Of a stretch of DNA of 64,000 nt, positions 1 through 64,000 are shown piece by piece. A program made the translations under genes and the position numbers. Under the pieces are notes generated by a model. That model was not told the DNA's origin. It ran no database searches and saw nothing but the letters and a program-made list of their open reading frames with translations. Numbering within the stretch: position 1 is the stretch's first letter; each line of letters starts with the position of its first letter. The DNA is from Diphasiastrum complanatum (taxonomy: Eukaryota; Streptophyta; Lycopodiopsida; Lycopodiales; Lycopodiaceae): contig CM055113.1 of assembly GCA_029204225.1 (NCBI GenBank), forward strand, positions 29,276,303 through 29,340,302, given 5' to 3'.

Positions 1-789
1 TAGGAGTAGGCCACTCATCACTTTGAAAACTAGGCAATGGAATTGCTTCGAGCTTGCCAAAACCTCCATCTGTTTGTGGCATATATAAAGATTCATAAAA
101 ATAGATACCACAATCTGCAAGCTCCTTTGGACTTCTTCCTCTGTATTGTAGCTTTCCAACATTAGAGTGAATCACGTCTAATATTCTTGCAACTGATTGT
201 GCAGGCCCCCATTCACTTATGCATGATGGATATAAATCTGAAAGAGAAAAACAATGTTGAAGCATTTAAATCATAATCTGAAGAGCATCAATAAAGAAAA
301 TCACCTATGATTGTTGTAGAGTGCATATGTTTTGATATACTTACAATTACATTTTTGATGATCATGAGGATTGATATCATGTACTTTGATTCCTGAATGC
401 ATATATACATGTTGTACTAAGTCTGATATAGATTGACCTCCCGGGGTAGTCTTAAACTCCAAGAGTTTTGCTTTCCAATAAGATTTGTAAGTCATTTTTG
501 CTCTTTTATTTTGTCGAAAATTGCCCTTTGATGATGGATGCAGCAATACCAATGAGTTCTTTGGATATTTTGTTGGCTTCCAGTTATCAGCTTCATCTTT
601 CTCATTGTAAAGAATCACAGACTCGATTATAGATCTGGGTCTCCTTGCCATTGCTATTTTCAGAGCTTGGGCGCCAAACATCTCTCTGATATGATGCTTA
701 ATTTCAATTTTTCGTATCACATTTAATCTAATGTGAATGCCAACATAGTCACAGTTACTACGTATACCATATTTTATGTAACTGTACAT
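1..789 (-). CDS. Unrecognised spliced gene, 5' two exons, cut by the window edge
   Basis: I do not recognise the product. Exon 1 runs 789 to 345 from an ATG; a strong donor (AATT|GTAAGT) and an acceptor (TTTCAG|AT) bound a 107-bp intron (238-344), and exon 2 (237 to 1) continues off the edge. The phase matches: a T at the end of exon 1 plus AT at the start of exon 2 make one Tyr codon, and both sides stay open, giving about 227 residues with no stop. The N-terminal half is basic (RKIEIKHH, MARRPRS, KRAKMTYKSYWK); exon 2 is acidic to neutral, with GRSPKELADCGIYFYES. No zinc knuckle, retroviral catalytic motif or membrane segment is seen. The intact splice structure argues for a real gene, but it could be the captured or domesticated gene of a mobile element. 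Confidence 0.55.
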
Positions 790-793
790 ACTG

Positions 794-905
794 TATTTTT
801 ATAACTGTAACTAGTATAGTTAGAAAATTTCATTATACTAACCAGCATAGTCAAGTAAATTTAACTTAAGGTAGTGACGTCAGGAAGATTAGCACGTGTC
901 GGGTA
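794..905 (-). promoter_or_regulatory. Candidate promoter elements upstream of the left-edge gene
   Basis: Directly upstream of the ATG at 789 are a palindromic TGACGTCA (875-882, bZIP/CRE-type) and a G-box core CACGTG (893-898). A TATA-like TATAAAAATA (794-803, minus strand) is so close to the ATG that it may not be used with it, or the true start may lie further in. These are motif matches only. Confidence 0.3.
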
Positions 906-1071
906 GGAAGAAGAAACCAATGGGTTACATTTATGCTGCCCGAACACAAATTTCAAAGTTTTCTATATTGCATTTTTATTTTTTAGTTAATTTGAACTAC
1001 ATTACGTAGATTTCAAATCTGTGCATTTTGATTGGGCCTGGTGACGGTCGAAACTAAAGAAAAAAAAAAGT

Positions 1072-1111
1072 ATGTTTACAAAGGGTCTTTTTGATATTGA
1101 GAACTCCTCTA
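1072..1111. repeat. Lone end of the 330-bp MITE family
   Basis: The stretch TTTACAAAGGGTCTTTTT followed by GAGAACTCCTCTAA matches the right terminal inverted repeat of the complete MITE at 11,730-12,059. No matching left end lies within about 400 bp to the left, so this is a truncated copy or a recombinant scrap. It ends in CTCCTC|TA exactly as the full copy does. Confidence 0.6.
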
Positions 1112-1860
1112 ATGAGAGGCAATCCTCATTCCAAATTACCCACACATTGCCAATGGTATGGGGCACATTTAAAATACCTATGATCCATTTGGTTGCAAAA
1201 TAAATAGACATCCTCTGGAACATCCTAACAATAGTGTATTGGCCTAGAAATGACCGTTGCTGCATTTGTTGCCCCTGTTGATACAACAATGGCCGACGTG
1301 ACTGTTGTAATTGTGGTTGTGATTGCTGCTGCTACTGCATCTGTATTGCGAATGCTCCTGTAGTGTGTGCATCCTGTAAAATTTTACAATCATTAGTCTA
1401 GTGATTATACATATTACAAATGACAATATCGTGGCCATTTGGACATTCATATTTAAAATAATGTCCTTCCTGATTACAATTTTTGCAAAATTGTATTCCT
1501 CTTGTTGAAACTCTGTAGTGACCCCTTCAACATTCCGAACGGGTGTTTTTTCCCTGTCTTTATCCTTACTTAATGCTTCCTAGTTTTTTTTCAACATTTT
1601 CAGAAGATGAAGAGTCGGATCTTGAGTCGCTAGAAATGGACAAGTCAAAATCAATATAAGAATCAAAATTCGGCACATCACTTCGTTTGTGATGTTTGCG
1701 ATGCTTATGATGTTTCTTCCTCATTTCCTCCTCCTCTAATTGTCGAGATGCCTCAACAATGCATTCTAATCCTTGTCTGTGGAAGGATGTAGTTCCCCTC
1801 CTCAACACTTTATGCAGCCCATGTCAAAAATATTTGACATGTTTAGCATCTGTCAACGGT
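1112..1860 (-). pseudogene. Remnant of a Gag-like, zinc-knuckle gene
   Basis: Read on the minus strand, broken frames give a His/Lys-rich patch (KKHHKHRKHHKR), a Ser/Asp-rich patch (SISSDSRSDSSSSE), a near-canonical zinc knuckle (FCKNCNQEGHYFKYEC, one residue too many before the last Cys) and a Gln-rich tail. This order of basic region, acidic region and CCHC knuckle is typical of LTR-retroelement Gag proteins, but I cannot assign a family and no pol follows. Several stops and frameshifts show it is dead. The MITE end at 1,072-1,111 abuts its 3' side. 1,861-2,303 holds no gene I can support. Confidence 0.35.
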
Positions 1861-2303
1861 TCTTGAAGTCGCTTCTCTACTACTTTGAACTGCTAAATTT
1901 ACGCTCGTACATCCTCCCTTTCACATTTCATGACTTCAATTCCACCTGAAATATCCTTGCTTCGACTAAAACCATCCTATTTATACACAATTTATTCCTC
2001 CATGATCAACTTCCGCAAAACCCACACGGACCACAACTATTTCGTTTGCGGTCACCTTGCAATCGATTAAACTTTTGTCGCTACCAATTTGAGAGTGACT
2101 CTTGGACTATCATACTAACAAACCTTGAAAATAACTTTTCTTCTTTGGTTTTTTATGTTATTTGGATTTGCTAATTGTTCGGATTGAATATTGTTATACT
2201 TTTTATGAGAGGAAAGAGAGAGAGAAAAATAAACTTGATGTTGTGGTGGATTAGGATTAGATGTTGAATCATAAGCATGTGTATGAATTTGAATTAGGCT
2301 ATT

Positions 2304-2912
2304 TTGAATTCACACGTGTGGGATGCCCTACACATGTACTTTTGATCTCCTAAGCCCAACAATACCATAAAGATCAAACTAGCATTGATTGACAATAGGA
2401 AAGCTGATCATACAAGAAATATTATTGTGTTACAAGCAAGATCTGTCAACAAAACATGAAAATAAGTACAATAAATGCCTCAACTTGGCTAGAGAGAGAA
2501 TATGAAAGTACAAACTCGAGTAGAGAGAGGGCACAAAGAGCTTAGTCTCCAAATCTGCATTACACACAAAAATCATCATCTTCTCAATGAGAGTACATCA
2601 CATATATATAGATCCATGGACTCTCCTCCTACTTTGAGTCGAATTGGAGTTATGAATCCACCTCTCAAGATATCTAGACTTATTCAAGCCACCTCAATAT
2701 GTCTAATTGTGCCACCTAGTATTTTCATGCATTAAATGTGGCATGCAAAGTACAAATGACAATTCCTATGGCAGCTCGAGTTTCTACTTCTACCTACCTT
2801 GAATATTTTATTCTAAGATGGGTCTTTACTAAGCCAAAAGAGCTCAATTCATCTTTGGCATTTTTAGGACCCCTACTTACAACATTAGGTAGATTTTTCC
2901 AACATTTTGACA
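2304..2912 (-). repeat. 3' LTR of copia element A (outer boundary approximate)
   Basis: The inner boundary is clear: a polypurine tract (AGGAGGAG, 2,913-2,920 on the minus strand) followed by TGTCAAAATG starting at 2,912. The outer end is placed by similarity to the PBS-adjacent end of element F's LTR near 46,338 (both carry a CACACG(T/C)GTGG block followed by a short stretch and ACATGTAC). No clean terminal CA or target-site duplication could be fixed at 2,304. Confidence 0.5.
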
Positions 2913-2922
2913 CTCCTCCTAA

Positions 2923-5310
2923 AAAAGTTTGGAAGAGCTTGGGCCGATATGTTATCACACTTGATCAAGGGAAGATCATCGTCTTTGATGCACTTTAGCT
3001 CCATGATTAACCTCTTGATCCAAAGCACCTCTTTAGTTGTTGTAGTGAGTGCTTTGTACTCGGCCTCACAAGAAGATAGAGATATGGTATCTTGCTTCTT
3101 TGAAAGCCAAGACACAAGATTGCCACCAAGAAAGATAGTATATGCATTAATGGACTTTTGATCAATTTTATCACTTGCAAAATCGGAATCCGAATGGCCA
3201 ACAATGGTTAGATCTTCATTCTTGTACAATAAACCATAATCTTGAGTAGAAGATACATATCTTAGAACTCTCTTGGCCATCTTCTAATGTTGGATCTTAG
3301 GATTTTGCATAAATTGACTCAATTTGTGCACACAATAGCTCAAATTGGGTCTAGTGATAGTAAGCCAAATTAAGGAGCCTATAAGACTCCTATAAAGTGT
3401 GATGTCCTCGAAAGATCTTTCATCACCTTTAATAGGGTCTTTTACATGTTGCTCCATGGGAGTATCTATGCCTTTACAATTTTGCATATTGAATTTTCTC
3501 AACATAGAAAAGACATATCTAGATTGACAAATAAAAGCATACTCTTCATGAAAATCAATCTCAAGGCCTAAAATGTAATGGATCTCTCCTAGATCTTGCA
3601 TTTTAAATTCTCCTCCTAATGCATCCTTAGTTTCTTGAACTAGCATCAAACAACTTCCACTAAGAATAATGTCACCTACATAGATTAGAAGAATGACAAT
3701 ATTACTACCATCAAACTTTAAGTACATAGAAGGATCATAGTCACTAAGCTCAAATCCTAATGAAAGTAGAAAGTTGTTGAGTCTTGAATACCATGATCTA
3801 GGTGCTTGCTTCAAGCCATAAAGACTTCTAAATAGCAAACACACCTTAGATTTATCCTTGATGAATCCTTGAGGTTGTTCCATGTATATGTCCTCCTCAA
3901 GATAACCATTCAAAAAAGCGTTGGAGACATCAAGTTGATATAATTTTCACTTAAAAAATAAGGCAAGAGAGATTCTGATTCTTATTGTCACCATCTTTGC
4001 TGTAGGAGCAAAGGTTTCTTCATAGTCAAGGCCATGTATTTGTGCAAAGCCTTTAGCACATAATCCTTGGTATTGAGGGCTTCTTGGACATCTTTGGGCT
4101 CCTCATGAGAAACAAAATAAGCATAAGTGGAATCCAGATCCACTTGTTTTTCTTTTTCATCATGAGTGAGCCTCTTAGGCTCGGATCTCTCCCTCATGGA
4201 TCTTCTAGGAGTGAAAATTCGAGGACTTTCATCTTCAAATCTCGACCCCTCCATATGTTGATTGTCTTCAATAACAAAGGTGTTAGATTTTGAGGTTGCT
4301 TGATCTCGGTCCCTCCAAGATTGGACTTTTCTTCTTCATGAAAAACTACTCTCTACTTTCAATTACTTTAGAAGTAGAGAGCATGTAGATTCGATAGGCT
4401 TTCTTGTTGGATGAATATCCAACCATTACTCCTTTGCTTGCACTGTTTCCAAGGGAATATGGACAAAGCATATGCATCCAAATATTCTAAGGTGATCAAC
4501 CTTAGGTTTCTTTAAATAAAGTGCTTCATATGGTGACTTTCCTCCAAGTGCAACATGAGGGAGTCGATTGCAAAGATAGTTTGAACAATTGATGGCCTCA
4601 CCCCAAAAGTCTTTTGGCAAGGATGCCTCAATTCTAATGGTTTTGGCACATTCACACAAGGTTCTATTCTTTCTTTCAGCCACCCCATTTTGAGATGGTG
4701 TATATGCACAAGAAAACTCCCTTTTAATGCCTTCAAGCTCACAATAATCATGAAATTTATTGGAAGTGTACTCACCACCTCCATCACTTCTAAGAATCTT
4801 GATCTTGTATGAAAATTGCTTTTCAACTAGAGCTTTGAACTTTAGAAAATAGTCAAACACCATAGACTTTGAAGCTAGAAGATATAACCAAGTAAAGTAG
4901 CACCACCCTTGCTCTTTGAAGATGAGAAGTGCACATCCGAGTGTATGAGCTCCAATGGATGTGTAGTCTTAATAGATGACTTTGAAAAAGGCTTCTTATG
5001 AGATTTAGATATGGCACAAGCCTCACATGTCTTGAAATTCTTGGAGATAAGATTAGGCAAGCCAATAGCTTTGGCTTTCTTGACCATGGACACCATAGAA
5101 CTATAGTTAGGATGCCCCAACCTTCTATGCCAAAGTTTCTCCAAAGAAATATGAGAAGCAAAAGCACCATCACAAGAGTTAGCATACTCTTTGGGATCAA
5201 GCTTGTAGATTCCACCATATCTAGACCCAAATGCAAGGATCTCATCATGCTTCTTGATTGTACATGTATCAACATTGAAATTCACATCTAGTCCACTATC
5301 AAACATGCCC
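2923..5310 (-). pseudogene. Ty1/copia element A: 5'-truncated, decayed pol
   Basis: Reading right to left: pre-integrase (LWHRRLGHPN) and the integrase N-terminus (IHSDVHF) at 4,875-5,306; integrase core with LRSDGGGEY and NGVAERKNR at 4,426-4,863; a linker at 3,988-4,254; reverse transcriptase at 3,284-3,913, with LYGLKQAPRSWYSRL and the active site changed to YVGD (normally YVDD); RNase H at 2,923-3,280, ending prematurely after SAQALPN by a deletion. Gag and protease are absent; homology stops near 5,306, where unrelated sequence begins. At least four frame breaks separate the pieces. The protein is clearly of the same family as element F at 41.8-45.7 kb. Confidence 0.85.
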
Positions 5311-5430
5311 GGGTGCTTGAGAAAAAAATCGAAAAAAAATGTGTCTGTCTAAAATTATGAAGCCTAGTGTCTTCAAGTGTGGCATTTGGAAAGTAGATGC
5401 ATAATAAAACCACATTTGTAGTTTGATTTA

Positions 5431-6083
5431 TGTGAAGGATTTTATATCATTCAAGATCCAATCCATGTCCCTGATCTTTGGTTACAATAAGGAACAAACC
5501 AACAATCCTGCCAATGTAGAAAAATCAGCATCTACATACAAAATGAGATGCAAACTCTAAGAGATACTGATCAAACATGAAAAAAAATATAAAATATGTT
5601 TTCTGTCCATACAATTATAGTACCCTATTGTATTTCACACGTGTGGAACTGAAAATAGCAAAATATGAGCATTCTACACACAAGATTGCAAGATATCACC
5701 AAGATAGTGCACCAATGAGTAGTAGAACCCAAAGAGAACCATGTATAATGATAAAATGAGAGAGAGAAGAGAGAAGATATGTCTCTCCACGAGTTATATC
5801 ATTTTATAGAGTGTCCAAACACTATTTGGCCACTTGGCTTTCCCTCCAAAATGTAAACCCTAGTATTTTTGGGTCTAGATTCAATGTACCCAAAGTTCAA
5901 ATTTGAATCTCTCTCAAACTCGACTACCATCTTTCCCACACTTTCAAAAAGTGTTTATTGAATGTATTTAAACTAATATAACTTCAAAAAGTTTATCTCT
6001 AAGTCTAAAATGAGTTTTGGCCTCTTATTGACAATTTACCAAAATATGACTAAACTAGACTAAACTAGTTGAAATCTCTCACA
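5431..6083 (-). repeat. 3' LTR of copia element B
   Basis: The LTR starts TGTGAGAG at 6,083, just after a purine tract (GAGGAGGGAG), and ends CA at 5,431 on the minus strand. It is the partner of the plus-strand LTR at 61,272-61,926: similar along its whole length, with scattered substitutions, so older than D's LTR pair. The base run immediately outside it, read on the minus strand, is TAAAT, identical to the five bases outside the LTR at 61,272. That marks the two as ends of one insertion. Confidence 0.85.
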
Positions 6084-9000
6084 CTCCCTCCTCAACTAGT
6101 TTTGGCATAGTTTTGACAATAGAACTTTGATCCAACTTTAGAATGATCTCCATCCTAAGTATAGATCTCCTTTCTTAGGTTCTAAAGTATCTTTCATAAT
6201 TGATATAGAGAATAGTGTCCAAATTGGATGCTTCACTATTTCTTACATCAATTTTACACATCAAGATATACCTAGAACATAAAGAACCAAATAGAATGTA
6301 AATGAAATGATTCCTCCATGCTTCAAACTTTGAACTCTCTAGAAAATTACAGCAACCAAACAATAAATATGAGTGATGACCATTTGCTTGCTTGTCTCCT
6401 CCAACTTTGTCCTTTCTTGATATGTCTCCACCATAAAACTCCATGAATGAGCCTCCATCTCCATCTTGCCACAAGATATCATCAACACTTGATGACTTGG
6501 CCATGAATGAATGACATAATGAACCTCCATTATCTTCATTTCCATCAGCAAAACCAGCCAAGAATGCAGGTACAACTCCAACAATAAGATATCGCAAGAC
6601 AATATAGCTAGTTTGTCCATATCTTGACAATTTGCACACATCCACATGAAACAGCTCAAACATGAGATAAAGTAAATAAAGTAAACTTGAACAACACTTC
6701 CTTGCTGCTCCTTTGACCTTACTTGAGTCTTCATACACCTGCAAAAACATATCCATAACATCTTTGCCAAATAACCTTTTTTTGATGCTCTTGACTAGCT
6801 CCAAATTGCCACCTTTCCTTTTGTGTTGTTGAACCCCTTTGAGACCAACCTCTTGATCTTCAACTTGACCATCAAAGTCATTGAACAAACTTTGTTTTCC
6901 AGATCCATTACTTGCTTTTCCAGTATGAAAACCATGAGAACCAATATCCACTTGCATAGCATCATCTACACAAGAAAATTCTCCAAAACATGTGAGTAAA
7001 GCAAAGTGAGTCGCTTCCACTTGCTTACCTTTCTCTTGATCATCAAAGATATCAAAGATATGAATATCTTCAAAACTGAACCTCTAAAAATACTCCCTCT
7101 CAAACATATGATCTAGATCCACTAAGATCTCATCAATGCTTGATCTCAAATTTCCACAAAAGGTTGGTGAAAACAATGTCACCAATGTCACCATCATAAA
7201 TCAAAAGATAGATTCCAAACTTTCCATCCAACATGAAGTAGAGTAGGTGAATATGAGTATCAAACCTAATCAATCCAGCTTTCTTGAGTCCATAACAAAC
7301 CTCAATAAGATCACCAACGAGATCTCCCTTGCCTGGAAGATTGCCTCTCGATTTGCTCCATGTAGTCTTCTCCAACCAACCTTTTGCCATCTTGATCATG
7401 AGTGATCAATTCATAATCATAGAATCCTTTGAGTTGATGAAGAGATGTGAGATCCATGCCTTGGATCTTTCCAAGAACCAATCTTCCATTGCTCTTTCCT
7501 TCATAAGACTCCCTCTTAATGACTGCATCATAAGAAGTAGAAACCTCAAAAACATTAGAAGCCATGAAAAAAATCATTAGTACCTTCAACATAAGGATGA
7601 TTGAAGTACTCTCTTTTTTCAAACAAGAACTTCTACTCAATGATTTAGGTAATGACTCATATGATAATGATTCTTCCTCACTATCATTCACAATCAAAAT
7701 ACATCCTACTTTGAACTCTTCACATACTTCTCTTCTTGACTTGTGACTATCTCCCCCACCAAGTCTCTTGATAGAACCATTTGATCTACTCTCTTTGTGA
7801 AGACATGTGACTCCACTTGCTGCAAAAATGACTTTCTTGGACTCATCACAAAAGAATGTAGAAGAACCACCTCCTTCATAAATGCACCTAGCAACATCTT
7901 TTTCCATATGATCAAAGAAATCATTAACAACAATCTTTTTCAAGGAAGAACCTTCACCACCATTGATGAAGTTAGCTCTTTCCTTACCTTTTGCATGCTT
8001 GCACTTTCCATGAAGAACCATTGAAACACCATCATTATCCTCAAAACTAGCCAAGTTAGCGCAAAGATGAACATCTCCAAGAAGCATATTAGATCTTGAC
8101 CTAGATCTAGCATAAGAAGCTTTTTAGAATTTGCATAAGATCCACCAATCTTATTGATGCTAAAAGGTAACTTTGGAAAGTTGAGACCAATCTCCTTTTC
8201 CATTCCATCCTTTTTGTTAGCCATAACAAAAGCATCAAGCTTGAAAAGTCTACCTTGTTTATTGCCCCTAGCAACCAAGATTACTTCCTTTGTAATGAAA
8301 CAAGCATCACCACCAAACTTTACCATGTATCCTCTCTCTATCATTTGACCAACACTTAGCAAATTCTTTGAAAGTGAAGGAATGTAAAAAACACCATCAA
8401 GTCTTGCTTTCCTATTAGTAGAGAGACAAATAGGAATTGAACAAATACCTTCAATCACACACTCACCACCATCGGCCATGTAAATTGCTTTCTTGGCTCC
8501 ATCATGAGTGACCAAAGAAGTAAAGAACTCCTTGTGACTAGTCGTGTGAACTAGCTCCACTATCAATCCACCATGAATCTTTGTCACCTTCACTTGATAT
8601 TGGACTTGAAGAACACATCAAAAGAGAATCACCACCACCTAGATCCTCATCATTAGTAGTAAAGTTGATTTGCTTGCTACCTTCATCTCTTTGCGTCTTC
8701 AAACATTCATTTGCAAAATGCCCTTTGATTCCACAATAAAAGCATTCAACTTAGACTTATCTTTCTTTTTGCCAAAAGAGGAAGTCACACCTTGATCTTT
8801 TCCTTTAGACCATTTGCATTTGCCTTTGCCCTTGAACTTGCCTTTGATGGACATAGCCTCCTCTTCATATTGAGATGTCGATGTAGATCCACCTCCTCTT
8901 GATTGAAGCCTATACTCCTCATTCACCAAGATCTCTTGCAGATCCACAATACTTGGCAAAGTCTTTTGAATAGCAAAACTTTGAACAAGATTAGCATGAC

Positions 9001-9478
9001 CATCCAACAAGCCATTAAGTATAACTTGAACAAGTTCTACCTCCTTAATGCTTTCATCAATACATGCTAACTCATCATTGCACTGTTGAGTAGACTTGGA
9101 TTCATAAAGCTTCTTCAAAGCTTCCCAAAGATGATGTGCACTTACCAATATCCTTGAGAAGTTCATTGGTAACATTCATCTTAATCATGTGTAGAGCCTT
9201 CTTTGCTCTCTTGTCATACCTCACTTGATCTTGAGGTGCTTGAGGCCTCTCCTCCACACCTGCAACAATCTCCATCAACTCATTCATCTCTAATAAGGAC
9301 TCCATCCTCACCTTCCAAGTAGAATAGTTGATTGAGGTAAGCCTATCATTGCCTTCCAACATGAATTCACCACTTGTAGCCATGTTGCAATGACCTAATC
9401 TTCTTCTTTCAGCCTGTTCCAATGGACAAAGCACTCTCTTGGATGTCAACAAATGAACTCAAGAAGAAATCACAAAGA
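6084..9478 (-). pseudogene. Copia element B internal region: Gag, protease, scrambled pol
   Basis: The Gag start is the ATG at 9,383 (MATSGEF). Gag continues with a frameshift near 9,100-9,175 (NLVQSFAIQ), then a disrupted zinc knuckle around 8,700, protease/pre-integrase sequence around 7,950-8,640 (IPSLSKNLLSVGQM) and weak integrase traces. At 7,133-7,399 an RT remnant is visible: CYGLKKA for YGLKQA and LLIYDGDI for LLIYVDDI. Unexpectedly the segment that normally precedes RT (EKGKQV...HFALLT) lies downstream of it, near 6,950-7,065. The rest (6,175-6,900) is not alignable by eye to copia pol. The DDE core and YVDD are missing, so it cannot act alone. Upstream leader and 5' LTR are absent here and are found at 61,272-62,434. 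Confidence 0.75.
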
Positions 9479-12225
9479 TATGGAACATTTGTTGAGGAAG
9501 AATGTAAATCCGAAAGTGGATTTACAAGTGTCTACATCTCTTGCCCAATTTGCATCTGTGTAACCACTGAGTAAATTGAGTTTGTCATTGCCAACTGCTC
9601 CACAACAAATGCAAAAGTCCATAGTAGCTCGAAGATATCTCATGACTCTGATAAGAGCCTTCCAATGTGTTATACTAGGATTAGTCATAAACTGACTAAG
9701 AGAGCTGACTGCAAAAGCTATGTCTAGCCTAGTACAGATCATGGCGTACATAAGAGATCCTATAATAGAACGATAAGAATACTCACGCATCTGCTGCTTC
9801 TCATGAATTGTTTGGGGACACTGGTCCTTTGACAATTTGAGACCTGGTTCCATTGGTGAAAAAGCTAACTTGTAATTCATCAGATTATATCTGACTAACA
9901 TGTTGTAGATGTACCTCTATTGTGTAATGTAGACTAGCTTTTGGTTTTTGTCTCTGTGGATTTGTATACCAAGGCAGAAATGAGCTTCGTCCAGATCGGT
10001 CATGTCGAATTCTGAAGATAGCATTGTCTTGGCTTCTTTTATCGGATCAGTACTATTGTTGAAAAGCAATGTATCATCCACATATAAAATGATAAGGACA
10101 AAAGGCTGCTACACTACTTTGAAATAAACATTTGAATCTGAAGAGCTAGGTGTGTAGTCGTGATCAGTAATGAAAGTATTGACCCTTTGAAACCATGATC
10201 GAGCAGATTGCTTAAAGCCATAAAGTGTCTTATGGAGTTTATACACATGATTGTATTTACCCTCGATAATATAACCTTTGGGTTGCACCATGTAAATGTC
10301 TTCTTCGATAACTCCATTGAGATATGTTGTCTGTAAATCCATTTGATGTATTTCCAAATCTACTGTAGCGACAAATGATAGCAAAAGTCGAATAGGAGAA
10401 TGCTTGACTATTGGACTGAAGGTCTCAATGTAATCGACATTGTATACTTGAGAAAATCCTCTGGAAACAAGTCGTGCATTTCTCCTGTTGATGCTTCCAT
10501 CTGCATTGTACTTGACTTTGAAAATCCATTTGCAATCAACTATGTTTCTTCTAGCAGGTAATTCGACAATTGTCCATGTCTAATTTTTGATAAGAGATGA
10601 ATACTCTTTATCCATAGCTTCTTTCTAGAGATCTGAATCAGGCTGACTAAGTACCTCTTGGACAGTTGTCGATTCTTGAACAAGGTAGGCTGCAAACACG
10701 TCGATATACCTTTTGGGTGGTCTGCTAGTCCTTGATGATTTCCTAGGTAATACAAGAAGTTGATCATTTCCATCATACTATAGTTGTCGATCTGCAACAT
10801 CATCATGTTCTGATCCACATTGATTTGTTGTTCATCAAAAGTAGAAGAGCTTGGACCTTCAATGGGAATAGTCGACTAAGGAACTGGAAAGCTCAATGCG
10901 TCAGGAGAATGTGATAGGTCGGCTACATGGGAACTGCCCTTTCCTTTGAGGTCTTGAAACTGATCTTCGATGAAGATGACATCCCGGCTAGTGAATATCT
11001 TTGACTCGATGGGATCGAAAATTGTAGGCTTGATCTGAAGTAGTGTAGTTGATGAAACCACATTTGATACTCTGGAAGTCGAGCTTCTTTCTGAGATCAT
11101 GAGGAATCTACGCAAAAGCAGTACATCCAAAAACTTGTAAGTTTGATAAAGAAGGTCTGGTACCTGTCCAAACTTTGAATGGTGTTTTGTCTGAGAGACC
11201 TTTAGTAGGACATATGTTCTGAATATAGGTAGTTGTTGAAACAGCTTTAGCCTAGAAGTACTTTAAAAGTGTCGCATGTGATAACATGCACTTTGCCGAT
11301 TCAACTAAGATTCTGTTCTTTCTCTCAGCAAGACCATTTAACTGAGGTGAATAGGAAGTAATGTATTGTTGCTCAATGCCATTGTTAAGGCAATACTCCT
11401 TGAATTCGATGTAGATGTATTCTCCCCCATTATCTGACCTCAGTGCTTTGATTCGTTTGCCAGTTTGATTTTCAGCACGCTCTTTGAATCGTCTGAATTT
11501 GATGAAAGCCTCTAGTCTCTATTTAATGAAATAAATAGCTATTCTTCTGGAGAATTTGTCAATAAAAGTAATGAAATACTTTGCATCTGTATGAACAACA
11601 TCTAATAGATCTTTTGCTACATGCCTATGGTTTGATCTAAAAGGAATCCTAGTCTGCTTCCAAAAATACAGCTATGACAGACAGGGAGATCGACCATACC
11701 AGAAGGATAGTCGAGATCGAGAACCATTAGAGGAGTTTTGAGCTCCAAAAAGACCCTTTAAGAATTCGTGCAAGATGTAGTTTATATTATTAACATATTA
11801 TAACACTAATACTTTTGACTTGCCATATTCGTAGCTCAAAAGTATGTCATCTAGCATATCATTAGAAAGCCCTTGTCAAGCGCTTTCCAATGCACCAAAC
11901 TCCGCTAAATTTGGACTTACCACTAAAAAGTTATGCCATTTTTAGTGTGGAATCAAAATGTGGTCTCAAAAAGTTGATTGGTCCATGTGTAAGAAGAAAT
12001 TGAGAAAAAAATATAAAAAGAATCTTTACAAAGGGTCTTTTTTGGATTTAGAACTCCTCTAATGCATTGATTGTCTGGACATGTTCAAAACAGATGCATA
12101 ATTCAAGTGTCCTAAGCGATGATGCCAAAGTAATGCTTTATTGACTAGAACAGAGGTTTTCATGACTTGACTGAAGCATCGACAAAAGAAAAGCCTAACT
12201 TGTCGCAAGAGGATTTCCTCAGGTA
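9479..12225 (-). pseudogene. Copia element C: pre-integrase to RNase H, split at a breakpoint
   Basis: This is a second copia family, distinct from A, B, D, E and F. Right to left: pre-integrase (LLWHHRLGHLNYAS, about 12,070-12,180); the MITE at 11,730-12,059; integrase (11,100-11,730, with ALRSDNGGEY and LNGLAERKNR); linker; RT (9,950-10,550, with EIHQMDLQTTYLNG and LYVDDTLLF); RNase H up to FFLNKCSIS at 9,479. There are many stops and frameshifts. The coding sequence stops in mid RNase H; its continuation (WNSHKQSSIA...) is found in the plus orientation from 62,435. Gag, protease and 5' LTR are not present to the right of 12,225. Confidence 0.8.
11730..12059. mobile_element. 330-bp MITE inserted in element C
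   Basis: Terminal inverted repeats of about 35 bp: left end GAGGAGTTTTGAGCTCC then AAAAAGACCCTTT; right end, reverse-complemented, GAGGAGTTCTAAATCC then AAAAAAGACCCTTT. The element is flanked by TA on both sides (11,728-11,729 and 12,060-12,061), which fits a Tc1/mariner-type insertion, though a longer TSD cannot be excluded. It interrupts the integrase region of element C and carries no coding capacity. A lone end of the same family lies at 1,072-1,111. Confidence 0.75.
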
Positions 12226-12657
12226 TACAAGCATTCTTCTATTTGACTTTTATTATTGTTTGCTGCTGCAATAGATTTGGAAATACATCAAATGGATGTA
12301 TAGACAACATATCTCAATGGAGTTATTGAAGAAGACATTTACATAGTGCAATCTGAAGGTTATATTATCGAGGGTAAACACAATCATTTGTGTAAACTCC
12401 ATAAGGCACTTTATGGCTTGAAGCAATCTGTTTGAACATGGTTTCAAAGGACTAATATTTTCCTTATTGATCACTGCTACACACCTAGCTCTTCAGATTC
12501 AAATGTTTACTTTAAGATAGTGCAACAATCTTTTATCATTATCACTTTGTACGTGGATGATACATTGCTTTTCAGCAACAGTACCGATCTGATAAAAGAA
12601 GACAAGACAATGCTATCTTCTAAATTCGACATGACCAATCTAGGAAAAGCTCATTTC
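12226..12657 (+). pseudogene. Copia C-family RT fragment (C2), inverted relative to C
   Basis: The plus strand reads DLEIHQMDV, TTYLNGVIEEDIY, KALYGLKQS, SSSDSNVYFK and LYVDDTLLFSNS, with in-frame stops. This is the same RT region found on the minus strand at 10,000-10,400, but a different, diverged copy. It starts abruptly at 12,226 next to the pre-integrase end of C and stops after LGKAHFW at the truncated LTR of element E. Confidence 0.8.
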
Positions 12658-12761
12658 TGGATTTTGATGGTTCAACTTGTGCTAATCTTATGAAATCATA
12701 ATCTATTGTTTCCCTCATCATTTCAAGTGTTTTAGAATCCTTATTTGCTGTAATTTTTACA
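12658..12761 (+). repeat. Truncated 5' LTR of element E
   Basis: Only the last 104 bp of E's LTR remain. They match the end of the 3' LTR (24,570-24,673) almost perfectly. The sequence TGGATTTTGATGG at the junction occurs in the intact LTR too, so the cut is at about 12,657. The missing ~578 bp include the LTR promoter region. Confidence 0.85.
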
Positions 12762-13572
12762 TGGTATCAAAGTCTAAAGGCTGAAATGAGCTAAATCCTT
12801 GGTTTTCATTCAATTTGATCACAATTTTTTATCTAAATCTTGTGTAGATTGGATCTTAGCATCTAGTATTGATTCTAGAACTCAAAGTGAGTCAAATACA
12901 TTGGAGATTGGTGTTGTGTGACTTCATTTGCAGGTGTTTAGGTGTCTAAAACCAGAGGCAAAGTTGAATTCAATTCACATTACCAAGATAGCAAGTTTTG
13001 CTTGCTCCAAGCATTGATTTCTAAGCAAGTTTTGGAGGTGATTTCATAGAGGAGGCTTTCTAGCATTCAAGGAGAGGGAAGATCAGAGTTTTGGGGACTC
13101 TTCAAGGCTGTTCTAAGGTGTAGTAGGCACCTCCTAAAGTGATTTAGGTTCAGTCCAACCATTGCTTGACTTATGCACCAAATTAGATCAATTTTTCATC
13201 AATTTTGATCATTTTTTGCTTGTGATTGGATAGTAGATTGTGTTGCATCCTCATTAAGTTCCATTTAGATCTTTTACAAGTGATTTTGGAAGTATATTAG
13301 GTTGCTGAAATTCACTCTTGATCAGATCATTTGGAAGCTTTAATGTTCTTTATAGAAAGAGGGGCAATTCTACTAGTATTGTCTACTTCAATCAAGCAAG
13401 TGCATTGTTTCTAGTATTCTATGATTTGATTTTGTTAGAGATCATTCTTAGATCTTTATAGGAAGTCTATTACTGATCTTTTCAGGTCCCTAAGAAGTGG
13501 GATAAGGTAGACCTTCAATCAAATCAATAGAAGTAACCTTCATTTGTGTCAAGTCCTTGATTAGGAGACTAG
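12762..13572 (+). promoter_or_regulatory. Primer-binding site and leader of element E
   Basis: TGGTATCAAAGTC at 12,762-12,774 directly follows the LTR end and is a tRNA-iMet-type primer-binding site, as usual for plant copia elements. The remaining ~800 bp to the Gag ATG is untranslated leader; I see no gene in it. Confidence 0.8.
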
Positions 13573-15760
13573 ATGGCATCTATAAATGCATATCTTTTGG
13601 ATACTAATGAAAGGCTCAACAAAACTAACTATTCCATATGGAAATGTAGAATGGAATCCATCATGATCATGCAAGATCTGATGGAAATTGTAAATGGTAA
13701 GGAGGGTGAACCTATTCATCCTCAAGAAAAAGCCAAATACATCAAGAGGTGCAATGTTGCACTACATTGCATAAAAATGAATATTGCAAATGAACTCTTA
13801 AGAGAGGTAGGAGATTGCACTTCAGCTCAAGATGCTTGGGAGACTTTGCAAAAGGTCTATGAATCCAAGAACCAAACTAGAATGTTAGCTTTGAAGAATC
13901 AAATCTATAGAAGCTATCAAAAGAAAGGAGAGAGTGCACATACTTTTGTCCTAAGAGTAAAGGAATTGAACAAAGAGCTAGTCTTTATAGGTGATCCTAT
14001 CAAGGATGAAGAGCTTGTTCAACTCATATTGAATGGACTAAGCTTTGAATTTGACAATTTGGTTCAGTAATATGCAATTATGGGTAAGCTACCCATACTT
14101 GAAGAACTCCAAGGCACACTCATGGCCGAGGAATCAAGAAGGAGCCAAATGCAAGAGAGGATGGATAGGCTTTCCATCCAAGGTGGAGATGACCAAGCTC
14201 TCTTCACCAAAGGCAAAGGCAAGTCCAAAGGCAAAGGATCAATATTCAAGAAGACTACAAAACTTGAGGATCAAGAAGGACCCTCAAAGGCATCTCCATC
14301 AACCACCAAAGTCAAGAAGGACAAATCAAAGGTGAAGTGCTATTATTGTAGCAAGATGGAAAATTATGCCTCGGAATGCTTCAAGAGAAAGCAAGATCAA
14401 AGCCAAGACAACATGAGCAAAGAGGAGGAGGAGGAGAGTTCACATGAGGACTCTCTCATGATGTCCATATTTTCTTCAACAAGCTTCAAAGGAGAAGATC
14501 CTTGGTGGATTGACTCGGGTGCTAGTTCACACATGACTAGTAAAAGGGAGTTTTTCTCTTCTCTCTTATCTTATGATGGACCTATAAAGTCTATCTATAC
14601 AGCAAATGATGAAGCTTGTAAGATTGAAGGAGTTGGTAGCATTCCCCTTTGCTTAGGATCTTCCAAAAAGGTCAACATAGAAGGTGTTTTGTGCATTCCT
14701 ACAATAACAAAGAATCTACTAAGTGTTGGCCAAATGGTAGACAATGGTTTAAATGTTGACTTTGCTTCAAATGAATGTTTCATCAAGAAGAAAGGTAAGA
14801 TAGTGGCTAAGGGCACTAAACTTGGCAAACTTTATAAGTTGGATGCATTTGTGGATACTAATGTTGTCATGTTGGCCGAGAAGAACAAGATATCTACCTT
14901 TACTTTATGGCACAAAAGACTTGGACATGTCAACTCGGGTTCCATGGAGGCTATGTTCAAGGAGGAGTATGCTTTAGGCCTACCAAGGTCTATTGGGAAG
15001 GAAGACAAGGTTTGTGAAGCTTGTGCTTTATCCAAGGCACATAAGAAGGTGTTTCCTAACTCCATCACAAAGTCATCTCATCCTCTTGAACTCATACACT
15101 CGGATGTGCACATTGCTAGCACCAAATCTAATGGAGGTTCATCCATGTTTTTAACCTTCATTGATGACTACTCAAGATATTGTTGGGTGTTCTTACTTTC
15201 CTTCAAGTCTCAAGTATTTGATACTTTTGTAAAGTTCAAGTTGTTTGTGGAAAAGCATCATAATCATAGCATCAAGATTCTTAGAAGTGACAATGGTGGA
15301 GAATTCATCTCCAATGAGTTCAAGGCCTTTTGTGAGGAGGAAGGGATCAAGAAAGAGACTTCTTGTCCTTACACTCCTCAACAAAATGGAGTTGCTGAAA
15401 GAAAGAATAGAACATTATGTGAATGTTCTAAGGCTTTAAGATTAGATGCTTGTTTGCCCAAATCCTTTTGGGGTGAGTCTCTTGTATGTGCAAACTACTT
15501 GATGAATAGGGTGCCTTGCAAAGCAATTGAAGGCAAAACTTCTTATGAGATGTTGTATGGAAAGAAACCCAATCTTAATCACTTGAAAGTTTTTGGGTGT
15601 ATATGCTATGTGCATGTGCCATTGGAAACAAGAACCAAAGAGGATCCATCTTCCACAAGAGGGATTATGCTTGGATATGCAAGCTCAAGCAAGGGCTACA
15701 AAGTCTATCTCCCATCCTTGAACAAATTTGTTGTTTCAAGGGATGTCATCTTTGATGAAC
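13573..15760 (+). pseudogene. Copia element E gag-pol, part 1 (Gag, protease, integrase)
   Basis: This is one long reading frame from ATG at 13,573, with a single in-frame TAA at 14,068-14,070. Related elements have Ser here (LVQSFAI), so TCA to TAA is likely. Order: Gag (UBN2-type; NYSIWKCRMES, AHTFVLRVKELNKEL), zinc knuckle CYYCSKMENYASECF (His replaced by Asn, so probably non-binding), protease WIDSGASSHMT, pre-integrase LWHKRLGHVNSGS, integrase with IHSDVHIAS, LRSDNGGEF and NGVAERKNR. The frame is cut after VIFDE by the insertion of element D; it resumes in the same phase at 22,197. Without D and the one stop, it would encode about 1,322 residues across both parts. Confidence 0.9.
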
Positions 15761-16415
15761 TGTGAAAAATACAGATCCTAAGTGGATCTAAACTCCAAGA
15801 TCATTGGCTTGAATGCTTGCACTCCAAACTACATAAGCTAGGAATTGGCAACACATTCTATGCTACCTAGAATGCAAAGAACTTGATCAAAAAGCATTTA
15901 CCACAAATGGAAACTTCCATAAACATCAAGTGCGGCCCAAAATAGCATTATACAGTCCATAATACATCAGCCTACCACTTTTGGAAAGCACCTAAGATCA
16001 TACACAATAGCTTGAAGACAATACACACAATAATGCTCTCAATGGAGGAAGAAACAATGACAATGATCTATTGATCTCAATGAAGCATACAAAAGGTTTC
16101 TCCAACCTGTTCTCCACGACTTCCCTACTATTTATGGATGAGGAAGATGACTCTCTCTCCTCTCTCTAGAAGGTACTTGACCCTAGATATTCCCTATATA
16201 GAAAAAATAGCTAAAAATGGCTTATATGACCAAAATACATCAAAATGGTCTCATTTTGAAGGGTATGAAGTTTGACACTTCATCATACTGAAAAAATACA
16301 GTAAATAAAAACATTGTGGCCTGGTTCACACGTGCGAAACTCCAGAACCAAAACTATTTACAATTTTAGCCAATTTAGGCCTCAAACTAGCTAGGAAATG
16401 TTGACAATTTTCACA
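15761..16415 (-). repeat. 3' LTR of element D
   Basis: 655 bp. Starts (minus strand) with TGTGAAAATTG right after the purine tract GAAGAGGGAG and ends ...TTTTTCACA. Contains the palindrome-like CGCACGTGTGAACC, a G-box-like block also seen in LTRs of the related elements. The gag-pol stop codon (16,411-16,413) lies within its first five bases. Confidence 0.95.
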
Positions 16416-19400
16416 CTCCCTCTTCAACATTGGATGCTAGTTTCAACATAGTCTTTGAGCACATTCCAAGATTAGATCTATGCATTAAATATAGGTCCTT
16501 TCCCAATGGTTTGGTGAAGATATCAGCCACACACTCCTTTGAAGAGACATGTTGAAGCTCCACCTCTTTGGCAATGACTTGATCTCTCACAAAATGGTGA
16601 GCAATCTCAATGTGCTTGCTCCTTGCATGAAAAACAGGATTGCTTGCCAAGCTTTGGGCTGAAAGGTTATCACAAAGTATGATTGGAGTCTTCTCTGGTT
16701 CCAGCAAGTGAAGATCCAATAACATCCTCTTGATCCAAAGAATCTCCTTGGTGCATGTTGTTAATGCCTTGTACTCGGCTTCGGTGGAAGATAGAGAGAT
16801 AGTTGGTTGCTTCTTTGATAGCCATGAGACCACTCCATCTCCAAGATAGATTTCAAGGACACTTGTTGACTTCCTATCCATTTGATCACCTGCAAAATCT
16901 GAATCTGAAAATCCACAAAGGTTAGGTGTAGTACCTCCATACAAGATGCCAAAATCTCTAGATCCCGAGATGTATCTAAGTACTCTCTTTCCTAGCTTCC
17001 AATGAGCCTCACTAGGATCTTGCATAAATTGACTTAGTTTACCAACCACAAAGCTTAGATCAGGTCTTGTGATGGTTAACCATATAAGAGATCCTATTAG
17101 CTTTCTATAGAGAGTAATGTCCTTGAAGGATCTTTCATTACTTCTTGTAGTTAGCTTTACATTTGATTCCATAGGAGTAGAAACAACTTTACAATCTTCC
17201 ATATGAAACCTTTTTAGAATAGAGTTAACATACTTTTCTTGACATATGAATGTAGATTTAGAAGTTCTAATAATCTCTATTCCTAAGATATAATGAAGTT
17301 TACCAAGATCTTGAATTTCAAACTCTCTTTTGAGTGCCATCTTGATTTCATCTATATCTAGATTGTTACCACCACTTAAGATAATGTCATCAACATAGAT
17401 CAAAAGTAAAGTGATATCATTTTCATTCAATCTAAAGTAGAGAGAATGATCATACTCACTCATAACAAAGTTTTGAGAAAGTAAGAAGGAATTGAGCTTA
17501 GCATACCAACTCCTTGGTGCTTGCTTTAGCCCATACAAACTCTTTTGGAGATAGCACACATGATTAGGCTCATCATGTGAAACATAGCCCTCGGGTTGCT
17601 CCATGTAAATATCTTCTTCAAGATCACCATTCAAGAAGGCATTAGTAACATCCATTTGCCACATATCCCAATCATAAAGAGTTGCAAGAGAGATTAGGAT
17701 TCAAATAGTTACCATCTTTGCCACGGGTGCAAAGGTCTCATCATAGTCAATACCATATTCTTGAGCATACCCCTTTGCCACCAACCTTGCCTTGTACTTG
17801 TTGATTGATCCATCTTGATTTGTCTTGATCTTGAAGATCCACTTACAACCAATTGCCTTCTTGTCCTTTGGAAGCTTTACCAACCTCCATGTGTTGCTTT
17901 TGATGAGTGCTTGATGCTCATGATCCATGGCTTGGATCCATTCCTTCTTTTGAATTGCTTCACCTACACAAGTTGGTTCATCAAAAGAGGTAAGAAAAGC
18001 AAAGTTAGAGTTGTCCACCACTTGCTTTCCTTTTTCATCATAGGTTAGCCTTGATGGCTTAGCCCTTTGCCTTTGAGTCTTCCTTGAAGTTTGCTTTGGA
18101 GTGGCATCTCCATCTTCATCCAAGACATCTTGCACATCATGATGATTAGTAGGCACATCAACATCAACATCAACAACATTGGAAACATTCTCTTCATGAA
18201 AGATGACATCCCTACTTATGACAACTTTCTTTGTAGAAGGAATGTACACTTTGTAAGCCTTGCTTACTTCACTATAGCCAACAAACACACCCTTCTTTGA
18301 TGAAGGATCTTCTTTAGTTCTATCATCAAGTGTGATATTGACAAAACATGTACATCCAAAGATCCTACAATGCTTGACACTCGGCCTTCTACCATAAAGA
18401 ACCTCATGAGGAGTTTTACCATCCAAGGAAGCACTTGTCCATCTATTACATAGATAGTTAGCACATGCTAAAGCTTCCCCCCAAAAAGACTTAGCAAGAT
18501 TAGCATGTAGTCTCATTGCCTTGGCACATTCACAAAGGGTTCTATTCTTCCTCTCGGCCACTCCATTCTGTTGTGGAGTCCTAGGACTAGACATCTCCCT
18601 CTTAATCCCATGTGCTATACAAAAGTCTTTGAACCTATTTGAGGTGTATTCCCCTCCATTATCAGATCTTAAGCATTTGATCTTTGTATTGAATTGGTTT
18701 TCCATTTCATTCTTGAACTTGACAAATGCAGCAAACACTTCATCCTTACTTTTAAGAAGATAGATCCAAGTATACCTACTAAAGTCACCAATGAAAGTTG
18801 CATACATCTTTGCCCCACCATTGCTAGTTGTACTAGAAGAATGAATATCAGAATGCACAAGTTGAAAAGCTTCTTTAGATCTAGAAGTAGATCTAGAATA
18901 AGCAAGTCTATGAGATTTGGACAAGGCACAATGTTCACAAACACTATTGTTTGCAACAAGACTTTTAGAGAGACCAAGAACAAGCTCTTTCTTTGCCATT
19001 ACCTCCAAAGATTTGAAGTTGGGATGGCCCAACCTCTTGTGCCAAACTTCTTGGTTTGTCAATTGCTCCCTAGCCATACATCCTTCATGATTAGAGATCA
19101 CACATGCATCAAGCTTGAAAAGTTTACCATGCCTCCTACCTTGAGCAATCAAGGATCCACATTTACTTATCAAACATGCATCTCCAATGAACTCCACATC
19201 AAGTCCTTTGTCAATCATTTGACTTACACTAAGCAAATTCTTAGTGATTGAAGGAATGTACAAAACATTTTCAAGATTTGCTTTCCTATTTGTTGAAAGG
19301 GAAATAGGAATAGTGCCTATGCCTTTGATGTCACATTGACCATCATTTGCAGTGTAGATGATGTTACCTTCTCCCTCATAAGACAATAAGGATGTAAAGT

Positions 19401-20364
19401 ATTCCTTATGTCTTGTCATGTGAGATGAGGCTCCACTATCAATCCACCAAGGATCATTATCATCTATGTTGGCTAACAAACTTGAAGTCATAACAAGTGA
19501 TTCACATGTGTTATGTTCTTCCTCATCTATTGTAAGATTTCCTTGCCTCTCTCCTTGCTCTCTTTTCTTCTTATAACATTCATTTGCAAAATGACCTTTT
19601 ATCCCACAATAAAAGCACTTGAACTTTGACTTATTGTTCTTAGTAGAAGAGGAAGAGGAAGAGTGATCATCATGATCAAAGTTACCACCTTTGGACCATT
19701 TCCCTTTGCCTTTACCTTTGCCCTTGAATTTGCCTTCTGTGAAGAAAGCCTCTTCACCTCCACCTTGCAAGGATGCACCATCAAGCTTTGATTGCAACCT
19801 ATGTTCTTCAGCCAATAAGATTTCTTGCAAGTCAACCACACTTGGCAAGACTCTTTGAATGGCAAAACTTTGCACAAGGTTAGCATGTTCATTTAGCAAA
19901 CCATTCAACATAACTTGGACTATTTCACCATCTTTTATGTTCTCATCAATGCATGCTAAATCATCACTTAGGGACTTAACTCTCAAGATAAATGCATGAG
20001 CACTTTCACCCTCTCTTTGCCTACTAGAAAATATTTGTCTCCTTAGGGTCAATACCCTAGATGTGGACTTTGATTCAAAGAGCTTCTTTAAGGCATTCCA
20101 TGCCTCACTTGCACTTTGACACTTTCCAACTTCCTTGAGAAGTTCATTTGTAACATTCATTTTAATGATATGAAGAGCCCTTTTGGCCTTCTTATCAAAC
20201 CTTTGTTGCTCTTGAAGTGTGAGAGGTCTCTCTTCAATTTCTGCAACTATGTCCATGAGTTCATTCAACTCAAGTAAGGACTCCATCCTCACTTTCCAAG
20301 TAGAGTAGTTTGATGAACTCAACCTTTCACTAGACTCTAGCATGATCCCACCATTGGAAGCCAT
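16411..20364 (-). CDS. Element D Gag-Pol polyprotein, one nonsense codon
   Basis: One frame from ATG at 20,364 to TGA at 16,411-16,413, 1,317 codons, interrupted only by TGA at 17,701-17,703 just after AKMVTI. Family members have Arg there (CGA to TGA is the likely change). Domains in order: Gag (Retrotran_gag_2 type), zinc knuckle CFYCGIKGHFANECY, aspartic protease WIDSGASSHMT, pre-integrase VWHKRLGHPN, integrase DDE (VHSDIH, LRSDNGGEY, NGVAERKNR), RT with intact LLIYVDDI, and RNase H (FSDSDFAGD, SSTEAEYKAL, CDNLSAQSLASNP). Role: structural particle, cleavage, copying and integration of the element in the cytoplasm and nucleus. As it stands a truncated product lacking RT and RNase H is expected unless the stop is read through. 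Confidence 0.92.
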
Positions 20365-21521
20365 GATTCTAATGTTTCTTCAACTTTTAGGTTCTGTCCT
20401 AAAGCACTTAGCACTCACTTTTCTCTCAACAAATGATAGATAAAGAGATCTATGAAGATTTAGGACCCTAAAACACTTCTATCTTGAACCTAGATGGTTT
20501 CCAAGCATAGAAAGGAAGATTGAAACACATGCAACACTTTGCACACACTAAGAATGGATTACAAAATCAAACCAACTTGAACACACTCTTGCTTAAGCTC
20601 TCAAACTTTCCAGCAAGTGACCAAATCAAGTTATGGTGTGAAGAGTTACTTGCATTCTTAGAAAATACCCAAAACTAGGATGCCAAGATTACCTAGTAAT
20701 GAACAAACTTGATCAACATATGATCAACACACTAAGATATTGATTCAACCTGTAAAACCACATGTAAACCACACTTCTAAAAGTTTATAAACTCCAGCAA
20801 GTGATAAATACAAGATTTAGAGGTGAATGAATGAGCACACTTAGTGAATCACAAGACTAGCTTCACTATCTTGTCAAATCTTGGTGTTTAGATGTAGATC
20901 TAAGATCACTTCACATGAGAATGTTCCTCAACCTGTTAAGAACCTGAAAACACACTTGCATAATGGTTAACACCTTCCAACAAATGCTCCAATCAAATTA
21001 CATAAGGAGAGTTACTTACATGCTCAACAAAGTACACCAAAATTTATGCCAAAATTGATGACAATCTTTACAATATGCTCTTCACAATGGAGCTTGCAAT
21101 ATGTTCACCCAAAAAAGGGGATCTTTCATCCAAATGGGAGCTTTGCTCAGCCTTTAGGAGAATTACAACTCACTCAAAAGAGCATTTGTCATCCACTTAA
21201 GGAGAAGTTTCATCCACTTAAGGAGAGTGTTCATCCAAGAATGGAGATTGTCAACAATAGGATTGAAAAGAACATTGTTAGTATTGAATATGCACAAGCC
21301 TCACAATCACAAATGATTAGGTGTTATGATCTGATCCAAAATAGTTTCTTTTCAGCCTCTGATCTTCAATAGACCTGAAATATGCTTTTGATCCACAAGT
21401 TCAACTCACAAAACAAAGGTTAGTAAGATTTGATCAACAAAGCAATGCAAAATCATGCTAGAACTTGATCAAACATCCAAATATCACCAAAAATGGAATA
21501 CTTACTGTAAATAGAAGCCAA
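20365..21521 (-). other. Leader of element D
   Basis: Untranslated region between PBS and Gag. It is rich in short repeated phrases (CAAACTTG, GATCAACA, ACTTGATC) and includes a 24-bp near-tandem repeat (CATCCACTTAAGGAGA) at about 21,188-21,235 on the plus strand. A 108-codon plus-strand frame here is a by-product of that repeat, not a gene. Confidence 0.7.
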
Positions 21522-21536
21522 CCAGCTCTGATACCA
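21522..21536 (-). promoter_or_regulatory. Primer-binding site of element D
   Basis: Minus strand TGGTATCAGAGCTGG directly after the LTR end; complementary to the 3' end of plant initiator tRNA-Met. Confidence 0.9.
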
Positions 21537-22191
21537 TGTGAAAAATACAGATCCTAAGTGGATCTAAACTCCAAGATCATTGGCTTGAATGCTTGCACTC
21601 CAAACTACATAAGCTAGGAATTGGCAACACATTCTATGCTACCTAGAATGCAAAGAACTTGATCAAAAAGCATTTACCACAAATGGAAACTTCCATAAAC
21701 ATCAAGTGCGGCCCAAAATAGCATTATACAGTCCATAATACATCAGCCTACCACTTTTGGAAAGCACCTAAGATCATACACAATAGCTTGAAGACAATAC
21801 ACACAATAATGCTCTCAATGGAGGAAGAAACAATGACAATGATCTATTGATCTCAATGAAGCATACAAAAGGTTTCTCCAACCTGTTCTCCACGACTTCC
21901 CTACTATTTATGGATGAGGAAGATGACTCTCTCTCCTCTCTCTAGAAGGTACTTGACCCTAGATATTCCCTATATAGGAAAAATAGCTAAAAATGGCTTA
22001 TATGACCAAAATACATCAAAATGGTCTCATTTTGAAGGGTATGAAGTTTGACACTTCATCATACTGAAAAAATACAGTAAATAAAAACATTGTGGCCTGG
22101 TTCACACGTGCGAAACTCCAGAACCAAAACTATTTACAATTTTAGCCAATTTAGGCCTCAAACTAGCTAGGAAATGTTGACAATTTTCACA
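21537..22191 (-). repeat. 5' LTR of element D
   Basis: 655 bp, identical to the 3' LTR except for one base in the CTATATAGGAAAAA / CTATATAGAAAAAA tract. Transcription should start in this LTR and run toward lower coordinates. Confidence 0.95.
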
Positions 22192-22196
22192 TGAAC

Positions 22197-23977
22197 ATCA
22201 TATGCATATGCTTGAAGAAGGCTCAAGTGCTCCAACAATCAAGAAGAAGATGGCCGAGGAGCAAGATCTTGGTTTTGAGGAGGAGCTCATGGAGGAGCAA
22301 GCACCAAACCCACCTATCACACCAAGGAAATCTTCAAGGGAAAAAGTGGAGCCATCAAGGCTCACATATCAAGGCAAAGGACAGCAAGTTGAGGGTATCT
22401 CATCCACTTCTTATGCTTTATCTAGTTTTGAAGAACCATCTAATGTTGAAGGTGCATTGAACTCCAAAGAATGGTATAAAGCTATGTTGGATGAGTATGA
22501 TGCCTTGATTGAGAATGAAACTTGGTTGCTTGTTGAGAGACCTCAAAGGAATGTAATAGGATGCAAGTGGGTCTTCAAGCTTAAGTTGAATGCAAATGGG
22601 AGTGTTAACAAACATAAAGCAAGATTAGTTGCAAAAGGTTATGCTCAAGAGAGAGGGATAGACTATGAGGAAACTTTTGCACCCGTGGCCAAGATGGTCA
22701 CAATAAGGCTAATCATTGCACTTGCATCACATTTTGGATGGATTCTATGTCAAATGGATGTCTCTAATGCTTTCTTGAATGGTTTTTTGGAAGAGAATAT
22801 CTATATGGAGCAGCCACAAGGGTTCATCAAGCATGGAATGGAGAACAAAGTATGTCATCTCCAAAGAAGCATCTATTGCTTGAAGCAAGCCTCGAGATCT
22901 TGGAATTCAAGACTACATTGCTATCTTATTTCACTTTCTTTTGTTCAAAGTGAATATGATCCCACTCTTTACATTAAGTTTGATGATGTTGGTATTGTAC
23001 TTTTACTCATTTATGTAGATGACATCATCATTAGTGGAAATAGTGTTGATGGTATTGAAAAAATCAAGATAGATCTATCCTTAGAGTTCAAGATGGTAGA
23101 TCTAGGGTGTCTTCACTTCATCTTAGGCATAGAAGTACTTAGAGGGTCTGATTTTATCTTTATAAGTCAAGTAAACTATGCTCAAAGTCTTTTGAAGAAG
23201 TTTAAGATAGAAGTATGCAAAAGTGTTGACACACCAATGGAGCAAGATGTAAAAGTGCCAAATGAAGATGATGAAAGATCCTTCATGGACATCACTTTGT
23301 TTAGGCAACTTATAGGTTCCTTAATGTGGATCACTATAACTAGACCAGATCTTAGCTTTATTTTATGTAGGTTGAGCCAATCCATGCAAAAGCCATTGAA
23401 TATCCATTGGAAAAAGACTAAGAGGATTCTAAGATACATCTCGGGTACATTGGATTTTGGGATTCTATATAGAGGAGATGTGATTAACCTTCATGCATTT
23501 AGTGATTCAGATTTTGCAGGGGACAAGAGGGATAGGAAATCAACAAGTGCCTATTCAACTTTTATAGGAGAAGGTGTGGTTTCATGGCTTTCAAAAAAGC
23601 AAGAAAGTATATCTCTATCTTCAACTGAGGCCGAGTACAAAGCTTTGACAACCACTACAAAGGAGGTACTTTGGATCAAGAGATTATTGGTGGAGCTAAA
23701 GATCATGGATTCAGAGGAGGCACCAATCATCTACAATGACAATATATCAGCCCAACACCTTGCATCTAACCCAATCTTCCATGCAAGATCTAAGCACATT
23801 GAGATATGCCATCACTTTGTGAGAGAAATGGTGCAAGCCAAGGATATTGCTTTGGAGCATGTTCCAAGCAATGAATGTGTAGCTGATCTACTTACTAAAC
23901 CACTTCAACAGACACCTTTTATGAAGTTCAGATCATCACTTGGAGTGATTAGTAAAGCAATGATTGAACCAAGCTAG
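22197..23977 (+). pseudogene. Copia element E gag-pol, part 2 (RT, RNase H)
   Basis: Continues the frame interrupted at 15,760: the last C before D plus AT here restores a His codon (FDE-HHMHM). The segment holds the linker (PSRLTYQGKGQQV), RT (KARLVAKGYAQERGIDYEE, MDVSNAFLNGFLEE, LLIYVDDIIISG intact) and RNase H (FSDSDFAGDKRDRKSTS, LSSTEAEYKAL, NDNISAQHLASNP), ending AMIEPS at a TAG. No stop in this half. It has no promoter of its own now; part 1 and D lie upstream. Confidence 0.9.
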
Positions 23978-23991
23978 ATAGTGAGGAGGAG

Positions 23992-24673
23992 TGTTAAAAA
24001 TTCACAATTCTAGCTTGACTATTTTTGGTCATATGACTTGTAAATAGTTAGATGGTCATGATGTGGCTTGTCACACGTGCCAACTAGCATAGGATTCCAT
24101 TCATAAGGATGTTCTCAAGTAGACCTAAGTGTTAGAACCTTTGGAATGAGTCCAAATTATGCTTAGATACAAGGGAGAAAAAATAGGAGCTATTTTTTGT
24201 AATTTTTGCATTGTTGAGAGATCTCCAAGATTCCAACCCTAACTTGGTAGGGATGAAAGATCCACCAAAATTAGCATTAGGGATAGGTTTAGGGCTACTC
24301 ATACCTGCCCAAAACCGTGATGGATCATGTATATATAGGTGATGATATCTCACCAAAATCAATCAAGCAATTTCATGTTTTTTCTCTCATAATGGTGCAA
24401 TTGCGCTCTATGTTCATAATTGTTTGAGTACTTGTGATTACTAATGATTATAGGATTGAATGTAGGTCTGGTGTACAGTACTCAGACTGTGGGAGGCCAT
24501 ACTTTCACACGTGTGAAGCCTTCTTCAAAGATTTGGGCCATTTAGTGAGGTTCAAGCATAGATTTTTGATGGATTTTGATGGTTCAACTTGTGCTAATCT
24601 TATGAAATCATAATCTATTGTTTCCCTCATCATTTCAAGTGTTTTAGGATCCTTATTTGCTGTAATTTTTACA
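23992..24673 (+). repeat. 3' LTR of element E
   Basis: 682 bp, from TGTTAAAAATTC (after the purine tract GTGAGGAGGAG) to TAATTTTTACA. Contains TATATATAGGTG near 24,331, a likely TATA region, and TTTCACACGTGTGAAG near 24,502, the same palindrome type as in the other LTRs. The flank TTTTTTT gives no readable target-site duplication because the 5' side is truncated. Confidence 0.88.
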
Positions 24674-25282
24674 TTTTTTTGAATATTATGTTAGGTACCG
24701 AGGAGTCGTCTCATGCCATCAAATATCAAATCATGTTTTGAAGGCGGCCCAAGAAGGCTCCATCTCTCAAAAGTTAGGCACACATGTCTAATTTTGATGT
24801 GTAACCTTCTTAGAGAAGGAGCCAACAATTGAAATGAATCATTGCTCAACCTAATTCATATCATTCCCAAAGATATTCAAACAGAAATGACTCAAGCTTA
24901 CCTACTATAAGACTTAAAAAGACAATCGTTTTGTTTACTTGGAATGGATATACACAATGTTCTCTATTTCCATACAAATATGTCACATCAAAAACTGAAC
25001 TCCATGGTTCTTTCTTGGTCATAGAATGATTCATAATAAAGTATTCGATAACAAGCTTTAACAATGAAATTGTCTATTCTCACCATAAAATGCTAATAAT
25101 TACAATCTGGACTGGGTGAGATTCAGGACTGAGGTTGCCTGTGAATGACTAAATATGAATGAAAAAAATGGATCTGGATGATGAAAATTCATCAAAAAAA
25201 TTGCTTGAGTGTTTTGAGGATAAAATTATGTAGTCAGACCAGTTTCAGGAGACTTGCGAAGCAGGTAGATCAGAATCATCAT
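24674..25282. other. No gene seen
   Basis: AT-rich sequence between element E and the coiled-coil gene; probably includes the 3' untranslated region of that gene at its right end. Nothing else supported. Confidence 0.5.
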
Positions 25283-26281
25283 CTAGGCACGGCATGTTGG
25301 AGCACCCACCAGCAATGGCCTTGCAGACTTAAGGTTGAAGAGCATTCCTGCAGCTTCAATTTGAATAGGATACTTCCTTCTTAGCAGTGACTCCAACTCC
25401 TTTTGAGCTTTCTGTAACAGATTGACTTGAGTTTGCTTTGCAGAATTTAGACTGAGCATTTCAACTTTGAGTGTATCAATGGTGCTCTTTAGCTCTGCAA
25501 TCTCGCTTTCTGGAGCATGAAGAGATGCTGAGGTCTCTGAGTGCTTTCTATGAAGAGATTCCAGCTGCGATTTGGCCTCTGCGAGCTGCAGAGATAAATT
25601 ACTTTCAACGCTAAGAGAGGCTTTTTGGATGCTACGCATGCTTTCAATTTCAGCTGAAAGTGAAGTAATTAGAGCTTCCTTCTGTTGAAGTTGAGAAGTG
25701 AGGTTGCTCTGCTCAGCTTTGTGTTCGCGACTTTGCTCCAAGGTTTCAACTTCCAAATCTGCAAGCTGTGTGCAGAGCCTCTCTTCGGCGTCCACCAGGA
25801 TGCTCTGCCTGCGCATCACTTGCTCCAGATTCTTTTCCAGTACCTTTTGTCTGGCGTGACTTGCTTCAAGCTCTTTCCTTAGATTAACATTCTCGGATGT
25901 CAATGCTGATGTCTTCTCTTGATAGACGGTCGCTTCTGTCTGCGTCTTTTGTAGCTTTTGGTTTAGAAAAGCAATTGCATCATCTTTAGAGCGGAGCGCC
26001 CACATCATGGCTTGTATCTTTGAATTCAAATTCGCTATTTGATCGTGATCTTCTTCACCTGCTGCGGAGACCACGGTTGAAGATTCTTCTTCACGAGCAT
26101 CAAGGCTGACTATTCCCTGGGATGAATAGAGCTCTTTAGGCAACAAGAGATCATCCAAGCTATCAGAATACGATTTCGATGAGCCGTTCTCAGAAGTAGA
26201 AAGGTGAGGATTTGCTGAAATTTTTGTAGTCTTCTCTGTTAATGGCATCAGCTGCTCCATCATGGATCTCCAAAATGTCAT
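25283..26281 (-). CDS. Coiled-coil protein of unknown function
   Basis: Single exon of 332 codons from ATG at 26,281 (MTFWRSMMEQ) to TAG at 25,283. Reading in the same frame extends upstream without another ATG, so an extra 5' exon is possible. Residues 1-80 are Ser/Glu-rich and likely disordered; residues about 85-300 are a near-continuous heptad coiled coil rich in Leu, Gln, Lys and Glu (LNQKLQKTQTEATVYQEK, LQQKEALITSLSAEIESM, LQLAEAKSQLESLHRK). The C-terminus (LLRRKYPIQIEAAGMLFN) is short and non-helical-looking. No membrane segment, signal peptide or enzymatic motif. Base composition is more GC-rich than the neighbours, and the intact frame suggests selection. The family is not recognised; a structural or scaffolding role is only a guess from the coiled coil. 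Confidence 0.7.
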   Translation of the reverse strand: MTFWRSMMEQLMPLTEKTTKISANPHLSTSENGSSKSYSDSLDDLLLPKELYSSQGIVSLDAREEESSTVVSAAGEEDHDQIANLNSKIQAMMWALRSKDDAIAFLNQKLQKTQTEATVYQEKTSALTSENVNLRKELEASHARQKVLEKNLEQVMRRQSILVDAEERLCTQLADLEVETLEQSREHKAEQSNLTSQLQQKEALITSLSAEIESMRSIQKASLSVESNLSLQLAEAKSQLESLHRKHSETSASLHAPESEIAELKSTIDTLKVEMLSLNSAKQTQVNLLQKAQKELESLLRRKYPIQIEAAGMLFNLKSARPLLVGAPTCRA

Positions 26282-27084
26282 TACTTCTTGGTCGGTGTGA
26301 TAAAAATATACAAACACTCTCACAAGCAAGCCTCAGAAGTCGTTCTAAGACCTGTTCAGTTTCCGAACTTAATTCCACTGGAAAGAGCGTTGGATGTGAC
26401 AAAAAACCCAAACAGCAAGAAGTGAAGTTTAAGAAACAAAAAGAAAACTCAAGGCAGAGGTGAATTATAGAGACAAACAACGCAATCACCTTAGCCACCA
26501 AGCAGTTTCAATGAAACGCAGCGGAAAGCTCAATTCAGAGTTGAATGATAACGAAAAACAACGCAATCACTTCACCCACCAAGCAGTTTCATATAGTGAT
26601 AAACGCTCTGAAGGAAACACTCAGCAATGAGAGGTTCCACTTCCACACGCCAAACCCACATATATATAACGTTTTTACAGCAAAATACAGCAAGTATCAA
26701 CAGACCCAAATCCCTAATCAGGTCCAGGTGCAATGCATCTATCAGGAAGATAGCGTACCCAGCTCAGATTCAGGAAGAAACTTTGCAAGGTGTATTGTCT
26801 TTTGTCTTTTTGGGTAATAGAGTCTAATAAATTTATTAAATGTCATATGAAAGTAATGCATACCTGTGGCATATTATGCCCATTTTCAAATAAATTAAAA
26901 AGTAGAAAATGCGTGCATTTTTTTCAAAGGCAGATTCTGTTTTTTTTTTTTGTCTGTCTGTGCCCGTTCGTACGGATTTCGTACAACTACCACATGTCAC
27001 ATTTGTGTTGGTCAGTCAAAGTCAAACCTGCCTATTATGTTTCGTAATGTGCTTCTGAAAAAATTTCAGGTATCCATTACGCAA
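26282..27084. other. Gene-free stretch, probable 5' region of the coiled-coil gene
   Basis: Contains short duplicated phrases (AACGCAATCAC and CACCAAGCAGTTTCA occur twice, at 26,478-26,512 and 26,561-26,592) and a T-rich run near 26,940. The duplicated phrases suggest a small tandem duplication of about 80 bp upstream of the gene. No gene seen. Confidence 0.5.
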
Positions 27085-27218
27085 TGGAAGGAGCCGGGCA
27101 AAGGCCATTCTACCCGGTTCGGCTTTCCAAAAAAATTTAGGCTCGGCCCCTCCGGGCCTCGCCCAAATTTTTTGGAAATCCTTACCGGGCAGAATGGCTT
27201 CTGCCCGACTGCTTCCAT
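27085..27218. repeat. 134-bp GC-rich imperfect inverted repeat
   Basis: The left arm (TGGAAGGAGCCGGGC, GCCATTCTACCCGG, TTTCCAAAAAAATTTAGG) pairs with the right arm almost end to end around a loop near GGCCCCTCCGGGCC. The island is far richer in G+C than its surroundings. It could fold as one long hairpin, like a miRNA precursor or a small foldback element. No terminal duplication was found. Confidence 0.7.
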
Positions 27219-27359
27219 AATACGTATAGGGGAGGGCCCAAGGCCTTGAAACGTGGAAGGCCCGAGGGCAGGTGCCTTCCCCCACCTAAAGCATGTAAAA
27301 AAAAATTGAACTCCCAAAATTTACCTCCCCGCCCTTTTTTTTTCACTTGCATTGGAGAG

Positions 27360-28020
27360 GGAGGTGGCGCATCTGTAGCGATGGAGTTCAGGCTTCACTA
27401 GCACACTAGCAATGGAGGTCGGGCATGGTTGCATTTCTAAGTAGAACGTGTACATAGCAAAATATTCACCTCGTTCTATTTTGGATGACAAAAAGCAATC
27501 TCCATAGCTGATCACAAAATCGTTCACTTCTTTTGTGCTTGCTGGGATCTAAATTCCAGGCTGGCTTCAAAGCTACATCCGGCACTGTTTCCATATTGTG
27601 CTTAGCGTAGACAACGATGAAGATATTGTTTGTTGTGACCTTCTATTGCTCAATGAGTTTGAGCTTCTCGTCCACGCTAGCAGCTCCCAAGAAAGATACT
27701 GACAACGACTGGTCTAGCTCTAGTGACTCACTCAGCTCTTCAATGCTCGTACAAACTTTACATATCATCGTGCTAGTGCCTCCACTGCTCTCGGTTTTTC
27801 CCTCCAAAGTGGTGTAGCACCCTGAGCCAGTAATTATTTGGTATCCTTGACAGATTCCAACAGGTGCTAATAATTTTGTTGATTGACACTCTGCTTGAAT
27901 TGGAGCATCGGATGCAGAAGTTGGTGATCGCACATCAACCAGCCGTTGTGCCACAAAAACTTCCCAAAATATCAGCTTCCATGAACTTTTTACCAACAGT
28001 GAAGCTTGAGTGACTGGCAA
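27360..28020 (-). pseudogene. Broken gene fragment, beta-rich protein of uncertain family
   Basis: A 126-codon minus-strand frame (28,020 to 27,643) has no ATG; an acceptor-like TTTGCCAG precedes it, so it may be an internal exon. It carries SLSVSFLGAASVDEKL and ends at a TAG; the same frame then continues (VTTNNIFIVVYAKHN), and after a frameshift near 27,520 the neighbouring frame gives FVISYGDCFLSSKIERGEYF. The pattern of short alternating strands plus a YGD...GGE-like motif is faintly like the N-terminal part of SNTX/MACPF-related pore-forming proteins, but I hold this at low confidence. One nonsense and one frameshift make it a pseudogene. No neighbour supports a function. Confidence 0.35.
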
Positions 28021-28744
28021 AGATTAAAAGTTAGGAGGAAGTGAAGCAGGCTGAAGGACGTGAGAATATGAATATGCGTGATTTGCAGCAACTTCTCCAT
28101 TCAAATTGATTTTATACTGATTGAATTTACTGATTTTTTTTAGTTAGTAAAATTTTCTTACATAAGGTAGTAATTTTTTGGTTGCAGTAAGTAAAATTTT
28201 TTTACATTAGGTAATAATTTGTTACTGTTGGTAAAAACATTTGTGACTTCTTACCTCTGGGTAAAACATTTTTTCAAGAGGAACCTTACACTCTGTAAGG
28301 TTCCTCTAATGTGTGAAGTTGCTATAGCTGTCATATTCTTCCAATTAAGAATACCTCAAAATACAAAGCAATTTTTTTTGAAGTGCTTTACGTCAGCTTA
28401 ATAGTTTACTTTTCAAGTTGAGAAGCTAGATGAATCAATTTCCATGTCAAAATCAAGGCTTCAAATCACTCTAGAACACATTTGGTTTTGAAAGGTTCAA
28501 AGTTGAAAACTCTCCTTTTGAAAGCCAAAAATGCTAACCAGATTTGCGGTCGGAGGAGCCTGCCAATTTGAGGGTACTTCCTTACCATGAAAAGTGTATT
28601 CATTGGGTGACATTCAACTTGACAGCTTGAGCTTCTACAAAACAAGCCCAATTTCTTCAAGTCTCTTAAGGTGGAACTCTTCCAATCAAATGGTCTATTG
28701 AAGCACAAAAGTTTCCATGACTAGGTTCAATGAATCATGGGCCA
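28021..28744. other. No gene seen
   Basis: AT-rich stretch with near-repeated GTAAAATTTTTTTAC phrases around 28,145-28,210. Frames here are short and unsupported. Confidence 0.45.
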
Positions 28745-28758
28745 TTGCCTCAATAATG

Positions 28759-28844
28759 CTTCTTGGTTTCCAAGGGGAGGCTCGAACCTGGGACCAAAGA
28801 AACTTTGGATGCCAAGCCAACCAACTGAGCCAACCCCATTGGGT
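28759..28844 (-). mobile_element. Ultra-short tRNA-like SINE, copy 1
   Basis: An 86-bp body flanked by a perfect 14-bp duplication TTGCCTCAATAATG (28,745-28,758 and 28,845-28,858). On the minus strand it shows a pol III A box (TGGCTCAGTTGG) and B box (GGTTCGAGCC) at tRNA-like spacing, and a hairpin CCAAAGTTTCTTTGG between them like the long variable arm of a class II tRNA. No poly(A) tail or tRNA-unrelated body is present. A second copy at 55,563-55,650 has its own 14-bp duplication. Confidence 0.85.
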
Positions 28845-28979
28845 TTGCCTCAATAATGGGTCATGTTAAAGCAAAAGCCATTATAGTGGGCCATGGATTT
28901 TGTCCTTGAAAGTTGTGTCAAAAATTCTATGAAATCTATTACACTCATCTCTTTTTTTGGGCACCTATAGTACACCAAG

Positions 28980-29260
28980 TAGTTTTGTTGTTATATACAA
29001 CATTTAAAACAAAACTAAGATTTGGCAACATTTAGGGATGGGAGAGTAGCGGCATATATGGTTCTAGGGTTTCACCCTATAAAGCTTAGAGACTATTGTC
29101 TTCTCTATCTCATCATAATTTCTAATCTCTATACAAGATACTATTTCATTAGATGAAACCCTAGCGCCATGCTCTCACCCGCATACCGTTGTCGCTTTCT
29201 CATCCTAAATCCTTCCAAATCTCATTGTCATTTGAATGTTGTATATAACAAAAGAAACTA
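28980..29260. mobile_element. Foldback MITE, about 281 bp
   Basis: Two arms of about 110 bp are inverted copies: the left starts GTTTTGTTGTTATATACAAC and includes CTAGGGTTTCA; the right, reverse-complemented, starts GTTTCTTTTGTTATATACAA and includes CTAGGGTTTCA. TA lies at both outer edges (28,980-28,981; 29,259-29,260). Non-coding; arms have diverged, so it is old. Confidence 0.65.
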
Positions 29261-30168
29261 GTTGTTGTATATATGTTATCCCCTCTCGTCCCCCAAAAAA
29301 TAAAATTGTTCTTGCATTCAAGTTTAATAGCATATTCACATTGAGTCACGACAAGATGATAGGTTCCCCTGGAGCCTAGTAAGTATTTCCATTCGGTTGT
29401 TGGTAGTTGGAATTTTTATGTGTTAGTTGTTGTGATATTGGTGTGTCTTAGTGATTTGCCCTGCTATGCTAAATCTAAAACGTCCCTCAGGACTCCCAAC
29501 CGAGATAGAGCTTCCTAGAACACCAAGGGAGGATTGCAGTAGACGAAATAGTCCCAACCCAATCTAGACCCAATACCGGTCTAGCCCCCAAGCAATCCAA
29601 GAGATAGGCAAGCCACAAGAAGAGCGCTTCACAATTTGACAGCATAACGACCACATATGTTCAATGATCCTCATAGACACTGGTAAGGGTATATATAGAG
29701 CGTAAAGCCAACCCCATCTACCCATGCACTGAATCCACATGGAAACACTCTAACTGATCATGCCAATCCTCCATGCATGTCCACTGCATGTAGGTACCCC
29801 TAACCCATAATAGCCAAGACTATTGGATCAATTTCCTCTACTCTCCTAAATCCCATTTTTTTTTAATTTGCCTCCATTCATGCTGCATATTTACTCACGT
29901 TGTCACGCAGTCTACATATTTACATGTAAATTCTGACAGGCGAAGAAAAGGCGAAAGAATTGTGACACTGTGTTTTTACACTTGTTTTGGTGACAAGCGA
30001 AAAAGGCGACACTGTCTTACAAAACACCGAAGGTGCCCCTGAAAGCAAAGGCACCCTGTAAATTAAATTCCATGGAATTTCGTCAGAGTGACGCATTTTT
30101 CACATCCTCACCAACGATCATTTCAGCGAAGGCTGACGTCGCACCCTTTTCACGCTCACCCAAGCAAC
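29261..30168. other. Gene-free stretch before element G
   Basis: No gene seen. The part at 29,930-30,160, with GGCGAA and GTGACACTGT phrases, resembles in word content the LTR sequence near 62,960-63,020, so it may be an older LTR scrap. Confidence 0.4.
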
Positions 30169-30904
30169 TGTTAGAAATGGTGAACTCCTGCAACTTTGTC
30201 ACAGCACGAACAAGATATGAAAGTCGAACGAGAACAATTCGTGACAGTCAATGTCCCTTGACTCGAAGCTACTACGATTCGCGAATTATTCGTGGATCGT
30301 AAACACACCTCCAGGACCGCAAAACGAAAAACTACGAAACAAACGACGAATAATCTTTTGCGCTACCAGTTGGCAGCTCAACGGGCTTCACGCCCAACTG
30401 AAACAATAGCAACGACGGAGACTAACTAACTAGTTGATTAGCGTTAACTAGTTTTGTGATTCTACATCTAGCTATCCTGTAAGACTCCACACAGTGGAGG
30501 TATAAACGATCCTCTCTGGATCACAAAAATTATCTGAATACAAAGAGACAGAGAGAGAGGTAGCGAGTAGGCAGAAAAATACTAGAAACTATAGCTGTGC
30601 ATGAAAGTCTGCCAACAAGCAGAACACAGCGAAAGAGCAGAGTGTCATTCCGCCAACGAGCGAGACACTGACGATCTTGCTCTAAAAACTAAACTGATAA
30701 TACAGTCATTCTATTTTCGTGCATCTCTCTATCTTGTGCTATTATTTGTCTTGATTGCTAGAATATAATGTGTTTTGTGATGTTTAGTCGCGTGTCTGGG
30801 ATCCTGTAAACCACTTCTGCGCAAAAGAAAATTCAAAGACACAAAATGGTTCGCGAATAAGAAGAGAGAAAAGAAGAAAACGAAGCACTCTCGCTTTCGC
30901 GACA
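30169..30904 (+). repeat. 5' LTR of copia element G
   Basis: 736 bp from TGTTAGAAATGG to CGCGACA, followed at once by the primer-binding site TGGTATTAGAGCA (30,905-30,917). GGTATAAACG near 30,500 is a possible TATA box. No second LTR is present; the element is truncated on its 3' side. Confidence 0.75.
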
Positions 30905-30969
30905 TGGTATTAGAGCAGACAAGTTATCACTACTGATATCCTAGCAACGATTCTTCCAGACAACACAAT

Positions 30970-33411
30970 ATGGCTACAACAATCCAGACCAGAGTAGCAA
31001 TCAGTCTCGATGGCGCAAATTACAGAATCTGAAAATTCAAAATCAAAACGCTTATGAAGGACGAAGGCATCTGGTCGGTGATCAAGCTCTCAAAGGTGCA
31101 GCCTCCAGAGGGAGACCTGAGGAGAGCTAAATGGATCAAAAAGGATGAGCGCGCAATGGCGACCATCATTTTGTCCATAATGAAGATCTACTCATGCAGA
31201 TTGAAGATTGCGAAAGCATCCATGTAGCGTGGGAAAGATTAAAGCAGAAGTATGAAGTGAGGACTGCAGCTTCAGTCATGCACCTTCACAATCAGCTGCA
31301 ATCCATACGGTGGGATGGCAACCAGTTGGACCAGCATGTTGAGAAGATCAAAACGATCTTCGCTCAACTCGCTGCATCAGGACAGGAGCACCAGGTCCCA
31401 GTGCCACATCAGCTGATGTACTTCATGAAATCTCTACCGACGTTCTATCAGCCGCTGAGAATGCTCATACTAAGTTTACCAGATATGACATTCGACAAAG
31501 CAGTCAGTCTTGTCGCTGATGAGAGACTGATGAGAGACGAAGGAGAGGGAAGCAGTGATCAAGAGAAGGCTCTCTTCATGAAAGAAAAGAAGAAGAACAA
31601 AAACAAACCAAGATTCGAGAAGACGAAGTTCTCGAATCAGCAATCTTCTTCTTGCAATCACTGCCACAAACCAAGCCATACGGCCAACAAATGCTGGTTC
31701 AATTTAGCAATACCTTGCATGCACTGCAAGAAGAAAGGGCATTATGCATATGACTGCAGATTCAACCCAAAAAAGAAAAACAATGCTAAAAAGACAAACG
31801 TTGCAGAGTCATCAAAGGATGCTGAAAGAGGTGACAAAACTTTCACGATACTCGACGAAGCTTCGACAAGCTACTCTGAACACGACTACGATGTGGGTCA
31901 TCGATTCAGGAGCAACATCTCACATAACCTACAACAAGAAGATCTTGATCAACTTTTGCGAACTCGAAAACGATAGAGCAATGATTCTAGGCGATGGAAG
32001 CAGACACAATGTCAAAGGCATCAGCTTTGTACAACTAGGAACACTGTCAGGCCAAGCAGAATTGCCAGGAGCACTTTATGTGCCCTCACTCAGAAAGGAT
32101 CTGCTATCTGTCTCCAAGATGGCAAATCTAGGCATTCGAGTTTTGTTCAATGACAACACTTGTCGTATGATCGAGAAGACGACAAACAAGTTGCTAACGA
32201 TCGGATGCAGAGAAGGAAACTTCTACCAAGCCAAAATAATTAGCAACTCTGATAGCATATTAAATGCTTCAGAAAACGAAGATCAGCTCTGGCATAGGAG
32301 AATGTATTATCTAAACATGCGAAGCCTGTATGACATGAGCAAAAAAGACATAGTTACAGGTCTCAAGCTTTCAAGGCCCGAAATTGAGTTCTGCGAAGGT
32401 TGTCGGAAAGGCAAGCAACATCAGAATCCATTCGTGCATGAGGGAAGAAGAGCCAAGGAGATTCTTGAGCTCGTCCACTCTGATGTTTGTGGACCGATGA
32501 AAACAGATTCGCTCTCAGGTTCGAGATACTTTCTAATATGCATAGATGATTACAGCCGGATGACCATGATCTACTACTTGAAGAAGAAATCTAAAGTGTT
32601 TGATTCCTTCAAGAAGTTTGTGGCATTCGCAGAGTGACACACCTCAAAAAAGATACAAATCCTTAGATCTGACAATGGAGGTGAATACAAAAGTAGAGAT
32701 TCTCAAGATTCTGTGAAGAACAAGGGATCAAACACCAGTTCACTCTTGCATACACACCAGAATACAACGGTGTGGCAGAAAGGAAAAATAGAATGCTAGT
32801 CGAAGGAGTCAGATGCATGATGGCACAAGCTCAACTGCCAGGTCAATTCTGGGTAGAGGCAATAGCTACAACTGTACACCTGCAGAATAGATCTACAACG
32901 ACAGCGCTGGAAAACAAAATACCATACGAAATGTGGACAGGTAGAAAGCCTAATCTGTCATACGTATGAGTGTTTGGATGTACAGCATACAAGCACATTT
33001 CGAAGGAAAAGAGAAGCAAGCTCGACGCCAAATCTGAACAAACAATCATGGTTGGCTACTCGAACGGAACACATGTATACAGGCTCTACGATCCAACCAC
33101 AAAGAAGTTTTTTTTTAGCAGAGATGTGAAGTTCGATGAGTCCACATTTCCTGGACTAAAAGACGAAAGAGGCCATGAGATCTTCACACTGTTGCCTATT
33201 CAAGAGGGAGATCGAGGACAGACATCAAATCAGAATGCAGAGCCCCAAACTCCAGAGCAGCAGGAAGCAGAGAATCGACCCCACGAACAAGAAATGTTCG
33301 AGCAGCGATGAAACGAACTTCGAAGGTCAACAAGACAAAGAAGACCTCCAGACCACTATAGGAATGTGACCTGCTCTTGTGCACCACAAGACTCACTTCA
33401 ACCCTTATAAG
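30970..33411 (+). pseudogene. Copia element G: Gag, protease, integrase; no RT
   Basis: Gag starts at ATG 30,970 and meets TGA at 31,030-31,032 (TGG to TGA expected), followed by a frameshift near 31,190. Gag residues DCESIHVAWERLKQKYE are typical of UBN2; two zinc knuckles follow (CNHCHKPSHTANKCW and CMHCKKKGHYAYDC). After another frame change come protease VIDSGATSHIT, pre-integrase LWHRRMYYLN, integrase HSDVCGP, LRSDNGGEY and NGVAERKNR, and the start of the linker (FFFSRDVKFDES). Homology ends near 33,411, before RT. It is a different copia lineage from A, B, D, E and F, closer in style to C. Non-functional. Confidence 0.85.
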
Positions 33412-35707
33412 TGAATTAAATAGATCTGGAACACCTTGCTTCTAACACAAACTTGAAACTAAATGACTAGCATATTAGAATTGGGCAAATTTTGATCTCA
33501 AAGTAGACAAAGACTCATTGGACTGAATTAGAACCTAACCAAATGTTTTTTAACACTCTTGAATGCCAAGACTAGTTGCTAGAAAGCTTGACAATGTCAC
33601 ACCAAACTACAAAAGTTTAAATAAATGTCTTTAAACCTACATCCCCATCAATTAGGCACTTTAGAAAATAGATCCAAACTTAGATTCTAGAAACACCTTA
33701 ACTTGATGCTTTGGAATCGAATCACACACAAATCGTCAAAACTAGCTCAAGAATGCAACCTTGTGAAATGTTGAGCTATCTACACCTTAGGTCCTCTCAA
33801 AAATCAAATGCATAAAAGTATGAAAAGAAAATCTTTAACTCCAAAAATAGGAAATTCACAAATAATTTTTATCTCCAAGCTCTCTTGCTTCCAAGCTTTG
33901 TTAAGACATAAAAAATGTTGACTAGCTTCACCAATGAGAGGCTAGAGCACTAGCACCATCCAAACTTGATCAAATCTTGATTCAAACACGTTATATCAAT
34001 GTTTCAATGAAACATCTTTCATTCAATAAAAGTTTGTTTCAAACAGGCTATTCGAAATGTATTTTAAAATTAGAGAGAAAAAAAAAAGTCTCCTAGTTTG
34101 TGTGTGTGTGTGTGTGTGAGAAAGTTTGGTATATAAAGCTTTAATTAGAACTCAGTAGGGAATATTAGAATTATGATTACCTTGTGCATGTGCAGTGTGA
34201 TGTATTTCAATATCTCATTGATTCCTAGTCATTCAAGTGTGTTGATTACCAATTGTTTATATTGTCATTGTATAGAGCTATAATCTTTGTCTAGACATTG
34301 GTTTTCCTTACGCAAGAGCACTTGCAATATAGTATGAAAGATGAAATTATCAATCCAAATATAAGAACCCTAAAATGCATCTTGAGAATAGCAATGGAAC
34401 TGATTCAAAATCCTCTTGAAGTAGGCCTAATTGCTTCATGAAACCTTCAAATGCATAGAACAACGATACATGCACAATCTAGCTTAACGTCATAAGAGAA
34501 GAGAGAATAGAAGATAGAAATCTCAAGGGCTAAAGAGCTCTCAGTTACTCAATGTAAAATAACTTCTATTTTGATCGACATTTTTCATGTGACTTATCAT
34601 GACTTGGTGGTGGCTTTTCCCTCTCACACATAAAGGTAAATTGCATTTAAGCCTCGTGTATGTTTCTCTCATACTGATTGTTTGGAAATCGTCGAATGAA
34701 TACTCAATTTTTTTTGGGAAATGTCACTTGTGTGTTGGGTTGTGACTGGGGTACTGGTTGGAATTGTCGTCTTATGAAAATTGAATTCTAGCAGATTGTG
34801 ATTAGAGTCATGAATGGGGTTGCATATAAGGACACCATATTTTTGTTTTTCACATAACTACCATCACTAAACCTGCAATTATGTAGAACCCTTGGAAGAT
34901 AGGGTGAGACCATAACATTTGAGATGGGTGGAAGATCCCTATCAGACTAAGAAATCAACCCTCTTTGCAACACATTTAGTTCACGTCGTGCAAGACCTCC
35001 ATTGGAAGATACGAGTCTCATCTGTTGGATTATTATCCCTCTCTCCCTAATTTGATAGTTAATCTAGATCCATTCAGTTCTTCCAATTTTACTTGCATTG
35101 TTGAACTGCCTGTAGAAATTCAAGGGGATTTTAAAGAGGTGTCTACTATCCAGTCAACTATTGAAGGAGTATCAAGTGTCGATTATCATCTATCGACTAA
35201 AGCCCTGAATATTCGATTTGAACATTTATCAAATCAAACCTGATCCTTTGTCAATCCCGATTCCAACTCAAATCAAATTACCGACTGTTTAGTTAGAGAA
35301 TACCACTCTAAATAAAGCTAGTTACTTCATTAAACTAGTTCTAACATTGTGTGTTGGGGATATTCAATGATGCAACAGAGTGTCTGAATACCTCTCCCCA
35401 AAAAAAATTTTTTTTACTTAATACAGGAACGATCTTTTGATGTTCAGACAAATTACTACGTAAATTATATCATTCGTTTAGCTTCGTAACATATCTCATG
35501 TAGGTGTCATCGACAACCATGAAGAGTGCAAATAATTTAGGCGTTTGTGACAACAATGCATTCTTTGATATATATTCTATGTTAATCTATGGAATAAGAA
35601 TATTTCTGATTTAGAGAGAGAAGGAACATGAGACCATTCAACATATGATTGACACATACATAGATATACAAAAAATTCTTTGAATTGAATCTATTGCAAT
35701 ACAAGGA
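33412..35707. other. Gene-free stretch
   Basis: AT-rich. Holds a (GT)9 microsatellite at 34,101-34,119 and a facing A9/T9 tract near 35,402-35,420. A 72-codon plus-strand frame at 35,025 lacks support. The 33,420-34,060 part resembles the word style of copia leaders but cannot be assigned. Confidence 0.45.
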
Positions 35708-37629
35708 TCAAATCCTAAAAGAAATCCTATGACCAATGAGGTTCATAGTAGGTGCAACGCTTACACCCAACTGGGCAAAGGTTCTGATCAACTCTTGCCG
35801 AAATCTATATACATCATCAGGAGTATACGACTCAAGAGTGAACTGTCATTACAAAATACAAGAATCAACAAATTACAAACAATGATAGTAATAAAATATG
35901 AATCAGAATGAAATGAACTACAAATGAATAGAATATTACCTTTTCAATATCTACATCCGTTTGTAAATTACACCATTCAAAAAATAGCTTCGTATTGTAC
36001 AGGACGAACCATGCACATCTAAAAGCGTCATTTTGTTGTACACACTGCATATATAGAACAAAAATTAGTAATATTATGATAGAAATTTTATTTATGCTAT
36101 GATGATACATTTGAATTAAAAAAGGAATACATGCATATCAGAGATAAATTGAATATACCTTGAGAGATTTAATGGTTATATCTCCAATTGAAGTTGCCAT
36201 TGTCGGTATTTCCTGAACGACATCATGAAGTAGAGAATCAAATTCTCTATGTGTATTTGCAACTGAGTTTAATTTTACACATAGAAAATTTGATACTCCC
36301 TCCTTATTTATCTTTACAAAAAGAATGTTTAGGCTCCAATGCCGACTGCAACAACCAAGATACAAATATCGTTAAATTCATATTTATGAAAAAATTCCGT
36401 TCTTATTAAAGCAATGAGGCATGCAACAATCCAGATTAAAGCAACAAAAACAAAAGAGCAATCCTTACTTAATGGAATCAAATCAAATTTTGCCATAGGA
36501 CTACAGTTGATAAAATAGACAGCCTTCTCAAAATTGGCTTCTTTCGCCTTTACTGCTCCCATGAAAAATGGACTAACTACAAAAACTGTACCATGGGAAT
36601 CGAAACGAATACTATTCTGCAAAAAAGAAACTCCGGCCTCTACTATTGCATTTGAAATTTCTGAGGTCTTATCTTTTAGCTCGGCACAAAATTTGGGACC
36701 TAATCTAAAGTTTCTACGAGTATTTGGAAGAAAAAAATCAAAAAAGTTGACGAGAAGATCAATTTTGTTAGCTAGGTAGGCCTCGTATTGATTATAATGG
36801 TCAGAATAAAAGAAAACCTGGGCTGGATCGTATGGAATTCTCACAAAAAGATTATGTACAGGAGTAGAAACATAAGTGGAAACAATATTTACATATTTCT
36901 CTGTTATTTTGTCTAGCTCCTCTTGGGTAATCAACAATATTTACAGATTTCTCTGTTATTTTGTCTAGCTCCTCTTATTTTGGTGATGAAATCTGCTGAG
37001 GAGCTGGACGAATAACATGAGGAGGAAAGGGTGAAGATTTTCGATCTGAGTCAGATTCTCCAACATCTGACTCAGAGCTTAGGAAGACACGGGGTCTCTT
37101 GGCCTGGATAACTCTAGGAGGAAGGGAAGTAGCCTGGCCTTCAAGATCCAGCCTTCTTGGGGACAGGCTGCTTTCTCTTCCTCCTAGAGGTAGTAGGCAA
37201 ATCGATTCTATCCAGAGGCAGGTATCTGGAGGTACTGGCATTATCAACATGCAGACCATAATATCTGTCTCGAAGCCTTTTGAGAATGACGAAATCCTTT
37301 GGCATGATGGTGACACGCTTACCATGCACTGCCAAAAGACACGAATCCTCAAAAAATTGGGACAAAAAATTTTCTATAGCACCCTGTAAGGCCTGCATGG
37401 CTGTCACGGCAAAACGAACATCCAGCCCAAGTGACAAAGTGACATTCTGTACAGATCGGCCGAAAGGAGCTCTAGGGATCAACAATTCAGTTGATCTCTG
37501 GAGTTTTCTGATCTCCCTCAGCCAGACCTGCTTCCTACCACGCCTATGGCCAGTACCAGGGGAAACATGAGAATGGGATGGCTATACAGTGGTGATGGCA
37601 TGGGCGGTGGATTTGGTCTTGGCCATCAT
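35708..37629 (-). pseudogene. Histone H3-fold / Ulp1-type cysteine protease fusion gene, now broken
   Basis: Starts ATGATG at 37,629; the N-terminus AKTKSTA mimics the H3 tail ARTKQTA. TAG follows at 37,582-37,584. The same frame then gives the H3 fold (about 37,575-37,266): WLREIRKLQRSTELLIP, DVRFAVTAMQALQ and KRVTIMPKD, with no loop-1 insertion. A +1 shift near 37,150 leads into a Ser/acidic linker with a basic AKRPRV. After a TAA (36,975-36,977) and a 52-bp duplication comes a C48 Ulp1 domain: VFVVSPFF, KFDLIPL, intron 36,346-36,468, RHWSL (His 36,339-36,341), LNSV where LDS is usual (catalytic Asp to Asn), intron 36,045-36,158, VQQNDAFRCAWFVLY (oxyanion Gln and Cys 36,015-36,017), intron 35,843-35,939, last exon to TGA at 35,708. 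Introns 2 and 3 are in phase with GT/AG ends; the exon 1-2 phase is off by one. Known Ulp1 enzymes cut SUMO from targets; chromatin targeting by the H3 fold is inference. Confidence 0.8.
36883..36976 (-). repeat. 52-bp tandem duplication inside the fusion gene
   Basis: The block CAATATTTACATATTTCTCT onward to CTAGCTCCTCTT (42 bp) recurs 52 bp to the right with one mismatch. 52 is not a multiple of three, so the duplication shifts the frame between the linker and the protease domain. Confidence 0.9.
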
Positions 37630-37945
37630 TCTTGGAAGAAAAAAATTAACAAAAAGAAGTTTGAACAAAACAAAAGTGGATCAGAACAAAAAAATTTGCG
37701 ATGAAAGGGCGCTTGAGATCGATACTAGCACTGAATATCGGTTTCGAGCGCAAGATCTACAGAGATTATTTGCAGAAAAGAGATGCAAGTTGAAAGCGAT
37801 ATTGCACAGCAGGCGGTATCGGACTCGAGCGCACTGTGAGAGGGCGGAAGCTTGAAAGATGAAAGAGCGCGCCTGAGAGCGATATCGAGAGCTAAAAGCA
37901 AAAATTTTGTGAAAAAAAATGAAAATTTTGAGGACTTATATATAC
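37630..37945 (-). promoter_or_regulatory. TATA box and leader of the H3-Ulp1 gene
   Basis: Minus strand TATATATAAG at 37,934-37,945 lies about 305 bp upstream of the ATG. The leader between contains repeated CGATA and GCGCTCGA words that also occur, in the other orientation, in the two plus-strand leader modules at 38,206-38,540 and 38,812-39,115. The three leaders look like copies of one sequence. Confidence 0.6.
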
Positions 37946-39115
37946 GAAATTTTTGTGCGTGTGAAAAGACGGCCGAGACACATGTCGCCAGATGATTAGA
38001 CCATGTGGAATGTCCGTACTGACAATGATGACCCAATTATGAGGCCACGCGGGTTGAGCAACGTGCGCAAATCCCTAATCGACATGTGTCATTCTTGCAC
38101 GTGACAGATGTCAAATCAATCATACTAGGTATGGCGCATTAATTTGGCCAATCACAAGTCGACACGTGTTCCTTCGCCACTCCTCCACACGTGCAAATTT
38201 TTTTTTTTAAATGTCTTTTTGGGCTCGGATTTTCAAGCAAATTCACGATGGCTTTGCCGGATCAAGCGCGCCGCTTGCTTTCATTACATCTCGTTGGCTA
38301 TTATGCACCTGGATCCGATACTGCATCGTTCGGTATCGCATTCGAGCGCGTCTCGCAACTCTTTTCTTTTCTGCTCATTGTTCTTGTGCTCGGATCCGAT
38401 ACTTTAACTTCAAATATCTCTCTCGAGCGCACGTTGACTTGGGGTTTGCGCCTGAGAACGATATTTGGAACTTCAGTTCTGTTATTTTTGTTTAAAATAT
38501 CTAATTATGAATCTAGTTTGCTTTTTTTCTTTAATGAATTTTTGCAAATTTTTGCACATGTGAAAAGACGGTCGAGACACGTGTCGTCAGATGACTAGAT
38601 CACGTGGAATATTCGTACTGATAATGATGACCCAATTATGGGGACACATGGGCTGAGACATGTGCGCGAATCCCTTATCTACGTGTGCCATTCTCGCACG
38701 TGACAGATGTCAGATCAATCATTCAAGGTACGACGCATTTATTTTGGCCAATTACATGTCGACACGTGTTCCTTCGCCACTCCACATGTGCAAATTTTTT
38801 TATATAAATAGGTCTTTTCGGCTCGGATTTTCACGCAAATTTATGATTGCTTTGCCGGATATCGATTTCAACGCTTGCTCTCATTACATCTCATTGACTA
38901 TTATGCGCTTGGATCCGATACTGCATCCTCCGGAATCGCTTTCAAGCGTGTTTCGTATCTCTTTTCTTTCCTGCTCGTTGTTCTTGCACTCGGATCCGAT
39001 ACTCCAACTTCCAATATCTCTCTCGAGTGCTTGTTGCCTTGACGTGCTTGTCTGACCTGGGGTTTGCACTTGAGAGCGATATTTGGAACTTCAGTTCTAT
39101 TATTTTTGTTTAAAA
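37946..39115. promoter_or_regulatory. Tandemly duplicated G-box-rich bidirectional promoter module
   Basis: Two copies of a ~600-bp unit (about 37,946-38,545 and 38,546-39,160). Each begins TGTGAAAAGACGG and has a cluster of CACGTG-type sites (GACACGTGTTC and GCACGTGACAGATGTC in both), a TATA region and a leader with GGATCCGATACT twice. In copy 2 TATATAAATA (38,801-38,810) is intact; in copy 1 it is degraded to a T run. The G-box block is bounded by inverted AAATTTTTGCACATGTG / CACATGTGCAAATTTTT in copy 2, and a minus-strand TATA (37,934) faces a plus-strand TATA, so the layout is symmetric. Predicted to fire the H3-Ulp1 gene leftward and the gene at 39,116 rightward. Confidence 0.6.
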
Positions 39116-40553
39116 TGTCTAATTTTGAATCCAGTTTGCTTTTTTTTTTTAATGAATTTGGTATTACTGATAGTGGAGGCATTTTCTGAGATATATCTCA
39201 GATTTAAGTCCCTGCTCAATAATCCGTTATTCAGGTCTCAGAATAAAGACATGATTCATTATCAAGACATGGTGGCACTCGACAAGCATATCTACAAAGC
39301 TAAGCTTGACAGAATGTTTACCAAGTTACATAATGATTTCAAGTCTGTAGACGAGTGCCCAATTCATAATAAAAAATGTAGATTTGTTGATTTTCATTCT
39401 ACTTTTGTTTTTCTTCCTTTTCTTAAATATTTTTGACGATTCGAACTCTATGCCCTCCACTTCTAAAGCAGCTTCTTCTAGTGGTACAAAGTCTGAAAAG
39501 TCAAAGATTGTAGATATAGATACCTTTTTTATTGACACGAGTGTTAATTTAGATGATTGTTCTGATTTTGATCTTGCTCAAAATAGGACTACTTTTATAG
39601 GCCCTAGAACACCCACTACCCTTTTTCCTTCTGATAAATCTTTGATCACTTTGCCTACTTATAATATATTCTTTTTTGACAATATCGGATATATCGGATC
39701 TTTTTTACTTCACTGAAGCTGAGACTCTTTGCATTTTGAGCAAAGAGCTTGATGAATTTTCGATATAATTGATTTTGATGTTGATGATCTTCTCCCTGGT
39801 TTGACGATGTACATAATGATAAGTTTTATTCAGGGAAAGATTGTTTGAAAATGGTTGTGGAGGAAATGTGCAACAAAGAAGATGATCTACCTTTTGAGGA
39901 GGAGTTTCTTAGAATCCAAAGTCAACTTGGTTTTCCACAGCCAACTGTCTATTCACCAACAATATTGACATCAAAAGATGGACATAATATTGATGGAGAG
40001 ACAGTAATCAGAGAAGACAAAGCCAAATGCGTAAGTTTTTGTCTCTTATCAAGTACTAGTAGATTTGTTATGTCAGATTATATACTAGAGCTTACTTTGT
40101 TTTTTATCATTTCAAGAAACAATTTTCCTTGATGATTTTGAAATTCATCAAGGAGGGCAGAGATCTTCTGTGGGAAAATATTCAAGAGATCATGCACTCG
40201 GGCACTATCTAAAGTCCTTCAAGAATAATGAGATAAGTGTTGCCCATTCAAAGTTTCATCAACATGGTGAAACTATGATTATGGCAATCAAGGCACTGTC
40301 TCATTTTCTTGGAGGACATAATTTTAATAAGGTGCATAAAATAATTTTTGTAAAGAAAACTATTGCGGTTAAAATTTTAGGATATGGACCAATAAATTTC
40401 ATGCTCAGATCATCTCATTTTGCAGTGCATGCTGCTTACGTTGATCTGAGTAAGCATGAAAACTATGAGCTATTGGATCCATACGAAAGAAGAAAATTGT
40501 TGCATGATTCTAAGCTGCAACTTTCATTGGAAAAAAAATCGAAAGCAAATTAG
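39116..40553 (+). pseudogene. Unrecognised gene, divergent partner of the H3-Ulp1 gene
   Basis: ATG at 39,116 (MSNFESSLL) follows the second promoter-leader module. A T-run shift moves the frame to AFSEIYLRFKSLLNNP and DKHIYKAKLDRMFTKLHNDF; then come a Ser/Lys/acidic segment (STSKAASSSGTKSEKSK), a DFDVDDLLPG block, a KEDDLPFEEEFLRIQSQ block ending at a good donor (AAATGC|GTAAGT, near 40,030), and after an acceptor near 40,122 a long open stretch (KYSRDHALGHYLKSF, YGPINFMLRSSHFAVHAAY, DPYERRKLL) to TAG at 40,551. At least three frame breaks; exon phases do not all match. No motif recognised. CPIHNKKC could bind metal but is isolated. The acidic first half and basic second half are the only overall features. 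Likely a dead gene of the same unit. Confidence 0.45.
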
Positions 40554-41583
40554 ATACTGGTGAATTGTACTTTGTAAATATTTTTATTTAATATACAAAA
40601 TTTTATTGTGTGTCTATAGCCTAATGACTTGTATAAATTTGCATGCTTTTTAAAAAAATTTATAATCCGTCGATTTTGTATTATGACGAATTTGCATTCA
40701 TCTGTAAAACCATTGAAAAAGTTGTAGTATATAGCTGGTTTTTGTGCTAGTCCCGCCATGTTGTGTACTTTTATGAAATGTCGCTCTTGCTTGCCAATGA
40801 GATTTTTCCATTCCTTGCGATGACCATATGCTAAGACTTCCACTATTTCTTGCAAAGAATGTCGAATGATATTGTAATATGTGCTGCATGTCATAAAAAC
40901 ATAATCTAAATCAGTACCAAAAGTATTTAATTTAATTGCACATATTTGTCTATCATAGTGTAAAATCAAAATATTACCATATAATGTGTTATATGATCAA
41001 CACCCCATGCACTCTAAACTGCATCCACAAATTCATTGGTTGTTTTATGTATCATTTGAACATCAGTATTTGGAAATTTATCTTTTCTCAAGTATTTCAC
41101 CATGTTGTCTAACTTTTTCCAAACTTCTACTTTGTGTATACGAGTAAAACCTTCTTCTTTGAAATCTTGAGTTGCTGCAATAATTTCTTTCCAAGCCGTG
41201 TATTGAATCTTAAATTGTTTGCCAGAATAATTTGATAAAAATCTTCGAGCTTTAGATCCTCCAATGCTCGGCTTGCGTGGAATATTTCCTGTTTTACCTG
41301 ATAACTTGTCATCTTTTTTTATTTTAACGTGGCCTTTATGTAAGCCTGCTTTGGACAACACATCCTCTAATCTGGAAATAGCTTCCTTTGCAAAGGCCTC
41401 TGGCTCGGAATTTCATGCAAACAAGATGTGAAGATATATTATTTTTTCTATAATACGCACCTTTGCATGCAATGTACAGATATGAACATTTCATAGAGGA
41501 ATCGGTAGTACAGGTTTCCAATTAGGATCTTCTCGATCTCTTGATATTCCTGTACTCCTTGTCATGTCTTTTGCTGTTTTCAT
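40554..41583 (-). pseudogene. Unrecognised gene converging on the previous one
   Basis: Candidate ATG at 41,583 (MKTAKDMTRS) leads to EDPNWKPVLPIPL and a stop; a neighbouring frame gives KCSYLYIACKGAYY...SSHLVC (Cys-Cys-His-Cys, zinc-finger-like but unassigned). Further down, 41,361-41,014 encodes a basic segment (GGSKARRFLSNYSGKQFKIQ, then YTAWKEIIAATQDF) and 40,969-40,550 a 139-codon stretch (GTDLDYVFMTCSTYYNIIRH, YGHRKEWKNLIGKQERHF). At least two stops separate the pieces; some may be introns. The 3' end nearly touches the 3' end of the plus-strand gene. The phrase NWKP is shared with the left-edge gene (DNWKPTKYP), too short to prove a relation. Could be part of the same unknown element. 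Confidence 0.4.
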
Positions 41584-41639
41584 GTAGTACAAACAAAGGT
41601 GGTTAGAGTTAGCGCTTCAAACAAAAACTTTACACTTGT

Positions 41640-41827
41640 TTACACTCTAATTAGCAAGTGTTTAGCCTCTTACTCTATTTTGGCTCAATAGTGGCATTAG
41701 AAGTGGAAATGCATAATTTGCCATCTATGCCAAATTTATTCCTATCAACATCCTACACCTAGATGCTTGATGTAAAAAACATAAGACCCCTATATCTAAC
41801 ATAGATAATCTTTTTCAATTCTTCACA
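41640..41827 (-). repeat. 3' LTR of copia element F, partial
   Basis: Starts TGTGAAGAATTG at 41,827 on the minus strand after AGGAGGAG. No counterpart of the PBS-side end (TGTTGATTTTCAC at 46,338) was found to the left, so the LTR is truncated; 41,640 is a rough limit. Confidence 0.5.
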
Positions 41828-41845
41828 CTCCTCCTAAAAAATTAT

Positions 41846-44800
41846 CTATGAAGATTTGAGCATTGATCTTGATATAACTCCAAGATTAGATCTATGCTTG
41901 ATGAAAGCACTTTTGCTCAAAGGCTTCGTGAGTAGATTGGCAATACAAGAGGACGAGTTGACATGCTCCAAATAGATTTCTCCTCCAATAAGCTTTTCTC
42001 TCACAAAATGGTGTGCCACTTCTATTTGCTTGCTTCTTGCATGAAATATGGGATTATTGGCAAGAGCTTGGGCCGAGATGTTATCACACTTGATCATTGG
42101 TAGATCATCCTCCTTGATGCACTTTAGTTCCATTAATAACCTCTTGATCCAAAGCACTTCTTTGGTAGTTGTAGTGAGTGCTTTGTACTCGGCCTCACAT
42201 GAAGAGAGAGATATAGTATCTTGCTTTTTGGAAAGCCAAAATATTAGATTGCCTCCAAGAGAGATAGTGTATGCACTAATAGACTTTCGATCCATTTTGT
42301 CACTTGCAAAGTCCGAATCCGAGTAGCCAATAATGGATAGATCTTCACTTTTATAGAGTAGACCATAATCACAAGATGAAGATACATATCTTAAAATCCT
42401 CTTGGCCATCTTCCAATGATGGATCTTAGGTTCTTGCATAAATTGACTCAATTTGTGCACACAAAAACTAAGATCGGGCCTAGTAATGGTAAGCCAAATC
42501 AAGGAGCCTACAAGACTCCTAAAAAGTGTGATGTCCTCAAAGGATCTTTCATCACCTTTATTAGGATCTTTTACAATTTGCTCCATTGGAGTATCTATGC
42601 TCTTAGAATTTTCCATATGGAATTTTTTCAACATAGAGTGAGCATATCTAGATTGGCATATAAATACATGATTTTCATTAAAATCAATTTCTAGGCCTAG
42701 GATGTAATGTATCTCTCCTAGATCTTGCATTTTAAACTCACATCCAAGTGCTAGCTTGGTTTCATCAACTAGCTTGATACAACTTCCACAAAGAATAATG
42801 TCATCAACATGAATTAGAAGAATGACAATATTGCTATCAACAAACTTTAGATACATGGAAGGATCATAGTCACTAAGAGTAAATCCTAGTGAGATAAGAA
42901 AAGAGTTAAGTCTTGAATACCATGATCTTGGTGCTTGCTTGAGTCCATAAAGACTTTTGAAGAGCAAGCACACTTTGGACTCATCCTTGATGAATCCTTG
43001 AGGTTGTTCCATATAGATCTCCTCCTCAAGATAACCATTTAGAAAAGCATTGGATACATCTAATTGGAACACCTTCTACTTGAAAAAACAAGTAAGAGAA
43101 ATAAGAATTCTTATTGTCACCATCTTTGCAACGGGTGCAAAGGTCTCCTCATAATCAAGACCATGGATTTAAGCAAATCCTTTGGCACATAATCTTGCTT
43201 TATGCTTGTTGATGGTGCCATCATGATTGAACTTGATCCGAAATACCCACTTGCAACCAATCACATGCTTGTTGGAAGGAGGATCCACAAGCTCCCAAGT
43301 ATTGTTGGTGATCAATGCATCATACTCTTGCTTCATGGCATCATACCACTCCTTGGTATTGAGTGCCTCTTGTACATTCTTTGGCTCTTCATGAGAGACA
43401 TAAAAAACATAATTAGTGGAATCAAGATCCACTTGTTTGCCTTTGTCAACATATGAGAGCCTCTTAGGCTCGGATCTATCTCTCATGGATCTTCTTGGTG
43501 AAAAAATTTGAGGAGAGTCTTCTTCAAATCTCGACCCCATCACATCATGATTGTCTTCAAAATCAATAATTGATGATGCATCCATAGATTTCTTGATCTC
43601 GGCCTCTTCAAATGATGAGTGTTGATCTTCATGAAAGACAACATCTCTACTTTCAATAACTTGAGAAGTAGAGAGTATAAAGACTCTATAGGCCTTCTTG
43701 GTGGATGAGTATCCAACCATGATCCCTTTGCATGCACTAGGATCTTCTTTCTTCCTTGTTTCCAAGGGAATATGGACAAAGCATAAGCATCCAAAAACTC
43801 TAAGGTGATCAGCCTTAGGCTTATTCAAAAATAAGATTTCATATGGTGACTTTCCTCCAAGAGCTATATGTGGGAGCCTATTGCAAAGATAATTTGCACA
43901 ATTAATGGCTTCTCCCCAAAAATCTTTGGGCAAAGATGCCTCAATTCGCATAGATTTTGCACATTCACATAGAGATCTATTCTTTCTCTTGGCCACTCCA
44001 TTTTGAGATGGAGAGTAGGCACAAGAAAACTCTCTTTTAATGTCTTCAAGCTCACAAAAGTCTTGAAATTTATTGGAGATATATTCACCACCTCCATCAC
44101 TTCTAAGAGCTTTAATCTTGAATGAGAATTGCTTCTCTACATAAGCTTTGAACATAAGGAAATGATCAAACACCATAGATTTTGAAGCAAGAAGATATAT
44201 CCAAGTGAATCTTGTGTAATCATCAATGAAAGTAACAAAACAAGTGGCTCCTCCCTTGCCTGTAGTTGATGAGAAATGCACATCCGAGTGGATTAACTCC
44301 AAAGGATGCTTGCTTTTGATAGAAGATCTTGTAAATGGCTTTTTGTGAGATTTAGCAATAGCACAAGCCTCACAAGGCTTGATCTTCTTGGAGAATGACT
44401 TTGGCAAGCCAATAGCTTTGGATTCTTTGATCATAGAGAGCATGGATTTGTAGTTGGGATGTCCCAACCTCCTATGCCATAATTCCTCCATAGAGAGCTT
44501 GTTCACAAGAGCAACATTACAAGCATTCACATACTCATTTGGATCTAGTTTATAGATGCCACCACATCTAGATCCTAATGCAAGTATCTCATCATTCTTC
44601 TTGATAGTGCAAGTATCAACATTGAATTTTACATCAAGGCCATTATCAAGCAATTGGCCAACACTAACAAGATTCTTGGTAAGCTTAGGTACATAAAGAA
44701 CTCTAGAGAGAGAAAGAACTTTAGAGGATGCAAGCTTCAAGGGAATGTTCCCTATGCCTTCAATAGGACATTCAAAATCATTTGCAGTGTATATTGATTT

Positions 44801-45718
44801 CTTCACTCCATCATAAGGTGCAATAGAAGAGAAAGAGTCCTTTGAGCTACACATATGTGAAGAGGCTCCACTATCAATATACCATAGGCCGTCCTTTTTG
44901 AAAGGAGTAGATGAGAAACTAGAGACCATAAGAGATCCCTCTCGATCACTTGCAATAGTGTCTTCCTTCTCATTGGTAATATTGGCTTGCTTGAGTTGAT
45001 TCTTCTTTTTGAAGCAATTGGTGGCATGATGACCTTTCTTGCCACAATAAAAGCACTTGATCTTCTTCTTCTTCTTGAGCTTGGATGATGAAGCATTAGA
45101 GGAATCATCTTCCTCCTCATCTTTGTCTTTGGATTTGACTTTGTCCTTGCTTGAGGATTGTTGATGTTGGTTCTTGCTCCTCTCTTTGTGCTTATCCTTG
45201 GCAAAAAGAGCTTTGCCATCATTATGAGTGAGAGAAAGCTTGTCCATCCTCAAGAGCTTATACTCTTGTCTTCATTCTTCTGAAATTAGCACACTTTGGA
45301 GAGCCTCCAAACTTGGTAGCTCCTCCTTAATGGCATAGGATTGGACAAGATTATCAAATTCACTTCTCAAGCCATTGAGAATGACTTGAACTAGCTCATT
45401 TTGATTGATGGAATCACCAATACAAGCAAGCTCTCTATGAATATCTTTTACTCTCAAAACATAACTAGATGCACTCTCATCACTCTTTTGGCTACTTTGA
45501 AAGATTTGATTCCTAAGAGTGAGAAGCCTAGAGGTATTCTTAGCCTCATAGATAGTCTTGAGACAATCCCAAGCTTCTTTGGTTGTTGTACAAGTACCTA
45601 TCTCCCTCAATATCTCATTAGAGACATTCATCTTAATGTAGTGGAGAGCCATCCTAGCTCTCTTTTTGTATTTTTGAACCTCAGATGATGAACAATAAAT
45701 GTTGTTACACACTTTCAA
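41846..45718 (-). pseudogene. Copia element F gag-pol, three stops and a dead integrase
   Basis: Right to left: Gag from about 45,718 (KYKKRARMALHYIKMNVS; its first part is missing), a stop/frame break at 45,254-45,271, zinc knuckle CFYCGKKGHHATNCF, protease YIDSGASSHMC, pre-integrase LWHRRLGHPNYKS, integrase IHSDVHFSS and LRSDGGGEY. The catalytic Glu of the AERKNR motif is Lys (VAKRKNR, codon 43,988-43,990). RT begins, then TAA at 43,169-43,171 (expected CAA) and TAG at 43,076-43,078 (expected TGG); the rest is open to 41,846 with FLISLGFTLSDYDPSMYLK, LLIHVDDI (Tyr of YVDD to His) and RNase H (YSDSDFASDKMDRKS). Same family as element A. Not functional. Confidence 0.88.
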
Positions 45719-46337
45719 TAGGATCCAATAATTGAGTACTATCTCCTCCTAAGAAAGACCTTACAACAATTTGTGAATTGATTCTCACTAGCTACACAAA
45801 TCTCTCTAAAACAAGATCTATTTCACATCAAATGGAGTATAGGCAAAGTTAGGATCCAACACTCTTAGCACGTGCGAAATACACTAAGAAACCAAATTTG
45901 ACTCAAATACAATGATATTCCATGAAACAAAATGGCTAAGATCTCAAAACAGTGCCTAGATCACATATAGATGAGATTGGCAAGCATACAACTGTGATTT
46001 TGGATCAACCAAGCAATCTCTTGACCAAACCAAATGTGTCCACCCAGGTCTAGGTGCCCTACCTAACCCTCTTCAAAAGCTTATAACTTTTGATTGGCTC
46101 AACCAAATGGAATGAAACTGATTGCAACAGAAACTAGACAAAAATAGCTTCAAAACAAGCTATCAAGCAAAATAAATAGATCAAACATGAGAGAGAACTT
46201 CCAAACTGAAATTGGATGTTCCTCACACGTGTCTGAGCACCTGATTCCGTACAGTACCAGGTCAGACCCAATCAATGTCCTTTTGATCTCTTTTGATCCA
46301 AGATTGAACAAGATAGCTAGGAAAATGGCTGATACCA
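45719..46337 (-). promoter_or_regulatory. Leader and primer-binding site of element F
   Basis: Minus-strand TGGTATCAGC at 46,328-46,337 follows the LTR end AATCAACA and marks the PBS. The remaining ~600 bp is leader plus the decayed start of Gag. Confidence 0.7.
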
Positions 46338-46650
46338 TGTTGATTTTCACACGCGTGGACTGTCCACTACATGTACACAAAAACACACTCAATGTAGAGT
46401 AGTCGATAGGATATTACTTTTATTGATGAATTTTTGCTAGCTTCATTTATGTACAAGAGATTCATTAGTCCAAGCTAGAAATGAGCTTGAGGTTTGAAAG
46501 ATCATTGATGCTTCAGTCTTGATTATACGCTGCACTTTGGTGGATGCAAATTGCAATCACAACTCTAGTCAAAGTAGACCAATTCATAAGGAACACAAGC
46601 TCATTTTGAGTTTTCAATCTCATTGTGTGTCAAGAGAAGCTTGAAAAGCA
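46338..46650 (-). repeat. 5' LTR of element F (outer end not fixed)
   Basis: Plus-strand reading starts TGTTGATTTTCACACG at 46,338 and contains the CACACGCGTGGACTG palindrome-like block shared with the LTR of element A. The outer terminus could not be recognised; 46,650 is a rough limit. Confidence 0.5.
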
Positions 46651-46819
46651 TGAAGTCATTTTAAAATGTACACCATAAGGTTTCTACCAATGGAAATATT
46701 CGTTACAAATGAGATTAATTCTACAATGTACAATGGCATTGTACAAAGGTCTGTCAGATCGGAGCAGAGCTTGTTGAATAAAAAACTAGTGATAGTGTCA
46801 AATGAAAGAGTGTAAGGAC

Positions 46820-47212
46820 AGTGTCGGATGCAACTACCTCGAATGGAATTTGTATGAAATGGTCGTTGGATGCATGTCGGACAGAATGTCATCGGATGCA
46901 ATCATTGGACAGAATATCTTGGATGGGAATTAGTGCAAAAGCACTATTGGATGCAACAGTATCAGCTGCAATCTTTGGATGTAATAGTAGCGGATGGAAA
47001 TTGTGAAATGTAGCTCTGACGGATGCAACATCGGATGGAACTCTGGCGGATGCAACTCGAAATTTTTTTTTTAAGGTCGTCGGATGCACGTCAGAAAGGA
47101 GGTCATTGGACACAAAAAAATTTTTAAAGTCGTCGGATGCACGTCGGACAGGAGGTCGTTGGACACAATTTTTAGCTTGTTGGTGGGTGCACGTCGGATG
47201 GGATTTAAGCGG
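46820..47212. repeat. Degenerate minisatellite around the word TCGGATGCA
   Basis: At least ten variants of (T/C)GGATGCA and TTGGACA recur every 20-60 bp. A fresher ~56-bp tandem pair (GTCGTCGGATGCACGTC...GGTC(A/G)TTGGACACAA) occupies about 47,075-47,168. Frames across it are by-products of the repeat. Confidence 0.7.
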
Positions 47213-49513
47213 CGGGTGCAAGCGGTGGTTCAAGCAGGGTTTCAACCAACAGGTCCTCCTCCCCTGAAAAAAAATGCAAGAGAGGTAGAGGGCGGTGGGG
47301 CGGTGGGTTTTTAGAATCGTGCGTGGTTGGGTGTGGATCAAATGATGTTTGCAGATGCAATGCGTGTTGGTAGAAAATCAATGAATGCAAAAACACGTCA
47401 GGCAAACAAAAACTCTGAGAATCGAAAAATAAACTAATTGAAACGAATACTTAATCAAGATGGAAAAAGATTATCAGGAGCGGCGATGCCAATGTTTGTT
47501 AATCTTGTCCCTACGATCTCTAATGTAGCAGATTCACAACCGACAGGGTCTGCTCCTCTTCTCACTCTACCGGTTGTAGTGCAATGATGGTGCAATGGTG
47601 ATGTACCCCACTTGTCAGTTGGCACATCAATGACCTAATCTGGATCCTACTCATATTGGATGTTCAACTTCAATCTGGATCTATCAAAATTTGAATTCCT
47701 ACATTCTACAGTCTATTTCAGTTCTTTCTTTAATGCTTACAAATTGTAGATAATTATTGATCTAATCTAAGCAATACAGGGAATGAGATTGAAACTTGAT
47801 CCTATTGAAATCAACAAAATCAATAACACAGCAGCTACACAGAAACAATGTGAATCCTACAAAGTGCTTTTGCTACGTTTGTCACTCAACACTTGTAACA
47901 AAAACTCCTCAAGGAGTTGTAGTGGGTTTCTTTCCTTGCCTAACTTGAATCCAAGATCTAGTCAATCTAGCATCAAAGAGATGGAGTTAGTTTTCACGCG
48001 GAGGTTCGTTCCCATGAGAGCGATAGTATAATTCAGATTTCAACATGAATGGAGGATCTAACAATAACATCCTCACTTTTGATACTTCAATCTCAATCAC
48101 GAAGAGCTATACTAAACTGAATTTATGTACACTATATTTTGCCATGGGCTAACAAGATCGAAGGGAAGGAAAAGTTTGAGAATGGAATAAAGAACGAGAG
48201 AGCTTGGAGCTATGGTTGGAAAAGGGGTAGCAAGAAAAAAGTGTCCCTAGAGAAGATCCAAAAAGTACTAGATTAAGTGACTTTCAATAACCAAGCTAGA
48301 ATGCCCACATTGATTGACACTAGGCTCAAGACTGATATCGTAGCCAAGTTGGCCTTTCGATCCTCCATTACCATTGTGAAAGTCTCATGTTATGTAAGCT
48401 AAGCCTCCCAGTGACTAGTGTATCAACAGCCTCTTTCATTCAAGATACCTTGTTCTCCAGCATAGTTTCAGTTTTGCTTACTGGACATGCCTTGCGTATT
48501 GAATGCTCAATTCTAGCTTTTTTATGTGATAAAATCAACAGTGTTTTTAATGTTGAAATCTTTACGTAAGCAGATCACAATGTATGGGATCAGGGTTGTT
48601 TTACAAACAAAGGTTTTCTCTACAAGTTTTATTCTGAGATCAACATCCATTAAGTCCTATCCAAAAATTTTACCTTCAAAATAAATCGTAATAATTTGTA
48701 ACTACACATTTATGGCCCATAAAATAATGTCATTGATGCCAGAAAATTTTGCCGGTTCATTAGAACAGCTTATTGTATAGAATGCAGAAATTTATCAACA
48801 CGTATCTTACATTTATTAGTCAAGAAAAAAACATTTGATCAACTTTTTATGTAAGGAATGGTCTTTCTAGTACTGAGTCGTGGTAAGGACAGGAATCTGT
48901 TCGTGTCACTTGAAAGGTGACAGTCCTCACCATCAACAAAGATATTGAGAACACCGTTCCAGTATATACATTGATTGATGGTTCTCATCATTTTCTAGTT
49001 GATGGCCACTAAGCCACTAACCTTCTATTTTGGATTTTTGGCTTTTCCTTCTCTGGCTGAATGGAAGGGTATAATTCATCATTCAAGTTTTACAAGCATG
49101 CTCTAGATCTCTTATTCTATCATATCTTGGCAGTTTCTCTAATTGCACAACTCGATTTGGAACCTGCTGCCATTATGAAGGATTTCACTTTAAGCACTCA
49201 ATATACAACATATGCAACACCTTGCAATCCTTGTTTTCAGCATATCCTTTTCACAAATGTAAAAAGAGTGATATCTTCTATGTGCAAGCACAAAGAATCA
49301 AGATGAAGAACTTCAACTGTCACCCTTTTTCTTACTCAATTATATGATACTTGGATGAAAATAAGTTAGGCAGAATAAAAGGATTGCTTTTCCACTTTTC
49401 TGTGCTCCTGGAAAAAGGCAGGGTGCATACATACCACACCAATCTGGCCAAGAATTACAGTCTGGAGACTACCTTCAAATTTTGTATGTTAAGTAGCAGA
49501 AATTACTTGTCAG
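47213..49513. other. No gene seen
   Basis: Non-repetitive, AT-rich. Short frames at 47,783 and 49,061 have no splice or motif support. The right end should hold the 3' untranslated region of the IQD gene. Confidence 0.5.
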
Positions 49514-52500
49514 CTAAAACCTAAACGGTCTTCGGTAATCTGCACTCACTGACCAAGCTGAATGTGCTTCATTGAGAGAGTTGGAGGACCTGTCCAAGGC
49601 CACAGAGGCGGCATATGTATTGTTCCGTGTTCGAAGTTGTGAGACGGATCTCCTAGATTGTGAAGCCCCTGAGCAGGATATGTTATCTGCCCAAGGCAAT
49701 GAATATCTTTTCTTTGGTACTACAGGTGAGTGCTTTTCGAACACGACAGGCCTTTGCCTGGGAGCACTTTGAGAGCGCACCTTGGCTTTTGTAGATTTGG
49801 TTGGTGTCATATAGTTAGGGAACTGTGCATATCCACGCAGAAAATTTTCTTTCTGATCAATATCACCAACCGCAACCATCCGCTTCGTAGGTAATTGTGG
49901 ACCGGATGAGTTAAATGCAGGGCTGCTGTTAGTGGAAGACAAAGTACATTCTTCCTGCTTCAAACTAAGTTGCTCCTTCAATGAATAAAGCCCACTCTCT
50001 TGCACTCCCATTGGCAGCCCAGACCTGCTAGATCTCCCACTCATTGAAGGTGTACTTGGGTGGGATGTTAATGCTGGTGCTGAAACGGGTTGCTTTCCTG
50101 ACAATCCAGATCTTGGCGATGGGTCTGCCTGTCTGAAAGATTCTGCTGGCGGGCTAGGCCATGTATATATTCCTGTTGAGGTACTGCTTGATGTGTTGGG
50201 TGCGATTGAGAAGGATTCTGGTGTATATCCCAACTTGGTCTTGTTTCGCAGGCCTTGTTTGTTATGATCAACCTCAAGAACTTTTGTGCTCCCCTCGGAG
50301 CTTTTTTCCACAGCACCACTTCCATACCCCCCTTTTAAGTTGTCAGCAGAAGGGCTTTCCCAGGGGCGGGCCGCCATCCACCGCTCCAACCAACTCCACT
50401 CCCAATGAGGACTGTCGGACTCCATGGCAGAAGAATCTTCTCTCACAATTTTCTGAGATTCACGCAATTGTTTGCATAAATTTAATCTAAACATGTGAGA
50501 TAACAAACAGGAAAAATGCCTTGCACGTAGTCAGCAAATTTACCTGTTGTGACATGGCATAAGCCAAAGCTCTGTCACGTTTCTTTGCTGCTTCTTGTCT
50601 TTTTTCAACCTTAGCCTGCAGATCTTCAACCGTGCCAGAGCTTGCATTCCAACCATCCTGACAATCACGGTGGAAGAAAAGTCTTAAGGAGCTCGTCCAA
50701 TGATCAATCCCAGATTAAGCCTCAGATTTGCGACTAGGGCAAGCATTGATAAGTCTCACCTCTCCCAAGTTTTTCTAGAAGTCTATAGTCTATTACTACT
50801 TGCTTTTGAAAAGGGCAATCAAAGACAGAATATGTGCACACTGCATTTGCAACTTGGATCCAGCGAATGATGGTAACAAGCAAGACCTTTATATACCTCA
50901 ACAAAACAGCAACCTTCACCATAATAAACCAAATTCCAATATCAGTTCAGAAAAAAGTAAGATTCACCATAGACTTCCTTGGGCGAGCTTGTTGACGTCT
51001 GCGCCTTTGAGACAGTTGCCGCTGCACAGCCTGGCCTTCCTCTGACATCCTAACGCGACGTGCACGAACACGGGCTTGCACTCTTATAAGTGCTTGCATG
51101 CATCTGAGAGTCATGGCAGCCTGTTTTCTAACTCGATGTCCACGGAACAAAGCTTGCAGTCGGACCAAACCTTTGAGTGCTCGTAGCGCCCTTCTAGCCT
51201 GAGAAAGCAAGATTTGCCAGGATTTTCAGAAATACCTTCACTAGTCAGTCTAATAAGAGACGTTTCTAGGAATTTCTACGTTTGATTTATCCTATGCATG
51301 ACAAAATAAATATTGGGATAATCCATGTGACTCTACTTCATGTGGTTAAGCATGCCTACGTGAGCCAGTTACCAAAGGCAGAAGCATTTTCAGAAATATA
51401 ATTTTTTAACTTAACATACACAATTTACCAATGCTCTTACGCATGTGGTAGAACAAACCAACGAAATAATCTGCAAAGAATTGGAAATGTCAAACTTTAC
51501 AGATTATACCCACCATGCAGCAAACATTGTCATTACGAATTTCAACAATCGGTGTTTATGATCTCATACATAGTTTCCACGAATCGAGTTCGAACCTCCA
51601 ATTGCTGTTCGAAACGAATGAATCATTTGGAGCCCGTTTGAACCGGGAAAAAGAAAAAAATACCCAATTCACTGTTGATTACCAGTTACCATCATCTTTA
51701 GCTTTGTTTAATTGTAAACTTCTTACTTTCAAAGGAAAAAAGACAGAAAACAATCAGTTAACATTGTCAGGTGAAAGATTAAAATTGAAAACCAGGACAG
51801 ACCTGGAGTTTAAGTTTCCAATACATTCTTTTTGAGATTCTATTGAAATGCAAGGGTTTGGCATTTTAGGTCTGTGATCCTTAGCATACAAAGTTTCAGA
51901 ATTCTGAGGATCCAAGGCGACAAGAGACCTGTTTGCAAAGTGAAAGTCAGCAAGCTTCAAGGTAAAGCAACATCATCCTCCAAAAGTATTCACTTTAACA
52001 AAAAGGACTGATTTGCCAAGTAAGATTCACAATGAAGCCAGATTTAGATTTTCTTCTATTCAATACTGAAATTATAATAGTTTATTTCACTTTGTTTTAA
52101 GGTTCTTCTGAGCCTTGACACAACTGAATGATTTAAGATTCTGCAAGAACTTTAAACTAAACAAAAGACCGTGAATTTTCAGATGACCAGCATGGTGAGA
52201 GCTTCTTTGCTTCTTTAGGGACAGATGAAAGAAATCACTAGTTGGTCATGATCAAATAAGAATTTGATTGAGAAAGTTTATGAGCTAGTTCAGTACTTTA
52301 GTATGAACTCACTGGAAGAAGTTTGATAGATGGTTTTAGCACTTCACAGGACAAGACACACTTCAGCATTATACGCTTCCTTTCATGTCCATCAGAACCA
52401 TCAGCAAGACATTATCAAATCAGGAGTCAGATTAACAGCACCTCAGTTCAGAAATTGAAAGATACACAGTTGCCAAAGAAGCTACTGTGGACCGTAAGCC

Positions 52501-54406
52501 AGAACCTGTACACATTCTAAAGAAAGTTTCTAGAAGGATCTTGTGAGACTTGTGAAGAATAGCCACACTTGAAATAGCACCACAAGGGAATATCACTGCA
52601 CGCTCTCCTGGCTGGAGGATCTCTCTGGTCAATTGTGTTAATAGAATGTAGTAGTGTTAGCTCTTTGGGATTATGTTATATCAAAGCAGCGACGACCTTC
52701 CGTTATGCTCTTGGAAGTATTGCGGATGCCGTTAGATACCTGTGTTGAACACTAAGAAGCTGATAGATGAGGCTTCATTTTGGTATAGCATGAAGCTTGT
52801 TAAGAAGTCAAAGAACACTGACCATTTTGTATGCTGCGGCATTGTCAATAAATAGTAATCAGCTTATATCTAGTTACTACATGTGTATCAATAAGCTCAG
52901 CTGACCTCGCATCCATTGGAAAGTCTACTCTGATGTTAAAGGATGACTGCTTGTTTCAGGCATGCTCTTGTCTGCAAGATAGCCACAGGGAACCCACAAT
53001 AGAGCTACACAGTATTCTCCAGTACTAGCACGAAGATCAAATCTTTGCACTAGCAACCATTGACGTACGTTCAAGAGAGATTTGTTCAGCTACTTTTTTA
53101 TGACAAATGGCCAATGCATGGCCCAGGATGCAGAGAATACTTAGAGCAGGCACTTATTCACTTGTCACTTCCGCGACTCTGAAAAACGTTTCACAAACGG
53201 AGAAAATGTATATCTCCGCGACATAATCGAGTAAAAAGTGGACACTGTTAAAATTTAAGATAGGTTGGCGTACTCCCTGGTCCTCTCAACTGTTTGATCC
53301 TGCAGAATTTATTACTTATAAGTGACAAAAAGTGAGCTAAGGGCTTTTCTACGGAAGACTTAAGCAATGATCTAAAACTTTACGCTGTGTTGTATTTGCA
53401 AGTATTCCACTGCAATACAAGTCGTTGACCAAGGCATATATCTACAAAACCATGAACGAACTGTCCCTCAAGTTCTGCTTTTTGTTTAAGAAACCATAAG
53501 AAAATAGGAAAACTATCCCTCTTCAGTAAAAGTCAACATAAACTCTCACATAATGTGATTGAAGACGGACTACAAGGTAAGGAAGAGACAACGGAAACTG
53601 AAACTTTACCAAGTAACCTCGAAATGCTGTTTGAATCTTGATGACAGCCCACTCGTCTCTGCAAGTTGTTCCGTGGAACGAGAAACCATTGCCTGTAAGA
53701 CGAGCAACGGCGGCAGCAGCATTAGCAGCCGCAAGGGCAGCTTCTGCGGCGGCAGCTGAGGCAGCTGCTACTGCCATGGCGTGCTTGCTATGTTCGTGTT
53801 CCATATCCATGCTTCCAAACCTGTGAGAACGACTTGGTCCAGGTCCTGTCGGCGTAGCCGTGTAAGAGTTTACCGAAGGAGATGACCTTCCTGCTCCAAA
53901 GCTCCATCTTCGCTTTTCCTTCGGAGCACGCTTCTAGATTTTCAATGTAGAACGCGATGTATCAGATTAAAAGTTATTTGAAACACCTTTATTCATATAC
54001 ATGAAACGCCTGAAGCAAAGAAGGCAGCAAAAGTTATTTCCAGTCAGAGTTACAATATAGAGAAAAGTCACAGAACCTTGGACAACTTTCCTCAGACAGG
54101 ATGCAGAGAAACCATTGAGAGTTAGGCTAAAGGCATATGCTTTCCACTTCTAATAGGAAGCTGTTAAAATTCGTTGATCTAGTCAGCTTTCCACTGTCAT
54201 GCAGAATGAGCTAACAAGCGGTTGCCGGGTGAATGGACAAAACTAAAAGAACTGTTTTTCTGTGATTTTAGCAGTCACGGTGGTCTTGCTACAAAAATTA
54301 CCGCATTGTCTTGGCCTCCGTCATCGGAAGGGCCTTTATCTTTGGAAGACTTCGAACTTTTTTTTCCACCGAACAAACGCAGAAACCATCTGGTGGACTT
54401 TCCCAT
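49514..54406 (-). CDS. IQD: IQ67-domain (IQD) calmodulin-binding protein
   Basis: Five exons: 54,406-54,302; 53,933-53,610; 51,198-50,968; 50,657-50,544; 50,452-49,514; all introns GT/AG and phase 0, total 570 residues. N-terminus [18 protein letters not shown] is the typical IQD start, followed by KEKRRWSFG, then an Ala-rich helix, then the IQ67 domain: [11 protein letters not shown], intron, [41 protein letters not shown]. The intron splits the domain at the position conserved in this family. [16 protein letters not shown] and [17 protein letters not shown] follow; the C-terminal DUF4005 shows [20 protein letters not shown]. Family role: scaffold that binds calmodulin and microtubules or membranes, affecting cell shape. 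Intron 2 is 2.4 kb with nothing coding seen inside. No disruptions; the best-supported host gene here. The orthologue number in the family is not assigned. Confidence 0.95.
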
Positions 54407-54607
54407 GTTTTTGAATCGCAACTGACCAGCAGGCTCCTTGCAAACGAAACCACACTCGCAAGCTCTGAATTCTCGCTAGGCACCAGGTGCAAAAAATTTC
54501 TTCAAGAACATTATGTCTGGGATAAGATCTCGATAACAAACTGACTAAAAAATGGATCCTATAAACTTCTGAAAGCTGTTGCTACTGCAATGTCATCTTT
54601 CTGGGAG

Positions 54608-54642
54608 TTCATGTTTCATATGTATCACATATGAAACATGAA
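54608..54642. repeat. Small perfect hairpin upstream of the IQD gene
   Basis: Arms TTCATGTTTCATATG and CATATGAAACATGAA flank a 5-base loop; the right arm is followed by a second ACATGAAC. It sits about 200 bp upstream of the IQD start codon, in its likely 5' untranslated region or promoter. Confidence 0.7.
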
Positions 54643-55548
54643 ACATGAACGCTTTCAGATGCATTCACCTATGCAAGCTCCGAACACAAGGATAAAACTT
54701 TTATATTGGCGTTGACGTTTTGCTTTTAGAAGAAACAGACTAAGCAACACTGCCTCAAATATCCACCTGAAGGTGCAATACCTAGTGTTGCTCCGACCAA
54801 CATGTGCTACGAACATCGGGTACAAGCATAAATACAAGACATTTTTCTTCGAAGAACGATCTTTCAGTTCTCGGCTCTCAATCCTCACGGTGACGGTGCA
54901 GAGAACCATTCATAAATGAATTCATCTGAGCAAAACAGCCGTCCAAGCCTCAAAGGACGACTACACGGTACAGCTCCACCATTCCACTCCATGTCCATTC
55001 ATCAATAACCGGTCTATAACGAAATTCATGACAAACTAACGAACACTATCGGTGATGGAGATGCCTCAGGTCGACGATACAGGATACAGAAGCTCATCAA
55101 AAGCCATGATCATCCTGATATTATCGCCCTCCATTGTGCATTCTGCTCTGTAGTAGAACAATGTACAATGTAGAGATGAAATCCATCGCTGTCTCCCCCT
55201 TTCTCTCGCTCTCCGTCTCCCTCTCGCTCCATTGTGTTCTTTCACGAAGCACAGGGTCGAGACATTCCAGGCTGTCGATCCAGGCCTGTGACTGTAGCGG
55301 TCATAAGACGGTCAAACTTAGTCTCCCAATTATACCCCTACAGTCTATTCGGAGAGACTGGTCTGGTACGAATTTTGGAGGCCCAGAAGAGGGAGGGGGG
55401 GGGGCCCGGCAAGACAAAGCATAAAGTCTCTGCAGGGGCCCTTACTTACGGCCCGCCAATTCAGAGAAAAGGTATTGAGGGAGAGTCATAATGTTTATTG
55501 TGGGGGATTAAGCTTTGTCAAGGAATGGGGGCGGAATGCCCTTTAAGC
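54643..55548. other. IQD upstream region, no other gene seen
   Basis: Includes a CT-rich block (55,190-55,232, repeated TCTC/CTCC words), a G run (55,390-55,403) and a 38-bp near-repeat TAAGCTTTGTCAAGGAATG at 55,509 and 55,545. A promoter for the IQD gene is expected here but no TATA box is convincing. Confidence 0.4.
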
Positions 55549-55562
55549 TTTGTCAAGGAATG

Positions 55563-55650
55563 CTTTCTGGTTTTCAATGGAAGGCTCGAACTTGAGACCA
55601 AAGAAACTTTGGATGTCAAGCGTTAACCAATTGAGCCAACTTCCTTGGGT
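55563..55650 (-). mobile_element. Ultra-short tRNA-like SINE, copy 2
   Basis: 88-bp body between perfect 14-bp duplications TTTGTCAAGGAATG (55,549-55,562 and 55,651-55,664). Minus-strand A box TGGCTCAATTGG, B box AGTTCGAGCC and the CCAAAGTTTCTTTGG hairpin match copy 1 at 28,759-28,844, with scattered differences. Confidence 0.85.
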
Positions 55651-55664
55651 TTTGTCAAGGAATG

Positions 55665-57981
55665 GGGCGGAACTCCTTCAAAGGGCATTCCCCCTCTAAA
55701 GGGCATTTTAGCTCAAGGGTAAAAGCCCCTTCTCAAGTGGAATGCTCTCGAAAGGGGGAATCCTTCACAATAAATGTTTTTCTACATGCACCTGTCACAC
55801 ACAGGTGCTTATAAATTTTTTTTAGACGCACCTTCCGCATGGAAGGTACATGTAAGAAAAACTTCTCACACACCAAAAAGCACAGAGATTCTGTTGTGGA
55901 AGCAAACTCTTTTTTTTCATGAAAAAGAAAAAAGTGATTTTACGTACTAAGTAATGGTCATGTCGAAGTCCATTACACATATAATTGGGGACCCAAGCAA
56001 TTAAAGGAAGCCATAAACTTGCTCCTCGATAATTGAATTACATGTGCAAATAAGCCAATCAAAGAATGAAATGTTATTGCACATAATTGCATTTAGTAAA
56101 ATTTTAGGATATAGATTTCTTTTTGAAATGCGCACAGATTTATGGGCCTATATTATATTAATATTATTGCACATTGATGTATTTAATAAGAATTTTAGAG
56201 TAAATATCTTGATACAATACTCTTTCAAATGGGCAATCAATTTATGAGCCTATCTTATGCAATACAATATAAGCATTAAGAAGTCTCATGTCAAAGGTTA
56301 GGGACATTGAAATTTGGTAGCTATTTAATACATTCTCTTTTCAAAATGGGAAGAAAATTTGGGGCCTATATTATGCAATCTAATATAGGTTTCAAAAAAT
56401 CTCATGCCAAAGGCAATTACATAGATGTAAAGCAAATCTCAATGAGTGGGAGTTGTGCATAAACACCAATTATTTGCCTAGGACTTGTGATGTACAAATG
56501 TAGAAAGTTTTTTAGTCTTTGATGGGTGGGAATGCCTAACGGTAGTATTTATATGTGTAATTTTCAGCTCGTAAGATTCCAAAAGTGTTGATGTGTTGAA
56601 AATAGTTAAATGTTGAAAATGTTGCCCTTCCTTAAAATAAAACTATGAATTTCGAGATAGGCATAAAACATTGAATCTCATAGTATAAACTTTGAAAACG
56701 GCTTCACTATATATTTTATTTTTACTTCACATATTATGGACTACATAATGGATGTTTGGAGTCCCAATGTATAGAATATAATAGCAACTCTTGTAACTTA
56801 ACAAGAAAATTTCAAAAGTTTTGATGTGTTGAAGGTAGTTAAATGTTGACAATGTTGCCCTTCCTGAAAAAAAACCTATGAAGTTGAAAAATTTATGAAT
56901 TTTGAGACAGCCATAAAATATTGAATCTCATAGTATGAACTTTGAAAATGGCTTCACTATATATTTTATTTGTACTTCACATATTATGGACTACATAATG
57001 GATGTTTGGAGTCCCAATGTATAGAATATAATAGCAACTCTTATGACTTGACACAGGACTTGCCATTATACTGCGGGTTGACAAGAGGAAGACAAAAGTA
57101 CATGCCATTACATTATTACAATGGGCTGAATTACACTCATTATTGTACATAATGTGTCATGAGAAAATTAAAACAAAATAAAGACATGATTTTCAAGATT
57201 TACTTGAATGATCCATCCCTAAGAGCTACTCATTTTTAATATTCTATACATGACACCTATGTATTTCAAAATTAAACCTAGGAGAGTTAATTACTTTCAA
57301 GATTTGATTTGTGAGAATCCCCTATTTAGAGGGCTGAAAATTATAGCCATTCACAATTATGCCCTAGATTGTTAACAGTCTCTTTTGAGTTATTCTCAAA
57401 AGACCTGCATTTTGTAATTTCTTAGTTTTTTGAAGACTTTTAGGTACATATGTTTGTATAAAAAATCGTCAGACATTTTATGATGCCAATTTTTAAGAAA
57501 ATTTGCTAGTTTGCTAATTTTTTTGAGCACTGATAACAATGATTTCGAAACTCATGTAAGATTTGAACGTACACATTATGAAATTTGAAGATTTTAATAT
57601 ACACACATTTGATTGTGACTCACCCGACTTTTTTTTGTGCATCACATAAACTATTCAATATAAAAATTTCACATTGCTCATAAAAAAAATGTAATAAAAA
57701 GTTTGACATGACCCATAACCATGCAAGCATGAGATTTCAGAAGAAAATTAGGTCATTAAAAAAAAAGGTCTTTCTTGTCATCTTTTATGCTTAGAGATAT
57801 CAAGTATAATACTTTATTGGATCAAATCAACATCATAATTTTATGATGATTTTAAATTTTGGACTATTTGTTATTTTCATCATGAATTTAAAATTTGGAT
57901 ATTATAATCCAATTTTTTATTGACTCCATTAAAACGTTATGGGCTATGATTTTTTTATTTACTTTTAAGAGCTGCTTGAAA
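55665..57981. repeat. AT-rich gene-free stretch with a ~240-bp tandem duplication
   Basis: Copy 1 about 56,575-56,806 and copy 2 about 56,812-57,050 share ATGTGTTGAA, GTTGCCCTTCCT and a long, nearly identical block from TTGAATCTCATAGTAT to AATAGCAACTCTT. A weaker pair of repeats (GGCCTATATTATGCAAT, CTCATG(T/C)CAAAGG) precedes it at 56,230-56,420. No gene seen. Confidence 0.75.
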
Positions 57982-58197
57982 CCAGTGTTCGGAAAAGCCA
58001 GCATAGTCCAAGAATGGAACCGGCATCTTTTCCCAAAAACTGGCTTAACAAAAATTGTATAAGAATTTTTTATGTCATAAATTTTGGGTTTTATAAAAAA
58101 AAACCAGCAAATAATAGCTTGTCACTCAATAGAGGCCGAAGAACTTTTTCACATATCGATTTTTGGAAGGAAACCTCAAAAGGTTTCTCGAACACTG
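57982..58197. mobile_element. 216-bp hAT-type MITE
   Basis: Termini CCAGTGTTCGGAAAAGCC and, reverse-complemented from the right, CAGTGTTCGAGAAACC form the inverted repeat typical of hAT elements. A perfect 8-bp duplication GCTTGAAA flanks it (57,974-57,981 and 58,198-58,205). Eight-base duplications are the hAT signature. No transposase; a 71-codon frame inside is spurious. Confidence 0.85.
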
Positions 58198-58205
58198 GCT
58201 TGAAA

Positions 58206-61200
58206 CTTGTTGAAGAGCACCGAGAATAATATTGCCTTGCAAGAGAGGAGTGTCCGAGGTGTTACTTCAATTTCCTTGTGAAACTTCAATTTAGTTCAAA
58301 CTATTTTAATTTTTCAATGAGACTTTTTTCATTGCAAAAGAAACAGCACTTCAATTTCAAAAGGACTCGTGTCACGTGTATATTGCTCAAACATAAAAGC
58401 TCCTCTAAAATTTTAACTACAGCTCAGAACTTTTAAAAAAACAAAGAAAATCTGGCATCGCGGACTACGGACTCCTTCGTAGTCCAGACTCTCTCTCGCT
58501 GTCTCAACTCTCAAGTCCGTGACTATCTTATCTCAATACTATAGATTCTCTCGCAACTCCCCAGTCCTCCTGCAGCTGCGAATTTTGCCATTTCCCAAAT
58601 CCGTTCCTTCATGCTGACACCTTTACAAACGAAGCAAATATTAGGAACAAGTAACTATGCTACTCTATAATTTCCAAAGCTCGCTGCTGGTGGCAAGTGG
58701 CAAGTCCGACGAAACACCGGTGTTTTGTAGGCTTTCTCGTCCGTGTACGACCTGACCTGTGTTTTTCGGAGACTGACAGATATCTTATAGGCTGCAACGT
58801 ATAGGTGACGCTTTTTCAGCGTGCCCCTTTTCCACCGTTTAGTATGTACACTCTAGACCCCTCAAAACTTCGAGCCTTATTTGATTGTGCAATTTGTATA
58901 GTTTAAATTGCTTCGGAATCCCGATCTCCACCGCCCAAGAGAAGAATCTAACCAGCAGGGTCCCATTTGTGGAATTCTTCTCTTCAGAAGCGTTTAGCTA
59001 TGGAATTGTTCTCATTAGCTAATACATTACTGTTTGTCTGCTAATTCAATCGTCCTTTAATACATGATAACACAATTGTCCTCCTAGGACCAAAGGTTGT
59101 ATCCATTAGCCTTCTCAAACTTCGAGTCTAGGGAAGGACAAGAAAAGATCTCCTTAGTGCTTTTGAAGACTTTTTGCAATTTATTTTTAAGTAAATATTT
59201 TCTAAACACAAATAAATCTCACATACACACAATGTCACACACACCCCCACCGGGCACACACATCTATCTCTATGGTTCTCACATTCACACATCCCTCTTT
59301 GTATATACACCACATCTCTTTAAACACACACTTACTCGTCTTTTCTTTCTAACACAAGCAAACAAGACACTTTCTCTCTCACAAACAAACCAACGTCCTC
59401 TTAAGGACCCACTTGAATATCTTTGTCAATAATACTTCCAAAATTTTGAGAATTGCAAGATGGTGGGCCCTATAAAACACCTAACATAGATAAAAAAATG
59501 ACTTGCAAAAGGATGATTGCTTTTGGCTTGTTTTTTTAAAACCTCAAAGCTAAAACATAGAGCTCATGTTCTTGATTTGGAATCTATAACCTGGGCCTTC
59601 ATCATTACGTATATATATTATTTACATCATAAATTAACACCACCAAGGCATAGCCAAGTTTGAACAACTGCACTCCTTGCAAGTACCTTTTGTTCACAAC
59701 CACCAACATCATATCCTTTTATTTCTTTTTCCTCCCAACAATTGATACTCAAACATGCATTTTCATGGACATATGAACAATTTCTATTCATCTTGACTAT
59801 GGTGGATACAAATTTATGACTCCCATCAAGTGTAGAGTGCTTTGAACAAAAATATGCTAGAGTCTATATTAGATATTTTCAATTTCCTTCTAAAGTTTAT
59901 AACACTCATGGATGTTGGACTCTTCAAAACATCATTTCTCTTGCATCTTGTAATAAAAACAGTTTCGACAATGTTGTAACTATTGAGAACAAGAAAAAGT
60001 GTTACGAGGTTTGGCTCCCAATAAAATTCTTGAAGTTAATAGAGTTATTTTTAGTTTTTTACATCATTTTGGGGGGTTCCTTATGTTACCCTATTCTTAC
60101 CTACATTCGTCAAACTTTGAAAAGGGTGCTTTTTCTCTCTTGAATACTAGTCGTCATCATACTGATTACAAAAACCCCCAATTCCACCACAATCAAGGGC
60201 TCTATGCTCCTCACCATGCTCATTTTACAACAATTTCCAAAACCCTAGTGTTATGTCTTGTCTTTCTCCTCCACCATGTTCTTTTAGTAAGGCAATCAAG
60301 TCTTATTTAAGATAGAAAAATTATGCATGTAGTTTGTTGAAAAGGGAACAAGACCAAAAATCATAATATAGCAAGTGATCTTCAGTAACCAACAAACCTT
60401 TGTTCTTTCTGCACCGCTAATTGTTCTTTTGTCTATGTCAATTTTAATGAGAGAGATGTGAGATCGATGATGACTCTCTTGTGTAAGAATTTTTATAAGC
60501 CATTCCCCATGTAAAATATTCACATTCCATTTATGATGAGAACACTCACTAATCATCCCTTCTTATTTGAAGATTTTTTCATATATTAGTTAAAGAGAAT
60601 ACAAGCTCATCTACATAATAACTCAAATTATTTTATGATGAGCTATGTTATCATTGTAACTAACAATTTGATAAAGCCAACAAGAACAAAGAAAACTTCA
60701 AGCTTAAAATCACAAGGCAAAAAATATAAGGACGCGATTTTTTGGCGAGCATTTCTCGGCGAGTAGATTTTGGCGAGCAATATTAAGATACATTGTACGA
60801 TGTTGTTTTTGGCGGGCAATATTATGATAGATTGTACGATGGCGAGCTTCCTTAATATGAGAAATATTCTAATACTATTATTTTCTGGTTTTAGGAATGA
60901 AGGTGTGGCAGCACATTGACGATTGAGTTTATAATCTCAAATACATGAGCAAAGTACAATTTGTTTTATGCTGCTTCTTTTTAGTTCAAGTTTATGAGCC
61001 AATTTGAATTGAATCAAGATATTTGATTCAAACACTTTTTTAGTGTCAAAGCTTGACTATTGAAGGTTTTTGAACCATAGTTGCCCATTCTGAAACAAGT
61101 TCCATTTCGGAATGGGACTCCAAAAAGAAATTAAACAAAAATATATATTTTTTACAAAGAAAATAAAAAACAACTACTTTGTGGACCTTGGTGTGAAGTC

Positions 61201-61271
61201 CAAATGTCAATTTTCTCTTGACAGTACACATTCATAACTTGAAAATTGTACACATACGTATGAACATAAAT
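58206..61271. other. No gene seen; one short direct repeat
   Basis: AT-rich, with a CA/CACA-rich patch at 59,218-59,330. At 60,766-60,803 and 60,808-60,843 a 36-bp unit (TTTGGCG(A/G)GCAATATTA...GATTGTACGATG type) is tandemly repeated. Short frames at 59,097 and 59,999 have no support. Confidence 0.5.
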
Positions 61272-61926
61272 TGTGAGAGATTTCAACTAGTTTAGTCTAC
61301 TTTAGTCATATTTTGATAAATTGTCATTAAGAGGCCAAACCTCATTTTAGACTTAGAGATAAACTTTTTGAAGTTATATTAGTTTAAAATACATTCAATA
61401 AACCCTTTTTGAAAGTGTGGGAAAGTTGGTAGTCAAGTTTGAGAGAGATTCAAATTTGAACTTTGGGTACATTGTATCTAGACCCAAAAATAGTAGGGTT
61501 TACATTTTGGAGGGAAAGCCAAGTGGCCAAATAGGATTTGGACACTCTATAAAAGGATGTAACTCATGGAGAGACATATCTTCTCTCTTCTCTCTCTCAT
61601 TTCATCATTATACATGGTTCTCTTTGGGTTCTACTACTCATTGATGCACTATCTTGGTGATATCTTGCAATCTTGTGTGTAGAATGCTCATATTTTGCTA
61701 TTTTTGGTTTCACACATGTGAAATACAGTAGGGTATTGTAATTGTACAGACAAAAAACATATTTTATGGTTTGGTTCATGTTTGATCAGTATCTCTTAGA
61801 GTTTGCATCTCATTTTATATGTAGATGCTGATTTTTCTACATTGGCAGGATTGTTGGTTTGCTCCTTATTGTAACCAAAGATCAGGGACATGGATTGGAT
61901 CTTGAATAATCTAAAATCCTTTACAT
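61272..61926 (+). repeat. 5' LTR of copia element B, displaced
   Basis: 655 bp, from TGTGAGAGATTT to AAATCCTTTACA. TATAAAAGG near 61,549 is a likely TATA box; the TTTCACACATGTGAAAT palindrome is the counterpart of that in other LTRs. The five bases before it are TAAAT, identical to the flank beyond the LTR at 5,431. It should be the 5' LTR of element B, whose body is 52 kb away on the other strand. Confidence 0.88.
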
Positions 61927-62434
61927 GGTATCAAAGCTATTGTGTTTCAGGTTATGAAAGGATCAGCCATCTTTAGCAAGGATTTGGAGGAGTTACCAAT
62001 GCTAGAGCATGCTAGATTGATTTCTACTCAAAAATCAGCATTTTTGCATGTGTAGAACGGATCTTTTGTAGGTCAAAACTCAATATAGGGTTATATACTT
62101 GATCAATTCTGATTTCACACTTGGTTTACTGGAATTAGATGACTTTTGGTGCATTAGTAAGGTCTCACTGGAGTCTACAAGAAGATATATCAAGTTTTCA
62201 AAAATTGCATATAGAATTTGAGATATTCAATTTTTTGTGATTTTGTCAAAACCCTAATTTTGATTGGATCTCTATTTTGTGAGGTTAATGAAATTCATTT
62301 GAGTGTGTTTCAATCTTAGAAAGTGGCAAGAATCATTAGATTGAGGATAGATCATAGGTTGATCAAGATTTCACTATTCTATGTGTTGATTTTCTAGCTA
62401 GAAGTGCTAGAAGAGATTTGAGAACGGTCCAGTT
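61927..62434 (+). promoter_or_regulatory. PBS and leader of element B, ending at the breakpoint
   Basis: TGGTATCAAAGCT (61,927-61,939) is the primer-binding site. The leader then runs to about 62,434 and is cut before Gag; the continuation (TGTGATTTCTTCTTGAG, leading to the Gag ATG) is on the minus strand from 9,474 down. Confidence 0.8.
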
Positions 62435-62827
62435 TCTTGGAACAGTCACAAGCAATCTTCAATAGCTCTATCTTCCACTGAATAAGAGTATATCGTCGTC
62501 TCTCACGTTACAAAGGAAGCAATTTGGTTGAGGAACTTACTCTCAAATATCGGTCTGAATCAATATACTCCGACGACATTATTTTGTGATAATCAAAGTG
62601 CCATTGCTTTATCAGCCAACCCTAGATTTCATTCTAGGAGTAAGCACATTGAACTGAAGTATCATTTCGTCAGAAGAAAAGTTCTCAACGAAGAGGTCAG
62701 ATTGCAGTATTGTAGAACACAAGATATGACAACAGATGTTTTTACCAAAGCATTAAGTTTGGAAGCACACAGAAGGCTTTGTGCAAAACTAAGTTTGAAG
62801 GTCAAGGTTTTCAAGGATTCAGATTAA
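62435..62827 (+). pseudogene. Copia element C: C-terminal half of RNase H
   Basis: Begins in the middle of RNase H: SWNSHKQSSIALSSTE, a TAG, EYIVVS, then NLLSNIGL, LFCDNQSAIALSANPRFH, SKHIELKYHFVRR and TKALSLEAHRR, ending at TAA 62,825-62,827. The missing upstream half ends FFLNKCSIS at 9,479 on the minus strand; joining at the shared TCTT gives an uninterrupted domain. A polypurine tract AAGGAGGAG follows at 62,826-62,834. Confidence 0.85.
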
Positions 62828-62834
62828 GGAGGAG

Positions 62835-64000
62835 TGTTGGATTATTTTCCTTCTTACTAATCGACTAATTGGTTTTAATCTTCACCCATTGTTTATCCAG
62901 TTTTGTGGATTTTTCCGTGTTTTTACACAATTTGCAGAAATACACGGAGTTGACAATAGTGTCGCATTTTTCGCCTATCAAGAATCTTGTGAAAAAAAAT
63001 GCAGTGTCGCAATTTTAGCGACGTTGCCGGGGAGCTATGCCAATTCTTCAGTTTACAGCATGATTGTTGGATGGTTAGATTGCATTAGGCATCTTGTCGT
63101 GGCATGAATAGTGTTAGATCTGCATTTTAGGGTTAGTTTGGAATTGATTTTGCTTGATTTGAGTGGAATTGCTTGTTTGAAATGTAATCTGATTGTTAAA
63201 CAGGGAAAGCTATTCAGATCACCAATCTTAAGATCCATTTGGATCTGAGATATCAGAAAAAACAACAAAAATCGGTCAAATCTACCAGATTTGGTCAAAA
63301 AGAGGCCAAAAAACGTCATCAGAGTTGATAACTTTTTGCCCTCTTTTAGGAAACCTTTGCCGAGTTGTATACACCTTTGGTTTTGTTCATAGAACCTTCA
63401 ATTTGAAGGGTGAAGATTAATTCCCAGCAGATTTTCAAAAACATCTAGAAAAACCACAAAAAAACACCAAAAAATCATCAAAACCCTAAAAATACAGAAA
63501 AAGAACCTTTGCCCGATTCACTATGCATAGGTGTGATTCAGACCTATCTACTGTCAGGTTGGTGAAGAAAGAAATCAAAAATAGAAAGGTTTTCAGAAGA
63601 TCAGTTGTCATATTGCCATATTTTTGTCAAAAAGTCACTTTTTTACAAATACCAGTATTATTCTTGATCCTTCGCCAAAACCTTTGCCGAGTTTTCAAAA
63701 CATTCTATTTATAATAAAATACTATTTTTGAGTTCGGCAAAGATTCTTCTTGATCAGATCATAGAAAATCTTGATTTTTTACCCTCGTCAAACTATAGAA
63801 ACTGTATTTGCTTGTGTCAGAAACCTTTGTCCGATTTTTCATAGTTTTATCTGTGTCTAATCTGAGAGGTTGACAAAGGTTATTTCCCAAAAAATTGTCA
63901 AAAAAGTTGTTCAGAGAGTTTTTTTTCCAAACTAGCACTGTTGAACCTTCGTTGAGCCAATCTTGGCCTAGTGAACCTTCGCCAGTCCTATTTTTAGTTT
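62835..64000 (+). repeat. 3' LTR of element C and beyond; end not located
   Basis: Starts TGTTGGATTATTTTCC right after the polypurine tract. The terminal CA could not be fixed; the sequence may run past the window edge. From 63,353 on, variants of ACCTTTGCCGAG recur (63,353; 63,504; 63,680; 63,823; 63,946; 63,970) with one inverted copy near 63,734. No gene seen. Confidence 0.5.

Follow-up and report, generated by a model that had tools for sequence, protein, structure and literature searches.

A divergent histone H3 followed by a Ulp1/C48-like protease in four exons is encoded on the minus strand, at 37626-35750, of a 64,000-nucleotide stretch of the Diphasiastrum complanatum genome (the window, C22:29276303-29340302 in a 1.745-Gb genome of 5176 contigs). 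The two parts form one fused gene, here called gene C, which is carried on a mobile element, and the window copy is one member of a high-copy family of that element. Gene C of the window is composed as follows.

37141..37626, minus strand: H3-like tail and histone fold (Pfam Histone 2.4e-24, PDB H3, translation)
36979..37160, minus strand: linker with an acidic/serine stretch (VFLSSESD...), in another frame here and in the H3 frame in better preserved copies
36469..36940, minus strand: first protease exon part (EELDKITEK...DLIPL), the homologous part being in the H3 frame in L006, L012 and L027
36346..36468, minus strand: intron 1 (GT..AG), out of phase in the window copy
36159..36345, minus strand: protease exon 2, containing VKLNS, where Asn takes the place of Asp, and the His box RHWSLNILF
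36045..36158, minus strand: intron 2 (GT..AG), in phase
35940..36044, minus strand: protease exon 3, with the Cys box VQQNDAFRCAWFVLY
35843..35939, minus strand: intron 3 (GT..AG), in phase
35750..35842, minus strand: start of exon 4 (FTLESYTPDDVYRFRQELIRT); element homology stops at 35750

An H3 fold on this strand had been reported in a preliminary description, which proposed a profile search of that part. The ORF at 37581-37141(-) matched Pfam Histone PF00125 with E = 2.4e-24 and 86.4 bits against a cut-off of 26.4, which assigns it to histone H3 by that measure, and it matched H3 chains of the PDB at about 1e-21. The histone fold itself spans 37279-37554, and translation starts with MAKTKSTA at 37626. 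The local copy, as had been stated, is broken. Its lesions are a TAG stop at codon 15 (37584-37582), a TGA with a change of frame at 37143-37141, a 44-nt repeat at 36881-36976, the out-of-phase intron 1 and the break at 35750.

The three GT..AG introns, two of them in phase, were also found as described; introns 2 and 3 keep the frame and intron 1 does not. In the copy on C577 intron 1 is in phase, and the frame there reads ...IPYENNRHWSLKILF. The reading of the downstream part as a protease held for the exons and for the His box and Cys box of Ulp1 type, but not for the C-terminal residues translated in the preliminary description, which lie past the break, 35750 being the last position homologous to other copies. 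Against the PDB, the window-copy protease gave three weak matches with no Ulp1 chain among them.

Genome-wide, the H3 part gave 7405 first-look candidates, and 150 were scored, all with E <2e-72 and at least 80% identity. The corresponding numbers were 5052 (150 scored) for the C48a part, 9077 (150 scored) for one gene A exon, and 1490 and 1588 (40 scored each) for the two element ends. The number of copies is given as an estimate, in the thousand range, because the first-look counts are loose and scoring covered 150 matches for each gene part and 40 for each end. Among the 150 scored H3 copies are matches on every contig from C1 to C23.

These copies show the two parts to be in one frame, as the preliminary description had supposed. 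Among 30 loci examined, L006, L012 and L027 have a single frame of 369-372 aa that leads from MARTK through the H3 part, the RRKRK patch and the acidic linker to the end of the first protease exon. In L017, L019/L020 and L025/L026 the frame is open into the first protease exon; L006 and L012 are duplicates of each other, and L019/L020 and L025/L026 are likewise paired. Eleven of the 150 scored H3 matches, some of them duplicates, have an open frame of at least 350 aa with no internal stop. The H3 and C48a lists, which come from separate queries (150 each), yielded 36 same-strand pairs within 3 kb at near-constant spacing and none on opposite strands. Two adjacent genes misread as a fusion were considered and rejected, since frames in other copies are open across both. 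Beyond the break point of the window copy, reading continues in the copies on C2 and C577, with one frame change in each. The suggestion that intact relatives may exist was upheld in part: better preserved copies were found, but stops or gaps interrupt the four-exon model in all 29 copies, every row having at least one stop. AlphaFold2 on the fused ORF gave a mean pLDDT of 32 and was not used as evidence. At C22:29722687, about 409 kb away, lies a 99% duplicate that equals the window copy in its number of stops and gaps, probably through segmental duplication.

A search with PF02902 had likewise been proposed. The joined protease pieces of the window copy matched it only weakly (E 0.0094, 16.2 bits), below the cut-off of 20.7, whereas at least two of the nine copies scanned passed, L016 with 25.4 bits (E 1.5e-5) and L028 with 20.8 bits; these two belong to Peptidase C48 by profile cut-off. 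L004 also fell below it (15.7 bits), and no C48 match was seen in L014 and L024. By elimination L003, L006 and L008 match at E<=1, as do six of the eight aligned copies in all. Searching the genome itself with PF02902 returned three places, and a PDB profile search with the protease gave one weak, unrelated chain and no Ulp1 chain.

Residues were assigned at what we take to be the Ulp1 catalytic positions. Counted by eye with duplicates included, the Cys is present in all 20 rows that have exon 3 and the His in 19 of 21, being lost in L019/L020. The His, Gln and Cys of C48 are largely retained, with the right spacing. Where Ulp1 has Asp, all 19 rows counted have Asn, so that the full His, Asp, Gln and Cys set of Peptidase C48 is lacking and protease activity is uncertain. 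The Cys box has CA in place of CG.

The remainder of the element in the window is as follows.

35750..41613, minus strand: element remnant, homologous to c577 3485-8781
37947..39159, no strand: non-coding spacer of two tandem units of about 600 bp, 83% identical
39173..40553, plus strand: gene B region (approximate), broken and divergent to gene C (ORFs 39074-40553)
40550..41412, minus strand: broken 3' part of gene A, which may encode a transposase (ORFs 40550-41412), homologous to the c577 3485-4534 region

By blastn the remnant is 92% identical to the C577 copy over 39173-41613, 81% over 38546-39178 and 86% over 35750-38541. Its right part is broken at 35750; on the left, a Copia element appears to have cut into it at 41614. 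The gene order is A (+), B (-), the spacer, C (+, H3-protease) and then a stretch with small ORFs. Homologous gene B ORFs occur in the C577, C12 and C6 copies. When the gene A and H3 lists (150 each) were compared, 16 same-strand pairs were obtained, with H3 always downstream (1.5-4.9 kb), and two opposite-strand pairs within 10 kb.

The element measures 8.4-9.9 kb and has two gene-like regions besides gene C. Its left end is CATTAGAGAAAATATGGGCCCAAAGAGGGCC and its right end, reversed, is CATTAGAGAAACTTAGAGCCCGACGAGGGCC; together they form 31-bp imperfect inverted repeats with 80.6% identity. From a left-end set of 15 loci, the reference and its duplicate (L045, L046) were excluded, and the start points of the other 13, which by eye have 10 distinct flanks, all agree to within 2 bases. 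The right-end set, again 15 loci less the reference and its duplicate (L060, L061), showed the end in 13 of 13 (8 distinct flanks by eye), with unrelated sequence beyond and an altered base in one pair. Complete copies were recognized on C577 (9920 bp, with a duplicate at C8:13.17 Mb), on C123 (about 8.4 kb, with a duplicate at C237), and at C16:9.96 Mb and C8:41.48 Mb (about 9.2 kb). Predicting the far end of the element at six loci missed it at three. Common ends, inverted repeats and high copy number show carriage by a plant mobile element, which the preliminary description had mentioned for Ulp1 domains. The large DNA viruses also named there fared differently: a giant-virus or phage origin was rejected, no relative being found in IMG/VR (three queries) or among phages.

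Several repeats were seen near copies of the element and elsewhere in the window. A methyltransferase-like ORF (L034:2953-4874) was considered as a part of the element and rejected, since by eye only the C10/C117 duplicate pair has it near a listed H3 match. The segment is a dispersed repeat beside the C10 copy with 1446 first-look candidates; its ORFs, in which ParB- and methyltransferase-like features were recognised by eye (VIGGSHSAEARR, ADIPYG), gave no Pfam match. Positions 11-628 of the window are a diverged relative (67.6%) of the 3' part of the element, and the ORF at 301-798(-), which by eye is similar to c577 10427-10720(-), represents a small conserved ORF D. In L070, near 1688, the right end of one element gives way within a few bases to ...GACATTAG, which may mark a preferred or nested site. 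In the window, the 655-bp direct repeats at 15761-16415 and 21537-22191 (99.8%) surround minus-strand Copia-like ORFs and look like a recent Copia nested in another Copia. A further 655-bp pair, inverted and 94.5% identical, lies about 55 kb apart at 5430-6083 and 61272-61926.

By transposase profile and target-site duplication, the element matched none of the superfamilies with which it was compared. No transposase family was matched by Pfam in the gene A or gene B pieces scanned; the best stray match was PF05289 (9.1e-5, under its cut-off), and gene B matched no Pfam family above cut-off. The target-site duplication of VANDAL/MULE elements is 9 bp. None of that length was found in the four complete copies, where no target-site duplication was clear at all; the C16 flanks agree by eye at six of nine positions. 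The gene A pieces scanned gave no MULE transposase match either. For CACTA, Transposase_21 was not matched in the gene A and B pieces, the ends read CATTAG and the four copies lack a 3-bp duplication; the gene A segment EWHLAGDLKTLK...GANSK..CLYCM resembles what we take to be the second-Asp block of CACTA transposases. Neither a hAT transposase by Pfam nor, in the four copies, an 8-bp duplication was found.

Among known elements, three kinds from plants or fungi come closest to it. VANDAL MULEs with VANC/KIU (Arabidopsis, eudicots) are likewise multi-gene plant DNA elements with one Ulp1-type gene, as far as the consulted text of PMC13317346 goes, and share tandem-repeat non-coding regions and a proposed anti-silencing role (from the consulted parts of PMC5735166 and PMC10398659). 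Unlike VANDALs, the present element has inverted terminal repeats, an H3 fold within the Ulp1 protein and no MULE transposase match. A Dothideomycete hAT with a captured H3 resembles it in having hundreds of H3 copies in a 9.5-9.9 kb DNA transposon with inverted repeats; that element is fungal, has a hAT domain and an 8-bp duplication and its copies were mutated by RIP, and a protease fusion is not mentioned in the portions of the source consulted (PMC6710886). CACTA elements with Peptidase_C48 in ORF2 are plant elements that also carry C48 in a second gene, and the terminal repeat start CACTAGTAGAAA resembles CATTAGAGAAA (sections of PMC8978399). Unlike CACTA, the element described here ends in CATTA, without a Transposase_21 match and without a 3-bp duplication in the four copies; the word "histone" is absent from the main text of the CACTA paper so far as that text was available (PMC8978399).

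Among protein matches no fused relative was present in those listed (best 120 of 964; best 120 of 6557), and the 23 sequences examined among them were single, tandem or otherwise repeated histones. The protease part (residues 135-514) found no relatives among 2532 candidates. This absence is weak, because element proteins are often masked before annotation. No H3-Ulp1 fusion appeared among the papers listed by the literature search, in line with the preliminary description, which knew of none; the nearest reports are of the H3-carrying fungal hAT and the Ulp1-bearing VANDALs (PMC6710886 and PMC13317346, as consulted). In the literature consulted, histones, Ulp1 proteases and anti-silencing proteins are each reported from transposons, separately.

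The spacer between genes B and C is a putative promoter region. A one-off 600-bp tandem of the window copy was rejected, as the spacer is doubled over at least 300 bases in 11 of 30 loci, three duplicate pairs among them. The longer copies on C577, C10 and C2 have one spacer unit or part of one. Short motifs clearly above shuffles were not found in it. In VANDALs, VANC targets form tandem repeats, according to the parts of PMC5735166 and PMC10398659 consulted; the doubled spacer resembles these VANC targets in layout.

The histone fold resembles canonical plant H3 (45-47% identity in an alignment to three H3 proteins), with KRVTIMPKD and a loop 1 of H3 length. Unlike canonical plant H3, it has a shorter tail without K9 and a C-terminal fusion. 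The tail mostly reads ARTKSTARAI where H3 has ARTKQTARKS. With the customary numbering of H3 residues, 20 of 23 distinct copies have K at position 4. At position 9, 18 of 22 distinct copies have A, three have V, S or P and one has K, so that K9 is absent from 21; this had gone unremarked in the preliminary description. The tail is also too short for K14-K37 and hence lacks K27. As K9 is kept in only that one copy, the tail does not carry the K4, K9 and K27 set of histone H3. The linker stretch VFLSSESD looks like a SUMO-interacting motif and is a candidate for one, but it is no more conserved than the linker around it. The loop 1 of CENH3 is longer. Capture of a CENH3 was rejected on this ground, the loop 1 found here not being CENH3-like, and the centromere marking raised earlier receives no support, scored copies being spread over C1 to C23.

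Constraint was estimated from 29 copies less six near-duplicates, with badly aligned copies dropped for each part and ranges obtained by codon bootstrap. The dN/dS was 0.41 (0.25-0.65, 23 copies) for the H3 fold, a value biased low because the loci were chosen by H3 similarity; this bias affects the protease values much less. These were 0.55 (0.39-0.82, 17 copies) for C48a and 0.41 (0.26-0.66, 13 copies) for C48 exons 2-3. For the linker (0.82, 0.50-1.36, 20 copies) and the tail (0.65, 0.31-1.36, 22 copies) the range includes 1, and constraint on the tail was not seen. Keeping duplicates gave 0.40 for H3, 0.83 for the linker, 0.57 for C48a, 0.55 for exon 2 and 0.26 for exon 3; keeping badly aligned copies gave 0.71 for C48.

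A histone fold without K9 or K27 and a SUMO-protease-like domain are together what would be expected of an anti-silencing factor that enters chromatin. The nucleosome entry and local de-SUMOylation proposed in the preliminary description are plausible. We give about even chances to gene C encoding such an element-coded chromatin factor, one that counters silencing and is VANC/KIU-like in function but histone-based. The gene C protein would be the element's own chromatin factor. Its H3 part would assemble with H4 into nucleosomes, supplying an H3 with no K9 or K27 to be methylated, and its protease part would bind SUMO and strip it from silencing proteins on the element. In this way the element, and especially its often doubled non-coding promoter spacer, would stay accessible for the mobilising genes, and the protein would act as an anti-silencing protein like VANC/KIU of VANDAL transposons. 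The SUMO E3-like PIAL2 and MOM1 function in plant silencing (as given in the consulted part of PMC6084981). No description of anti-silencing by an element's own K9-less H3 with a SUMO protease was found in the literature searched. A bolder claim, of a group of plant transposons that may form a new superfamily and have their own K9-unsilenceable H3 welded to a SUMO protease, with silencing-proof nucleosomes and removal of SUMO from the silencing machinery, is held tentatively and would on balance be doubted.

The protease may instead be active and aimed at chromatin by the H3 fold, with a role in transposition itself, for example by removing SUMO from transposase or repair proteins. MULE, CACTA and Ginger1 elements repeatedly carry Ulp1 domains, for which a transposition role is suggested in the consulted parts of PMC2836005 and PMC8978399, and the dN/dS of the protease indicates constraint. 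We nevertheless consider this unlikely, as a transposition role alone leaves the missing K9 and the histone fold unexplained. Passive capture of H3 by transduplication, with the protein hitch-hiking and having no chromatin role, appears less probable still. The Dothideomycete hAT elements captured and amplified H3, mostly truncated or mutated (PMC6710886, part consulted), and each of the 29 copies here carries a lesion; against this, several copies have H3 and protease in a single frame, and dN/dS is below 1 for both. Least probable is an inactive protease whose sole use, attached to the histone, is to bind SUMO or a UBL, for although Asn at the Asp position and Cys-Ala for Cys-Gly would fit it, His, Gln and Cys are largely kept with the right spacing, and Asn functions in the triad of papain-type proteases.

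If the proposed anti-silencing role of gene C is true, a histone joined to a SUMO protease, with K9 missing, would let a selfish element shape its own chromatin directly. What Ulp1 domains do in plant transposons would become testable, and a natural K9-less H3 would have spread to high copy number.
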